This document shows positions 1 to 64,000 of a stretch of DNA of 64,000 nt, piece after piece (position 1 is the stretch's first letter; each line of letters opens with the position of its first letter). The translations under genes were made by a program, and so were the position numbers. The DNA comes from Coleophoma eucalyptorum (taxonomy: Eukaryota; Ascomycota; Leotiomycetes; Helotiales; Dermateaceae), in the NCBI GenBank assembly GCA_026120035.1, contig JALRME010000047.1:124001-188000 (forward strand), read 5' to 3'. The notes under the pieces were generated by a model. It had not been told where the DNA came from and did no database searches. It saw nothing but the letters and a program-made list of their open reading frames with translations.

Positions 1-427
1 TATTAGCGTTCTCTTTGACTTTATATAGGCCTTGTGGAGTCCACGGAGGTCTCTTATCCTCCTGGATGACTTTATATAGTAGTTGAGCATATGTAGTATT
101 CCTATTCTTGTTCTCGCCTTTCTTGGGCTTCGTTCGTATCCATACTCCTGCCCGGCGAAGTTCGTGGTACATATAACGTTGTATAGCGATGGCGGCGATA
201 GAGAAGGTTTCAATTGTAAATTTCGAGAAATCCTCGTATAGTTCAGTCCATAATCTACTGTCGACTATACCACGTTGTTCGTAGTCATCTAGTTTGAACT
301 ATATATATTCCTCCATATACTTTTTATCGATGGTATCGAATTCTTCCTCCTATGTAGTCCAATAGTCGAGATCCTTCGTAGTGTTTGTATTGCCTTCAGT
401 AGTTGTAGATACGTTAGATTCTGCCAT
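1..427 (-). pseudogene. Degenerate retroelement gag-like N-terminal fragment
   Basis: Reading the minus strand from an ATG at 427, one frame stays open to the window edge (about 142 codons) except for two in-frame TAG stops at 352-350 and 301-299. Both sit where a CAG (Gln) codon would fit, which is the C-to-T change expected from repeat-induced point mutation. The product is hydrophilic and charged, rich in Lys, Glu and Tyr, with no membrane segment, like the N-terminal gag region of fungal LTR retrotransposons. The rest of the element would lie left of the window. The family (Gypsy or Copia) cannot be decided. The gag call rests on composition and on the repeated leader next to it, not on a diagnostic motif. 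Confidence 0.5.
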
Positions 428-1100
428 CCTATATGATATTGATTCGTAGGGTATTCGGGGGGTATACGGAGGGGTTTCGGTTTCGTAGTGTTACCTAGTT
501 GGTAATCGAATGAAGGTACTTCGTAGAGGGTACTTTCGTTATATTGTTTTATGATGTTTTTCGGTCCTTTTTGACGTAATTCTTAGTCCAATTAAGGATG
601 TTAGAATGATGTTATCAAGTCAAATAGCTAGTTAGATTCGCAATGGCCGTATATATATAGTATATACGTCGCACTGCCTCTTTCCAAATAGGGGTATTGA
701 CCTTGCTAGATAGCGAATAGCTAACGTAGATTCGCAATAGCCATATATATATATAGTATATACGTCGCGCTACCTCTTTCTAGTAGTCTATTGATATCCC
801 TCTTCAACAAAGTAGTATGTTATAGAGCCTATTGGAGCACAGGGGTATAACGCTTGACTGCTTAATCGACTATGTACTTTAGAGCCCGTTGGAGCACAGG
901 GAGTATAGTACGTAGTGTTCTGATCTGTACGTCCACTGATCAGTGTTGGTATGCGTTTACAACGGGCAGACCTCGTAATAGCATCGTAGGCTTTAATTAC
1001 AGGGTATACAGTATGTTGTAGGTGGTTGTTGATTCTCTATGTATGTCTATCGTAAATAGGGTTATATCCCATCAATGAATGCTACCACGTGATTGGGTCA
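428..1100. repeat. Leader/LTR-like region with two pairs of internal direct repeats
   Basis: This stretch upstream of the gag fragment has no ORF. It holds two diverged copies of a ~60 bp unit (627-685 and 719-779; shared core attcgcaat, a run of TA dinucleotides, then tatacgtcgc). It also holds two copies of a shorter unit (824-850 and 881-905; core agagcc.nttggagcacagg). Internal repetition and position suggest an LTR or 5' leader. No flanking target duplication or second LTR is visible because the element leaves the window. Confidence 0.4.
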
Positions 1101-1460
1101 CGTGCTAAGTATATGTCATTGCAATCCGACAGTAACCACAGCCTTGAGAAAACGCATCTAAGTCGGTCGTGGGTAATTGCCACCAAAATCATTCACAGAG
1201 ACCTAAAGGGAAACATTTAATAGTAACGGGGCATATATGGTAACATGCCATTAAATTTAGATTTATGCGTTTGATCACGCTCTACAAGCTACGAATTAAT
1301 GTAATTCTAACTCCACTGTTATAAGACAATATATGTCGGCTATAATGCTGTAATAACTTCGTGTCATAGTGGAATTTCAATTTTGTTGTATCATTATTCC
1401 GAATTCTGGGACTTGGACCAATTGCTATTCTGGATTATATCTTATCTTCCAAAACACAAA

Positions 1461-3082
1461 CTACACTCCGGCATCCTTGTCCTCGACATACTGTGGGGCC
1501 TCCTTCTTCGGATCATGGTCAATAGGCATCTGCTCTGAATAGCCGTGCTTTGCCCTGATTCTTGACTCTTTGACAATTTCCCTGATCGACAAGTCCTCTA
1601 TAAACAGTAGGTCCAGCTTTTCGAGACTTTGGCCCATTGTTTCGGGGTACCAAAAGTAGACAGTAAAAGGAATACAGGCGCCAATTAGAACATATACAAT
1701 GTAATATTTAAAACCAATGTTTGTAATCGCCACAGGTGTTATCATCGTTACGACAAAGTTCCTGTGAATAAAAGTTAGTTATAGTTGAACGCAACGACAG
1801 AAGCGGAAGTTAATTACCAGAGCCAGTTGTTGGAAGACGATATGGATGCCATGGCTGTGCGAAGACGAATTGGTGCAATTTCGGTGCAGTATAGCCAATT
1901 TCCACCGAGGAATGCGATAGGTAAGAAGAAATTGAAGGCAAAAATACCAATCACAGCAATAATCTGAGCTGGTTTGTTCGAAACTGGAAAACTAGTCGCA
2001 ATACAAAGAACCAACATACAGGCGGCCATGCCCGTACCGCTGAACATGAAGAGTTTGCGGCGCCCAAAGCGGTCTATGGTGAAAAAGGCGACAAAGCAAG
2101 CAATTAGTTTCCATGTTAGCATGCCGCCACTCAGGATACGCGCCGTCTGACTATCAAGTTTGAGGCCTTGCTGGAAGATGATGGTTCCGTACACTGATAT
2201 CAGGTTACCCCCGCTCATCTGTTGGAAGAATTGTAGCAGTATACACAACATGAAGCGGTAGAAGAGTTTTCCATCTTTCATAGTGAATATGTCACGGATC
2301 GTTCCTGTCTTGTTGGCTGTTTCTTCGAGGGAGAACTCGATGCTAGCGATCTCATTTGTGATTTCAACACTGTCTACGTCTAGGTCTTTGAGCTTCGATA
2401 GCGTTCGGCGTGCTTCTTCAACACGCCCAACTCGGACGAGCCAGCGCGGTGATTCAGGAAGGAAAAATATGGCGATAATGAGGACGATTGAGAAGAGGCA
2501 AGGGATAGCCAGTGGAATACGCCACGACAGAGAACCAGATTTGATTTGGTAGAAGCTAAGATTGATCCAGGCTACGAGCACATAGCCAGTGGTTATAAAG
2601 AGGCCATCGAGAACAACATGCTGGCCCCGATTCTTCGCAGGCGAGCACTCGGATTGCCAGACAGGAACGACAGCGCTAAGCATACCGACGCCGAGGCCGA
2701 TAGCCGTCCTACCAACAACAAATTGCGCCAAATGGAAAGAGGAGCACTCCAGGACCTCGCCGATTAATGTCAAAATTCCAGCAGCGAAGATCACTTTTCG
2801 ACGGCCGAGGATGTCACCGATCCATGTGCAGAGTAAAGCACCAACTAAGGCTCCGAGGGAAAATGTTCCGACAACGGTGCCTTGGATTGTTGAGTTGTGG
2901 GATTTTTGAGCGCCGCTTGTGTGTAGGGTGTCTATTTGGGGGAAAGTCGACGTCCAATCGTGTACTGTAAGGAGACCACCAACACCAGATTGGTTGTATC
3001 CAAATATGAGGAAGGCTGGAGCGACAACCAGAAGCAGGCATGCCACGCTTAAACCTCGACCGCGAAGACTAGCTAAGCCCAT
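1461..3082 (-). CDS. MFS sugar transporter (HXT/quinate-type)
   Basis: Two exons (3082-1818 and 1761-1461; 56-nt GT-AG intron) give 521 residues, the normal length for fungal sugar porters. Family landmarks appear in order: an N-terminal membrane segment followed by GYNQSGVGG, GRRKVIF after TM2, VPVWQSECSPAKNRG after TM4, PESPRWLVRVGR at the start of the central loop, QQMSGGN in TM7, DRFGRRKLF, WLYCTEIAP, and NWLWNFVVTMITP, where the intron splits the second Trp codon. The C-terminal tail carries YPETMGQSLEKLD. It should import a hexose, polyol or quinate-like substrate at the plasma membrane; the substrate cannot be read from sequence. It is divergent from the lyase at 4041, so uptake and catabolism of one substrate is possible. 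The start is the only ATG giving a short cytosolic N-terminus. Confidence 0.9.
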
Positions 3083-4040
3083 GATGGAAGCCGAAACGCA
3101 GGTTTTTGGTGGAAGATGTAGAGGAATGTTAAGATAAAACTGAAGAAAGTCTGTTCACGATTTGACTGGGAGAAGTTCTGTTGAAAGACATGATTCCAAA
3201 AGTGTAGGAAAGTTGCAGCCCTTATGTACCAACGAGAAAAAAGATGGGGAAAGTGGAGGCCGTGCGTGGAGAACCTGGGGTTCAAGCACTATGCGGTACA
3301 GTTTATTCCAGAAAAGGATTGATTCGGAATATTTGCTATCCCGGAAATGACTGCCCTTAATACTAGTTAGAGTCGTTTATTGACTAATTCATGCTACGTT
3401 CTAAAGGATCTAGCTCTTACTACGGTCAACGTTTACGGTGTACGAGGTGTCGTGGGTGTCTCCTTTCCCCCTTATACATTGTTGCAAGTGTTCGAGAATT
3501 GATTAGAACTCCCATCGAACAAAAGCAACTTCAACATCCTCGTTTTAACACATGCCCAGCAAATGCGAATTTTGTTTAAATTGACAATATTGTAGCTTTC
3601 ATGTATAACAACTTCTGCTTTGAAAATAAGTGCCATCAAAGTGACACGACCTAAATTTGCTGCCCTTTTGAATTTGGCATTTTAGTTGTTTCGTCCATCA
3701 ATTTGTTCTAGAGGTTACGTAATCTCTGTCTATGATCGCAAAATCGCCTTGAGAGACTAAAACGTTGGAAACAATCCCATGCGCCACACCACCCGCAATT
3801 GTCGCTATTCCGGCGGGATAAGAAAAGTCTTGGCTTTGGAGCCTTATCCCGCCCCACAACTGCTTTCTAGCATCGGTCAAGGTGGATATTTAAAGCTACG
3901 TGCTTGATGAATATCTCTATTCCTCAGATATTCTTTCTTTTTTCGCATACAATCTCAAAACTCCTCAAAAACTGAGATATATCAAAAATCTAAAATTTGA
4001 CATTGCCATATAAATTGACTTCGACTATTTCTTTCCAGCC
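3083..4040. promoter_or_regulatory. Divergent promoter with an inverted pair of GATA sites
   Basis: This 958 bp intergenic region serves both the transporter (leftward) and the lyase (rightward). An exact 11-bp inverted repeat, ggcgggataag at 3812-3822 and cttatcccgcc at 3843-3853, has a 20-bp spacer. Each arm contains a GATAAG element, the site bound by AreA/NIT2-type GATA factors. A CT-rich stretch precedes the lyase ATG. Short ORFs here have no coding character. Confidence 0.45.
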
Positions 4041-5601
4041 ATGTCCGTCAGCGCCCTGGATTCTCGAGTGTTTCGAAACCTCTTTGGTACTGAAGAAGCA
4101 CGCGTCATCTTCACTGACGAATCATATGTCAGATGTATGATTGAAGTGGAGGCAGCTCTTGCCAGAGCTCAGTCAAAGCTAAATGTGATCCCCGTGGGAG
4201 CTGGAGATGCCATAACTGCACAGGTGACAGTAGAAAAAATAGAGTGAGTTAGAGGCCAGCTAGAATACCTCCAGAAATACCTGAACTGGTTTTAATTACT
4301 CCTATTATAGTTTTGATAGACTTGCCGCGGAGACAGATATCGTCGGATACCCAGTTTTACCCCTTGTACGACAACTTACAGAGATGATGCAGAGCAGTGA
4401 GGACGCAAAATCTATTCATTGGGGAGCTACTACACAAGATATCATGGACTGTGCATCGATGCTACAGATACGAAGTGGCCTGGTGCTTGTTCGACGTTTA
4501 CTTGTGGATTTCATAAAATGTCTTACAGACCTTTCCACAAAATACCGTGATGTGTAAGTCGTAATTCATTACATCCGAGATTGCAAGGACTTATGTGCTG
4601 CTAGACCAATGGCCGGACGAACACATCTTCAACATGCGCTGCCAATAACTTGGGGCTACAAATGTGCTGTCTACCTTTCCAGCTTCCAACGGCATCTCCA
4701 ACGATTGAACGAAATTGAAGAACGTTGTCTCTTGGTCCAATTTGGAGGTGCTGCAGGAACACTTGCATCTTTGGGCTCAAGCGATATTGGCATCAAGGTC
4801 CGACGACAACTTGCTGTTGAGCTAGGGCTCAAAGACCCTTCTATCACTTGGCATGTCGCACGAGACCATATTGCGGAGATTGTAAATTTCCTCGCGCTTG
4901 TTGGTGGATCTCTAGGCAAGATTGCACTAGACATTATAATCATGTCGTCGAATGAACTTGGCGAGGTATCGGAGCCTTTCGTACCGCACCGAGGAGCTTC
5001 TTCTACCATGCCACAAAAAAGGAACCCCATCTCTAGCGAAGTTATTCTGGCCGCGTCAAAGATGCTGCGCTCGAGTGCGAGTCTTGGTCTTGATGCCATG
5101 GTCTCTGACTTTGAGCGTGCCTCCGGGCCATGGCACCTTGAGTGGGTTTGTATCCCTGATAGCTTTATTGTGTGTTGTGGTGCCCTGCACCAAACCAACT
5201 TTGCTCTCAGTGGACTAGTCGTGAACGTTGATGCCATGTTAACTAATTTGGAATCTACGCGAGGATTGATTGTTGCAGAAGCAGTTATGATGGGCATGGC
5301 CCCATACACCGGGCGTCAGCAGGCACATGATATTGTTTACGAGGCCTGTAAAATCTCAATAGAGCAGAAGAGGGCATTATTTGATGTTCTCCAAGAGGAT
5401 GAGAAGGTTAAGAGCAAGATAGACGCAGATAAATTGAAGGGACTCTGCGATCCGCTGCGATATCTAGGATGCTGTAGAGATATGATCGACGATGTGGTTG
5501 GCACTAGAGGACATACAAAAAACGGTAGTGGGGGAGCAAATGAGAAGTTCAACCTTAATTTCAAAGTCAATGAAGCTAATAGGGTCAATGGCGTGTCTTA
5601 G
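4041..5601 (+). CDS. Class II fumarase/aspartase-superfamily lyase (PcaB/adenylosuccinate-lyase-like)
   Basis: Three exons (4041-4243, 4311-4553, 4605-5601) encode 480 residues. Landmarks of the superfamily are the N-terminal region FTDESYVRCMIEVEAALARAQ, HWGATTQDIMD across exon 2, VPMAGRTHLQHALP restored by the second splice, and the signature SSTMPQKRNPIS in the third conserved block. Members remove an amine or carboxylate-bearing group by beta-elimination, or cyclise 3-carboxy-cis,cis-muconate. The mix of TTQD, AGRTHLQ and MPQKRNP fits PcaB-like and adenylosuccinate-lyase-like proteins better than fumarase. It is probably cytosolic because no targeting peptide is seen. It is divergent from an MFS transporter, which suggests degradation of an imported aromatic or dicarboxylate compound (inference). 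Fungal muconate lactonising enzymes of the beta-propeller type are unrelated. Confidence 0.85.
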
Positions 5602-7209
5602 TTAAATAGTACTACTTATAATAAATGCCTTCCCACCATCGAATCAACTTCTAATTTACTGATCTGCTGGTATCTAGTACTTTCTTACTACTGTATCCAC
5701 CCATCTACCTATCTACTTATGGCTGCTATTGCACCTCTTCCCTTTGTTTGCTATCGAATGGCCTCCCTTCCGATGGATATCTCAATTAGTTTTAGTTAAG
5801 ATGTAGGTATTAGGTACTCATTCTTTTCTACTGACAGCCTTTCTCATAAATTTCTGACCTCCTTTCTCATAAATTTCTGACCTCCTTAATCTTACGTACT
5901 TGTCCATAAACCTTAGGGTTTGTGTCCTAAAAACCTTCTTGTTAAATTCAGCTTGAAGGTCGACAATGAAGTCTTCAAAGTAGTATATATATCTGCCTTT
6001 TGTAAACTAACGCGTAGAAAATGCTTTGACACCAAGTGAGAATTATAACTGATTATAAAGCCCATCCATAGGAGGTTTGAGAGATAGAAAAGCAAGAACA
6101 TGTCACATAGGTATAGATGATATACAGTAGACGTAATTTCCATTTGATACCTTTGGCTTCCATATTAGCATAATCTTCTAGCACAGGTACTTGCTTCAAA
6201 ATGGGCCAAGGTATCCCTTGGAATACCACAGCGCTCATGTGGATGATGCTAATGAATACGAGCTCCCGCTAAAATGGCGTAATATGTACGGTATGAGACG
6301 ACGAAGGGTTATTAGGCAAAACACAACATCAGCGACACTCAAGATGCATTCAGTGCTGCGGTTTCATGCATGGCACCCGCGACTAGCAGCACGTTGTTGC
6401 TAGTGGCAACAAACTGCATCAATGACAAGAGTCACATGCAGCAGCATCCGCATGCATCACGACAGCGCGGCATGCAGGGTCGGGCCGGCCCGCGGATTCT
6501 GAGACGATAAGATAATCTGTCACCAAATCACAATGCCTCGATGCCTTCCAGTTGGTCCTAACGCAATTATTTTGACGCCGAGTTAAGATATGTGCAACTA
6601 GGAATGATAGTGAGAATGAAAATAGGCCCATCATTGGCTCAGCCCGGAAAAGTCTTATCGTAATGATGGGACTTTTGCCTCGATCCAGCCTTCTCTGCAG
6701 ATTGTTTATACTAGTGCGTGTATCTAGCTCCGATCGACTGCATCATAGACCAACGAGAGCAGCCGTGTGCTTCATGTCCATGGCCAGGTATTTCAGTAAG
6801 AAGGTATATGCTTGTAGATGAGTTGAAAATATTGTCGGACATACCGGTGTGCATGTGCAGAGCGTAAGAAGCTGAAAAGCGTCAATAACTTGAACTTTGC
6901 TGTTCAACAGAAACACCCCCCGAAAGCTAAAATGTTTGGTGCGATTGAGTGAACTAATTTGTCATACTCATGCAGAGTCTTGTATATCACCAGTTCACTT
7001 GATATATTTCAAGTATTAAAAAGTCTATATTACAAGGTTTCTGGGTTTCCATTTACGTACAGCCTAAATTTCATATATGACCACTTTTTTTCAAATGTCT
7101 TCCCAGTCATAAATATATATTGATTTAAATTTCATGAAGCTCCTGATCAGTTTTAGCTAGAATGATTGTTTCAGCTACGGTGCGCGAAACAATACCGATA
7201 GCGATATTG
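5602..7209. other. 1.6 kb gene-free stretch with a 23-bp tandem duplication
   Basis: Only short, low-quality ORFs are present. Two exact tandem copies of a 23-bp unit (core ctcataaatttctgacct) lie at 5840-5885. The rest is AT-rich with no recognisable gene or RNA. The part near 7209 is the 3' flank of the terpene synthase. Confidence 0.5.
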
Positions 7210-9884
7210 TCAAATCTTAAGTCGCTTGAGCACCAACCGCAGAATCCAATTTTCCACGCCAGTTTCCTTCTCTATCTTTCCCAGCATCTCTCCTGTCGCA
7301 TCATGAAACTTCTCTACTACCTTCTTTCCACGAGCCAACCCCATAGAGACTTGAATGTCCTCAAATGCTAGCTTACGAATCGCTGGAGTTAATCCGTTGT
7401 TTTGCTTTCGCTGTTGGAGTATACTTAAAAGGCGGCCACGGTGCGAGCGGGATTGGAGGGCGTAAATCAAAGGCAGTGAAAGTTTACCTTCAGATATATC
7501 ATCCGCGAACCCCTTTTGTTCAGTGTACTGCTTTTTTGTAAGGGTTGTGCACAATTAGATGAGACAGAGGGGAAGTTACCTCAACAGCCGTTAAATTTTG
7601 GTAATCATCACGGGTCTGGAAGAAGCGGCCGACAAGCTTCATGAAAGGAGTTAGGTCAAGACCTTTGTTAATTGTTGCTTCAGAGCGCATTAGTTCTGCC
7701 AGGAGTATAAAGAGAAACCCAGTTTCTGTACTCTTAGTTAGAGACTTGACATTTAAGAGTGAAATAAAAGGGAGGCGTACTTCCATCAACCATGGAGAAG
7801 TATTGTGCCTCATCTGGTACGGATGTTTGGTGTGTCCAATAGAGGTCCATTCCTTGGCCAATATGGCCATCTATGAGCGTGTCTAGAAAAATTTTAACCT
7901 CAGACTATTTCAATAGTATTTAGTGTCAAATACTTGAGAATATCTCCACTGCTTTACGAGACAATGACTCCGCCGATTTCAGAGCTTTGATGATTAATAG
8001 ATTTGCGGCGTTAATTGTCCGGCTTATACCGAATACAGTATGCGTGGATGGGAAACCGCGTCGTAATTCAGAATTGTCTTGGATATCATCAAGCCTATTA
8101 TACGGATTAGCGTATCATATTTCAAGAAGCGAGTAGACGAACATCAAAGAAGCATTGTGTAGGCTATTAACAATCTCCCTTATTGTTGAAAGTGACTTCT
8201 CCGGAACTTGATACCAGACTTCGAGGCCATCAATGGCCGAGTTTCGTACGCCCTTTGAAGGGAGAGACTCAATATATGTTCGAGGTTCTAGTACGATCTA
8301 AGAACAGTGAGTGGTTAATCTTGATCTTGAGTTAATCCATATTTCTTACAGCTTCAAATTCAGTAGGAGAGGACACCAAAACTCTAGCTTTGTCTTGATA
8401 CTTCTCTTCTTCCTCCGGTTCTGTGTGATCAGATGATGAACATTTGGGTGAGGTTGACATAGTGCTCTCGTCTTCACTTGGACTGCTTGCCGAGTTATCC
8501 GTGTTGTCCCAGTCGACAGGAAAAGAGGCTTGCTGGGCTAGATTTCCTTCCTCCTTTATAATAGGCATATCAGCTGGTGGAACTGTAATGTGAGAATTGG
8601 CGATTTTGTTTTGATATGCCGCACGGAGAACAGGATAGCCATCCTCAGCATCCAGGTGGTATCGTGCAGTTGTCATACTCCAAGCGAAGTTACCGGCAGT
8701 TACCATCTCCAAAATTGTAAACCAGTTCGCGATATTTTCTGTAAGTCCCCCACTGGTGACAAAAGATTTGATCTCATCGACAAGCTTCTGCTCTCGAATA
8801 AGAATCTCTGTCCTCAGTAACTTCTTCGCTTGTGCCGCATCCACTCCGTACCACTTCATGTACAAAAATACGGCACTAACAATTTCGCCCTCGCAGTTAT
8901 TAGCCTTGTAATTTTTCCATTCTTTGTCGAAGGAAAAGTAGTCGTTGACGAGACACCAGGCATAGAATCCTGCGGTCGTGGCAGCGTGTGTCTGCTTTCT
9001 CTCCTCTTCGTTTAGCGTAAAATCTGTGGCAAAACAAATAATGCTCATAGTCCAACTGGCAACTCTGTTAGAACTCAAGCACTTGGACGTAGAACAAAAG
9101 GATAGAGGTTTAGCAGCTTACGGGCATCCTGCGTCGACGATGCGAAAAGCAAGGTAGTCATCCAACGATGACCAATTCAAGTCCCGAATCTCAACAAAAA
9201 CGTCTGACATCTCCTTCCACAAACGGAGACATTCGCCTCCTTTCTCGGAGTCTAATTCAAGAAGCTTAACAGCCATTTTCGCTTGAAGCTGACGACTTCG
9301 GACGTGATCTTTTGTCCCTGTCTTTGAATCCCCTGTCAATCCTTCCACTAGAGCAAGATTCGCTTCTCGTAACTGGTAAATGGTAAGTCATCACTAGCTT
9401 TGGAGAACCAATGAAGATTGGATAATTGACCACTTGCCTTGGATGTATTTTTGTTCTCGGCGTACTCGATAACTAGATAAGGCTTAGTAATAATATAACT
9501 CTTCAATGCAACAAGTGACTTGCCATCATCATGAATATAAGCATATTCAACCATATACGTGATCAATTCAAGTCTTTCTGTAATACTCTCGCAAGCACAC
9601 AGTGCAGTAAAGTTACCTACACGGGGGTTGATGCATCCTACAGCATAGCTTTTATGCTCCTCGTTGCGTTTGGCATCGGCGCGAGCTGAGCCACTTGCCT
9701 CGAGAAAGTCGACTTGACACTGCCAGGACCCTTTGTCTGCCAAAGTTGCATTTTGATGGATTTTTGGTGTAAACTTGCAGAAGTATTCATCGTCTTCATA
9801 CGAAGCTGGCTCAATGGGAATTGAATGCTGAATAAAATTCTGGCAGGCAGGGAATCTTTCTATTCTAGAATTGTAGTCTGACAT
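7210..9884 (-). CDS. Chimeric class I terpene cyclase-prenyltransferase (di/sesterterpene synthase type)
   Basis: Nine exons (9884-9524, 9472-9438, 9372-9122, 9064-8350, 8297-8143, 8094-7934, 7882-7781, 7725-7580, 7527-7210) give 747 residues, the size of fusicoccadiene- and ophiobolin-type synthases. The N-terminal cyclase domain has the metal-binding DDVIE (119-123), the NSE triad NDYFSFDKE (256-264) and an RY pair (350-351). A Ser/Glu-rich linker covers about 365-450. The C-terminal prenyltransferase has DDIQD (508-512), [11 protein letters not shown] (594-596), DDYQN (633-637) and KGFADD. It should elongate DMAPP with IPP to GGPP or GFPP and cyclise the product; chain length cannot be predicted here. 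Introns 1 and 2 appear to be GC-AG (GCAAGT donors), and only this reading restores DDxxE. The start is the second in-frame Met (MSDYNSRIE), which keeps the upstream hydrophobic stretch out of the protein. Confidence 0.93.
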
Positions 9885-10812
9885 GGTTAATGAGAATTGT
9901 AATATTGTGAGAATATGGATAGTCAAAAAATTGTAAGGAAACTACGGAGATGCTTTATACCATTACCAGTAAGTTTCTATAGTAACTATCTTCCTTCCTT
10001 CACCGTATAGCGCCGTATTTAGCACGGTATTAAGCACCATATTAAGTCTAAGAAATGCGATTGGTAGACAGATACTTCAAGCTGCAAGGGAATTCAATCA
10101 TTAACTTTCGTTTTTTCACAGTACGTGGGTTTAAAGTTCATCATATATCATATTAACCGAAAAACACTACAAGTCTGCGTCCTAAGTCTGCGTCCTGCAC
10201 GGCTAGGCTGAGAGCAGGATAATACTCTGATAGGTAATCAATTTTACAACCGATTGGGGGCGATCTTATGGTTTGTACAGTCCCTAACATATGTGCATAA
10301 ACAATCAGCACGAGTGATAAAAAGAAACATTTCGAAGGTTGATAATGTATTATAGTTTATAGCAAGTCGAATGGTGAGACTTTATTACTCGTTTCGGAGT
10401 CAAGTGCGTCGATCTGTGGAACTAGATTGTTGAAGATTCTCTCCTGAGGTGCATGTGCATCACTTGACGCCTTATCATAGATGAAGAAAGATTTAGCTTG
10501 TAGTTTCATAGGCTGTAAGTGGTTGAGGGACTCGGTGTGGTCATGACAGGCTGCATATTTGATTCAACAGGTTTTGTTTCGGTGAAGATTTGCACTGCGA
10601 GTAGGGTGGGGCTGATATTGCCCCATTAAGACACGGGAAGTCTTCAGTGCAATAGAGAAATAGAGAAGAGCCAAATTCCAGCCTGGTTTGAACTGGTTGA
10701 ATTTAGAAATGAGTATTTTCTTTTAATTGCCAAGTATATCAAACCCAGTTCACTTGCCACCCGCCACCCACGCAGTATGGGATTTTTCTAGAGACCTTTT
10801 TCCTGGTAACTC
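9885..10812. promoter_or_regulatory. Divergent promoter between terpene synthase and Sec14-like gene
   Basis: This 928 bp region lies between two divergently transcribed genes. It contains a perfect tandem pair of a 13-bp unit (aagtctgcgtcct, 10171-10196) and a cluster of short related motifs near 10005-10050 (gccgtattta, cacggtatta, caccatatta). No coding ORF is present. Confidence 0.4.
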
Positions 10813-12177
10813 ATGATTCACTGGTCATCTCTAATTATGTCTCCCTGGATGAACACCCCCAGTATAAGCAATGCTAGCAACAACAATAGTCCTGATAGTT
10901 CTAATATCTCGGAACCATACGGAACGCTATATACACCTAGATCGGAAAGTTTTCAGCAGCGAGGACTTCTCACAGCTGATCAGGAGAAATTGTTTATTGA
11001 CTTCTGCAACAAATGTCAGAAGGAAGGACTTTTGGATAATCCAGAAGGTCTTGGAGACACCGACTGTATGGTCGGTATTACTGACGACACAACACTTTTG
11101 TAAGATTTGTTTAAAGAATCCTGGTTGGGTTACAGTTTTCTGATAGAATCTAGCCGATTCCTTACTGCTCGACAATTCAACACTGACAAAGCATGCGAAT
11201 TCTTCAAAGATGCACACCGAGCTCGAACTACGAACAACCTATGGCATTTCTATGAATGCCTCGACGTCGATCTCTATCAGGAAACTGTAGTGCTCGTAAG
11301 TTTTCCATAGCTGTTCACCATGTAGATTCACTAAATGATCAAGCAAGTATCCCCAATGGACCGGACGTCGAGATAAGCGTGGACTGCCAGTCTGCCTCTT
11401 CGACATCTCAAAAGTTAATTCAAAGACCATTGAAGCTCATGACAAGTCTTCGAGTTCTGCTCAAGTGGTAGAGACTAGCCTACAAGCGCCAAGATCAGTT
11501 TCAAGTCAGATTTTGCGCGCATACGCAGTTCATGAGACCTTGACTCGTTTTATCATGCCACTATGCTCTGCAGCTTCCCTTGCTCCAGTCACCAAACAAG
11601 TTGTTATTGCCGATATATCTACAATAGGGATCAGACAGATTTGGGGGATAAGAAGTTATTTGGAAGATTTCAGTCGACTACTTGCGCAAAGTTATCCTGA
11701 GATCTTGGATCGTGTACTAGTAAGTTCATGAAACTAATTATGTCTAAATCATGTGTAGATTACGCCTCTACCTCTATATCACTTGCTAATAGACGGAAAT
11801 AACAGGTGATCGGATCGCCCTCTTCTCTTGCTACTATTTGGAAATGGGTAAAGGGCTGGATTGATCCTGTCACGGCCGCAAAGCTTCATTTTGTGTCTTC
11901 TGAAGAAGTCCAAGCAACATTGACCTCGTTGATTGATGTAGAGAATATACCTTGTAAATATGGAGGTAAACTTGAATTTGAGATTGGTATGTCGCCAATT
12001 TTGGATAGCGAGCTTCTTATGACGCTTGGATGGCAGCCATCTGATGCAAGTTTTCCAATGGGACCCATTCGATGGATGAATCTTTCTGGTGAGTCCAAAG
12101 CTGCAGTTGCAGTTGGAAGCTTTGAGGGAAAGAAGAGGTTCGAAGAGATTGCTCGTTTGGATTCTTCTGAATTCTGA
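10813..12177 (+). CDS. Sec14-like CRAL-TRIO phosphatidylinositol-transfer protein
   Basis: Four exons (10813-11099, 11154-11295, 11348-11719, 11806-12177) encode 390 residues. After a Ser/Asn-rich N-terminus the CRAL-TRIO N-domain reads DDTTLF|RFLTARQFNTDKA, with the Phe codon split by intron 1. The lipid-binding domain starts YPQWTGRRDKRGLPVCLFD after intron 2 and continues with VIADISTIGI, then VIGSPSSLATIWKWVKGWIDP and KLHFV. A GOLD-like tail ends at 12177. Sec14 proteins exchange phosphatidylinositol and phosphatidylcholine between membranes and feed phosphoinositide signalling. It shares a promoter region with the terpene synthase, but Sec14 paralogues are common and a role in that pathway is not shown. 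An alternative Met lies eight codons downstream (10837). Confidence 0.88.
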
Positions 12178-13110
12178 CGCGTGTTAGAACTATTCTAGTA
12201 GTTAAGGAAATATTTCACAGATTTCTGAAATTCTATGATTAAAGTGGTAGCAGAGATGTCTATAGGCTGGTTCTTGAAACCCAACTGGAAAAATTGGTAA
12301 AGTGCTCATACTTCTAATTGCGCAATTATAATATTTGTAATACAACTTGATGATCCTAGTCCTATGATCTGGTATTAATCCTTTTAAAATAATGGTTTAC
12401 TAGGGCATCATCAATGAGCCAAACGGGGCCCGATGGCATTTTATCCTACCCCGGGATCAGTATCTTCCAGAATCTCGTAAGCCTGAATTCTTTTATTTGG
12501 AGCGATTCAGGAAATATTACGCAAAACTATACAAATTGCGAGCTGCGCACCCGGTTTTCTTTGTTCATACCCTATAAATCTCCCTGCATTAATGATATTT
12601 GCAATAAGCATGAGCAAATAAAAACGAAGAAGTGGTACAACAATGGTCTTGATATCTTTGGGATGTCCGGCACCATTAGAGCATGTCACATGTCAAAATA
12701 ACCTACAAAACGCCCCATAAACCGCCCTTATCAGCTTGCGTGGCCATAAAAGCGATTGAAGAGGTAGCAATAATATCCATAGTTTGAGTGTATTTAATTT
12801 AGAGCTACTGTCCTCCACATCATACATAGTATTCAGCTTATGCTTTCACGTATGAAACTATATCTATAATATGCGAAGCGAATCCTAAATTCGAAATCAC
12901 CTCCATATACCAAGAGTATTCTAGTTAACTTGACTAGTATCCCTTAAGCTATATAAATGTATGAATACTTATAGATCTATTTATAACCAATATGAGGTAC
13001 TTAAGTAAAGAGAATATCCTGACGTGTCGCGGTTTGGCACCGCATCCTGACTAGCCAAGAGCTCAAATCTAACATGAAGACCTAGTAGATCCAGGTCTGC
13101 AGATCATAAC
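12178..13110. other. Gene-free stretch with a weak minus-strand coding relic
   Basis: No intact gene is visible. On the minus strand between about 12690 and 12400, broken frames give protein-like text (for example LRFYLLMLIANIINAG and AYEILEDTDPG) interrupted by stops. This may be an old gene relic that I cannot identify. The remainder is AT-rich. Confidence 0.3.
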
Positions 13111-13842
13111 TCATAATTCATTAATGTTCTTAATTATAGGAGCTCTCTCCATAAGCCGGTAAACCACTGTTGGGTAGCCTGCCCAGTTTGGGTTGTTCTC
13201 GCCACCGTTCAATGCAATATCCTCAATAACCACAAACCCACAAGACTCATATAGCGGTGTCCCAGCATGACTGGCTTCGACAAAGCATCTAATACCCAAG
13301 GAATCCGCTTTCTCAGTACCCCATTTAACTAACAACTTTGCGGCTCCTCGTCGATGCCACGAAGGATCTGTAAAGCAGAGATCTAACAGAGCACAAGGGC
13401 CCTGAACATGATCTCTCCTCCGCTGGTAGAACTCATGCAAAATCCAGTCAACATAGGGCCTGTCATTGACTCCTGCACCTGGCGGAACATTACTAATGCC
13501 CGCCTCCTTATCTTGAACCCAAGTTGCAGAGACTTGATCCGGCCAACGCTTTCCCTCCGCCGCCGTTTTCAAGGGGCTCCAGAAAAGCCACTTGGCGGCA
13601 GCAATGATTGTTTCCACGCCGGTTTCTGCATCCCGATTCACAATCTTGATCCATTCGAATTTGCTATCCTTCAAAGTCTCAAGTTGCCTTTGCACTGTTT
13701 TTTCATAGACTTCTTGTGTGGGTGGTTGTGGTGAAGGGTAAATTACTCTGTGCAGAGAATCCATAGGATGGAAGGCAGCATATTGACTCCGCACTATGCT
13801 ATATAAATCGGCTTCTGATACTGGCTGTAGTTCAAGAGGCAT
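13111..13842 (-). CDS. GNAT-family N-acetyltransferase
   Basis: A single-exon gene of 243 residues starts at Met 13842 (MPLELQPVSEAD), chosen over an in-frame Met 36 codons upstream because the protein-like GNAT fold begins here. The acetyl-CoA binding motif A is visible as LLDLCFTDPSWHRRGAAKLLVKWG, where R-R-G-A-A is the pyrophosphate loop, followed by ASHAGTPLYESCGF in motif B. The N-terminal half carries the extended insertion with WVQDKEAG seen in many fungal GNATs of about 220-250 residues. The acceptor substrate is unknown. It lies between an AT-rich spacer and the Aro8-like gene, on the same strand as the latter and about 700 bp from its stop, so not an operon-like pair. Confidence 0.85.
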   Translation of the reverse strand: MPLELQPVSEADLYSIVRSQYAAFHPMDSLHRVIYPSPQPPTQEVYEKTVQRQLETLKDSKFEWIKIVNRDAETGVETIIAAAKWLFWSPLKTAAEGKRWPDQVSATWVQDKEAGISNVPPGAGVNDRPYVDWILHEFYQRRRDHVQGPCALLDLCFTDPSWHRRGAAKLLVKWGTEKADSLGIRCFVEASHAGTPLYESCGFVVIEDIALNGGENNPNWAGYPTVVYRLMERAPIIKNINEL

Positions 13843-14547
13843 ATTGAAATGAGAAATAGAGAGTATAAACAGCTGACTGTGAAGTGAACGAAGAATAATC
13901 TCGAGAGTTTGGATGAACCGGTGACAACGAATCCCTAATTTATATGGCAACGAAAGTGAGTCACGATTAATACCAATACAAAGAGGCCGCGTGTGTCGGG
14001 GGTGAGAGTCAGCTTCTACAACCTATATTACACAAGCCAAATGGAAGGAAGTGGATAGTTCAGGTCGTTGGTGTGCAGACTTAATGACTCATTCAACCAT
14101 GAAACGGTTCACTCTTAATGTCGATCCACTCCCGCCGACCCCTGCCACCGAAATAGGCAGGAGGAGAATATTCCCTTATAAACTGGGTAACTATTTCATT
14201 TCCATGCTAACTTTGTAGATTACCCATCATTCCCTCCGTCGGGCCCTTTTCTCGACGCCTCATCTTATCGTTGCTTTTGACTCCTTACTCCTTCATTGCT
14301 CTTTTACACCTATGATAGGCACAAGAAATTCGTTGTGGCCAACCGAATGCAGACCCCTCTAAATTATTAAGTTTCAAAAGACGCACTGTACTCTATTTCT
14401 ATGCTTGAACCCTCTACTGTCTAAAACTCCCAAAAGATTTCAATCTCCGTGCCGCAACAAGTTCCGAGCCCAGGTGTGCCACACCCCACCTCCTCCAAGC
14501 CATCTAGCTCAGTTCAACATCTTCCCTCATTCCTTTAAAATGCATCC
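13843..14547. other. Intergenic region upstream of the GNAT gene
   Basis: This 705 bp stretch holds the GNAT promoter and the 3' flank of the aminotransferase. A pyrimidine-rich part lies at about 14220-14320. No ORF with coding character is seen. Confidence 0.4.
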
Positions 14548-16065
14548 CTACACAAGTTCGAATTCCGACTTTATCGCATCCCCAAATCGCTTCACCGCTT
14601 CAGTCAAATCGGCCTCAGGGGCAGCAGCAAACGTTAAGCGAAAAGACACCGCTCGTACTCGTCCCTTTTCAGCGGCAAACCAACTTCCCTTATTGACCAA
14701 GACACTGCGACTGGCGCTCTGTAAGTAGATTTTATTTTCAACATCGTCGATTTGAACGTTTTCCTGATATTCCTTCTCGCTGGCTATTCGCTGTATATGC
14801 GGGTGTTTTCGCCAGTCTATGGTAACCCAGACGAACATGCCATAGGCAGGTACATTCCAGGTAGCTATCGTACCCGGGATATATTTTTTGCAGGCCTCGA
14901 TCAATATGTCACGCCTTACACGATATCTGTATGAAAGATTGGCTAGCCACTTAATAAATCCTTCGTGTCCCCATGTTTCATCCAAGAGCTTATACACCAT
15001 GACTTGGGATATGCCGCTCGGGGTGACAACGCTTACCTCGTGATGGTTGAGAAATCGGTTGACTATTTGGGATGAAGCAGTCAGCCAGCCACAACGTAAG
15101 CCCGGGCCGAGAATTTTAGATGCTGATTCAAGTCTGAGAACTCGGCCAGACCTATCCAGTGACAAGTAAGATGGGGGTAGTTGCTCGAGGAAGCTGTCCT
15201 GGTCTGCAAGCCCTGTAGCCGCTTCATCCAATGCTCCCATTTGAATCAGGTAATAGGGATCATCTTCAATTATATAAATATCATGCTTCTCAGCAACTTC
15301 GTAGATCAGCCTCCTTCTCTCGGCTGATTGGGTGGCTCCGGTGGGATTTTGGCCTGTAGGGATGGTATATAACACCTTCGGCTTTGGTCCTCGTGAGGTA
15401 TCCCAAGTACTGAGAGTCAGATCCAGGTCATCGGGAAGCAGACCTTCAGCATCCATCTTAATGCCCTGGATTTTGATTCCGAGAGGTGTGGCACACTCAA
15501 TTGTCCCAGAGTATGTAAACTCCTCGCAGAGCAAGTAGTCTCCGACGTTGAAGAATGTGCGGAAGGCAGTCTCTAGTGCGGCTGTAGTACCGCATGTTAG
15601 ACAACATTCCCAGTCTGAATAAGGAGGGTTGTGAACAATTTCGATATGTTCGGTGACGAATCGAAGCAATTGGGGTGAACCAGCGGCATAGCCATAGTTC
15701 AAAGCTACGCCCAGATCGTAGGAGCCGCTTGACCTTTCCGATTGCATCACTGCTGGTTCTTTGGAATTACTGTCATTAGAATGGAAAGTAACAGATTCCC
15801 ATGGGAAATTCTCTGGGGCAGGTCTTGCCGTGCCCAAACTGATTGCCCCCGTCCCGGCAACACTGGTCTCGCCCTTCAATGTTGCTCCTTTACGGTTCCT
15901 GCTCTCCCGGCTTATGAAACGGTCCAAGCTTTTTGCTTTCGGCTTTAAAAATGCCGCTGGAGACTTAAATGCTTTTGATTTTATGTGTGGAGCAGCACCT
16001 TCAGGTAATGTGGCCTGGCTCTGGCGCAGGGCCTGCACTGTGGCAGTCGTCAGGGTGGATGACAT
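14548..16065 (-). CDS. PLP-dependent aminotransferase, Aro8/2-aminoadipate type
   Basis: An uninterrupted 505-residue class I/II aminotransferase. Visible landmarks are NYGYAAGSPQLLRFV (substrate loop), CGTTAALETAFRTF, YTIPTGQNPTGAT with the cofactor-contacting Asn near 240, IIEDDPYY with the Asp that binds the pyridine nitrogen near 268, and the Schiff-base lysine in SASKILGPGLRCGW near 317. Aro8-type enzymes transaminate aromatic amino acids or 2-aminoadipate against 2-oxoglutarate in the cytosol, linking amino-acid catabolism and lysine biosynthesis. The N-terminal 60 residues are basic and low in complexity, but the fungal family commonly has such an extension. No intron is needed. Function in a neighbouring pathway is not implied by the sequence. 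Confidence 0.9.
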   Translation of the reverse strand: MSSTLTTATVQALRQSQATLPEGAAPHIKSKAFKSPAAFLKPKAKSLDRFISRESRNRKGATLKGETSVAGTGAISLGTARPAPENFPWESVTFHSNDSNSKEPAVMQSERSSGSYDLGVALNYGYAAGSPQLLRFVTEHIEIVHNPPYSDWECCLTCGTTAALETAFRTFFNVGDYLLCEEFTYSGTIECATPLGIKIQGIKMDAEGLLPDDLDLTLSTWDTSRGPKPKVLYTIPTGQNPTGATQSAERRRLIYEVAEKHDIYIIEDDPYYLIQMGALDEAATGLADQDSFLEQLPPSYLSLDRSGRVLRLESASKILGPGLRCGWLTASSQIVNRFLNHHEVSVVTPSGISQVMVYKLLDETWGHEGFIKWLANLSYRYRVRRDILIEACKKYIPGTIATWNVPAYGMFVWVTIDWRKHPHIQRIASEKEYQENVQIDDVENKIYLQSASRSVLVNKGSWFAAEKGRVRAVSFRLTFAAAPEADLTEAVKRFGDAIKSEFELV

Positions 16066-16298
16066 TGGTGGCCGATATATTGGATCTTAGCAGATGCTGT
16101 GCCTTGAAAAATGCCAAAAAGTATGAACAATGCTTCAGGATAGGTGGTAGTTGTTCATAAAGAGATTATCTTATCGATTATTTATAAGATCCGCGTTCTG
16201 GTTAAGCGACGAGAATCGGACCGGAGTTTTTCGAACGTCTCGGAGAACACCAGTTTCTCGGAGTGAACCTGCCCCACTCTGTTCTAAATTGCGGTTAA

Positions 16299-18702
16299 TC
16301 AAGTTCCTGTCGAGTTCTCTAAACCGACTAGGGATGGATGACCCGCAAGATTATGCCAAAAATTCAACTCAAACTCCCAGGATTCGGAACTTATCCAGGG
16401 ATTCCAATCCTCGTTCCAATTGTTGCTGAGCATTTGTTCTTGAAGAGCCGCCGACTCGTTTCGTAGGTGACCAGATGTAACTGCATCTAAAACATTTTGG
16501 ATCGTCAGCGTCGCCCTGGACAACAAGGCGTAATTGGGCTCTCCAAGCTGCACGATTCCACCGAGCTGGACCTCAGCAACCAGAATGGTCAAATCCTGAA
16601 GCATTTTGGACCGGGAGATATCATTGTTCGGTTCTTTACCGACTGTATTATTAAGGAGGGCCAGTGAAATGACCCCAGCCGCTGGCAGGCCATAGTATGC
16701 AACCTGGCGTAGACAAGTAAGGACACGATACTTGAGCGAGATATACGGATTTCAAGGGGACTGGTTAACTGTACATACCTTCCAAATCAAACCAACGCCC
16801 GAGTTCACCATCTGGTCCCGGAGCACTATAGCCTCTACAGCCAGCGATAGCATCTCTTGGGAAACTGCAAGTAAGATTGCATCATGCTCCGAGAGATGAC
16901 GTACAAGCACGAGACGAAGCAGGAACAGCATTTGCAGGTGATTGAGACGGGTGTGAGCCAAAAAGTCACGCCCAAATGAGCTCCCATCATAGTTCCTCAG
17001 ACTTTTTTCTATACGAAAGTGTGCAGGAAGAGCGTTCCACTGCATCTCTGCTCGTGTTTGGATTTCCCTGCTAATGTAAGTATGTACTTACTCCCTCGCC
17101 TTTCAACTTACCCAGCCATGCGAATCTTTTTGTCCCGGTCTGTATCCCGAAATAATTCTAGAATTTCTTCCTTTAAGAGCGCCCATATGGCTGACCTTTT
17201 GGTGTCGGCTATGTAGTTAATCTTTTCATCGAGGGCCCACACGGTATCATTTTGGAGCGCACCAGTACCTACACTGGTGTCTATCGCATCAGCCCTATTT
17301 GACGGGATCTGGAAGTAGCAGAACCTCCCATTGATTCGTGGGGGGCGGCCTAAAAAGATAGCAACATTCTTGTCAGCGGTATAGACTCGGGCAAAGACCG
17401 ATTTGCGCAAGTTAGCCAGGAAAGGAGGCACATGGGGTCCAATTTCAATTTTCTCCTGGTAGCCCAAGGCAAATAGAGAACTTGTCACGTCTCCTAGCTT
17501 ACGCCAGGAAAGGTAACCTGCAATTTTAGTTAGAAGGGACATGTCTCATTTGGTAAAGATGATTTGCATGCATCAGGGGAGTGGAAACTATGGACAGGTC
17601 CCACTTACTTTGATCACCATCAACAAAGGTGTGTACGATCCAATTTTCATATTGAAAGACGAGTTGCAAGTCATTTAAACAATCCAGCGACAAGCTCAAC
17701 TCTAGGCACCGATCGGAGATGCTGGTCACTTGCTGTTGGAGCCGCCGCCGCTCCTCTTCAACCATGTATAGCGGCGCAAAACCTGGGACATCGATGGTGG
17801 CCCGGCTCGCGGCGGCAAACACCAGACCGAGGGTCTCCCAGCGGATGTGACCCCCGTTGAAATGGTCCAGAAAATCGGCCAAGGTAGAGGACTGGACCAT
17901 GGAGAAGGGTCTGTAGGAGTTCTTGAGCAGAAGCTTCGAACAGCCGAGGGCCCAATCGTCTGGGCCGTCTATGGCTAACGACCACATCTCTTCAACCGAC
18001 TGCACGCATCGGCCGAGAAAAGGGCCGGCCAGAGGGAAGTTGGTGCCCTTGGACACCCACACCTTGATCAGGTCCTTCAGATGTACGATCTTGACCGTAT
18101 CTAGGACATGCTTTAAGAGCCGGGCTCCCCGTAGAGCGAGGTGATCATTGTCGTTGAAAGAAGCATTGGCGGCCACAACGGCGGATGGGTTCATCCGGGT
18201 TGGACTGGTTGGGGAAATATGATTGAAAATAGCCTCATGGCTGGAAGAGCCCAGGAAACCTGGATTTGGGTAGCGATGGCGTCGTGGGGGCGAGGGAACG
18301 GAGAACTGTTCGGGGGTCGATGCTGGCGATGGTGTCAGAATCACCGTATGGTGACCGGTGGTGCTATTAGTATTGATGTTGCTACTGGTTTTGTGGTTGC
18401 CATCATTATTGCTGAGGTCATTGTTAGCGAGCTACCGTACGTGCCTCCATACGCCGTATGTATAGGTCACGTGAATTGGGATGGATGGGTGGAATTAAGT
18501 ACGTGTTGAGCTGCCTTACGATGAGAGGAGGACAGTGAGTATCGCTGCTGTGTACCACGTGACGTCTCTGGAAGGGACTGGCACGATAGACACATTGGAC
18601 AGACTTGGTGCGAAGGCGACAGCGAGAACAGACAGGGTGTTGGTGGTCGCATCGAAGCCGAGATCGTCGGCATGGTTCACACGCAGCTAGTCGATTACTC
18701 AT
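16299..18702 (-). CDS. Zn(II)2Cys6 transcription factor with fungal_TF_MHR-like middle region
   Basis: Five exons (18702-18520, 18431-17609, 17517-17112, 17067-16779, 16703-16299) encode 701 residues. The DNA-binding cluster is at the very N-terminus: CEPCRRSRLRCD then CSRCRLRTKSVQC, spacing C-X2-C-X6-C-X6-C-X2-C-X8-C, followed by a SPFQRR basic tail. A Ser/Pro/Asn linker precedes the middle homology region, recognised by IRWETLGLVFAAASRA, GDQSYLSWRKLGDV (Ser split by intron 2), GRPPRINGRFC, and EIQTRAEMQWNALPAHF restored by intron 3. WKVAYYGLPAAGV is restored by intron 4. Such proteins bind CGG-type half-sites as dimers and often control metabolite genes. The target genes cannot be assigned. 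An upstream in-frame Met at 18738 is possible. Confidence 0.88.
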
Positions 18703-19308
18703 GTTTCTGCACGTCCTTTGTCCGCACGGAGAAAGCAAATAAATGCATATAGGTAACGTATGTGAATATCGGTCACCAAGAGAGGAGAGAAGGAGAAGGA
18801 GGAGAATGAGAAAGTGGACGTCGGAACGGAGGATGAAAGTCCTGTACAGCCCAAGCCAAAGATGGGGTGGTAGTAGGTGTAGGTGGTAGGTGGTGGAATA
18901 ATAATCTAAGCGAAGATCTGAGCGAGGATCTTGACCGGTTGAGGTCCGGTATCAAGAAGCTCCTGTTCTCTCCTTTGGGTTAGCTTTCACCGATACATAC
19001 CGGTCCGCTGCGTTAGTACAGGACCTCAGGCGATAGAAGGGCGGTTCATAGTGACCAAGGCAGAGCAAATGATATCTATACACAAGTTTCGCTTGGGTAT
19101 TGGAAAGAGAGGCGGTAAACACATATCCCTCCTCTTCTTTTCCTTCCACTTTGCCTTTTCGGCTTTCTCTTCCTCGTCTTCTTCTTCCTTCCTCTCCAAA
19201 GGCTACTTTCACGGATCTCCACATCAAAGTTTGGAAAGGTGCCCGGATTACCACAATCTTGCCACTTGCTCCGATTTAAACTATGTAGCATATCTAGAAA
19301 CTCTTTGC
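18703..19308. promoter_or_regulatory. Promoter region of the Zn2Cys6 regulator, with strand-skewed tracts
   Basis: A purine-rich stretch (18778-18815) and a pyrimidine-rich stretch (about 19127-19198) flank the centre of this 606 bp gap. The ORFs here are low-complexity shadows of these tracts. Such tracts are common in fungal promoters and 5' untranslated regions. Confidence 0.35.
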
Positions 19309-20523
19309 TTAGCACCAAGCATAGTGCTCGTTATTTATCCATTGTGGTGCTTCCCCCTCTTCGCCGTTTTCATCATACCATAGACCACTAGCAATGCTCT
19401 CTTCTTTCCTTTCGACTACTAAATATTCAATTCCACTTTGAACAATCATATCTTGAACTGTCGGTGTAGTGTGCCACAGCTTCACTTGATCAAGCTTCCA
19501 CTCGGCTGCCTCGTCCTGAGCAGCCTCCAGAACTGCTTTCAGATAGCCAACTTGTTCGCCATATACAACTTTATGCAAATCTTTCTGACTGTTTAATGAA
19601 GAGTTGCTCACCAGATCACCCTTTTCGACGACAAGTCGTAGAATATACAGTGTGTTATCACCCAATTTATCATCGGGGTGTGTGTAATAGCGGTGTGTCC
19701 ATATTGCCCATATTCGACTACCTGGTGGCCCTGCAATTGCTCCTTTAGCAGGTGGTACCTTTCCAAAAAGCATACCACAGGCAAAATCTTCCTTAGCTAT
19801 GTGCCAAAGCATATGGTCAACATCTGGCATAATCGTCACACGCCTCTTGATCCCTTCAGCTGGAATTTCCATCATCTTCCTGGTCATGAATTCGTCTTCT
19901 TCGCATAGCTTTGGAAGGTCCTGCGACAGAAGCTGTTGGGCCCAGGGGCGAAGAGGAATTTTGGAGGGATGAAATACAACGTGAGAGTTTGTCGGACTTG
20001 GGTGCCAGCCTAAATTTGCATAGTATTTCTTGCCAATATCCGAGTAGAGTATGCTTCCAACACATCCATTTGGCTCTGCCTGCCAGTTTTGAAGAACCTT
20101 GGCTAGTTCTCGCATCATGCGCGGTGCGTAACCTCGACTGCGGTAGGTAGGTGGACAGAAAACACTAGCAATACCATGAACAATAGTATCACTGACATTT
20201 CCATCCATATCGCTCATCAATGCACGTTTGCGAAAACTTTCACAGGAGCTCAAAATTTGTCGCTGCTCTGGAGCAAGATTCAGATCCACCAAGACCCAGG
20301 TCGTCATTCCACCATCCTTTGCCAATGGTACAGTCGTCAAATAAAGGGATTCTTTGAGATAGTCTGGCAAAGTGAATGAATCTTTCCACGAGGCCGAGGT
20401 ATTGGTCCAAATGGTGGCACATTCCGCTTTGGTAGGATGGCTTAAACCTAGTTCGGATGACTTAGAATCGGGTAAATTGCAGTCATCTGGTAACAACTCC
20501 ATAGTGGTCATTGTATCCAACAC
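19309..20523 (-). CDS. LYC1-like GNAT acetyltransferase (lysine N6-acetyltransferase type)
   Basis: A single-exon protein of 404 residues matching the fungal LYC1 length. The N-terminal GNAT half contains GIASVFCPPTYRSRGYAPRMMREL, where R-S-R-G-Y-A is the acetyl-CoA loop, followed by VGSILYSDIGKKYYANLGWHPSPTNSH. The C-terminal half has the LYC1-specific region with a Trp-rich stretch (SRIWAIWTHRYY) and ends HYAWC. LYC1 starts fungal lysine catabolism by acetylating the epsilon amino group in the cytosol. The similarity is judged by eye. Another LYC1-family acetyltransferase with a different amine substrate is possible. Confidence 0.75.
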   Translation of the reverse strand: MLDTMTTMELLPDDCNLPDSKSSELGLSHPTKAECATIWTNTSASWKDSFTLPDYLKESLYLTTVPLAKDGGMTTWVLVDLNLAPEQRQILSSCESFRKRALMSDMDGNVSDTIVHGIASVFCPPTYRSRGYAPRMMRELAKVLQNWQAEPNGCVGSILYSDIGKKYYANLGWHPSPTNSHVVFHPSKIPLRPWAQQLLSQDLPKLCEEDEFMTRKMMEIPAEGIKRRVTIMPDVDHMLWHIAKEDFACGMLFGKVPPAKGAIAGPPGSRIWAIWTHRYYTHPDDKLGDNTLYILRLVVEKGDLVSNSSLNSQKDLHKVVYGEQVGYLKAVLEAAQDEAAEWKLDQVKLWHTTPTVQDMIVQSGIEYLVVERKEESIASGLWYDENGEEGEAPQWINNEHYAWC

Positions 20524-21736
20524 TTTTGTGTGCGGCTGAGGAATCTAAGATAGTACAGGACTCTTTGTGCCATAAGGAGGATATTAGTCAAGATTTTAGA
20601 GTTTACTAGCACAACTCAAAAGTGGGCATAGGTCGGCCCAGATTAATAAATTACACTTCTCCCCCTCGATGTGTGTTCTTGGGGCAAACTTTACCTTCAA
20701 CCTGGAGACTTGGAAAGCTTGAGTTTTTCAAGAAAGCACTCTCTTCGAAAGCCCCCTCTTGCTAGGGAGCTCCGCATCGTAATAGGCTTGTAACTCTAGA
20801 ACCGACACGCCATCCCTGCCGATGTTAACATCTTGTAAGATAACCGTTACGTAGTCTCGAGGTAAATTTTTAAGGTATAGGTTCTTTGATGAGTTTCAAT
20901 AAGCTTGGTCCCAGAGATCCAGGTCTTCGTCTACAACAAATCATACAAATGAGGAAATGGTGCTAACTTGCTTGCGAGACGAATTGAGGGGAGGGCATAC
21001 GGATAGGTTAGCTCAAAAGTACTCAGAGCTGTATATCTTGATCTTCGGTTTCTTTAGAAAGCATGACATGATGCTTCAAGAAGCTGACTCTGAAGTGTCT
21101 TGACGCTGGTGTCGTGAATGTGCAGAGGTCACATGCAGTTCAATCACCTGACACGGTTGCGAAGAGGGGCAGTTCTCGTGAATAACCTTGCAGACCCCCA
21201 TTCATCCTCGTCTTGCCCTATTCTTAGGTTTCATCAGAATCAGTCCATTACAAACGCAACTTGATAGGTCTCGGTAACAGGTATAATTTACCTAACATAA
21301 CTTAAATTCCAAGCTTTAAATTTAGCTTGTAGCGTTAGCCCTAGGTGTTTATCAATTTTATCTGGGGAACATAGGAGGACAGGGAGCTTGAATCAAATTG
21401 ACTTGCCCACAGTGTAAAAGATAGGCGCAAGGTTCTATACTACTGGATGTTACATTAGGTAAGGGCTGGCTTAAAATACAATTGGCGCACAAGATAAAAT
21501 GGCGTGATGCACTCTGTACGATAAAACAACAAAAATGCAAAGAATTCTACATTTGTATACAATAACCGATATCATTCTCGTCTAATTGGTGCTTGAAGGA
21601 CAATGAACCAGGCCTTACGTCACTTCGAATATTTTTGGACAAGGTCAACTGAGTACTTGTAAGGCACGACCCCAAGCCTCCTCATCTTGGCCATTCAGAT
21701 ACTTATGTTTTAGACAATATACCTCACGCTAGAAAT
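20524..21736. other. 1.2 kb divergent intergenic region, no gene seen
   Basis: It lies between LYC1-like (leftward) and the methyltransferase (rightward). No coding ORF, RNA gene or strong repeat was recognised. Confidence 0.4.
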
Positions 21737-23031
21737 ATGGCCGAAACTCCTGAAAATCTTGCAGCTACCCCTCTCGTGCCAGAAGCTGATATTTACAACG
21801 ACGACGACTCGGCAATTGATGACAGCGTCGTAGACTCCACAAAATCGATAGCGTCCTCGATATTGAGATATAGAGAGGAGAATGGAAGAACCTATCATGC
21901 ATACAAGGAAGGGAAATATGCCTTGCCTAATGATGAAGTAAGATACGTCGATATAGATCTCTTGCTTGTGAGATAAAGCTAATTGAAATATAGGGAGAAA
22001 ATGATCGTCTTGACCACATGAATCATTTGTTCTCGCTGACAATAGATGGAAAGCTCTATCTAAGTCCTCTCGACAAAAAGAAAACTCACCGAGTACTGGA
22101 TGTAGGAACTGGAACAGGTATATGGGCAATTGATTTTGGTAAGTGCGACAATAACGGATGACCATGCGACACTGCAAGCTGATTTCGATTGTAGCCGATG
22201 ATCATCCTGAGTCCGAAGTAGTCGGAATTGATCTTAGCCCAAGTTAGTGCCCTTTTCAGATACTCGAACACTAAAAAACTAAAATCTTACAGTCCAGCCT
22301 TCATTCATCCCTCCAAATCTGAGATTCGAGATTGACGACCTAGAAGAACTCTGGACTTTTTCCAACCCTTTCGATTTCATCTACTGTCGACAAATGACAG
22401 GCAGCTTTTCAAATTGGCCGAAATTTTTCAAGCAAGCATATGATAATTTGAACCCTGGTGGGCGTATTGAGCTGTTTGACATCGTGCACCCTATAATTAC
22501 AGATGATAATTCGTGGCCAGAGAACTCGGCGCTGTTAAAATGGACAACTCTTGTGACTGAGGCCATGATAAAGTTCGGGCGTCCTTTGAACAGTACCTTG
22601 AAATATAAAGAGCACCTTCTAGCCACTGGCTTCAAGGATATCGTACAGATTGAGTACAAATGGCCTATCAACACATGGCCAACGGATAAGAAGGCTAAGG
22701 AACTAGGTAGGTTTTGGCTTCTATAATCATAGCAATAGCTATATCCTACTTACATTGCCCTTTGATCAGGCATGTGGACACATGAGAATCTTACTACTGG
22801 ACTCTTCGGATTGAGTGCTTTCGTATTTACGAACTTAATTGAGCCAAAATGGACCGTGGAAGCATTAGAAGTGTTTTTGACGGATGTGAAAAAAGAGTTT
22901 CGAGACACAAGAATTCATGGCTACCTACCAGTGTGAGTGTCCCAGAAACTATCGGAAAGGCGCTTTTGTTTAATATATTGTACAGGTATGTAATCTATGG
23001 CAAGAAGCCAGAGGAACCAGAAATTGCTTGA
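21737..23031 (+). CDS. LaeA-like SAM-dependent methyltransferase
   Basis: Six exons (21737-21937, 21994-22138, 22195-22242, 22293-22706, 22770-22932, 22986-23031) encode 338 residues, typical of fungal LaeA/TAM-type methyltransferases. An acidic N-terminus is followed by ILRYREENGRTYHAYKEG, the usual entry motif of this family. SAM motif I is VLDVGTGTGIW (101-111), then EVVGIDLSPIQPSF across intron 3, DFIYCRQMTGSF, and LNPGGRIELFD. The C-terminus ends VYVIYGKKPEEPEIA. These enzymes are either global regulators of secondary metabolism (LaeA) or, more often, small-molecule O/C/N-methyltransferases encoded inside biosynthetic clusters. It is the first gene of a dense metabolic block reaching to 42 kb. 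A nuclear localisation signal is not obvious, which favours the enzymatic role. Confidence 0.88.
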
Positions 23032-24788
23032 ACAGAAGAACAGAATTGCATGAGCTATCTACTCAGCTATCTTTCTTTTTAACAAGAGAAAGTGACAATC
23101 CATTTTCTTGAACTAAATAAGGTTGTGTTTAAGCAATGTCTAATACCAGATGACATTGCAACAAATCACTCAAGATTTTGACAATCGTGCCGTTTAAAAA
23201 CCACCGCTTAAATGTAAAAAAGGAAGCCATGCGGCAGGCATGATCAGAAAATTGGTCCCTATCATCGATATTCATTTAACTTGGCTGACAATTGTGGTTT
23301 CTTGAAGTCGCTGGGTATAGGAGTTATTGGTAGACTTAGGATAATAGTTACATCCATACTTTACAGAGATATACAAAATAGATCACATGTAACCTTCGAA
23401 TCTACTCTCTTGGGCAATATCCAGGGTGCCTAGATAGATCTAGAGGTTCGCGAAGATGGTTTATAACATGGGAAATGATGTAGTAGAATCTGTCGTCTAT
23501 GATAGCGCAAAAGAGGACTCGAAATGTTTAGTTAAAGTTATTGGCGGCCTCAATCGGATTTTGGAAGAATTAATCGATTGCAGAAAAGTATTTACAAGTC
23601 GAAGCTCATTATTAAAGTAAGCTATGGGCTTTGTATAATCCTAGTTAGAAAAGGTAAAAGTATACACAAGCCAGCGAGCTTGGTACAGTTACTAGGAAGT
23701 TACTAGACACTCTTTGTCCCTAACTAGTTTCAAAACCCAAAACAATACATGTAACTAAGAATAGAAACATGAAGCCTCCGATGTACAAAGTCTGAATCAC
23801 TATATTTCTAGTGTCACAGATCATAGTAAGAACTAAGGCAAACAGAAAGTGTAAGAAGTTCATAGTTACTGGGACATATAATATAGACTGCTTTTAGATT
23901 AGCCGTTGTGCTGCAATCAGTATCTTGTGTTTCTTAAGGAACACTCTGGTTCAATCTATAGTCTTGATTGAGTCTGCTGGTTCGTAAATACGAGGGCTAC
24001 ACTTATTACCATATAATTAGTGCAAAACTCATAATGATACAAGATATACATTGAAACCTTAGAATATATATGACCGAAGGGAAGCTACGTAATTAGAAAG
24101 ATCACGACCCATACAGTCAAACGGGGCTCTACCTGCATCCAACTGCTCGCAATTTTCTGTCTATAGCGAGTCTGTATATAGTGATCATGGAACCTAGATG
24201 TCTGCCATTAAGGTTTGTTCGGACTAAGCGGGTGGGTTTGAAAAGGTTGAAGGCAAACTTTTACCTCGGTTGGCCGAATGATGCGAAGCCCTTTGCGGCC
24301 CAAATTTATAATTTATTCGCGTAGCTGCCCATCACACCCATATACTGTATATAATTTTAATTGGCAGAAGTCCTTGAAAGCCGAGTCTTACGTTAGTCTT
24401 GGAAGACCTTGGAAGATGGCCTGTAAACCCTGCATTGTTGTCGGCTGTACGTAGGGCAATACGAGGCACCTTCCAATGGCAATGGCCTTTTCCTTGCGAT
24501 TACATTGTGGATAGTGGGGATAGATGGTTGTAATATTTTAGCCAAGTCCACGGAGAAAGTTTTTATAGACCATCTAACACGGTTCGTCACTTTGGCTGTT
24601 CCGAAGACCGAAGGCTACTATTGATTACCCCGCTATCTTTAAACCATACTGCTACTCTCTTAATTCAGAATCCATTTTGGCTCTGAGCTAGCTGGTGATT
24701 TAAATCTCGATATCTACTTTCTAAAGACTGGGTGCAGACGCCCGTCTGAGATTCAAATCTTTACTTCAGAATCAACCAGATTTTTAAA
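23032..24788. other. 1.76 kb AT-rich gene-free stretch
   Basis: Only stop-rich frames are present. It serves as the 3' flank of the methyltransferase and the promoter of the LDI-like gene. No repeat longer than about 15 bp was noticed. Confidence 0.4.
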
Positions 24789-26591
24789 ATGGGATCCACT
24801 AAAGAAAAAACGCTCAAGCAGTATGAGCTGAAGCTCGACCTGTCACAATATGCTACCTTAGATGCCCAACAAGTCGGTCATATCCGTCACTTTTATAACC
24901 TCGTCTCGCAAGCAGACGGATCATGGCACCACATGGGCAGCATGGAACCCATGCAAGAATTCAACGATGCATATCGCTATCAGCTTGCAACTATGGCTTA
25001 TGCTATGTCGGTGGCTCACTTTCATCGACAGCCAGCCCTTCGAAGTGTTTACAAGTCCCTGCTCCGTCGTATCATTCATAAGATGCTCTGTCGTGACGTT
25101 TGGGGCTACTGGTTTTTGACGAGTCACTCTGGCTCCTTGACCGAGCCAGACCGGACAGAACTGCGCAAGCCTTGGGCAGATCCGGTTGTGCGCGAAAACA
25201 TCATGTATAGTGGCCACTTGTTACTTATGACTAGCCTGTACGGCATGCTCTTTGATGATGACGAGTTTGAGAAGCCCGACTCTATTGTGTTCCGGTGGAC
25301 ACCTTTATTTTGGGGCTTCGGCCCTGAAATATTTTCCTATGATAACCGGAGCCTTCAAAAAGCCATCCTTGAAGAGATGGAGCGGAACAACTGGGTTGGT
25401 GTATGCTGTGAGCCGAACCTAGTGTTTGTAGTTTGCAATCAATTCCCGGTGATGCCCAATTCTTCCTCTGTATTAGACCGAAACTATGGCTAACTAAAGT
25501 TTAAGATCATTGCTATGCGCTATAATGATATTCGTGACGGCACTAATGTTGTAGAAGGAGTGCTTGACAAGTACATGAAAGCATGGGACAAAGCTGGAAT
25601 GGTCCAACCAGGTGGCTTGTTCGCAGACTGGCTCATGGTTAAGCAACAGAAGATCATTCCTCCAGTGAATATTCCGCACGGATCACTCCCACCAAGAGAC
25701 ATTGGTTTTACTGCTTGGTATGTTCCAAATGATGGTCTACAAAAGGTTTGCGTGAATAGATAAGCTAACGAAATGCTTAGGGCAGGAGCATATATGCATG
25801 CGTGGAATTCTGAGCTCATAGAATCGAAATATGAAGAGCAGGCGCTCGGTTACGTTACGAAGATCAATGGACAATATAGAATCCGCCCAGCACCAGTGGC
25901 AAATGCTTTCCGAGCTCTAGTCAAGTTCCAAGGTAGTGCGACTGAGTCAGAAAAGACTCTGAAGCAAGCTGTTGAAGATTCAAGAAAGCTACCTCGCTCT
26001 AGAATTCCATTTCATGCGCCAACATACGGTATTGTTTGTCAATGGCTATCAGAATTAGGGAAGAGAGAGGAACTTGGCGATGTTCTTGATTATGCCGATA
26101 AGCACCTTAACCCTACGTGGGAAAAAGGCGGGCTTTTCTACCCGAGACAGGATGAGCAGAACCCTGATTCTGCGGACATGAACTACATGGAGCCGTTTTC
26201 TGGGAATTCCGGTATTGCTTACGGCAGATTGAATGTCCCTAACGGACAAAAGATTATGTGGGAACAACCGTGGACTGGGCAGACTCTGTTATCTCGGCCC
26301 TGGATTGATGGAGTTACACTGGAGAATGAAGTTGACTATTTGCGAGGCTACTGGGATGATTCTAAAAACGCACTTATTCTTACAGCAAAAACCTGGGATG
26401 GAAGTAAGACGATCCTAAAGCCACATGCTCAAAACTTGAGCTCAGGGGAGTGGTACGTTTACGTTGATCATGAGTTTAAAGAATCTAAAGTCGTTGATGA
26501 TAAAGGCTCTTTCCAAACGGAGGTTACTATTACTGGCACACCAACAGATATTGTATTTATCAAGAGTAACAGTCTTAGAGACGAAGCATAG
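24789..26591 (+). CDS. Linalool dehydratase/isomerase-like protein
   Basis: Three exons (24789-25448, 25506-25717, 25781-26591) encode 560 residues. The bacterial linalool dehydratase-isomerase is near 400, so this has a fungal-type C-terminal extension. Recognisable alpha/alpha-barrel segments are RHFYNLVSQADGSWHHMG, WGYWFLTSHSGSL, ENIMYSGHLLLMTSLYGMLFDDDEFE, CEPNLVFVVCNQFP|IIAMRY (restored by intron 1), DIGFTAW|AGAYMHAW (restored by intron 2) and MNYMEPFSGNSGIAYGRL. The founding enzyme dehydrates tertiary allylic alcohols and isomerises them. Fungal relatives occur in metabolite clusters with mostly unknown reactions. No signal peptide is seen. It sits tail-to-tail with a Zn2Cys6 regulator. 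Family membership is a by-eye judgement and the reaction is not predicted. Confidence 0.75.
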
Positions 26592-26814
26592 TGTGTATTT
26601 TATATAGGTGGACAAAAATTTATCGGGTTGCATAGGCAATTGATTCCTGTATTACGGAATCATTTACGTTGCAATATACCTAAACCAACACTTACTAAGT
26701 AGAACTTAACTGATAATTGAGGTTTCTTTAAATCCGAGATTATCCGAGAAGTCAGTAACACTTGCATTTTCAACTGGAAAGTGAGTACTTAGATATTCTT
26801 TCCAGGCTTTCTAA

Positions 26815-28363
26815 CTACAAAAGTATGGTTGGTAATTGCAATTGTAACCGTGACATTTTTCCAACCCAGTTTTCCACGCTCTCTGAGCCCCCTGCATGCT
26901 TTAATGATTCCCTATCTTGTTTCCATAATCGACTAAGGAAATCCACGCTTTTAGAAAGTATATCTGACCTCCATGTCTCGTGGTTCTTTTTTATTCGGGC
27001 CGAGATTAACCTTTGATGGGCTCCTACAACGGCGCAAAGGCCGACAACGACCAGCGGCCAGCATAGTATTCCATTTGCTGGTGAAGACGGAAGAAGTAGC
27101 TCGAGTGAGACGATGAATTCCGAAACAAGATTCTGTACTGAGGCAGATCTATTTGAAAGCTCGGGGTTTAAAGTCTTCTTCAAATGCAGCAAACATGCAA
27201 TTCGGTATAATTCGGAGGTTATTGCATTATCGGAAGCGTTCTGATTATCCTCCGGTGCCTTTATCATAATTGTCTGGTTTTTTAATTGCATCTCAATCAT
27301 CTGAAGCTCAAATTTCGTGACTCCATCAAAATCCGATGTTGAAGAAGAATCCGACGTTAACATAGCAATCCGAAGGATGATTGAAAATAGCTCGCGGGAC
27401 GTCCCAAGAAGCACTCCTTGATATTGATAGCTTAGTAGGAAGGGCGAATCAAACACATGGTAGGCCGATGATAAGTTTAGACGCTTTCCAAGTGAGAAGG
27501 CAGTCAAGGTAAAAATGTAGCAAAAGATTTCGAATACAAGACCACGCATATCAGGATTCTGGGCCTTTGCATATAAGCGATTACAACACATAGTGGCTGC
27601 GGCATTAATATGTGGGACCATTCGGTCGTTATCGGTAAAATTTACAGCCTAGAAGATTGGTTAAAAGAGATTTATCAAGTGAGCTCGAGAGCTTATGCCT
27701 AGATCCTACCTCATGGACGCAGAGCAGGACAATAGCCAACAGTGTATCGTCTGAAAAACATCAGCTCCAAGGTCGAAACCTAGTTAGATCATAAGATAAC
27801 TTACCCGAATAATTTTGGTTACTGATAAGGCTGAAAACATTCACCTCATCATTAATTGCGCCGTGAATGCCTTTCACTGCTTGGCCGTAGTAATCGTTGG
27901 ATATGCTGGCTAGGCCAGAGTGGGAAGCCTCAAATTTATTCAGGTCTCCAGCCGCCACAGCCAGAACGCAATTCATCACTATTGGATTCCTAACTGCCGC
28001 AGGCATAATAATGCCGAGAAAGGAGTCGCGTTTTGCATCCTTGCATGTTGTGAGCCATAAAGGGCTGCTGGTCTCAAAATGGGAGAGCAGACGCTGAGTT
28101 AAGGTTGCACTTGGTGCTGCGAATATAAGCGTCATCGGTCCCAGTTCTGCAGGAACAGCGAAGTCCTTATTGAATCGAGATTGACGACGCCGACGCTGCT
28201 TTGGACAGGGTTCATCCACACCAATCCACTCGCATTTCAGACCACTGTTGAGGCACCTTGTGCATATAGGATGCACCTCGTTACATTTCTTCTTCCGCTG
28301 ACGACACGGTTGGCATCCTTTCTTCGATCTACGCAGCAGTCCTTCTTTGTTTGCGTTATCCAT
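26815..28363 (-). CDS. Zn(II)2Cys6 transcription factor, UPC2/ECM22-like architecture
   Basis: Three exons (28363-27805, 27750-27710, 27648-26815) encode 477 residues, with a 41-nt middle exon. The N-terminal cluster reads GCQPCRQRKKKCNEVHPICTRC followed by LNSGLKCEW, spacing C-X2-C-X6-C-X6-C-X2-C-X6-C, then a basic KQRRRRQSRF. The rest is helical with FETSSPLWLTTCKDAKRD, NPIVMNCVLAVAAGDL and a restored NYSDDTLLAIVLLCVHEAVNFTDND, typical of the fungal-specific TF domain found in UPC2-like proteins. It is tail-to-tail with the LDI-like gene and divergent from the acetyltransferase, placing it inside the 21.7-42 kb block, so it is a candidate pathway-specific activator (inference). Confidence 0.87.
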
Positions 28364-29510
28364 GCTTTGGTAGGAAACTCAAAACTGTGGAAGAAAGCTC
28401 GTTTTTATTGGAAGGGGAGGACGCCCAGAAGGGCAACAATTATCTCCAGATAGTTGGGGTAGGAAGATAATTTGGAAAAGCGTTGAAACAAATTTGATTC
28501 TGTCCTGCAAGAAAAACCCGGGTGAAGGCTCAGGATTAGGATACGGATTAGGAAACCGAAGAGTCGTGTTGTCAAGGGGTGGAGTTAATGGAGGGAAATA
28601 ATGTATGTTTGCGATGCGATGCTGGTTGAGATAAGGAGGGGGGAGGCGGGGTGGGGTGAAGAGTTTTGAAATAGTCAATGCAAGTCACGAGTGCGGGGCA
28701 CGCACTACCTACTCACTCACTCGTTCGCGGTGTAGTATTCAAATTGGGGTCGAATAATCCTAAATGGGTTTTGTGTAAATTATACTTACTTGTTGTGTTC
28801 ACGAACACCCCGAACCCTCTTCGCTATGCTGTTCAGTACTCAAACGTGCCATTGGACTAATCAAACATCATTTCCATCACTACATGTCAGAGCATACACT
28901 TACGTGGCTAACTGATCTATATCTGCACAGCGATGATGATGACTAATGGTGAAGGTGCGCGGCTGTTAAAAACCGAATTTGGACTAGCCTCTCACCTAAG
29001 CCGCTGGGACGAGCAGGAAGCACACGACAATGTCTCGATAATAACCCTCCGACACGATGCAAGGCACGAATCTCGTACACATGCGTGGCTAGCCAATCGA
29101 TAGCTGCACATTGCAGTTGACAATAGCAGTGAGCGCGGCTGTCAAGAACTGAATCTGGATTAGCTTCTCTCTTAAGCCGCGGAAACGAGGGAAACCACAA
29201 TGTCTCACAGGGTCAATTCATATTTGGACCTATTATCTATCTCCCTACGGATTAAAGCTTCGCCAATAATACACTTTGCTATGATTTAGACTCTGGCATC
29301 TTCTAGCTGTGTGGCGCTTGCCCTTTTGCTTTAACTAATGCACAATATTTGTCGTATAGATACATATGTAACCCACCCGCCGCGTCTATACTCTACTTTA
29401 AGTTTTGAAAAGATTCACTTCCTGTTCTTCAACTATCACACCGCAGTGGGTGTAACTATCTTCATATTGATTATACTTTCTTTTATTCTTCCATAAGAAC
29501 CCGATAGAAA
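28364..29510. repeat. Divergent promoter region holding a diverged ~180 bp tandem duplication
   Basis: The region separates the regulator (leftward) from the acetyltransferase (rightward). Two diverged copies of a ~180 bp unit follow one another (about 28902-29081 and 29082-29205, the second shorter). They share cgtggcta, tctgcaca/gctgcaca, gcgcggctgt, aaccgaatt/aactgaatc, taagccgc and acaatgtctc in the same order. G+A-rich sequence lies at 28620-28660. ORFs here are shadows of the repeat. Confidence 0.5.
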
Positions 29511-30288
29511 ATGTCTCTCAATACCACTGAGCATACTCTGCTCCCAGGGGAGACGGAGACAGAAGAGTCAAAAATGGCTCGGGGGGCGTTGTACTGCGCA
29601 TTTGTCCCTAGCATTGTAAAAGCACGCAAGAGATGCCATCATGCGTGTATCCGTTACAGCAATGCTGGTGAGGGGTCTCGCCGAGAGCTCGTACAACTGT
29701 GGAAAGAGTGAGTCAAATCTCAATAGTTATTAGCCACTTCGAGTCTCTTACATTGGGACTATTTGCGAGGAGTATCTCAGCTAATCTTCAGTTTCTACTA
29801 GCATTATCGACGACCGTACCCCATTACCACCACCAGCTGCCACTGAGGACGAGGATTCCGAACTTCTAAAAGCTTACCCCTGGGTTGATGGCCCAATTCA
29901 TATCGACTATGGAACTAACCTGCGTATCGGCACCGATGTCTATATAAACTTCAATGCCACATTTATCGATACGCTACCGATTCACATCGGCTCCCGAACT
30001 CTCGTTGGGCCAAATGCATGCTTTTTCTCTGGAACGCATCCTTTGGATCCAGCCGTCCGCAACGGAACCGCCGGACCAGAATACGGCAAGGAGATTTGGA
30101 TTGGTGAAGATTGCTGGCTTGGAGGAAACGTTACAATTTTGCCCGGTGTTAGAGTTGGTCGTGGGGTAGTTATTGGTGCTGGAAGTGTGGTCACAAAGGA
30201 CGTGCCTGCCTTCACAGTTGTCGCAGGTAATCCTGCTAGAGTACTTAAAAAGATAGAAAGTGCCTGGAATCCAGAAAATAAAGATTAA
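29511..30288 (+). CDS. Maltose/galactoside O-acetyltransferase-like enzyme (hexapeptide fold)
   Basis: Two exons (29511-29707, 29802-30288; 94-nt intron) encode 227 residues, the size of LacA/Maa/NodL enzymes. An N-terminal Mac domain (MARGALYCAF, then a helical RRELVQLWKD restored by the splice) leads into left-handed beta-helix hexapeptide repeats: VYINFNATFID, IHIGSRTLVG, KEIWIGEDCWLGGNVTILPGVRVG and VVIGAGSVVTKDV. The catalytic histidine is in FSGTHPLDP (His145). The end NPARVLKKI is canonical. It transfers acetyl from acetyl-CoA to a hydroxyl of a sugar or small molecule in the cytosol. Inside a metabolite gene block it is a plausible tailoring acetyltransferase (inference). Confidence 0.88.
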
Positions 30289-30813
30289 TAGTATCATCCA
30301 TATCATTGATTCTGCTTCATCTGCGTTAGAATAAACGTGCAAATTTTAATTAAACAGTAATGTAACAGGGCTGAGCGAGAGGATGTCTTCAAAATTAGAC
30401 CGAGGTTCTGACTCGAGCCTCATGCTGACTTACTTTACTGTTTAAGGGTTGGGGTTGGCGCTACTGATTGTGACAGAATGAAGCAGCCGCAGTCAGAAGA
30501 GGAAAAGTGCTACCCACAATGACATACCGTAACCGTAAGCACAGGCAGGACCGCAAAGCTCGGGTAAACTTCGTATTTCGGGGCACGGTAGAGTATCATT
30601 CCTGGCCCGTCTCCTCACCCCACTTTCTGACTATATATACGGCGTACTATCCGCTGAATTAGGCAACTCTAGTATGAAGGACAGTTATGACCAGCTAACT
30701 TTATAAAACACTGAGCCGAGGGTAATAGCAAAATACTCTGCGGCAAGTATCTATACACATGAGATAAATCGATCGAAGACTCTAGATCGCGTTTACATCA
30801 TCAATCCTCCACC
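30289..30813. promoter_or_regulatory. Promoter of the MFS transporter
   Basis: A 525 bp spacer. A TATA-like ctatatata lies at about 30632, some 180 bp before the ATG. No ORF of note. Confidence 0.35.
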
Positions 30814-32409
30814 ATGGCGAACCCAATCTCTACTGGAATGAATATCGAACTTGAATCTATGCCTGATATCACCAAGATGGAAGACTCGAAGCATAAAATC
30901 CTTGGAGAAGAGGTGACTGACTCGGATAATATTAGAGAAGATATCCCAAGAGAGAATGCGGTAGACGCTCTCCAAAGGTGGTATACGCCTCGCATCAATA
31001 TGTGGAGAGTCTTCGCCACATTCTGGTCATTCTTCGTGGTCGGCATGAATGACGGTTCCTACGGTGTAAGTTTTCGATAGGTAGATTTAAGTCGAGAATC
31101 AGCATTGACATAGAAACAGATATTAATCGTATATGTATGCAGCTATTCTCTTCCTTTTCCCCCAACCATTGTTCAGCCTTTCTAATATTTCGCAGCTCGA
31201 GAGTTATTATGATCTCAATTACACTGTCGTGTCTTTAATCTTCCTCTCTCCTTTTGCTGGCTATTCTGCTGCAGCTTTAGTCAATAATATTGTGCATGTC
31301 AAACTTGGCCAGCGGGGAGTGGCATGCTTAGGACCGCTGTGCCATCTTGTCTCGTATATTGTCATCGCAAATCATCCTCCGTATCCCGTTTTGGTGGTCA
31401 TGTTTACCTTTATTGGGTTCGGCACTGGCCTCATTGATGCGGCCTGGTCTGCGTGGATTGCGAATATGGCCAACGGTAATGAAGTTTCGGGTTTCTTACA
31501 TGCTTGTTACTCCTTGGGTGCAACCGTTGCTCCTCTCATAGGTTCTGCAATGGTTGACAAGGGTAAATATCCCTGGTATTACTATTACTATATCATGGTA
31601 TGTGCATCCAGAGACATTTAGGGGCAATTCTCATCGATAGTAGATTGCAATTGCTTCACTGGAACTTATTACGTCATCATTGACCTTCTGGAAGCAGACA
31701 GGCTCTGTATATCAGAAAGAAAACCCCATGGAGGGACATAGCCAATCTGGACGAAGTCGAGAGGCATTGAAGAATAAAATAACTTGGATATTTGCAATTT
31801 TTGTTTTCGGATATATGGGAGTTGAAGGTAGGGCCTCATGTCGATTGGATTTAATTATATTACTAACGCGCCGTAGTTTCTCTAGGTGGTTGGATTGTCA
31901 CGTTCATGACTAAAGTCCGAGGCGCCTCATTTTTCGAGTCTAGTATATCTTCTACAGGCTTCTGGGCTGGGATGACAGTTGGTCGTATTGCCCTTTCCTT
32001 CTTAACAGCAAGGTTGGGGGAATTTAATTCAGTACTGCTTTATCTCAGCATTGGCGCCGGGCTCCAGATCATATTTTGGCTTGTTCCCAATTTTATAGTG
32101 TCTGCAGTAGCAGTTGCATTCTTGGGAATGCTCTTGGGGCCGTTGTTTGGTTCATCAATGGTATATATCACGAAACTGATGCCGAGACATCTTCATATAG
32201 GAAGTGTTGGTTTTGCTGTCGCTATTGGTGGTTCTGGAGGAGCTATATTTCCTTTCATAGTTGGAGCAATTGCGCAGGCAAAGGGGGTGCGGAGCTTACA
32301 ACCAGTAATCTTAGCTTTATTGGCATCGATGGGAGGACTATGGCTTCTATTACCTAGAAAGGGCCGAAAGGAACATAATGAGGTTTCTAGTTCAGATGTC
32401 ACAGTTTAG
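30814..32409 (+). CDS. MFS transporter, BSC6-like
   Basis: Five exons (30814-31065, 31120-31134, 31196-31597, 31644-31827, 31877-32409) encode 461 residues. Exon 2 is a 15-nt microexon supplying I-L-I-V-Y, which bridges GMNDGSYG and LESYYDLNYTVVS as in relatives where TM1 reads YG(A)LIPYL. Twelve hydrophobic segments are evident. Typical stretches are FLSPFAGYSAAALVNN, GFGTGLIDAAWSAWIANM, GFLHACYSLGATVAPLI, YMGVEVSLGGWIVTFM (restored by intron 4) and SVGFAVAIGGSGGAIFP. Such proteins are plasma-membrane carriers of unknown substrates. Position between tailoring enzymes suggests product export (inference). Confidence 0.87.
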
Positions 32410-32684
32410 TGAAGACTTAATTTTAGTTGGAGCACAGTACAAAAAGCAGCATTTATATGTTAAGAAATTATTTAATACCAGTATTTAAATTTTTGCAGCA
32501 GTTAACCTCTGATTATATCATTTGATCATCAATAACATCGCCTTTAACACCAAGTTCACTTGCCAAGCCTTGGCCCCCTCATCATGAGTACATTTTTTAT
32601 CTACATTACTCCCCATAAGGACCAAAATCTATCACAATTTCATCTACCCCCGTCTATCCATATTTCAGGTATATCCCTAGTCCT

Positions 32685-33588
32685 TTAATGCTTCGGAACA
32701 ACGTTAATATCAGATAGTCGGCTTTCGAGAAGTACGTGTTCGGTGTCTTTCGGCACAATGTTGCTTGGGTAGCGGAGATAGAAGATTAAGACTATAAAGA
32801 TCATCAAACAACCGTCGAAAACATACAAGGTCCACTCGTGTGTCAAAGGGTATCCGTCTTGCCCAAGCACGAATTCAATAACGCGGAAAATAGATCGAAT
32901 CATAATCAGAGCGCTGACTGTGTAAAGCATCATAAGACTTTGCTCCCAGGTTTGATCGACCTCGTATGAACGGCTGGTAGGGTTTGCACGAATGCGCTTG
33001 TGGAAGAGGATAGCGCATAAAGCGAAGAGCCCGAACATGATGACTTGTATCATAAGACCTGCGATGACCATGTCTTTGCCAATATTTGCAAGACTAGACA
33101 TAACCATCATGCCCGCGGAACCTCCTTGTATCAAAAATGCGCACACATCACCAATGACAAATGTCTTGGTTAATATGCCGACTTTGATGGGAGAGTAAGC
33201 TTCACCTCCCACAAGTCTGATGATACGGCCGAGGCACATGTAGATAGAAGCTGCGAATAGGGCTGGCGCGACGAGGATGAAAGTACTTTGGATGACATAG
33301 GGTATCAGATTTTCTGAGTTGTTATGCGCTGATGCCCGAGCACAATAGCCCACAAACTCCACTAGGTTTTAGTTAGTACTATGAAAATTATTAGTAAACA
33401 TGAGTGTCCTTACAAAAACATCCGATTACGATAGGTAAGCAGAATTTAGTCTTCGTCTTGTACACTCGCCAGCCGAGAGCGAAGGTACCGACAAGGAATA
33501 GTAGAGCAAATATGACAGCAGCAGGAATGCTAGGTAGGTATTTCCAGAGATAATAAGTGCCACCAGCGATTGGGAGAAGGACGGCCAT
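32685..33588 (-). CDS. RTA1-like seven-TM protein
   Basis: Two exons (33588-33414, 33361-32685; 52-nt intron) encode 283 residues. Seven hydrophobic segments and the RTA1 family pattern are seen: PIVIGCFLEFVGYCARA restored by the splice (the family's G-x-x-E-x-x-G-Y-x-x-R motif), YVIQSTFILVAPALFAASIYMCLGRII, CAFLIQGGSAGMM, and RSIFRVIEFVLGQDGYPLTHEWTLYVFD. The last carries the conserved R-x-x-x-R-x-x-E and the E-W-x-x-Y-x-x-D region. Members are implicated in lipid translocation and resistance to toxic compounds. Convergent with the MFS transporter, it could provide self-protection in this block, but RTA1-like genes are abundant in fungal genomes. Confidence 0.88.
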
Positions 33589-35113
33589 GTTGTCGAGATC
33601 TACCGCGCAAGATAAAAGATAATGAGGAAATTAGTAGGCAATTTGAAGGTTATGTCTTTCGACAAAATGACTAGTTGGTCTCTATTTATAGGCCGATTAA
33701 GGACTGATATTGTGACAAGAGATTCAGTGCCCAAGAAAAGTTGTTAGGGACGTAAGACCACAGTAATTGAGCGTGAGGTAGACTTGCTAAAGAATCAATC
33801 ACACATTGAAGGGGCGACTTCTTATATTTATATAATTGAAAGATAAACCTCGCTAGAGCAGCTCTGCATATTTGTATTAGCACATAAAAGGGTCTTATTA
33901 TTGCGGAGCACCTCCTGTCGTATACTTAAAGTTGTGCGCCTAGCTGTATAACTCGTTTATCTCGTTTGGCTCGTTAGGCTCGTTAGGCTCGTTAGGCTGG
34001 TTCATCTCTAGCTCATTTACCTCGTTTGAATCGTTTAGCTTCGCATACTTGGCCTCCTAGCTATATTTATCTCCAAATCTCAATGGTTTCTATCCCCCTA
34101 GCTATACCATCGCTATCAAATTTTCAAGATTCCATATTTTGAAATGCTTTAGAATATTCAAAAGGTACATAAATATAGAACGTCTGATTTTTAGGCCTGT
34201 ATAAACTCCCAAAACATCATGCATGGCTTTTAAAGTATAAACTTATGTCGGCCAGTAATTATATTTATCATTGAAGCTTTAATTGATAATTAAGACAGGT
34301 TGGCCGACGTGTGGAATCCGCAACCAAAGAGCTTTTCAACACAAACATGATGAGACGCATCCAGAATACATAAAAGGACCAAATATAGGATAAATCTGAA
34401 TGGGATCAACGCTTAGTCAACCTAGTCTAAGCTATTGCATTCAAATTTACCAACTTGTAAACACAGCCACAGAGTGTGTATTAAGCCAGTGCCTGGCATT
34501 GACATGATGCTTGTCGAATGTCATATATTTGCATCAATTGAGGCAACAGTGCTATTTTCCTGCATTCTATCTTGTTTATCCCGTTTGGCTCGTTTATCTC
34601 GTTTAGATCGTATACCTCGTTTGGTCTCGATGGTAAAGTGCCTGCTTTAACCACTAGCAGAAGCGAGCCTCAATCTCGCTAATATTAAGATAGAACTTTA
34701 TCAACCAGCAAAAGTGAAGGCGAGATACTGGACGTTGGTTGGAGTCCGTGAGATGGGAGCCTCAATCTCGTCCGTTCAAGCTAGATGCTTCCAAGTAGAG
34801 CTGCAAGCTGGAATACGAATTGCATCCAAAGGTGGCGCAGGTCTCGGCCGAATATCCCAATTCTCTGCATCATCTTACTCTCAAATACAAGGATGGCTTT
34901 TGCGAAACTCCCAAAATGCTGGTGGATCCCAGCTGTTTTGCAGTCGCGCTTCTGAGCCCTCGTAATGTCATATGTGTATATAAAGGTCGATTGTGTTCAT
35001 AACGGATTCGCTCAGAGCCGCCTTCTCACCTTGTTCTTTTTTCCTTACGCTCATTTCAAAAACTTCCATTCGCTCAATAGGGTATCCCAAAAGAATATTT
35101 CATAGCTATCACG
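33589..35113. repeat. 1.5 kb spacer with two arrays of ~10-bp imperfect repeats
   Basis: The first array (about 33952-34040) and the second (about 34569-34629) are runs of ~10-bp units of the type ctcgtttggc, ctcgttaggc or ctcgtttatc. The two arrays share the units but lie ~530 bp apart. The final ~100 bp before 35114 is CT-rich promoter sequence. ORFs 34435-34650 and 34714-34965 are not convincing genes. Confidence 0.5.
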
Positions 35114-36299
35114 ATGCCACTGTTGAAGGCGGCAGTGGCTTTCTGGCTTCTGAGCGGTACCCTGGCTGAGTCTGTTTACTGGCCGCCCGTATACAACAAT
35201 GTCACCTCCAACGTGGAGATCCTATCGGCTCCAAGCAACCTCGATGGCTTCAAGATGAATGCATCCGCTAAAATCGGTGGAGCGTTTGACTTTTGGTATT
35301 TTGATGTGGTTTCTGAAACAACCAACGCCGGTGTAAACATCGTTTTTTTCAACACTGGTGACTTTGCCGCGCAAGGCAACACACAACCACTAGCTGTTCA
35401 ACTTACTGGAAAATTCGATAACGGCACCGAATTTAATGTGCAAACCTATGCTACCGAAGGTGCTTATGTTAAAAACGACGAATGCGGTGTTGCTGGTGAG
35501 TGGATGGGTTCTGGTGCTAGCTTTACGGGTTCGAATTTACACGCACCAAATGTCACATACCAAATCACCTATGATGGAACAGCTGGGGGCGTTGAGGGAA
35601 CAATCACTTTTCACGCTGTGAGTTACATCTGAGTGGCTTTTAACATTCCGCGCAATTCTTGCTAATTGTCATTCAACACAGAGAGCACCTGCCCATTTTC
35701 CATGCAATACTAAGGACGTTGCTGGTGCCACCGAGAATCTTCTCCCTTACCTATTTTGGGCTAACGCTGTCCCTGATGCCGATGCAACTGTTAACCTTAC
35801 TATTAATGGTACCCCTTTGAAAATTACCGATGGCGTTGGATACCACGATAAAAACTGGGGCCAGAAGTCGGTTATCACTAGCCCCAAGTATTGGGACTGG
35901 GGCCATGCACGTGTTGGACCTTATTCAATTGTCTGGTATGACCTTGTTGACTACAACAACAGCGAACACAACTACGCATACATTGCCAAGGATGGTGAGG
36001 CAATGTTTGTTGGCTGTGGTGGGACTACGGTCACAGCCCGCCGATGGGGAAACCAGACTTACTCTCATCCGCCCACTGCCCCAACGACCGGACTTTTAGA
36101 AAACAAAGGATTGATCCTAACATATGAAACCGGCAACGAGAGACTAGTCTTTAACGTTACGACAACTCGAATAATTCGTACTGAAACGGGAAGCGTCTAC
36201 TCACGCGCTGTTGGCGATGTCTCTGGTGGAGTCGTAGGCGAGGAGAGCTATGAAGGCAGGGGTTTCTACGAGGAGTTCATCTATGGCGTTTTAGAGTAG
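35114..36299 (+). CDS. Secreted lipocalin/CrtC-type protein of the fungal Diels-Alderase family
   Basis: Two exons (35114-35617, 35682-36299) encode 373 residues. The first ~19 residues form a signal peptide (MPLLKAAVAFWLLSGTLAES). The mature part is beta-rich with several N-glycosylation sequons. The family signature is GYHDKNWGQ followed by WDWGHARVGPYSIVWYD, seen in the hydroxyneurosporene-synthase-like (CrtC) two-domain lipocalin fold. Fungal members include enzymes of pericyclic or hetero-Diels-Alder steps in polyketide, terpenoid and alkaloid clusters, and others with isomerase roles. The reaction here is unknown. It neighbours the RTA1-like and UstYa-type genes. A secretory signal agrees with acting on a secreted or vesicular peptide or intermediate (inference). 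Confidence 0.8.
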
Positions 36300-36987
36300 T
36301 TGTACGGTCCTGAGAGCTCAAACTTCCGGTTGAGTTTTGACAACCCCACAGATATACAACTAAGACAATCAATGTTAGGGTACTACGTAGTATTATTTCT
36401 AAATTTGTTCAGCGTATAATGCCCTTTGACGCTTAATACCCTTCTATTATTATTAACTTGTTATCTATACTTTGTAAATCCAATATTTGTACTGCAAAAG
36501 AATATAGAATAGTTTCATTGATTTACAATGAACTTAAGTCATTATATACGTGCTATACTACGTTATCCACTATTACACGATACAAAGGCAAACCCCCAGC
36601 AAGAACTTTGGTTATCAAGCAATAAATGCCTGAACGAGAGTGCCTGAATGAGAGTAATGTGGCAATTAGAAGCGAAGTCCTCTAATCTTTTTGATACTGC
36701 GAGAAAGTGGTGTTCTAGCTCACCTATATCACCTATAGTATTGCACCATAAGTGTGGTAGATGAATTTCCACATGTAGTGCACATGGCTACCATAAGATC
36801 ATTCAGTAGACATATATACTTTCAACGGGTATACTAATTGTCGTTCTTTTGGTATTTCCTCTCTTGAATTGAATGTTCTAGTGTCTATGCAGTTGTTCAT
36901 TATACAATTTTCATAAGTTATAGGTTGTAAATATCCAATCTTAAACTTAATAGTAATACCTACTTCTAGTATTAATTTAAGTAGTAC
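36300..36987. other. Convergent 3' flanks, no gene seen
   Basis: This 688 bp AT-rich stretch lies between the lipocalin-type gene and the 3' end of the UstYa-type gene. No ORF or repeat of note. Confidence 0.4.
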
Positions 36988-38167
36988 TCAGTCTCTAAGA
37001 TCAGTAATAAAAGCCCCATTTGGGGGTTTTATCACGCCCTCTGTATCACTCCGCAGGACTCCGTTCTCATGTACGAACTGTCTAATTGCATTATAGTCGC
37101 TGCATGTGTGCATGCGTGCCATATCGCCTGCCAACTTCCCTTTTGAACCGTACCACATAAAAGGCACTACAACGACAAGTTAGGGATAACATCTAGAAAT
37201 AAATAAGAGATATTATGGATTTAAGATATTTCTAGAGAAGGAGCCCCCTGAACTGATCATTTCCCTACTCATGACAGTCTGGGAAATGGGAACAATTGCT
37301 ACTAGGAGTTACGTACCGACGCCTAGATCAGCGGTGCATGCGACACGGTTGCGAAGTATTTCAAGACAATGATCTGCGAACAAACATTTAGTTTTACTGC
37401 ATTGTGTGACAGTCAATTAGACCAAAGAAAGAAAAGAAATCAATGAATAGGAAGCCTACCAACATGTTGAATTCTCCAACTCTCTAGTTCAGGAGGTTCA
37501 CAATTTGGCGGGTGGCAGTTCTCTCGTGTATGCTCAATGTTGTAGTATAGATTCCTTCGAACCATGTTGATGCAGTGCATCTCATGAATCGCCTCGGGAA
37601 GAACAGGATAACCTTCCACGCCAAGGTCGGGCCTGTCAATGTATGCGTGCCGGGCAGGATCAATGTCTGCTTTCTCGGCATCCTCTCTTGGTATCATGAT
37701 AAAGCCATCCTCTGTGAATTTCAGTTAGCATCTGGCTTTGATGCAACAGCAGTAATATGGAACTCACTTGATCCATCATACCACTTCCATTTATCATCAG
37801 CCTCGTCTGAGTTATGCTCTCTAAAAAAACTATTTTCCGGAGGATACCAGCTCACGTTGATAAACGTAGGTGTAGGTGTCCTTACTAAACTGGCAAATGT
37901 CGGAGGAACACCTCCTGGTGGTTGATTGACGGGTTGTAAATATCGTTGTTTAGTGGCCTGTGTAAAAATAATAATAAAGATGGCGATTGAGTTGGAGATG
38001 CTGAGCACAATGATTGCTGCTACAGAGAATGGATTATTTCTCACATAGTCCCTCCAGTTTCTCGATCTTTTACGCCAAGCGTGCAGTGGAACAGAAAATC
38101 CGGATTCAGACAGCTGCTCCTTCGGAAGGAGTTCCTCGCTATCCTGTTCAGATGAATCTCTCATCAT
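36988..38167 (-). CDS. UstYa-type oxidase (DUF3328), RiPP cyclisation enzyme candidate
   Basis: Four exons (38167-37768, 37711-37460, 37373-37317, 37166-36988) encode 295 residues. A cytosolic N-terminus of about 45 residues precedes one membrane anchor (FSVAAIIVLSISNSIAIFIIIF), leaving a lumenal domain. Two HxxHC motifs define the family: HEMHC (176-180), and HVDHC (216-220) assembled by intron 2. The C-terminus has ADLGVVPFMWYGS joined by intron 3, and HTCSDYNAIRQF, the usual H-x-C-R/S-x-Y/F ending. UstYa/UstYb-like proteins oxidatively cyclise dikaritin core peptides such as those of ustiloxins, and occur in other cyclopeptide and toxin clusters. It is divergent from a second UstYa-type gene and 3 kb from a repeat precursor. 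The 150-nt third intron is longer than its neighbours. Confidence 0.9.
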
Positions 38168-38644
38168 TGCTCGTTATCCAATATATCAAGAAAGTGAAGC
38201 AGAAGTAACGATGACTGGAAGAAGTAAGATATGAAGTTATGTCCTAAAAACATGGAGGGGTTGGATTAGACCTTGAATCACACGCACGTTTACCTAATCA
38301 TTAGTCGTAAGATAGATGTGCAAGGTCCTACCGTTTAAAGGTTAAAAGCCTTGGCTCTGCATATGTGGGATAAGCTAAAGTCAACTGTAGTAGAGCGGCG
38401 TAAAAAGGCTTTGTGGGATCGGCCAGATATCAAGGTAGATATAAAAGACCTTCCTGATCTAGACCTTCCTGATAAGGATGATGCAGAGATCACAAGAAAT
38501 TTCCGATGCTGCGGGAGTGGCGTTCGGAAATAGAAAATAACCCAAGAGTTCATCGCTCACCTCCTTACAATTTTTACTTGTACTAAATCTCTCACTTCAC
38601 TTTTTATTAAACTCGAACACCATTCCACAACATCTTGCAACAAA
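38168..38644. promoter_or_regulatory. Bidirectional promoter between two UstYa-type genes
   Basis: This 477 bp region is shared by two divergent oxidase genes, so it probably co-regulates them. A 60-codon ORF (38351-38533) lies inside it with an internal repeat of agaccttcctgat. It has no known motif and may be untranslated leader. Confidence 0.45.
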
Positions 38645-39379
38645 ATGAAGCCTGCAACGGATGCCTACGACAAGGTCGAATATAGTGGCCTAGACATGCG
38701 GCCGGTGCGCGTGAAGCACTGGAATCTGCTGTCTTTTACTACGGGCCTTGCAACGAGCATCATCCTAGGTGCTATCGCATTGTCCATTTACGGCAGAATT
38801 TCTGCCCCAAAGACAGCAGCAGAAATTGAGGCCGAAGAATGGAACTATTGTGGACGTTCTAGCGCCTCGGCCATGGAACGAGGATGTGTTATGGAACCTA
38901 TGTTTTACGGTTGGATGCCGCCTCAGTGCGTGTATCAAGAGCTAACAACCACTCTGCCAATTTTTGAGGACCGACAGTATTATGTGTAATGAATATCCAA
39001 GCTGCATTCAAAAAGCCCACAAGCTCACGATAATATAGTGATGTGAACCTGACGCAGCCGATACTGCAAGAGCAGCTTTGGGCTGGCGAGTATAACGTCA
39101 TTTTCACGGACCGGTAAGTAGATATATTTCTGTATTTCTTCCGATTATGATAGTTCTGACGCTAAATATAGTTACCATGATGAGCATTGCTTGTTCCAGT
39201 GGAGGAAGTTGCATTATGCTGTCCATCATGGAATGGAGTTCATTGATAACAAGACAATCAGCATTGGACACTCAAAACATTGTGCAGATGAGCTTTCCCG
39301 GAGCTGCGAGATAGCGAATGGCCCTCGTGCCAACTATGTTGAGCTTGGCTTCTATCGCTGCCGCAAGACAATTTGGTAA
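38645..39379 (+). CDS. Short UstYa-like (DUF3328-related) membrane protein
   Basis: Three exons (38645-38985, 39039-39113, 39172-39379) encode 207 residues. An N-terminal cytosolic segment is followed by one membrane anchor (LLSFTTGLATSIILGAIALSIYG). The lumenal part contains MFYGWMPPQCVYQELT, then YHDEHCLFQWRKL (HxxHC at 141-145, joined by intron 2) and GHSKHCADEL (HxxHC at 172-176). Two HxxHC motifs are the hallmark of UstYa-type oxidases, though this protein is shorter and its motifs are closer together than usual. It pairs divergently with the 295-residue UstYa-type gene, as paired UstYa/UstYb genes do in dikaritin clusters. Its catalytic competence is inferred. Confidence 0.82.
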
Positions 39380-41001
39380 TCGTTACATGGAAAACGTCTT
39401 TCAAACTGGATATACTAGCTGTTGCCCCAAACCTAGAGCGTGAAGTATTGGGACGAACTGTGCTCTCATTTAATATCATTAAGAAGCATAATTAACTATC
39501 ACCAATTCACAGCTCTTGTATCAGAGCCTATATTATATTCTTTGATTTAATGTCTTTGCCTGTTATCCTGCTTTGATTGCCACACTCTGAAGCGTGACAG
39601 CTTCACTGAATCTTATAGAACTGCTTCGGGGTAGCTTATCTGTAATTTTACCCTTTAACTTGCTAATAAGACAGCAAGTTATTTCAAAGGAGAAACATTT
39701 ATAAGTTAAAAGAGAATTGTTGAACCCCCTGCAGGACACCCCTGCAGGACATAGCTAGGACTTTGAACTCAAAATGATTCCAGCTGTGGAATAATACTTA
39801 ACTGCATTGTCGAAATAGGCGACAAAATTCTTCCATTGCAAATCAACCACTCGATTTTTTTAATGAAATAAGAGGTTATCTAAAACATTATTGTGTTGAA
39901 GAATTACAGTGATGACGGAGAGGAAACATAATACTGACAAAGTATTCATTCGCTTGACTCGGATCGGATGTATGTATGGGTAGCTAGTACATATCCCACG
40001 TAAGCAGGACTTATCTAAATACCGCGCCGCGAGCCTGCCTCTAAAAATTAGGGAACTACCCTTTAGGTATTAATTTAGGAAAGAGGTGTATCAAATAAGC
40101 AAGTTTGCCATGATGGGCAAGCTTTCAACGATGGCTTATACGTCTGAATCAGGCGAATCGGATGATCCTATGCCGAGCTCATGAGAAACAACCTATCATT
40201 CCTCCTTTACTATTGAAACACTTATCAATAGAAATTAAGTATTTAGGTGATACCAACGTTACATGAATAGACGATCAATCCTATACCTTACGATAAGCTT
40301 TGTGCCAAGACTAAGCTCCCTACCACTGTGACGTGCTAAGTACTAGATATGCATCTTCTGTTGTTAAGAGCCCCGTTTCACTGCATTCTTGGCATTGCGA
40401 ACTGCTAACCTCCTAGAGGACTCGAATGATATATTTTACGTACTATCGTCGTTTTCTTGCGGCTTCGATTAGGCTAATAGGTAGCTAGCTTCCACTCTAA
40501 GTTAGGAATATCCACTTAGTCCACATGCATAATGTTCTCAGGATAACAAACACATGCATTATAATCCTGTCTATGACGACTCTTATTAATTTGAAAGCCA
40601 AAAATCCCTTGAAATGATATACTAGGCAGGTGTTTGTTTGACCTTACAATATTTTGAAGCATCTCTACATGATTTGCCAAACTCCCGGCGATCGCGAGTG
40701 AGAAGTGACGAGACTGCCTTCCAGTCTTGGTTACTATTGTTGATGCTCTTCGCACGCAACTCCATTTCTGGCAATTCATTTATTAACCTTGGAATGATAT
40801 GAAAGTGGGATTCCATACTGCCTTCCGCATTCAGTTGCTGTTATACGGTTAGCTGCCGAAGTGAAGAAGAGACTTGATGTTCGAACCAAAGGATTCATAC
40901 CTATCGACTATATAAGTTTTGTTATTTCCATTTTGTTGCAGCTGGTATTCATACACTTCTGCGCTCAAAAAAACAACGCCGCACTTCAAGACAAAATCAC
41001 A
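39380..41001. promoter_or_regulatory. 1.6 kb spacer upstream of the repeat precursor
   Basis: No coding ORF is supported. A short tandem duplication of cccctgcaggaca lies near 39725-39750. A TATA box (ctatataag, 40907-40915) sits about 90 bp before the precursor ATG, followed by an A/C-rich leader, suggesting a strong promoter. Confidence 0.45.
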
Positions 41002-42029
41002 ATGAAGATCACTATGCTGCTTACTATGCTCACGGCGACGAGCTTTGCCGCTCCGCTTGCAGAGCCTAATCCAAAGGCTGGTATGTTCTACGATTTATAA
41101 TCAAGTATAGAACGAACATTAATAAAAATGTAGTCGAAAGTCTTAAGGAGACGCGTGGTTTTGATGGGAGTAAGTCTATATATTTTGCCCTTAGAGGTAC
41201 AAAGTTAATCTCAACAAGTTTATATCGGCGCTGGTGCAGAGGGGGAGACTTCGGAAGAGAAAAAGCGTAACTTTGATGGGAGTAAGTCCATGTTATTTTC
41301 TCGTTAGGGATATAAAGTTAATGGTAGCTAGTTTACGTAGTTGCTGGCGAAGAAGGTGAGAGTGCCGAGAAAAAGAAGCGTAGCTTTGATGGGAGTAAGT
41401 CTATGTCCTTCTCTTATAAAATAAAAGATTAATAGTATATAGTTTATGTGCTTCCTGGTGTAGAGGGAGAAAGTTCTGAGAAGAAGCGTAGCTTTGATGG
41501 GAGTAAGTCTATGTCCTTCTCTTATAAAATAAAAGATTAACAGTGAACAGTTTATGTGCTTCCTGGTGTAGAGGGAGAAAGTTCTGAGAAGAAGCGTAGC
41601 TTTGATGGGAGTAAGTCTATGTCCTTCTCTTATAAAATAAAAGATTAATNNNNNNNNNNNNNNNNNNNNNNNNNNNNNNNNNNNNNNNNNNNNNNNNNNN
41701 NNNNNNNNNNNNNNNNNNNNNNNNNNNNNNNNNNNNNNNNNNNNNNAATAGTATATAGTTTATGTGCTTCCTGGTGTAGAGGGAGATAGTTCTGAAAAGA
41801 AGCGTAGCTTTGATGGGAGTAAGTCTATGTCCATCTCTTTTAAAAAAAAATAAAAGATTAATAGTTTATAGTTTATGTGCTTCCTGGTATAGAGGGAGAT
41901 AGTTCTGAGAAAAAGAAGCGTAGCTTCGATGGGAGTAAGTTTTCTTTTCCCTTAACAAGATAAAAAAATTAATAGTACCTAGTCTACGTACTTCCTGGTG
42001 TTGAGGGAGATAGTTCTGAAAGCAAGTAG
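41002..42029 (+). CDS. Secreted Kex2-processed repeat precursor (dikaritin-like RiPP), one exon per repeat
   Basis: Exon 1 (41002-41080) encodes a 26-residue signal region (MKITMLLTMLTATSFA, then APLAEPNPKA). It is followed by exons 41134-41169, 41219-41281, 41332-41394, 41443-41502, 41551-41610, 41759-41818, 41872-41934 and 41983-42029. Every intron is phase 1 (donor GTAAGT, except GTATGT in the first; acceptors mostly TAG). Each middle exon is 60 or 63 nt and encodes the end of one core, an acidic spacer, a KKR or KKKR Kex2 site and the start of the next core. Across splices the invariant motif is x-F-D-G-I-Y-[VI], with x being G, N or S. Later copies continue LPG then V/I-EG-E/D-SSE. The last copy ends S-E-S-K-stop without a KR. 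The visible exons total 176 residues, but the N run at 41650-41746 hides an unknown number of units. With the two UstYa-type genes this is a cyclic-peptide precursor candidate; the product is unknown. Confidence 0.87.
41134..42029 (+). repeat. Tandem exon+intron repeat array (~108 bp unit)
   Basis: Successive units (exon 60-63 nt plus intron about 48-53 nt) are arranged head to tail. Introns 4, 5 and 6 are nearly identical, starting gtaagtctatgtccttctct, so whole exon-intron units were duplicated recently. The two earliest units are the most diverged, in both exon (AGAEGETSEE and AGEEGESAEK versus PGVEGESSE) and intron. This gradient fits growth by unequal crossing-over from the middle of the array. 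Confidence 0.88.
41650..41746. other. Assembly gap (97 N) inside the repeat array
   Basis: The gap begins 39 nt into an intron copy and ends 12 nt before the intron's acceptor. The two sides together make a complete intron, with a 3-nt overlap. The simplest reading is that one or more whole 108-bp units were collapsed; the number of units is unknown. Confidence 0.9.
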
Positions 42030-42882
42030 CGCAACATCGCAAGCCATAGTTCTAGCTATTTTCAGGTGTGATGAAAGCAAATAATTCGGAATGCTCCAAT
42101 GTACTGGAAGCAAATCCTAAACACCTGTTACCTTAATGGTAATACCTTTGGCCTTTGAAATAATTTAACCACCTTTTCCATCTATGCTAGACTGTAACAC
42201 GATGAACCATATTTGATCACAATAAATATTCTCTGTCGTTTTTGTTTTGCATTAAATTAGTAACCTGACAAGTCTTTGTGAGTATCTTGACTAGTAGTTT
42301 CATAGCTCTAAGTATCAGATTTAGTTCACTTAGGATATTTATTGTGATTCATTTATATTTTCTTTCTGTTTGCTTATGTGAATTAGTTACTCTTTAGAAA
42401 AAGTAACGGCAGTAAATCAAACTTGTTGATCTAATGTCGGCTCTGTTCGCAGTTAGCTCGCAACTAGAGATCCTATTCAGTTCTCAGTTCAGTTCTACCA
42501 CCAAGCGATTAGAATATAGGTTTGAAAGATAGTCTGAATATAATAGTAACGCAAAGGGGTGGGTTTCTAGATTTTCAAGGATTTAATTTTACCTCTCGAG
42601 CTCAGAGGGTTAGTTGAGTGGTTCTTAGATAATGTCACGGAGACCGGTCGAGCTGCATATGGCAATTAACTGGTATTTACAAGAATTTATGAACAAGGAA
42701 AGAAGAGGTAAGGGGTGGAGCCTGCAAGGTTATTGCCAATGCTGCTATCTCCTGCTGCCATTGCGTTAGGTGACTCGAATTCGTGGCCTGTAGCCTCCAA
42801 GTGTCTCCAAGTTCCTCAAATTCTGCGGCATATAGTGATTCGAACGCATTTTTATTCAAGTGTACTTCTTAGGCATACATAA
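42030..42882. other. Intergenic region downstream of the precursor
   Basis: AT-rich, no supported gene. A minus-strand ORF of 60 codons (42859-42677) has no recognisable motif. Confidence 0.35.
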
Positions 42883-43071
42883 CTAAAGGTTATTGAAATC
42901 GCTAGGGATCTCTGCTCCTTCAAACCAAGCGCGAGCAGTCTGAGCAAATAACGCTGGTGCTTGCCTGTTCCAAAGATGTCTCATAAGTGGATGAGTAACC
43001 GCGATAGTCTGTGTATTGTTTTCTTTACCAATTCACATAAGTCTTTGTGCATCCTGCAGACGATCACTCAT
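42883..43071 (-). pseudogene. Small 62-codon ORF with one in-frame TGA, unidentified
   Basis: An ATG at 43071 follows a C/A-rich leader typical of fungal transcripts. The frame runs to a TAG at 42883 with a single TGA at 43035-43033, which could derive from CGA by a C-to-T change. The downstream part (THPLMRHLWNRQAPALF, then TARAWFEGAEIPSDF) reads like real protein but I do not recognise it. It may be a decayed small gene; a missed intron was considered, but only a ~28-nt one would fit. Confidence 0.3.
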
Positions 43072-43303
43072 ATTATAACACGGACATGTTTGTTGATTGA
43101 AATGAGGAATGATGGTTGAGGGTTGAACGATGCAGGATATGTGGTTGGGTCTTTAAGAACTTATTAGGGTGGCTATTATAGCAAGTCATTTAATTGGCGA
43201 GTTCGTATTACAACTGATTATGTAATATCTCTAATTTTGCAATTCGAGAGAAACCCATATATTATCATATCTTCTAGGGTGCGGCCGTGACAACTAACGC
43301 ATC

Positions 43304-44899
43304 TTAGGCCTCATACACAATCTCTCCTTCAAACCACGTAGTTACAACGCTTGCCCCGTCAAATTCTCCTTTGCTCAAATCCTTGTTCACTGCAATAAAG
43401 TTCGCCTTCTTCCCAACTTCTATGCTGCCGAAATCCTTCTCCTTTCCTACTGCCTCCGCTCCAGCTAGTGTTAGCATCCTACAAATCTTCTCTCCCCCAA
43501 CTGCCTTGTCTCCATTACCGACTGCTGCAACAATTCCATTCATAAAAGGCAGCAAGTCCGGCGTACTGCCTGCCCCCCAATCACTCCCAATTGTATTATG
43601 TGCACCCACGGTCAACATTTTAGGGAAATTCCAGTTCATTAGTCCCCCGCTTACCTCAGTAACAGGGTGCGCGAAAAAGAAAGCGGGCGACATCTCAGCT
43701 GTTACATTTAGCTCTTTGAATCGGCGATATTCGTCATCGTGAACTCCACTGCAGTGAGCGATTTCGTGTCGGGGTCCATTAGGATTCGTCTTGCGCGCTT
43801 CTTCAAATGCATTGAGTGCGAGACGTGTGCTACCTTGACCTGTACAATGGATCTTCATTGTCATGCCTAGGGCGTCATACTTCTGTACCGCATCTTTTAC
43901 ATTCAGGATAAAGAGCTTCGACTCGTCAGCTGTACCATCTTCTTGGAGACCCGCGTGTGAGAAATATGGTGGGAGGGGAACACCATCGAGGATTATTTTC
44001 ACAAAGCGGGTGTCCACGTGGTTTGACTTGTAGGTAGCTGCTTCGTCAAGCAGGGTGTGCAGCGTTGAGCTGTTTTCCCCGCCAATCCAATCCGGAGCGT
44101 ACACGATATGTGTGTGCATATTGATTTTCAAGGCACCTTCGGCGTCCAACTCGCGGAGAGATTGAAGCATAAGAGTGTTTGCGGATGCTTCCTGACAACT
44201 CGTTACGCCGGCGCGGTGGAGCATATGTTGGGCTTCCTTGAGGACTCGCTTGCAATGGGCAAGGTTTGGGTGTGGCAGCGTGGTGAGGACCTTGCTCATG
44301 CTCATCTCAGCCATTTCACCGGTTAAATGGCCGTTTTCGTCTCGTCGGTAGACGCTGCCTTGGGTGTCAGCCTCGGAAGTAATGTCGTATCCTGAGCGTC
44401 TTAGGGCCTCGCTGTTAAGATAAACGTTATGGCCAGCACCGCCACGAATCACGACCGGAACATCTGGATAGTCCTTGTCAAGGGACTCACGAGCAAAGTT
44501 TTCAATCATGAAAGTATGGCCCACGACCCAGTCCTCGTTTGCATGAGCATACTTGCATAGACAACCACATTTATTCAGCTCTTCAACCACATTGGATGAG
44601 CTCAGTCCCTCCATTGGTAGTTGAATTTGAGATGTTAATGACACCGCGGAGAGCAGCATGTGGACATGGGCATCGTGGATGCCAGGCATAATAAATTGGC
44701 CCCTAAGATCGTAGATCAGAAGATGGTGTTGCTTTGCTTTCGCTTCAATCTCTGCCGTGGTGCCGATGGCAGCGATTATGCCATCTGGAGCCACGATAAA
44801 TGCTTCAGCCCATGGCGCTTGGTAGTTGATCGTATATACCCGTCCATTAGTATAGGCAACCCCGTTGCTCAGTGACGTTGACGATACGGTGGATGTCAT
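43304..44899 (-). CDS. Metal-dependent amidohydrolase, YtcJ/AepA-like
   Basis: A single-exon gene of 531 residues. The order of amidohydrolase-superfamily landmarks is clear: an N-terminal beta-sandwich segment (NGRVYTIN, APDGIIAAIG), PGIHDAHVHM with the HxH metal ligands (78 and 80), a central barrel with QEASANTLML, MKIHCTGQGSTR and EIAHCSGVHDDE supplying later His ligands, GSDWG with the metal-binding Asp, and a closing sandwich segment DFGSIEVGKKANFIAVNKDL. YtcJ-like enzymes hydrolyse amides, imidates or N-acyl compounds in the cytosol; substrates are mostly unknown. It lies just beyond the repeat precursor and could be the cluster border or an unrelated catabolic gene. Confidence 0.9.
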   Translation of the reverse strand: MTSTVSSTSLSNGVAYTNGRVYTINYQAPWAEAFIVAPDGIIAAIGTTAEIEAKAKQHHLLIYDLRGQFIMPGIHDAHVHMLLSAVSLTSQIQLPMEGLSSSNVVEELNKCGCLCKYAHANEDWVVGHTFMIENFARESLDKDYPDVPVVIRGGAGHNVYLNSEALRRSGYDITSEADTQGSVYRRDENGHLTGEMAEMSMSKVLTTLPHPNLAHCKRVLKEAQHMLHRAGVTSCQEASANTLMLQSLRELDAEGALKINMHTHIVYAPDWIGGENSSTLHTLLDEAATYKSNHVDTRFVKIILDGVPLPPYFSHAGLQEDGTADESKLFILNVKDAVQKYDALGMTMKIHCTGQGSTRLALNAFEEARKTNPNGPRHEIAHCSGVHDDEYRRFKELNVTAEMSPAFFFAHPVTEVSGGLMNWNFPKMLTVGAHNTIGSDWGAGSTPDLLPFMNGIVAAVGNGDKAVGGEKICRMLTLAGAEAVGKEKDFGSIEVGKKANFIAVNKDLSKGEFDGASVVTTWFEGEIVYEA

Positions 44900-45736
44900 A
44901 TTTTTGAATCTGCTAGCGATCTAAAAGTTTTGGTAGAAGAGAGAAGAAAAAGCCGCGGTAAAATGAAACGAACAGCGAATGTTATACTATAGCAATTTAT
45001 ATTTACGTGATCTCAATCACATGACGGTGAGAAAATAGTTCAATGTCAAGAATTGAGAGGTGGGAAAAATAGAGATGGAGAGAACTGGCAGGTGCGGCAC
45101 GCAACTATCTCTCATTGGTAGACATGCAACGATTGTCAAGTGCTACCAAGTCTCAGCCTGCAGTGGGTTGGCGGCGCAAGTCACCTACGGATCGTACAAC
45201 AGGGCAAGCGCAGTAATACCAAGGTCTAGAATAACTATGCCGAAGGGGTGGTTTGGACCCACCGTAGGCTCGATTACACTTAGTATCACTGAGCGAAACA
45301 GGGATTTACTCTATGCAATCCACTGATCATACCTCGTCGAAGCGAAGTTTGGAGCGTGCCTTATCAGAACCTCAACTACTACCATTCATTCTTGACTAAG
45401 CAAAACTACTGGTAACAAATCGTAACATTAGTTACTCTTCGCCATAGAATATTGTTCTTGTCTTAAAACTCAATGAAACACGAAACATAGAGGTGACATT
45501 AGGAAGCGACCTCTTTGCGAAAGTTGATAATACCCTCAACCGAAGTTCTACCCATGAAGCCGATGTGGCAGCAGACGGTGTTTCCAGTGCAACTCTTTGC
45601 TCAAAGAAAGCGTGGTTAGCTTGTAAGGCCTTCCTCTGAACCTAATGTTAATGCAGAAAAGAAAATATAATATTAGAGACGGCAACTATACTTCTGCTAG
45701 TTTCGTACAGATATTTGTCAAAAGAATATACGGCTT
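44900..45736. other. Intergenic region, promoter of the amidohydrolase
   Basis: An 837 bp stretch; the ORF at 45060-45326 is not supported by any motif. Nothing else seen. Confidence 0.4.
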
Positions 45737-46669
45737 TTACCCTACCCACGGTTCCTTTAAAGGATAGGGACAGAACCATGACATCATCCGACCCAAATTA
45801 GGAGCTACTTCTATCTTAGACTTCCCTGAAATAGTATATCCAAACTGGTAACCGTCACCTATTGGGCCGTATCCAAAAGCAGCTGGAGTATATCTCCAAT
45901 GTCCTCCACAACTCCTGCAGCATGGTGGACGTTTGGGACCATTGGATCCTGGTTTTTTAAGAGAACCGTTGGTTTGTTCCCAATATCTATAATCACCTAG
46001 ATCAGCCGCATATTTAGCCACCTCATTCTGTAGAAACCATTCAGTTTCAAAAGAGCGATCGACGTCATCCTTATTGATAAACCCCTCCACGAATCTCTCG
46101 GCATCCTGCAATAGATGTTTTTCGGTACACCAAAAGCACTTCTTCTCACGCATGCAATAAAAGTCTGGCGTCCACTCTCCGCAGTCACCACATAACAAGA
46201 CTTTGTAGCCCCGCTCGGCACATTGGATCATCGAGCCGGGTAAATATTTTCTTGGCTTTGTAGCAGCAGTTCTCGCAGTGCCGCAGTCAATGCAAAAACG
46301 ACTTCTGTAAGAAGAGTAGTTGTTAGGAAGCATCATGCGGTAGATCTGTCCTTGGGCAAACTTCTCAGGATATCGTAGTTTGTTGCAGAGGAAGCAGATA
46401 TACATATGCTTGGACAGCCACATGCCCTGATGCTGCTCATGGTATTGTACGGTTTGCCGGGCAGAGCTTGGCAGTTTGTAAATACGATTCGACGGGGATG
46501 ATTCGTACTCCAAAAGGAATTGCATACGAATATCGGGGTCGGACGCGGTTGGTAATGTTAAGGAGCAAAATTCGGTGTTTACGCGGAGCATTGTAACAAG
46601 GGTGGGGAAGTCGCAGAAAGACATAATTAATAGTTTTACTTCCACCGGAAGGGAGATGATTATAGACAT
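45737..46669 (-). CDS. F-box-like protein with Cys-rich central region
   Basis: A single-exon protein of about 310 residues from Met 46669 (an upstream in-frame Met at 46696 adds nine residues). The N-terminus, SLPVEVKLLIMSFCDFPTLVTMLRVN, fits an F-box (L-P-x-E-[LIV]-x-x-x-[LI] and a hydrophobic second helix). The remainder has repeated Cys pairs (CFLCNKLRYPEKF, CIDCGT, CGDCGEW, CFWC, CCRSCGG) in a pattern seen in many uncharacterised fungal F-box proteins, perhaps binding zinc. F-box proteins recruit substrates to SCF ubiquitin ligases. The target is unknown. Confidence 0.65.
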   Translation of the reverse strand: MSIIISLPVEVKLLIMSFCDFPTLVTMLRVNTEFCSLTLPTASDPDIRMQFLLEYESSPSNRIYKLPSSARQTVQYHEQHQGMWLSKHMYICFLCNKLRYPEKFAQGQIYRMMLPNNYSSYRSRFCIDCGTARTAATKPRKYLPGSMIQCAERGYKVLLCGDCGEWTPDFYCMREKKCFWCTEKHLLQDAERFVEGFINKDDVDRSFETEWFLQNEVAKYAADLGDYRYWEQTNGSLKKPGSNGPKRPPCCRSCGGHWRYTPAAFGYGPIGDGYQFGYTISGKSKIEVAPNLGRMMSWFCPYPLKEPWVG

Positions 46670-47079
46670 GTTATCAATGAAGCCGGCGATGTGCAAAGTC
46701 GAGCAGCAGCTACTGGTCTGCTAGCAGTGTTATATGTTATTCTTTACGTGATTCAAGAAGCCAAGAAGTCCCTTGTCGGATACCGTAGCGCATTGTACAA
46801 GCTGTACGGTTGTATACCAGGGCCGGCATGACTCTTCCGCACTACACAGCCACTAGTGTGGGGTCTTAACCCACGAACTACGTCAAATTAGGTATTATTT
46901 CTTTTCTGGGATTCTACTTGAGAAAAAACATGCATTGTATTATCATCGGGACTTTTCTCTAAGTTCTACCCTCCTAACCATCCCTCGAATTGGATAGAAC
47001 CGAGTCTTCCATAATATACACTCTAAGTAGATAATGACCTGAGTGATGCGGAAGAGGATGCTATTGTTGATGATGAGAA
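46670..47079. other. Short intergenic region, nothing recognised
   Basis: About 410 bp between the F-box-like gene start and the 3' end of the GH43-like gene. No ORF or repeat of note. Confidence 0.4.
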
Positions 47080-48207
47080 TCAGGCAGGATATCTTGCTGC
47101 AAAAGCCTCCATTTCTGACTCAAGAAGTGGCGTGACGGAACCATGCTTTAGTCCAGAAGGATAATTTGAGTAATTCGAAGATTGCCAGTTTGGGTTGGTG
47201 TCAATGTTGAAGGACTGATAAGGAAGATATTCAGTATAATCGTCGAGGAGTAGGTGGTATAGTCCTGGCGTTACATTGTCCGCGAAACACGCTGGTCCCT
47301 CTCTGGAGCCCTCTGGTCTGACATAACCAGCAACCCTTGTCCAGGTTCCAAATAGGCCCTCGGTAGTTAACTCTTGATACACTCTACTACCCGTTTCATT
47401 CTTAAGGAATCGTGCAAAATGGCCAGTTGTGCCCAGATATTGGAATTCTTGATCGATTAGCGGTGTGTCAGCCAGACTGATATAATCTTGCGGAGCAGTA
47501 AATGTGGTAAAGTCCTTGGTCGTTGCATAGCGAATGCGGTCAAGACTGCCACTGCCAGTGTGATTGGTATCAGAGTCACTGTAAAATCGTGATGACCAAA
47601 AGACATAGAACTGTTCTGATGCGTCATCCCATACCGCAGAGGGTGCCCAAACCATGCCCGCTGTATCATCTTCCACACTAAAGCAGAGCGTTAAATTGGG
47701 GAGCATACACATGAACTTCTTCACATTTACTCACTTGACAAGTGTAGAGTTTGACCAATCAACCAAATTAGATGACTTCCACACGACAATACCTCGACTA
47801 CCCGACCTTGTCGCCCAATCCCACGAAAATCCTTCGGCAAAAACATCAAGATCTGTGCAGGTGTCAGAAGCGGATTGACCCGTATACAAATAATTCTAAA
47901 TACCCGTAGCTATAACAAACCATTGCGAACGATCTGGAGTTTTTGTTAAGTAGATATCCCTAACAGCTTTCGTTCCTACGATGGAAGTAAGAACCGGTTG
48001 ACCCTGGTTTGAAAATGCGTAACTTCCAGGATCATTGCCGTTAGAAAGGTGGAATTGCACGGCAGGAGTAACATCTGTAAAGGTTGAGACCAAATAGCCA
48101 GCAAATTCGGGATCTCGTCTTCGCAGAGTACCGCCTCCTGTGTTTGTCGTTGCAGCTAGTGGGAGAAGACTCGCAAGAGCAAGAGAGACCACAAACGAAA
48201 GATACAT
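47080..48207 (-). CDS. Secreted glycoside hydrolase family 43-like protein
   Basis: Three exons (48207-47904, 47852-47735, 47677-47080) encode 339 residues. The N-terminus is a signal peptide ([19 protein letters not shown]) followed by a dibasic LRRRD site. Features of the GH43 five-bladed propeller are [31 protein letters not shown] restored by intron 1, [14 protein letters not shown], then [36 protein letters not shown], and EGPACFADN, where the Glu probably contributes to catalysis. Family members are alpha-L-arabinofuranosidases or beta-xylosidases acting on plant cell-wall polysaccharide outside the cell. The subfamily is not assigned. The chosen start gives a clean signal peptide; the ORF continues 47 codons upstream without one. 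Confidence 0.82.
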
Positions 48208-49659
48208 AGTATGGAGATTTTTATAGCATCCAGAATTTAGGAACTGTGTTGATATTAGTATTTTAGAGTACCTGTATGGAGGATTATATATACTTAAACT
48301 TGCGATACTTAGTCCTATACAGCCTGAATGAGACATCTCCAAGGACAATAAATGAAGAGGAGTAGGATAAAGCGAACGGAATATTAACAGATGATTTCCC
48401 CGAAAAGTTTACTCTGCGAGCTCTGATCAGCCACGAGATATTCCCTATAGTCAACTTCTAAAAGACCAAGAGAACTGAACCTCTCTGTACCCCTTCCATT
48501 TCAGACCGATCTTGTTCGTATTCCCGCACTGTTTTACCCCGAGTTATATAGTGTTACTAGGTACTTGAAAAATTAAACTGAGTAGGTGCACTAATTCCTT
48601 ATTTGATTATACTAATATGCGCCGAAATAGAACCATGCAATGACGTTTTCCGTCTTGGCCTTCACGTCTGCTGCATTTTCTACCCCGCACTATCTACGGG
48701 TATAAGCGCACCTATTAGAGTCATTTACAGTCATTCTACAGGCTACCTCCATAAGTAGAGACTTACAACTCGTTATAATAATGAATAGCATCAAGCTCAT
48801 ATTGGATGGCCAACTTATCACGATTCCCTGGGATTTGGCGGCATGAAAGGCCAACTGAACGAGCACATCGTCGCTACCGCCATCTACACGTACTCTGTCC
48901 AGAAATTTATTAGTCCTCATGTAGTATACCACCAGGAAACGGGTATAAATGAGTCATTTCATTCGTATACAGCAGAGCGGTATATGAAGGAGTTCAATGT
49001 GGTTAATCCTCCGGCTTGGAACTATGGGAGCACCGCTACACATCTCGATTTGGTTATTTCTTAGCAGTTGTTCAAGTTTCTCATATTCAAATACCAGTTC
49101 CATCTTTGCAAATTAGTGTCTAGTGCGTTGATGCTACTTGTTTGACTCGTTATAGTCTCTAGCTGGCTACTTCAGTGCTACTTCCTATTAAATCCACGCC
49201 GCCATTCCCTCATATATGTCCATGTAAACCGTTACCTAACTTATCAAATCAAATAGTAAGCGCGCGTACCATTAGACTGAGTTGATGTAAGGGCTGCCGG
49301 GGCGACTGTCACTAGTCCACAACTGCAAGAAATAACCAACCACTTTTATATACAGTCAATGTAATCCCCCTTTGCTAGAACGTAGTAGTAATTTGTATCC
49401 AAATTCACTCATTCTGCTTCTATTACTCATAGATACTAAATGGTTAACTTCTAAGTACGTTAATTACTCTCGATGTAGTAAATGACAGAAATTGATGTAC
49501 ATTTTCATTTTCCTATCTTGGCTGGTCTTAAGGCAAGCACATTACTAATTCTAGATAGTATTAGCTAAACAGATAATAGGCTAAAGGAACTATACCATAA
49601 GGGCACATCTCTCTTGTATTGCTTTTGACCTTATCTCTGTTCACGCCTAACATTATAAC
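48208..49659. other. 1.45 kb AT-rich gene-free stretch
   Basis: Upstream of the GH43-like gene and downstream of the O-methyltransferase. The ORFs at 48690-48932 and 48843-49064 overlap antisense to each other and show no motif. No repeats noted. Confidence 0.4.
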
Positions 49660-51207
49660 TTATGCCAATTCTACTTCAATCAGACTCTCAGTCCCCCTCT
49701 CATAAGTATATATCTCAACAATTTTTAAACCTGCCTTCTCTATCAACTTTCTCCAGGAATCCTCAGTTCTTTCCATTGAAGCAAAAGCACTCAACATCAT
49801 GATATCGAGCCCGGTTGTAGTATAGTGCGCATTATGGGCTGGAATTACATTTTCGTTGATTAGAATTTTACTATATCCTTTTTTGAGTGCTGGCTTAAGA
49901 TTTTCAAGAATATCAAGGCACTTGGACTCCGGCCAGTCATGAAGAATAGAGTGGAGGTAATATGCTCTAGCCCCTGCAGAGTTCGTTAGCTTTTATCAGA
50001 AGAAAGAGATCTCTTTCTATGAAGAAAGGTGCAAAACTACCTTGGATGGGTTGCTCTGTAAAGAAATCGTGTGCCATTTTCTCAATCTTTTCAGGTAAAT
50101 CTTTCGCGGCCGCGATCACAGTTGGTGTGTCTTGTAAGACCAGTCTACCTGCAAGACCGCAATGTTGCTTGTAGAACTCCACAACATCGTGACCAATTCC
50201 GCCACCAACATCTACCAGTAGTATTGCTTCTGGATCCTTACTTAGCCCAAAGCCAAGATTTTCCTCGACTGGGTAACAGCCCTTATCCATCCAGCGTGCT
50301 CGTGACATACTGTATCCTGCCATGTGATTATTGAACTTATCTAGTAGTCCTGGTGTACTAGCAAACAACTCAAACGCGTGGAGTGTAGTATTGTGGCCGG
50401 CTTGCATTGGGGAATTCATGGGGTCGGTACAGTTTCTATATTTAGTGTCCGAAAGAAACTTCGGAAGGGAAATATAGATCCCTGAAAATGCACCTTCTCT
50501 GTTTTGTGTTAGTAATCCAACATGAGATAGTATCCAAGTACATCGCCAAGATAAATAAAAAAGAACGTCTCATAATATATCCTACTATGGTCCAAATATA
50601 TTTTTAGGTTAAGATTTACAGAAGTAAATACTTACACAAATGGAATCCCGCTACTGTAGACTGGATTCAGCATGGATTTTGAGAGTCTGGTGTGAGCATA
50701 AACATCTGGACTGATTTCACTGATGAATGACATTGCGGAAAGATGTTTAAGGATGCGACCTAAGTGGTGTATTAGTAAGAACTATCATAAATCGAAACTG
50801 TATCTCAAGTTATTCAACTTTACCTAACAGGATCGGATCTGAGCCTGTCATCTCAGCCAACTCTTGACAGCTCTTTGGGTCACCATTATTCTCATTCATT
50901 TTGAGAAATAGTTCCAAATTCATTGCAGTACAAATAAGAGGCATGAGTGGCTTCTACGTACAATTAGATAATTTAACGAATGAGTATAGAATGTAAGTGC
51001 ACTTACTTCAGCCCACCCCATCCTCAAAATTGCTTCCATTGGAGTTTCCAGTGCAAGGAATAGAGAACGAGTGGTCTCAGCGAGATCCTTGCGAGATTTC
51101 GAGTTTTTCAGGTCTAAACTCAAACCCTTAATAAGAACCTGCTTGAGAAGAGGTAATACCTCATCCTTGGTAGGGTAGAGAGAGTCAAAATTTTGACTAA
51201 TATCCAT
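49660..51207 (-). CDS. O-methyltransferase, COMT-like (class I SAM-dependent)
   Basis: Five exons (51207-51007, 50953-50824, 50759-50636, 50498-50041, 49973-49660) encode 408 residues, the standard size for fungal plant-type O-methyltransferases. The N-terminal helical dimerisation domain includes CQELAEMTGSDPILLGRILKHLSAM. SAM motif I is LLVDVGGGIGH (about 246-255), followed by [38 protein letters not shown] (joined by intron 4, with the general-base His before D-W near 316), KILINENVIP and TGLDIMMLSAFASMERTE. It methylates a hydroxyl of an aromatic or polyketide-like acceptor. It is divergent from a Zn2Cys6 regulator at 51.9 kb, a pair that could form a small biosynthetic unit. Confidence 0.9.
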
Positions 51208-51928
51208 TTTGCAATCAAAAAGATGTTTGTTCTAGAGTGTTTGGTAATACAATCTGACCTATTCTTGCGTTTTTGATAGAAAAGATATCTAGAGCAGGAG
51301 ACATATATATCGAAACCTAAAGCAGTCATGGTACTATGTTTAAGTTGTGTTTTTCAGTTCGCAAATACGTCCACAATCCAAAAGAACACCACTTTCAACA
51401 AGCTCTCTTGTCACGTAGGCTGTACAGATTAGATTTTACTATCGGTTACACAATATTATTGGGTTGTTTTAGACGAGTGTATTACTTTTAACAGCCGAGG
51501 TAGAAAAATATTTAGTGCTTATAGCTATTATTACGAGTATCCTGTATGTAGGTCGCCTGACCACCCAGCACTGAGCGCAGAGTATTCCGACTCCACAAGC
51601 CACAGAGACAGTTACTGCACATTATAGGTTGTGTGGATTAGGGTTTACTGTCATTTGCTCGATACGATTGGGCTATTTTACACGACTATATTACCTCGTG
51701 TAACTGATGTAAGATTAAGTCTAGTGCTTATAGCTCGTCGTAGCTTGGAGTTTCCTGACCATAGCCTCGGACACGTCAAACCTAAGAAAGCTTATCTAGA
51801 CGCTCTCATAAGCAGAGGGCCTAAGATACGAGATTCTGGTTCAGTTAAGTATATCGTGTAAATCCAGCCTCTGAGAAGCAGTGTTCCTTCCCGCAGGCTA
51901 CGAAAACAGAATTATGCAGTACATTAAA
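51208..51928. repeat. Divergent promoter with a diverged ~200 bp direct duplication
   Basis: Two diverged copies lie between the O-methyltransferase and the regulator (about 51418-51560 and 51619-51765). They share, in order, attaga/gtttact, cgatac-like sequence, ttgggttgttttagacga/ttgggctattttacacga, tatta, and agtgcttatagct. An ORF at 51631-51861 is a reading of the second copy. Confidence 0.45.
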
Positions 51929-53701
51929 ATGGGACCGCAAAAGAGAGCTGGAAATCCTAGATCGAGAAATGGATGTACCACATGCAAGTATGAACACGGT
52001 CTTAAAATTTTATCACAGTTGGCTCCTTGGATTGTCAGATTCAACGAGTTCATGAGTTTGCTCAACACTCTTTGAAGTGTACTGATGGCCCTAACAATGG
52101 CTTATAGAGTCAGACGAGTCCGGTGCGATGAATCTAAACCTCAATGCACTCGCTGTATTAAGCTCAATATTGAATGTGGCGGCTACGTATTAGTTTTTGG
52201 GAACAAGAAGAGAAAAAAGAAAGGTCCAGAAGCTCCGCCACGTCAACGAGCAATTCTTCCCCACGAAAGTATACGCCTCTATTCCAGGCCATCACTAGAA
52301 TTCACATTCGAGGATGAGACGCAGCATCAATATTTTGTTACTTTTCGTGATGAGGTTGTACCACAACTATCTGATGTATTAAGCTCGTCGATCTGGGAGC
52401 GAGTTGTCTTGCAGGGCTGTCATTCAGAGCCTTTTATCCAAGAAATTGTCATAGCTTTTGCTGCGTTAACAAAAGGATCAACAAGAACTATTATTGATGG
52501 GGTATCAAGGCCAAACTCTCATTATGAGTACGCTTTGCTGCACTATGGTAAGGCTTTGAGACGTATGCAGCGCACCCTTTCCGATAACGAGGGACATCTA
52601 AGGAAAGCACTCATCGGATGCCTGCTGGTATTTTGCTTTGAAGGATTACAAGGTAACCAGACTATTGCAATCTCGCATGCACAAAGTGGATATGCCTTGC
52701 TCCGGGATTGGATTCAAAAAAAGGTTGATACACATGCTCGACAGCAGGGCGTGTGGCCCATTTCATCGCCAGCTCCAGATACGATCGAGGATGATCTTGT
52801 CCATGCATTCTATCGTCTCGATCTCCAAGTAATGTCTGTCCTTGATATACAACCTTCTGAAGTGCACCAAGCTGGCAAACTTCATGGTCAATATAATATT
52901 GACAAGATGCCAAGGATATTTGCGAGCCTTGCTGAAGCTCAAGAATACTGGGAATTGATCCTCAGAAGATCTGCTCATTTCATCTATTCAGCAAAGAGCA
53001 TCTCAAAAGGATCGCACCGAAACTCTTCTTCCACGAACAACGATCCTGCAGAAATGTTAAGAGTCAACCTAGGTTCCGTGATTCATCAATCTTATCCTTC
53101 TGATCCGGTTCCTCAATTACTTCGAACAGAGCATTCAAAATATCTCCGAGAGCTGAGGTCTTGGCGAACGGCTTTGGCCCCCCTCTTACTATCAACGGAT
53201 GAACGAACATTAGTCGGAGCTATGGGGCTACAGGCATTTTCTAGTGCAACACAACTAGTTATGCATGCTCTCCTAGCCACTGAAGAATGCAGTTTCGACA
53301 AATATCTTCCTGAATGTCGAGAAATAGTTTCCCTTGCCCGTAGACTTTTTAAGGCTAAAAGAACAGGGTTTTTTAGTATTGATGTTGGGGCTTTACCAGG
53401 ACTATATATGGTGCTGAAGTACTGCCGGGATAAAGCAGTCCGAAGCGAAGCCTTGAGAATCTTAAGGGAAAACCCAAGGAAGGAAGGAGTTTGGGACAGT
53501 ACGCTGCTTGCAGGAATTGGGCAATGGATTATGGAAATAGAAGAAGAAGGAAGGGTAGGGGACAGCATTCCAGAACATTCAAGAGTAAGGTTAATGAGTA
53601 TTGATTTGGACGCTAAAGCCAAATCTGTACAGCTAGTGTGCTCAAAGCAACTAGAAGGAAGTAAAGGGGTAAAACTGTTAAAAACTACAGTTATCTTATA
53701 G
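51929..53701 (+). CDS. Zn(II)2Cys6 transcription factor
   Basis: Two exons (51929-51987, 52108-53701; 120-nt intron) encode 550 residues. The intron splits the zinc cluster: exon 1 ends RSRNGCTTCK and exon 2 continues with VRRVRCDESKPQCTRC and LNIECGGY, giving C-X2-C-X6-C-X6-C-X2-C-X6-C. A basic segment (KKRKKKG) follows. The remainder is the fungal-specific TF domain type with RLYSRPSLEFTFEDETQHQYF, RVVLQGCHSEPFIQEIVIAFAALTKG and HYGKALRRMQRTL, an arrangement common in Sterigmatocystin-unrelated C6 regulators of Pezizomycotina. The start used is MGPQKRAG; in-frame Mets at 51914 and 51881 are alternatives. It is divergent from the O-methyltransferase, its likeliest nearby target. Confidence 0.87.
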
Positions 53702-54637
53702 TTCTAGCTAGATTTTATAAAACAACCAAATGTAGCACATATCTGTTTATTCTATAAATCCCTAACTCTTTTTCGTTTGCTGTTGTTTAATTACCACGAA
53801 GAACACGCATCGACCTCATGCAGAAGCTCCGAAGGAACTTGTAAATTCATGAGGGGCAGTCCCCAAAGACATAAAGTATGTAATGATGGATTCTTCCCCC
53901 TTTTAGGCCAGGAACCGAGCCGCAATACCAACTGTTAGAGGTTTTTGTCTTTCTCTGGTGGTATAAATACAAATTTACGAATCATACTAATGATGCGTAC
54001 ATCTCAGCTTCGAACTGGCGAGTAGGTTCGGGGGGTAGGGGGGGGGGGTTGCCAAAAAGCAATTGTCGCTCCAGAGAAGTTTACTTTTCGAGTTCGTATT
54101 TGCATGTAAGTTTTAAGTTTAAAGTTTTAGCCGGTATAAATCATACGGAAGAGGAGACGAAGCTGCTATTGATAGGTAGATGTTCCTTTATATAAGTAAT
54201 AATGGAAGGAGAGGCTTACCCCTACGATAATATGAGGATATATCTATGTATTATTTATATTTTGAGTAAATTTCAACAATAGTATTCAATCGAATGACGT
54301 GTAGAGCTGAAAACAGAGTTCGTACCTCAGTTACACGCATAGGGTAAATTGTAAAATTGTAAAGCCAGACAGACAGATAGAGTCAGCGTGCCAATTTTAC
54401 CCATTCTTACAAAATTTTTAAAAAAGGGGCGTTTTCGGCATTCCGCAGTCTTTAGTAAACAGATATTTACACGCTGTGACGAACTATGAGCGTTTACGGC
54501 TTCTAGAATGATTGAAAAAATTGATATAGAGCAAAATTATATGCTTGCATAAAGCTTTGAAGGAAAAAAAAATGTCGGAAAAAAAAAATTGGCAACCAAG
54601 TTTGAGAACTTGGGGTCCTGAATATCAGAAACTGTTA
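53702..54637. other. Gene-free stretch with a long G run
   Basis: AT-rich with one G tract at 54030-54048 (runs of 6, 3 and more than 9 G). Poly-A runs at 54563-54588 are T runs on the minus strand, in position to terminate Pol III transcription of the adjacent tRNA. Confidence 0.4.
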
Positions 54638-54723
54638 CTCTCTGACGGGGAGTCGAACCCCGATCTCCCGCGGCTTGCAAGATGATTGACAAGCGGAAAT
54701 CATGACCGTTAGACCATCAAAGA
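54638..54723 (-). tRNA. tRNA-Asp (anticodon GTC) with a 14-nt intron
   Basis: The minus strand folds as a cloverleaf. The acceptor stem tctttga/tcagaga (one G-U-type pair) spans 54723-54717 and 54645-54639, with discriminator G at 54638. A D-arm (ggtctaacggtca) follows. The anticodon stem tccgc/gcggg encloses loop ttgtca+c with anticodon GTC, and the T-arm is cgggg-ttcgact-ccccg. A 14-nt intron (54686-54673) sits after position 37, the standard site for eukaryotic tRNA introns. Removing it leaves 72 nt. An intron-free reading leaves an oversized anticodon loop. Confidence 0.85.
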
Positions 54724-55491
54724 TTGGTGTTTATTGTTGAAAGAGAACTTGTTGTTTTGATATAAAATGATGAATTTTCCGTGGTGTGGGTCGTCTACCG
54801 GTAAAGAAATTAGATGGGGAAAGCTGTTCGCGTGGGCTCTCTAGCGCGAAAGTCTCTAAGCGAGCAGTGGACGGAATGAATTTATTCATGCTTGAGAAGC
54901 TTGGCGGGAGAGACCCTTCGCTAGACCTAGGCTTAGAATGGGTTTGAATATCTAAATTATGGGAGGGAACAGAGGTGAACCGATTGACTGTATTATTCAA
55001 TTAATTCTAGCGTAGAGAACTAGGTAACTGAGCTGATATGATAGAGTTAAAGCATAGGTGGTCTACACGGCGAATGCACTGGCTATTTGCTCAAAGTACG
55101 CTTTGCACGGTTTTAACAGCAGGTATCATAAGTGGAATGAGATGACTTTTTTCGCCACCAGCGTTAATCAAGCTCTTTTCTCAACCCAAACTTGTGAGTT
55201 ATCTACTGCTCTCAATTGCAAACCTGTCACATTAAATAAACGGCCATTGGCCTATTTATCCATAGAAACTGTTCTTAAATCTCTGACTGAAGTACGACTT
55301 GCGCCCCCTAATGCTACTGTGCAATATTCATGATTTGCAACATACTCCTTAGTCCTTATAGAACCTATTTATTTTCTATGGTCTAAGTAGGACGTTGGGG
55401 ATTGAAGTACTGCCATTGAAGCTATGTTTCACCCTTTTGGGAGCTAGGATACAAAGAAAAGCAGACGATTATTCCCCAAAGCGTTATTCAT
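54724..55491. other. Intergenic region, nothing recognised
   Basis: Short ORFs at 54731-55000 (minus) and 55058-55333 (plus) lack motifs or plausible codon use. No repeats noted. Confidence 0.4.
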
Positions 55492-56632
55492 TCACCTCAG
55501 ATGATTGCTTCTCTGGATACAAATAGAACAATTTGTATGGCTCAGATCAAAAGCATTCTTTTTGAATACCTCAGACTCTTTCGCTACTTCACGCTCATTT
55601 CGATCTGAGATCTTGCGGATGACTCGATTTGCCTTATTTCGACGATATATCTCATCCACAGCTGCCTTGTCATGCTCCTGCTGGGGTGTGTCTTCTGCAA
55701 CAGTGGTTCGGCTTCTGTTGAGGTATGCATTGATAGGACCAAGATTTACTAATGTGTTTGGAGAATGTGGTGGTTGGGCTTCTTCATCAGCATTCTTGGA
55801 GACATGCGTGGATTGGACGAGTGTGTTGAAACCATCTATTTGTTCAACAAACTCCCCGCAGAAGATAGCATCACAGGAGAGTCCGGGTAGAATATGGAAG
55901 TTCATCTTGACTTTGTCCATAGAGCCAGCCAATCTTTACAGAAACACATACCTGGCCCACAGTCTCGGCAAGCGATCCATCTGCTTGTTGTATCAGCATC
56001 CTTGACCTTCGTCGCTGATCGATCTTGAATCCGTTCTTGTGCGCGCATTCCAGTGACATGAAATCGTCGTCAGATCCACTGTCAGCAAGGCCAATTACAG
56101 TATGACTTTCAGCTGTGAAACAGATTCGATTGTTTGGAGAACCAATATACTTAAGAGTTGGTAATCCACCAAACCAGTTCGGACATCTCTCTAAGAGTTG
56201 TTTGTTCTTTTCGTAGAGTCTTATTTTCTTGATAAATCGTTCTCCCATAATTACTGGGGCAATGCACTTCTTCAACACATAAAACCAGCGCTCTTCTGGA
56301 GGATTGGCGCAAGAAACTAGGCCGCAGCTCACTAGTGTTCGACCAATCGATCGAACCTCTGGCTTAGTGCCTAACTTGAATGAAACTTTGTCTTCTTCAT
56401 TCCGGCTGATGTGAAGTCTATGCTGATTGGCAAAGTCCCCTGAACAAATATCCATCTCTGATCCAGAATCGGGTCGTGCTAAACATTCGTTGCCATTGAG
56501 ACTAACTCGAATTGCTTTTCTGAAAAATGACGAGGATTTGGCATATACTTTGGGTGCATAAGATAGTACCGCGTGAAAGTTGCTCGACAGATCTGAACAC
56601 CAGTCTCTTATAATACTAGTCCAGACATCCAT
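55492..56632 (-). pseudogene. Retropepsin-like aspartic-protease-domain protein, frameshifted
   Basis: Two adjacent minus-strand frames (56632-55871 and 55932-55492) make one product if joined by a single-base shift near 55930. Neither frame has splice sites that would do this cleanly. Two aspartic-protease-like cores are visible: ARPDSGSEMDICS with downstream APVIMGERFI, and GLADSGSDDDFMS with downstream ILPGLSCDAIFCGEF. Each is the D-S-G-x entry and the hydrophobic-hydrophobic-G flap partner of retropepsins. The C-terminus is charged and helical. Single-chain proteins with this fold are frequent in fungal genomes and their roles are unknown. Whether it still makes protein is doubtful because its start region overlaps the end of the decayed EST1-like frame. 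Confidence 0.5.
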
Positions 56633-58007
56633 ATCCCCATAATTTTTCTGATTGCCCTCAAATTATGATTGAAGTCTGCAAGACATCTAATCCATGTGTC
56701 TTCAAATGCTGGATTAACCTCATGAAGGAGGTCCATTATTGTATATGCGAGCTCCATAAAGTTCAATTTGTAGTGTAAGTCACCTAGTGATTCTGGGAGA
56801 CTATCTTTGAGCAACTCTAGGAAAGAAAGCATGTCATGCCGCCACCTTCGTGCTGGCATTGCGTATTTCGAAGCGAGGCGACGGAGTGCGGGGCTCGCCG
56901 ATGGATGCTGGCTAGCAAGAAAGAAGTCATGATGTTCGTGTAGGAGGGTTCTATGGAGAGCAATCAAGGATTACCATTGCTCATTGTTAAATTTTGACTG
57001 CGCTCCAGTGTCTGCTTGCGCTAACTGGCTTGTCGCTTGTCCACCTCGATACATTTTGTCTCTACCATTACCAGACCAGCGTATATACCCTTCACTTCAG
57101 CAACGAGCTGCTCTTGCGAGATTGGTCGTGCTTCTGGTTCCAGTATAATACTATAGCCAGCTGTCAATACTGGTGAATTTCCAGTTGATGATTCCACTCC
57201 GCAACTCGGTATGATTGAAGAAGTTGAATTGCCATTGTGGATGTTTTGACTGGATTGAGGCATAGGTTGTGACCCTTGTGTCCCGAGCTTCTGCGACTTT
57301 ATAGATGCAAATTTTCCGGAGTCAAAAGATCTCTTTACTATGGGAGAATCCTGATCAGGATTCCATAATTTCTTACTTGGCATGTGAGGTCTTTGGTGGG
57401 AGGTCTTTTCAAGATCGGACTGCGCAAATGAAAGCGATATTGTTCGTGCCCTTCGAGAAGTAGAGCCTGCGGAGAGACCATCTCCCTCTTCGCAAAGAGT
57501 GTCGATATTCAGTTGTTGAAGCCCTACCGGCTGCCGTAGTGCAGAGGAAGTCGGGCTTGATAGCGGTCTCTTGATCTCTCCAGGAAAGTTTTCACACGGG
57601 AGATTTTGAGGCCGAGGAAATAGGGACTTTGGGGATGACGGCTCATTCTGGGTCGTCCTAAGATTTTAAAAATCAGCCTTAATTAAAACCAAAGTCGGTA
57701 GCACGTTGGTTGCTAAGATGCAAACGTAAGGCTGGCAAGGAATGTCCTTTTAGGAGGTTATCTAGCCCACAACCCTTTTCGTAGCCGATCCAGCTTCATA
57801 TTCGTTTCGAAGCTGTCGAATTTGTTCTTGGCTGGCATCTTTACGGAAGCGATTTTGGTGTATGCCCTTCTCATATTTGAAGAGCTCATCATCAGAACGA
57901 GAAAGCTTTCTGTCGGAATAGTGCATAGTGCAAGTCTCTGGCTGCCTTAGCTTGTGATTTCGTCGCTGATGTTGGATCCAGCGGTCACTAAAACTGAGTT
58001 GTGGCAC
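56608..58007 (-). pseudogene. EST1-like DNA/RNA-binding domain protein, decayed
   Basis: Minus-strand fragments line up with a fungal family related to telomerase-binding EST1 proteins: an N-terminal charged piece (58007-57762), a Ser/Pro-rich open frame (about 57665-57020) ending AGLVMVETKCIEVDKRQA, and HRTLLHEHHDFFLASQHP, LRRLASKYAMPARRWRHD and NPAFEDTWIRCLADF in 56967-56640. Three lesions are visible: a frameshift near 57022, a TAA in place of Gln (CAA to TAA) at 56973-56971, and another frameshift near 56645, after which VWTSIIRDWCSD continues the family pattern in the next frame. The normal C-terminal repeats of the family are replaced by the retropepsin-like frame. The splice between the first two pieces was not resolved. 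Confidence 0.55.
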
Positions 58008-58325
58008 TGCTACACTCCTGTTCCTGGGCTGGAGCTCAACTGTGGATTGGAAATGAAGTTGTGAATATTGAAGATCAGCAGGCTTGAACGATCAGTAATG
58101 GAATGCGAGACGGTCAACTAATTCCGGAGATGCCTATCATTTTGGGGTTGGGAGCCAGGCCAGTCTCGCGATTTACCTTATCTGCATTTTCTCGTGGCAA
58201 TGCATACGAGGCGTCCCCCGAGGCAGCTTGCTGCGCCTCGCTCTTATCTCTTCGCACATCCAAGTGATGTTCATATATTTGCAGAACATCAAGAAACCAT
58301 TAAATTAAGAATGTAGCAAATCTCT
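58008..58325. other. Divergent spacer, nothing recognised
   Basis: A 318 bp region between the decayed EST1-like gene and the DUF6594-type gene; it presumably holds the latter's promoter. Confidence 0.35.
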
Positions 58326-59322
58326 ATGCCATCTCAAGATCTTGAACTTGGTCAGGTGTTAGAACCCGTATCGAAACCGACACCTGCTGAAGGGTTCATT
58401 GCTGTTGCTGCAAAAATCGCAATAGATCCAGACAAAAGCACGACAATCTATCGACGATTTGACGCACTTTCGGCACGAAATCTCTTATTTTACCAAGCCG
58501 AACTTGCAGAATTAGAAGACCTCCAAAACCAGTACGATGAAACAGATCAAAAAGCAAAAGACCCGGCATCAATAGAGTGCCAACATGACTGGGAAGCTTT
58601 TGCAGATCACGCGAAGGAGGAAGGCAGACAGAGAAAGAAGATGGAACTTGCTATGAAAATTCGGAGTACTCTGGAAAAGTACCGTAAGCATCAAATCAAA
58701 TTGGAAATCAAAGAGATGCTGAACGTTAACATTAATGTCAGACGAAGCACTCGCCTCCCATCAGCGGCTCTTGAACTCCCCGCCGCCTGCTAAGACCACA
58801 GTGAAAGCCATGCGAAACTGGTTCTTTGACCCAGCCGGAACAAAGGACCCAGATGGTCGCAGGCCCCAACTCTGGGGCGGAAGCGAATACGTATATTCCG
58901 ATCCTCACGATCTTGTCGCTCTGCGAGTCCCTGCAGACCAGGACCGGCTCTCAGAACTCATACAGAGTAATTTTGGAGTGTTGTTCAAATCATCTCGAGC
59001 TCCAGGAGGCGGAGCGCAGATAATGATTTCGCATACTGCACTTTCAACATTCTCGACCATCCTCTCTCTTGTTCTCTCTTCAGTCCTACTCTTCGGCGCT
59101 ATAATTTCTCTTTCAGTTATTGGATCCAAACCAGAGCTACTTGGAATGCTCTGTTTCTGGACAGTGCTGTTTGCAGCTTGTGTTGGACTATTGACAAATG
59201 CAAAGAGAGACCAGGTCTTTGCGGCTACGGCGGCTTACGCTGCTGTGCCTGTGGTATTTGTTAGCGGAAATCTTGGTGGTGGTGGAGGAGGAAGCTGTAC
59301 CTGTTCTCCAGCCCCAACCTAG
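58326..59322 (+). CDS. DUF6594-type membrane protein
   Basis: Two exons (58326-58683, 58742-59322; 58-nt intron) encode 312 residues. The family's N-terminal pattern is clear: GFIAVAAKIAIDPDKSTTIYRRFD, then LSARNLLFYQAELAELEDLQ, and MKIRSTLEKYHEALASHQRLLN (the His codon is restored by the splice), followed by NWFFD. A region DPHDLVALRVPADQDRLSELIQ leads to three C-terminal membrane segments (STILSLVLSSVLLFGAIISLSVI, LGMLCFWTVLFAACVGLL, VFAATAAYAAVPVVFVSG). The protein ends in a Gly-run and CTCSPAPT. These proteins are widespread in Pezizomycotina and often lie near variable genomic regions. No function is established. Confidence 0.8.
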
Positions 59323-59749
59323 GTGGAGTAAGTAATAGCAGAGAACTACGAACGAATCTATAGGTCTTGCTCAATTTGCCTAGATGCAATCATTCGTGCC
59401 CAGATTCGAGGCAAAAACAGTGAGAGGGCATCACTGAAAAGGGAGACCGCTCATCTGCTTCCACATTTGCTTTCCTAGCTTAACAGCTCGCCGAGAATAA
59501 CGAGCTAGATAATTCTCCTGAAATAGCCAAAACATCATCAAATTCCCGTTAGATTTTCAGTGCACAACCTTTGCTATAGCATAGGACAGGATCGCGATAG
59601 GCTGTTCGACAGAACTTCAATTCGAAAAATTGCAAATTCATGCAGGGTGAGACTATTCATAACAAAGTGGATAATGTCGATGCAGTCTTTTAGCTGATTT
59701 TCCTCTTCTACTAGTCAAGCTCGAGCACTAAACGCCCATTCTGATACTA
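59323..59749. other. Intergenic region, nothing recognised
   Basis: A 427 bp spacer without a supported ORF or repeat. Confidence 0.35.
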
Positions 59750-61023
59750 TTTATGCCTCAACTTTAAAGCATCTGGGTATCACCAGAAAGCCACCAGCGA
59801 ATGCTACGACATAGCCATTCGTTTTCAAAAATAGTGATCATGGCGCCGCAATATTTCGCATGGAGGACGCGTCACCCGCTTAAAGTCGTATTGTCAATGT
59901 ATATTTTCGAGGATTTGAATTCTCTAATATTCTGCCATAGCTAATATTTCAAGCCTACAGTTGATGTTTTCGAAAAGAGGGTTGCTCAGTTAGAGGGCAG
60001 CATTACGGGGCTTGCTACTGCGTGCGTTCTAACAAGTTGCTTTTCATAGTTCGAGTAGTTCAGGAGAGGCAGCTTTATCTATGACAATCACTAGTCTTGC
60101 AAGTATTGGGGATAATATTTTTTCGACCACTGATATATCAGAATCGTCGTTGCATATATTTCAACACCGCCTACTTCCACTGGGTATAAAGACAGTCTGT
60201 GTAGACGTCAACACCCCAGAGATGCTTAGTGATGCTATCAATCAGAATACAAAAGTAACTTTTATGAGAGTATTGCCAGTAATACACTTCTTCTCGTTGA
60301 CATCCAAGCTATTGCAAGACTTGCGCATGAAGCTGGTGTGCCGCTTATAGTATAAATCAACTCATTGCTACTATATATGGGGACAGTATATTATTGATGG
60401 AGCCGGAGACAGCACGCCAGGAACATGTGGCTTCTTGATCCGTCCCATCCCTCACGGCAGATATTGTGCTCCACTCCCGCGTGTGGATGAGCGTAACTTC
60501 ACAATCATCTTCTGGCTTAATAATCGACAGTGGAAATTTCGACTGGAATATTCACCGAAAGAGATTTCCCCAGTTTACAAAGCCATCTCCTGGATTTCAT
60601 GGCATGAAGATATGGGAGAAGTTTGAGAAGCTCAGTTTCATTGTCCACGTTCGAGCTGCTATTCTGAGGGATATTGGACCTTGTTTGAATCCCTTTGCTG
60701 CTGCTGAGTTGATTACGGGATTAGAGACACTGGTGGTTTGAATTGAGAGGCATAGCAGTAACGCCTTGCTTATGGCTAAGTGGTTGACTGAACAAGATCT
60801 TGTAGGATCGGTTTCTTATCCAGGTACGATCCCCATATACAAAAGCGCTAGAGGCAACTGTCTCACTTCAACAGGCCTCAGCACTCAGCTCTCATATCAC
60901 CACAATGGAAAACGTCTCCCAAATGGAGCAGGAGAAGTTTTGGCGTTCGTTTTTATAAAGGGAGCTGGTGATGTGTCGGCATTTTCACAGAGCCTTGAAA
61001 TAGCCGTGCTAGAAGGAATGTGA
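59750..61023 (+). pseudogene. O-acetylhomoserine sulfhydrylase-like gene, heavily degraded
   Basis: Scattered plus-strand fragments in changing frames follow the order of a Cys/Met-metabolism PLP enzyme: NSDHGAAIFR (about 59834-59862), FEKRVAQLEGSITGLATA (about 59968-60020), MTITSLASIGDNIFST (60081 on), PLGIKTVCVDVNTPE, LIIDSGNFDW (about 60508-60540), SPGFHGMKIWEKF, LRDIGPCLNPFAAAELITGLETL, and HHNGKRLPNGAGEVLAFVFIKG near 60900-60970. Stops and frameshifts separate them, and the segment that should hold the PLP lysine (60360-60500) is scrambled. The intact enzyme makes homocysteine from O-acetylhomoserine and sulfide. This copy is non-functional. Confidence 0.72.
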
Positions 61024-62322
61024 GCATGATTGAACACTTTGCCTCCAAGTTTTATGAAAGCTAATAATATCATAGGGCTGGAGGGAGCAAGTAAGTTGAT
61101 TTACATAACACGATGCAGAGTTTGCAAGCCTAGTGAAGCAAAGAAGAGCATATCTTCTTAATATTAAGATATCACTTCACTAAAAGGAGGCTTTGAATTA
61201 ATAGAAACCAGCAGAAATTAATCGCGATGTCTAGGACAGTCCTATTCTTATACAATCTTCTGAATCTCCCGTTTTCGCCCTTCATCATCAACCAACCCCT
61301 CTCCATGCATAATGCATGTACGTAGGTCTCCCTACTAAATTCTCTCATCAGTATCAAAACAGAACAACATACTACGAAGAATGATTCTCACCCTATAATT
61401 CTATAAGCCCCAATGTCTCCCGCCATCATTAACAGAAATGGCACCTTTCCGCCCTTTTAAACCCACAGCTCGTCCCCTATTTGGGCACAATTTGGACCAT
61501 TTCCCAAATATCTGCTTTTTTTGTCCGGAACAATAAGCGTTTCTTGGAAATTTGCTCTGATTGCGTCCAGTATTCTGGCAAAAACGCTGGATCCTCGTTG
61601 CTGTCTATGTCAGAGAGTTCCGCTACTGTTGGCAGAAACCGGGTGGGTCCAACATTGATGTCAGCGAGTTGAAGCTGAGACGAGACTGCGAGATCTATGC
61701 AGGATGTATCTACCATAGACCTATTTTAGCTCGCAAAATCTGGCATACTTGGTACAGTTTTGGAGGAGATGAATTTTTATATGAGCCACCCAAGCGGAAC
61801 TAATAGCCTGTCACACCTAGGATATATTAATGATTCAAGTTGCTAAGCATCGCAATGCACTATCTCTAACATACTTTGTCCACGACTGAGCTGATCAACC
61901 GCTCTGTTTGATACTTGACATATTCAGATAAATTGGTGATTTGCAAATCGTCGACTAGTTGTAACCTTTGATTTTTATAGATGATTCGCTAAAACAGGCA
62001 CTAATTTGAAATTATCACAATCTGATACTTTAAGATACGGTAGAGTATGGGCAGCTAGATTCCGAATAGTAGTGACATTAGAAGTAGTGTTGGGGCCAAC
62101 AATAATCGAACAGAAAGTGATCAATTACTTTGACGGATCTTACATTCTAAACACCCATTCTTTGCCGTTGAGATTCGTCGTCGAGTGTATTGTACTCTTC
62201 TCACAACAAGTAAGAGTGCGGATATTTGTTTTTGCTGGGCAAACTCCTGTAACCCTAGAAATAATTTGTACTATCAGTTCTGCTATATACATAAAAGGTC
62301 CTAAACATGTTATAATTCGATC
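61024..62322. other. 1.3 kb stretch with one unrecognised minus-strand ORF
   Basis: A 79-codon minus-strand ORF (61716-61477, starting MVDTSCIDLAVSS) has moderate protein-like composition but no motif, and opposing frames are open in the same place. The rest is AT-rich and empty. Confidence 0.3.
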
Positions 62323-63144
62323 TTACTTGTCCTCCAACACAGGTAGCGTGATCCCATCCCTGCCACTCTGAATGGCATCCTCTAGCATCTCCAGTCTATC
62401 TTGGCCCCAAAAAGGCTCGTTTTGGTAAAAGTAAAACGGAGCACCGAAAACTTCTCTTGATTTCGCTTCTGTCGTCAACGCTGCCTCCTGTTCCACAAGC
62501 CCCTTCTCCGCTTCTGCTCTTTGCAACAGTCGGGACCCCTTAAGTCCAGATGCATTAACCAGACTTAAGATAGTCGCTGGATCAGCAATGTCGGCCTCAT
62601 TTACCCACACCGTTTCTAACGCTCTTCGCACGAACTCCGAGACCGGTTCACTGTCGTGGCCGTTTTCATCGATGGCGGCGAGGAGGACCCTATGCGCAAG
62701 TGATGGGTCTGCGGGGTAAAATTTAGGGTGTTGTACAATGGGGATTTTGCGAATTTCGCTCCATCGCTTCATTTCAAGTAGGCGATACGCCTGGCGTTCG
62801 ATAGGCCGCTCTTTCACGGGAAGCCCGCCAGATATAGAGAAAATGTGCATAAGGTCGACAGGTTTGTAGATAATCTTGGCATTGTTTTGTTGCTGTCAAT
62901 AGTAAATCAGTTAGCCTAATTTCAATTCTGGGGTTTCTTAAAAGAACGGAGCAATAAAAGAGTAAGGTTGGAATATCTGGAGATTTCCAAGATGGCTCAA
63001 TGGTGTACAACTCCCGGAATATTTACCAAAATGACGGTATTACTACAAAATACTCACTGCAAGGAGCTGAAGGCGTCTACTTCCAACGTAGGACCATAGC
63101 GAAATGAAAGAGAAGTAGTACTCAATGACCGGGCGGTTGGCCAT
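62323..63144 (-). CDS. DsbA-fold oxidoreductase / HCCA isomerase-like (GST kappa family)
   Basis: Two exons (63144-63058, 62892-62323; 165-nt intron) encode 218 residues. Exon 1 carries the family's N-terminal strand and active-site helix, VIEYYFSFISLWSYVGSRRLQ, with the Ser of the S-x-x-S/L-W-S-Y motif that takes the place of catalytic cysteines. Exon 2 resumes with NAKIIYKPVDLMHIFSISGG, then helical LAHRVLLAAIDE and the thioredoxin-fold close REVFGAPFYFYQNEPFWGQDRLEML, where the cis-Pro loop G-A-P-F is diagnostic. Such enzymes isomerise 2-hydroxychromene-2-carboxylate using glutathione or act as kappa-type glutathione transferases. In fungi many sit in detoxification or metabolite settings. 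The intron is longer than average, but no extra exon is needed. Confidence 0.87.
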
Positions 63145-63587
63145 CGTTCAGATAGGGAAACAGAGTAGTTTCCCAGAGAGTTTCTCTGCAATGCAAATGG
63201 GACTCGCTAGACAAATCCCGGTATTGAAAATATGTTTGTCTACACCGAAAGCATGCAAGTATAGCTGTTTGATGTTCTGCTTTACCTAGTTATAGGAAAT
63301 CTCAGTGCCAAGCGGCGGGGTCTTTGAAACATGACGTGCTTGGTCAAGAGTGGCGTTGGTACTTGAGTTCATCTCGCCTAATGCTTCTAGTTTGATATTC
63401 TTCGGATGTGACACTTCTTAGAGATTTTAGAGCTAGAGAATTGATGAAGGTGAGACTGGGATTATAGAAAGATCAGATATGAATGTGAAATATTTAGTAG
63501 ATGCTGATCAAGCAAGCGGCCTAATCGGCACGCCAGATAAAAGGTTTCTAGCAGGATATGCATATTAAACTCGATAAGGTTGCTAGC
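63145..63587. other. Intergenic region, nothing recognised
   Basis: A 443 bp region upstream of the DsbA-like gene and downstream of the small hypothetical gene. No ORF of note. Confidence 0.35.
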
Positions 63588-63869
63588 CTACATGTCTTTA
63601 TATTTGCAAATAAATTCATAGAGATCTTTCATCGAGTCCGTGGGGACGATCTGCATATAGCGGCAACTTTTATCTCCAAGTTGTCCGACCTTCACGACCG
63701 TCCTCGTAACCCACCAATATTCTAAGGCGTGTTTCTCAAATCCAGCTTGGTTTAGGATCTCGCTTTCGTCTCTCTCAACCACAGTATCCCATAGTTCTTT
63801 CCAACGATCCGTCGCGCGAAGTATGGTCTCTGCAGTTGCTTGAGCTAGGTGGCTACTCCTTGAAGTCAT
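63588..63869 (-). CDS. Hypothetical small protein
   Basis: A 93-codon ORF from Met 63869 ends MKDLYEFICKYKDM. The text is protein-like, with several aromatic residues in a compact pattern (RWKELWDTVVERDE, GFEKHALEYWWVTRTVV, SCRYMQIVPTDSMKDL) that I associate only loosely with uncharacterised ascomycete proteins. It has no signal peptide or membrane segment. Additional exons upstream cannot be excluded because only 131 bp of sequence remain to the window edge. Confidence 0.5.
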   Translation of the reverse strand: MTSRSSHLAQATAETILRATDRWKELWDTVVERDESEILNQAGFEKHALEYWWVTRTVVKVGQLGDKSCRYMQIVPTDSMKDLYEFICKYKDM

Positions 63870-64000
63870 GCTAGTAGATTGAAGCGCTTTAGAAGGTCAG
63901 CTCTAACTTCCTCATCATAGGCAGTAATAACACACCACATATAATGACTAGTAAGTGGAACGTTGTGATGTCTCTGTGTGTATGATCTTGAGGCCCTAAA

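Follow-up and report, generated by a model that had tools for sequence, protein, structure and literature searches.

A probably spliced multi-core repeat-protein gene beside UstYa-type genes in Coleophoma eucalyptorum, encoding the probable precursor of a dikaritin-like RiPP

Does a row of short, intron-separated repeats in Coleophoma eucalyptorum encode the precursor of a modified peptide, a source of plain secreted peptides, or something that merely resembles a gene? The row lies in a stretch of 64,000 nucleotides, referred to here as the window, to which coordinates refer unless a contig or locus is named. Dikaritins are RiPPs that derive from Kex2-processed repeat proteins and are cyclised by UstYa homologues, as set out in PMC10512285. 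The initial annotation of this DNA took the array for a RiPP precursor of the Kex2 type, spliced and with several cores, next to genes of the UstYa type. That reading is supported by homologues, selection, a PF11807 neighbour and apparent linkage. It is very probable that the array encodes a Kex2-processed repeat protein that acts as the precursor of a dikaritin-like RiPP.

Exon-intron architecture of the repeat gene

The gene occupies the plus strand from an ATG at 41002 to a stop codon that ends at 42029, exactly the coordinates first proposed. Nine exons are visible, joined throughout by GT-AG junctions in phase 1, and the longest is 79 nt, the maximum that had been claimed for the array.

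41002..41080, plus strand: exon 1, 79 nt, the longest; signal-peptide-like leader MKITMLLTMLTATSFAAPLAEPNPKA
41134..41169, plus strand: exon 2, VESLKETR-GFDG; first half-core, with a non-canonical KETR site
41219..41281, plus strand: exon 3, IYIGAGAEGETSEEKKR-NFDG
41332..41394, plus strand: exon 4, IYVVAGEEGESAEKKKR-SFDG
41443..41502, plus strand: exon 5, IYVLPGVEGESSEKKR-SFDG
41551..41610, plus strand: exon 6, IYVLPGVEGESSEKKR-SFDG
41650..41746: run of 97 N within the array, left unfilled
41759..41818, plus strand: exon after the N run, IYVLPGVEGDSSEKKR-SFDG
41872..41934, plus strand: penultimate exon, IYVLPGIEGDSSEKKKR-SFDG
41983..42029, plus strand: last exon, IYVLPGVEGDSSESK-stop

The donor is GTAAGT in seven of the eight visible cases and GTATGT in intron 1, and each visible acceptor ends in AG. 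Introns after the first cut the core between the Gly and Ile codons (GGG-A|GTAAGT ... AG|TT-TAY or TC-TAC), and this FDG|IY split is found in all visible cores. The joined exons give MKITMLLTMLTATSFAAPLAEPNPKAVESLKETR-GFDGIYIGAGAEGETSEEKKR-NFDGIYVVAGEEGESAEKKKR-SFDGIYVLPGVEGESSEKKR-SFDGIYVLPGVEGESSEKKR-SFDG on the 5' side of the N run and IYVLPGVEGDSSEKKR-SFDGIYVLPGIEGDSSEKKKR-SFDGIYVLPGVEGDSSESK-stop on the 3' side. Because the two sides were translated independently, the visible halves, seven FDG and seven IY, make up six whole cores, with one FDG half and one IY half at the gap. The span from donor to donor across this gap (41611 to 41819, 208 nt) suggests that about one further repeat unit is hidden in it.

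The repeats conform to the consensus [GNS]-FDGIY-xxxG-x-EG[ED]-[ST][SA]-E. Recurrent KKR/KKKR sites had been described, and six sites of this type do precede cores, whereas the first core follows KETR instead. The leader reaches its highest 11-residue mean hydropathy (1.70) at residues 3-13 and continues into SFA-AP, a putative site of signal cleavage.

Counts of the repeat signature are concentrated at this locus. A basic pair-x-FDG-x-GTRAGT pattern has six plus-strand matches in the window, all within the array, and none on the minus strand, and a 25-nt cassette, with up to three mismatches allowed, hits seven places in the genome (45.3 Mb), none of them outside this array, with zero for the reversed control. 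GTAAGT appears seven times in the 1.06 kb of the array, the maximum in other 1,060-base stretches of the window being two on the plus and three on the minus strand. A genome search with a 120-residue precursor query (E <= 1) returned six matches, from this locus alone. The six full repeat exons measure 60 or 63 nt; the six inter-repeat introns, a set that omits intron 1 and the intron meeting the N run, measure 48, 49, 50 or 53 nt, and five of the six hold an in-frame stop. Across the six full exons, variable sites at codon positions 1, 2 and 3 number 6, 4 and 12 of 21. With exon 2 and the partial last exon omitted, dN is below dS in all 14 non-identical pairs, the fifteenth pair being identical; for exons 3 and 4, dN is 0.14 and dS 2.05. 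As judged from these comparisons, the repeat exons change as coding DNA does, under purifying selection, in a pattern that fits a spliced and translated array. Given the consensus splice sites, this selection and the homologues described below, the array is taken as a genuine gene with predicted splicing.

Neighbouring HxxHC genes and the wider surroundings

The HxxHC motif is a mark of the UstYa family, and two genes that encode it lie upstream of the array.

36988..38167, minus strand: UstYa gene, 295 aa, HEMHC and HVDHC; exons 38167-37768, 37711-37460, 37373-37317, 37166-36988
38645..39379, plus strand: second HxxHC gene, 207 aa, HDEHC and HSKHC; exons 38645-38985, 39039-39113, 39172-39379

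Two UstYa-type genes had been announced within 4 kb. The first bears this out with a full-length match to PF11807 (132.1 bits, covering 3-220 of 220 profile positions) and stands 2.8 kb from the precursor start, a UstYa neighbour as expected for a dikaritin; the second, in contrast, falls outside Pfam UstYa and matches its profile weakly. An earlier model of the first gene that ended early in the last exon was dropped, another acceptor giving a full canonical C-terminus, and the PF11807 score rose from 100.5 bits in the shorter model to 132.1 bits. The shorter model was the one used in the NCBIfam, PDB sequence and hhalign comparisons: NCBIfam returned zero matches for either enzyme, and the PDB sequence search a single match (E 0.071), taken as chance. 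The whole genome holds 47 PF11807 matches in 27 groups, so clusters with UstYa genes, for RiPPs or for other products, may be numerous.

The second HxxHC protein had no match in a Pfam scan. An N-terminal helix is predicted at residues 24-52 (model mean pLDDT 88.5, pTM 0.72), and a Foldseek comparison of the model with the PDB gave nothing below E 3.8 and was uninformative. When 23 proteins of its family were compared with PF11807, one matched (E 0.03), and hhalign against the UstYa profile places both HxxHC motifs in register (35% probability, E 0.0004). The protein is best described as a probable divergent UstYa-like protein, outside Pfam UstYa and weakly related to it by profile. Its homologues listed at E <= 0.001 number 60, none with a precomputed Pfam domain, and the names shown are hypothetical or uncharacterised. 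Within the genome, the family has 14 loci (16 matches, the three exons in the window counted once), of which eight have a PF11807 match within 5 kb and six have none. Such zones make up 0.66% of the genome (binomial 1e-14; with the window left out, seven of 13 loci and 9e-13), both values being too small because neighbouring loci (two pairs, C7 and C16) are not independent.

The closest genomic paralogue of the second HxxHC gene (43%; locus L055, 8474-9193, minus strand) stands about 0.9 kb from another repeat gene on the same strand, with PF11807 matches also beside it.

L055 7113-7576, contig C7, minus strand: second repeat precursor, leader MKFFFHTVSAALVATVLASPIAI..., repeats KR-DPEFSNYGEYSVTAKS

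This precursor is composed of contiguous 54-nt repeats, with one visible intron behind the leader and no visible one between repeats. The genome thus supplies its own comparison for the intron layout, and a further precursor with a member of the HxxHC family beside it. The KR-DPEFSNYGEYSVTAKS array also contains a 98-nt N run, which suggests that both runs may be ordinary assembly gaps in tandem repeats. A scan for basic-site arrays in 52 loci (overlaps included, with partial flanks at most UstYa loci) recovered only the precursor on C7, in three overlapping loci, and two row sets in L042, which lie on opposite strands and were judged unrelated. L042 (contig C13, 347500-357300) holds basic-pair arrays that give CPSV/CPSL in one reading and VPI in another, and has a weak PF11807 match nearby (25.6 bits).

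Tyrosinase is present in the ustiloxin and phomopsin clusters. Among the 18 other ORF pieces of the window scanned with Pfam, none was a tyrosinase, a peptidase or a P450. Pieces of an O-methyltransferase are found 7.6 kb off (49663-49992, 53.1 bits; 49970-50569, 17.4 bits and below the cut-off), an MFS piece (31127-31618) lies 9.4 kb from the precursor, and a proprotein-convertase P domain is encoded in the genome.

Other genes were observed in the window. Beginning 1.3 kb beyond the end of the precursor gene, an amidohydrolase (PF07969, 165.5 bits) occupies 43307-44899 of the minus strand, and upstream of the UstYa gene, at 35114-36296, lies a protein with a Diels-Alderase N-terminal and AsqO C-terminal-like region. 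At 24750-26591, two ORFs match Pfam Ldi (linalool dehydratase/isomerase) with 283.6 and 74.3 bits and are probably one gene cut by an intron, and 8335-9117 matches a terpene synthase C-terminal domain (PF19086, 35.8 bits).

Homologous precursors and class membership

A search for related arrays had been proposed at the outset, and they are found in other fungi, including Xylaria and Nemania. Two search rounds gave six proteins at E <= 1.5e-9, the profile round scoring 7,991 candidates that shared most words. P0001 consists of three KR-NFDGIYVVGGEEGESAE repeats followed by a diverged GFDLSMLKYSDTRR end. P0002 from Xylaria scruposa and P0003 from Nemania abortiva are annotated proteins with the variants FIGIY, FDGIY, FLGPALY and FVGTY and an EGE[TV]-like stretch after them; one Xylaria repeat, FLGPALY, breaks the F-x-G-x-Y spacing. 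P0004-P0006 are short ORF calls from short contigs. The end of P0005 reads NFDG-SK..., as expected from read-through of a GGG-A|GTAAG donor, and P0004 and P0006 start with a stretch ending ...ILVYV, as expected from read-through of an intron ending AG|TTTAYGT; FDGIY is unbroken in the remaining repeats of all three. From these protein ends, the intron position seems to be shared and the count of intron-bearing repeats seems variable. The window gene is the sole member in which an intron is visible in every visible core, the homologues having been compared as proteins. No Pfam match exceeds the cut-off for the precursor piece or for P0001-P0003. Matches to OCC1, Catalase_C and Kelch_1 for these were below it and were judged composition effects; P0004 bears a precomputed Kelch label.

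For four of the six, the precursor homologue and a homologue of the second HxxHC protein come from contigs of equal size (P0001/P0028, 593,788 bases; P0002/P0009, 644,296; P0003/P0010, 88,121; P0006/P0040, 5,213). For the remaining two precursor homologues, whose contigs measure 1,177 and 1,060 bases, the matches listed include no such partner. The two genes therefore appear linked, the linkage being read off equal contig sizes rather than contig names.

The gene shares with the dikaritins (UstA, PhomA, AprA) a signal-peptide-like leader, repeated cores between basic Kex2-type sites, a Tyr in each core and a UstYa/DUF3328 gene nearby. By the definition given in PMC10512285, it would work like a dikaritin precursor, with a putative cyclised product. 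The same source counts at least 838 precursor types in this very diverse class, so a new core is by itself expected. FDGIY had been reported as unfamiliar among dikaritin cores, and literature searches likewise gave no such core, the one match to FDGIY in the open-licence literature searched concerning Acinetobacter antigens by its title. The F-D-G-I-Y-[VI] core differs from the EDYXI of ustiloxins and phomopsins (as given in PMC6339444) and from FYYTGY (as given in PMC6514808). Also unlike dikaritins are the intron inside each visible core and the absence of a tyrosinase from the 18 scanned ORF pieces. A five-gene definition includes a tyrosinase, a methyltransferase, and a transporter or peptidase in the cluster (in the accessible text of PMC12048977), and the asperipin-2a cluster is described as four genes only (PMC6514808).

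Epichloecyclins (GigA) offer a further comparison, with a multi-core Kex2-type precursor, an internal Tyr and a UstYa-like gene clustered with gigA, according to PMC8982410. Their cross-link, as described in PMC9233826, connects the Ile at the N-terminus with an internal Tyr, whereas in the present core Tyr directly follows Ile, and this Ile would therefore not give the epichloecyclin ring. Kex2-processed repeat proteins (KEPs) similarly combine a leader with repeats between basic sites, and here dibasic-separated repeats are present, with KETR in place of a KKR/KKKR-type site at the first core. In one usage, that of PMC7099791, the term KEP is reserved for unmodified peptides.

An intron that interrupts all visible cores is less to be expected, as is an HxxHC family that lies outside Pfam and is apparently linked to the precursor. 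It is unusual for each repeat to have its own symmetric, in-frame exon, and in the KR-DPEFSNYGEYSVTAKS precursor of the same genome the repeats are contiguous. The words intron and exon are absent from the main texts of two KEP surveys, and in a third paper, as far as its accessible text extends, introns occur only in a cDNA method. Among published cases, as available in part, the Paracoccidioides pheromone gene has a single intron, and repeat proteins of mycorrhizal fungi have one or two introns near the signal sequence. No description of an intron-per-core layout or of the apparently linked HxxHC family was found in the open-licence literature searched, supplements aside. Published mining for the class starts from annotated proteins, signal peptides, repeated motifs or known precursors (PMC12048977 and PMC7099791, in the parts available), and mining for contiguous repeat ORFs would miss this precursor because no exon exceeds 79 nt.

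Proposed processing and competing explanations

The spliced precursor would enter the secretory pathway, where Kex2 cleavage after the KKR/KKKR sites would free peptides of the SFDGIYVLPGVEGESSE-KKR kind, which would then lose the basic tail and presumably also the acidic EGxSSE follower. Since the acidic EG[ED]xxE stretch looks like a follower and the F-x-G-x-Y element, placed directly behind the basic site or close to it, varies least, the product would come from the N-terminal part of the unit, which the UstYa protein and its divergent HxxHC partner may oxidise. Given this constancy of F-x-G-x-Y across the family, the likeliest outcome would be a link between the phenol of Tyr and a carbon in another side chain of F-D-G-I-Y. 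Phe would most simply provide that carbon, a guess by analogy with asperipin-2a, whose Tyr side chains are ether-linked to beta-carbons (as reported in PMC6514808). The gene itself may have expanded as an exon-intron unit, its intron interrupting the codons of the core, was duplicated in tandem, which would account for the symmetry (phase 1-1) of the full repeat exons.

Were the array instead to yield linear, unmodified secreted peptides, such as a pheromone-like signal or an effector, the HxxHC genes would act elsewhere. Umemura 2020, in its accessible text, finds a DUF3328 neighbour in 22% of Kex2-processed repeat proteins, so that many of these are presumably unmodified. Yet a PF11807 gene stands 2.8 kb away, the second HxxHC gene is apparently linked to the precursor for four of six homologues, and Tyr is present in every visible core, a residue that the same study finds more often in repeats with DUF3328 neighbours (65.6% against 38.2%); this explanation is distinctly improbable. 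Far less probable still is that the array is a decaying or non-expressed tandem repeat that merely resembles a gene. The N run and the weak KETR site at the first core would suit decay, but consensus donors and AG acceptors are retained at all visible units, the exons are under purifying selection with indels in threes only, and homologues occur in named species. The precursor of a dikaritin-like RiPP is accordingly preferred to both.

A further proposal would add to the RiPP reading rather than replace it, namely that the core introns are functional and that how many cores a precursor has depends on exon skipping or intron retention. The symmetry of the full repeat exons means that single skips keep the frame and leave FDG|IY cores intact, and the in-frame stops in five of six introns point the same way. 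However, P0001 and P0004-P0006 have uninterrupted FDGIY in at least some repeats, and should these be ORF calls made without splicing, the family does not require an intron in each core; copying of an exon-intron unit, moreover, accounts for the pattern without any function. A regulatory role for the introns is unlikely. Equally unlikely, taken as a whole, is an exon-per-core RiPP precursor in which splicing sets product dosage, together with unnamed UstYa-like HxxHC enzymes that travel with the precursor. If it were true, alternative splicing could give precursors that differ in the number of intact cores. For the dikaritin-like precursor itself, the F-x-G-x-Y core would represent a testable new substrate type for UstYa-type chemistry, and the apparently linked HxxHC family may serve as a bait for similar clusters.
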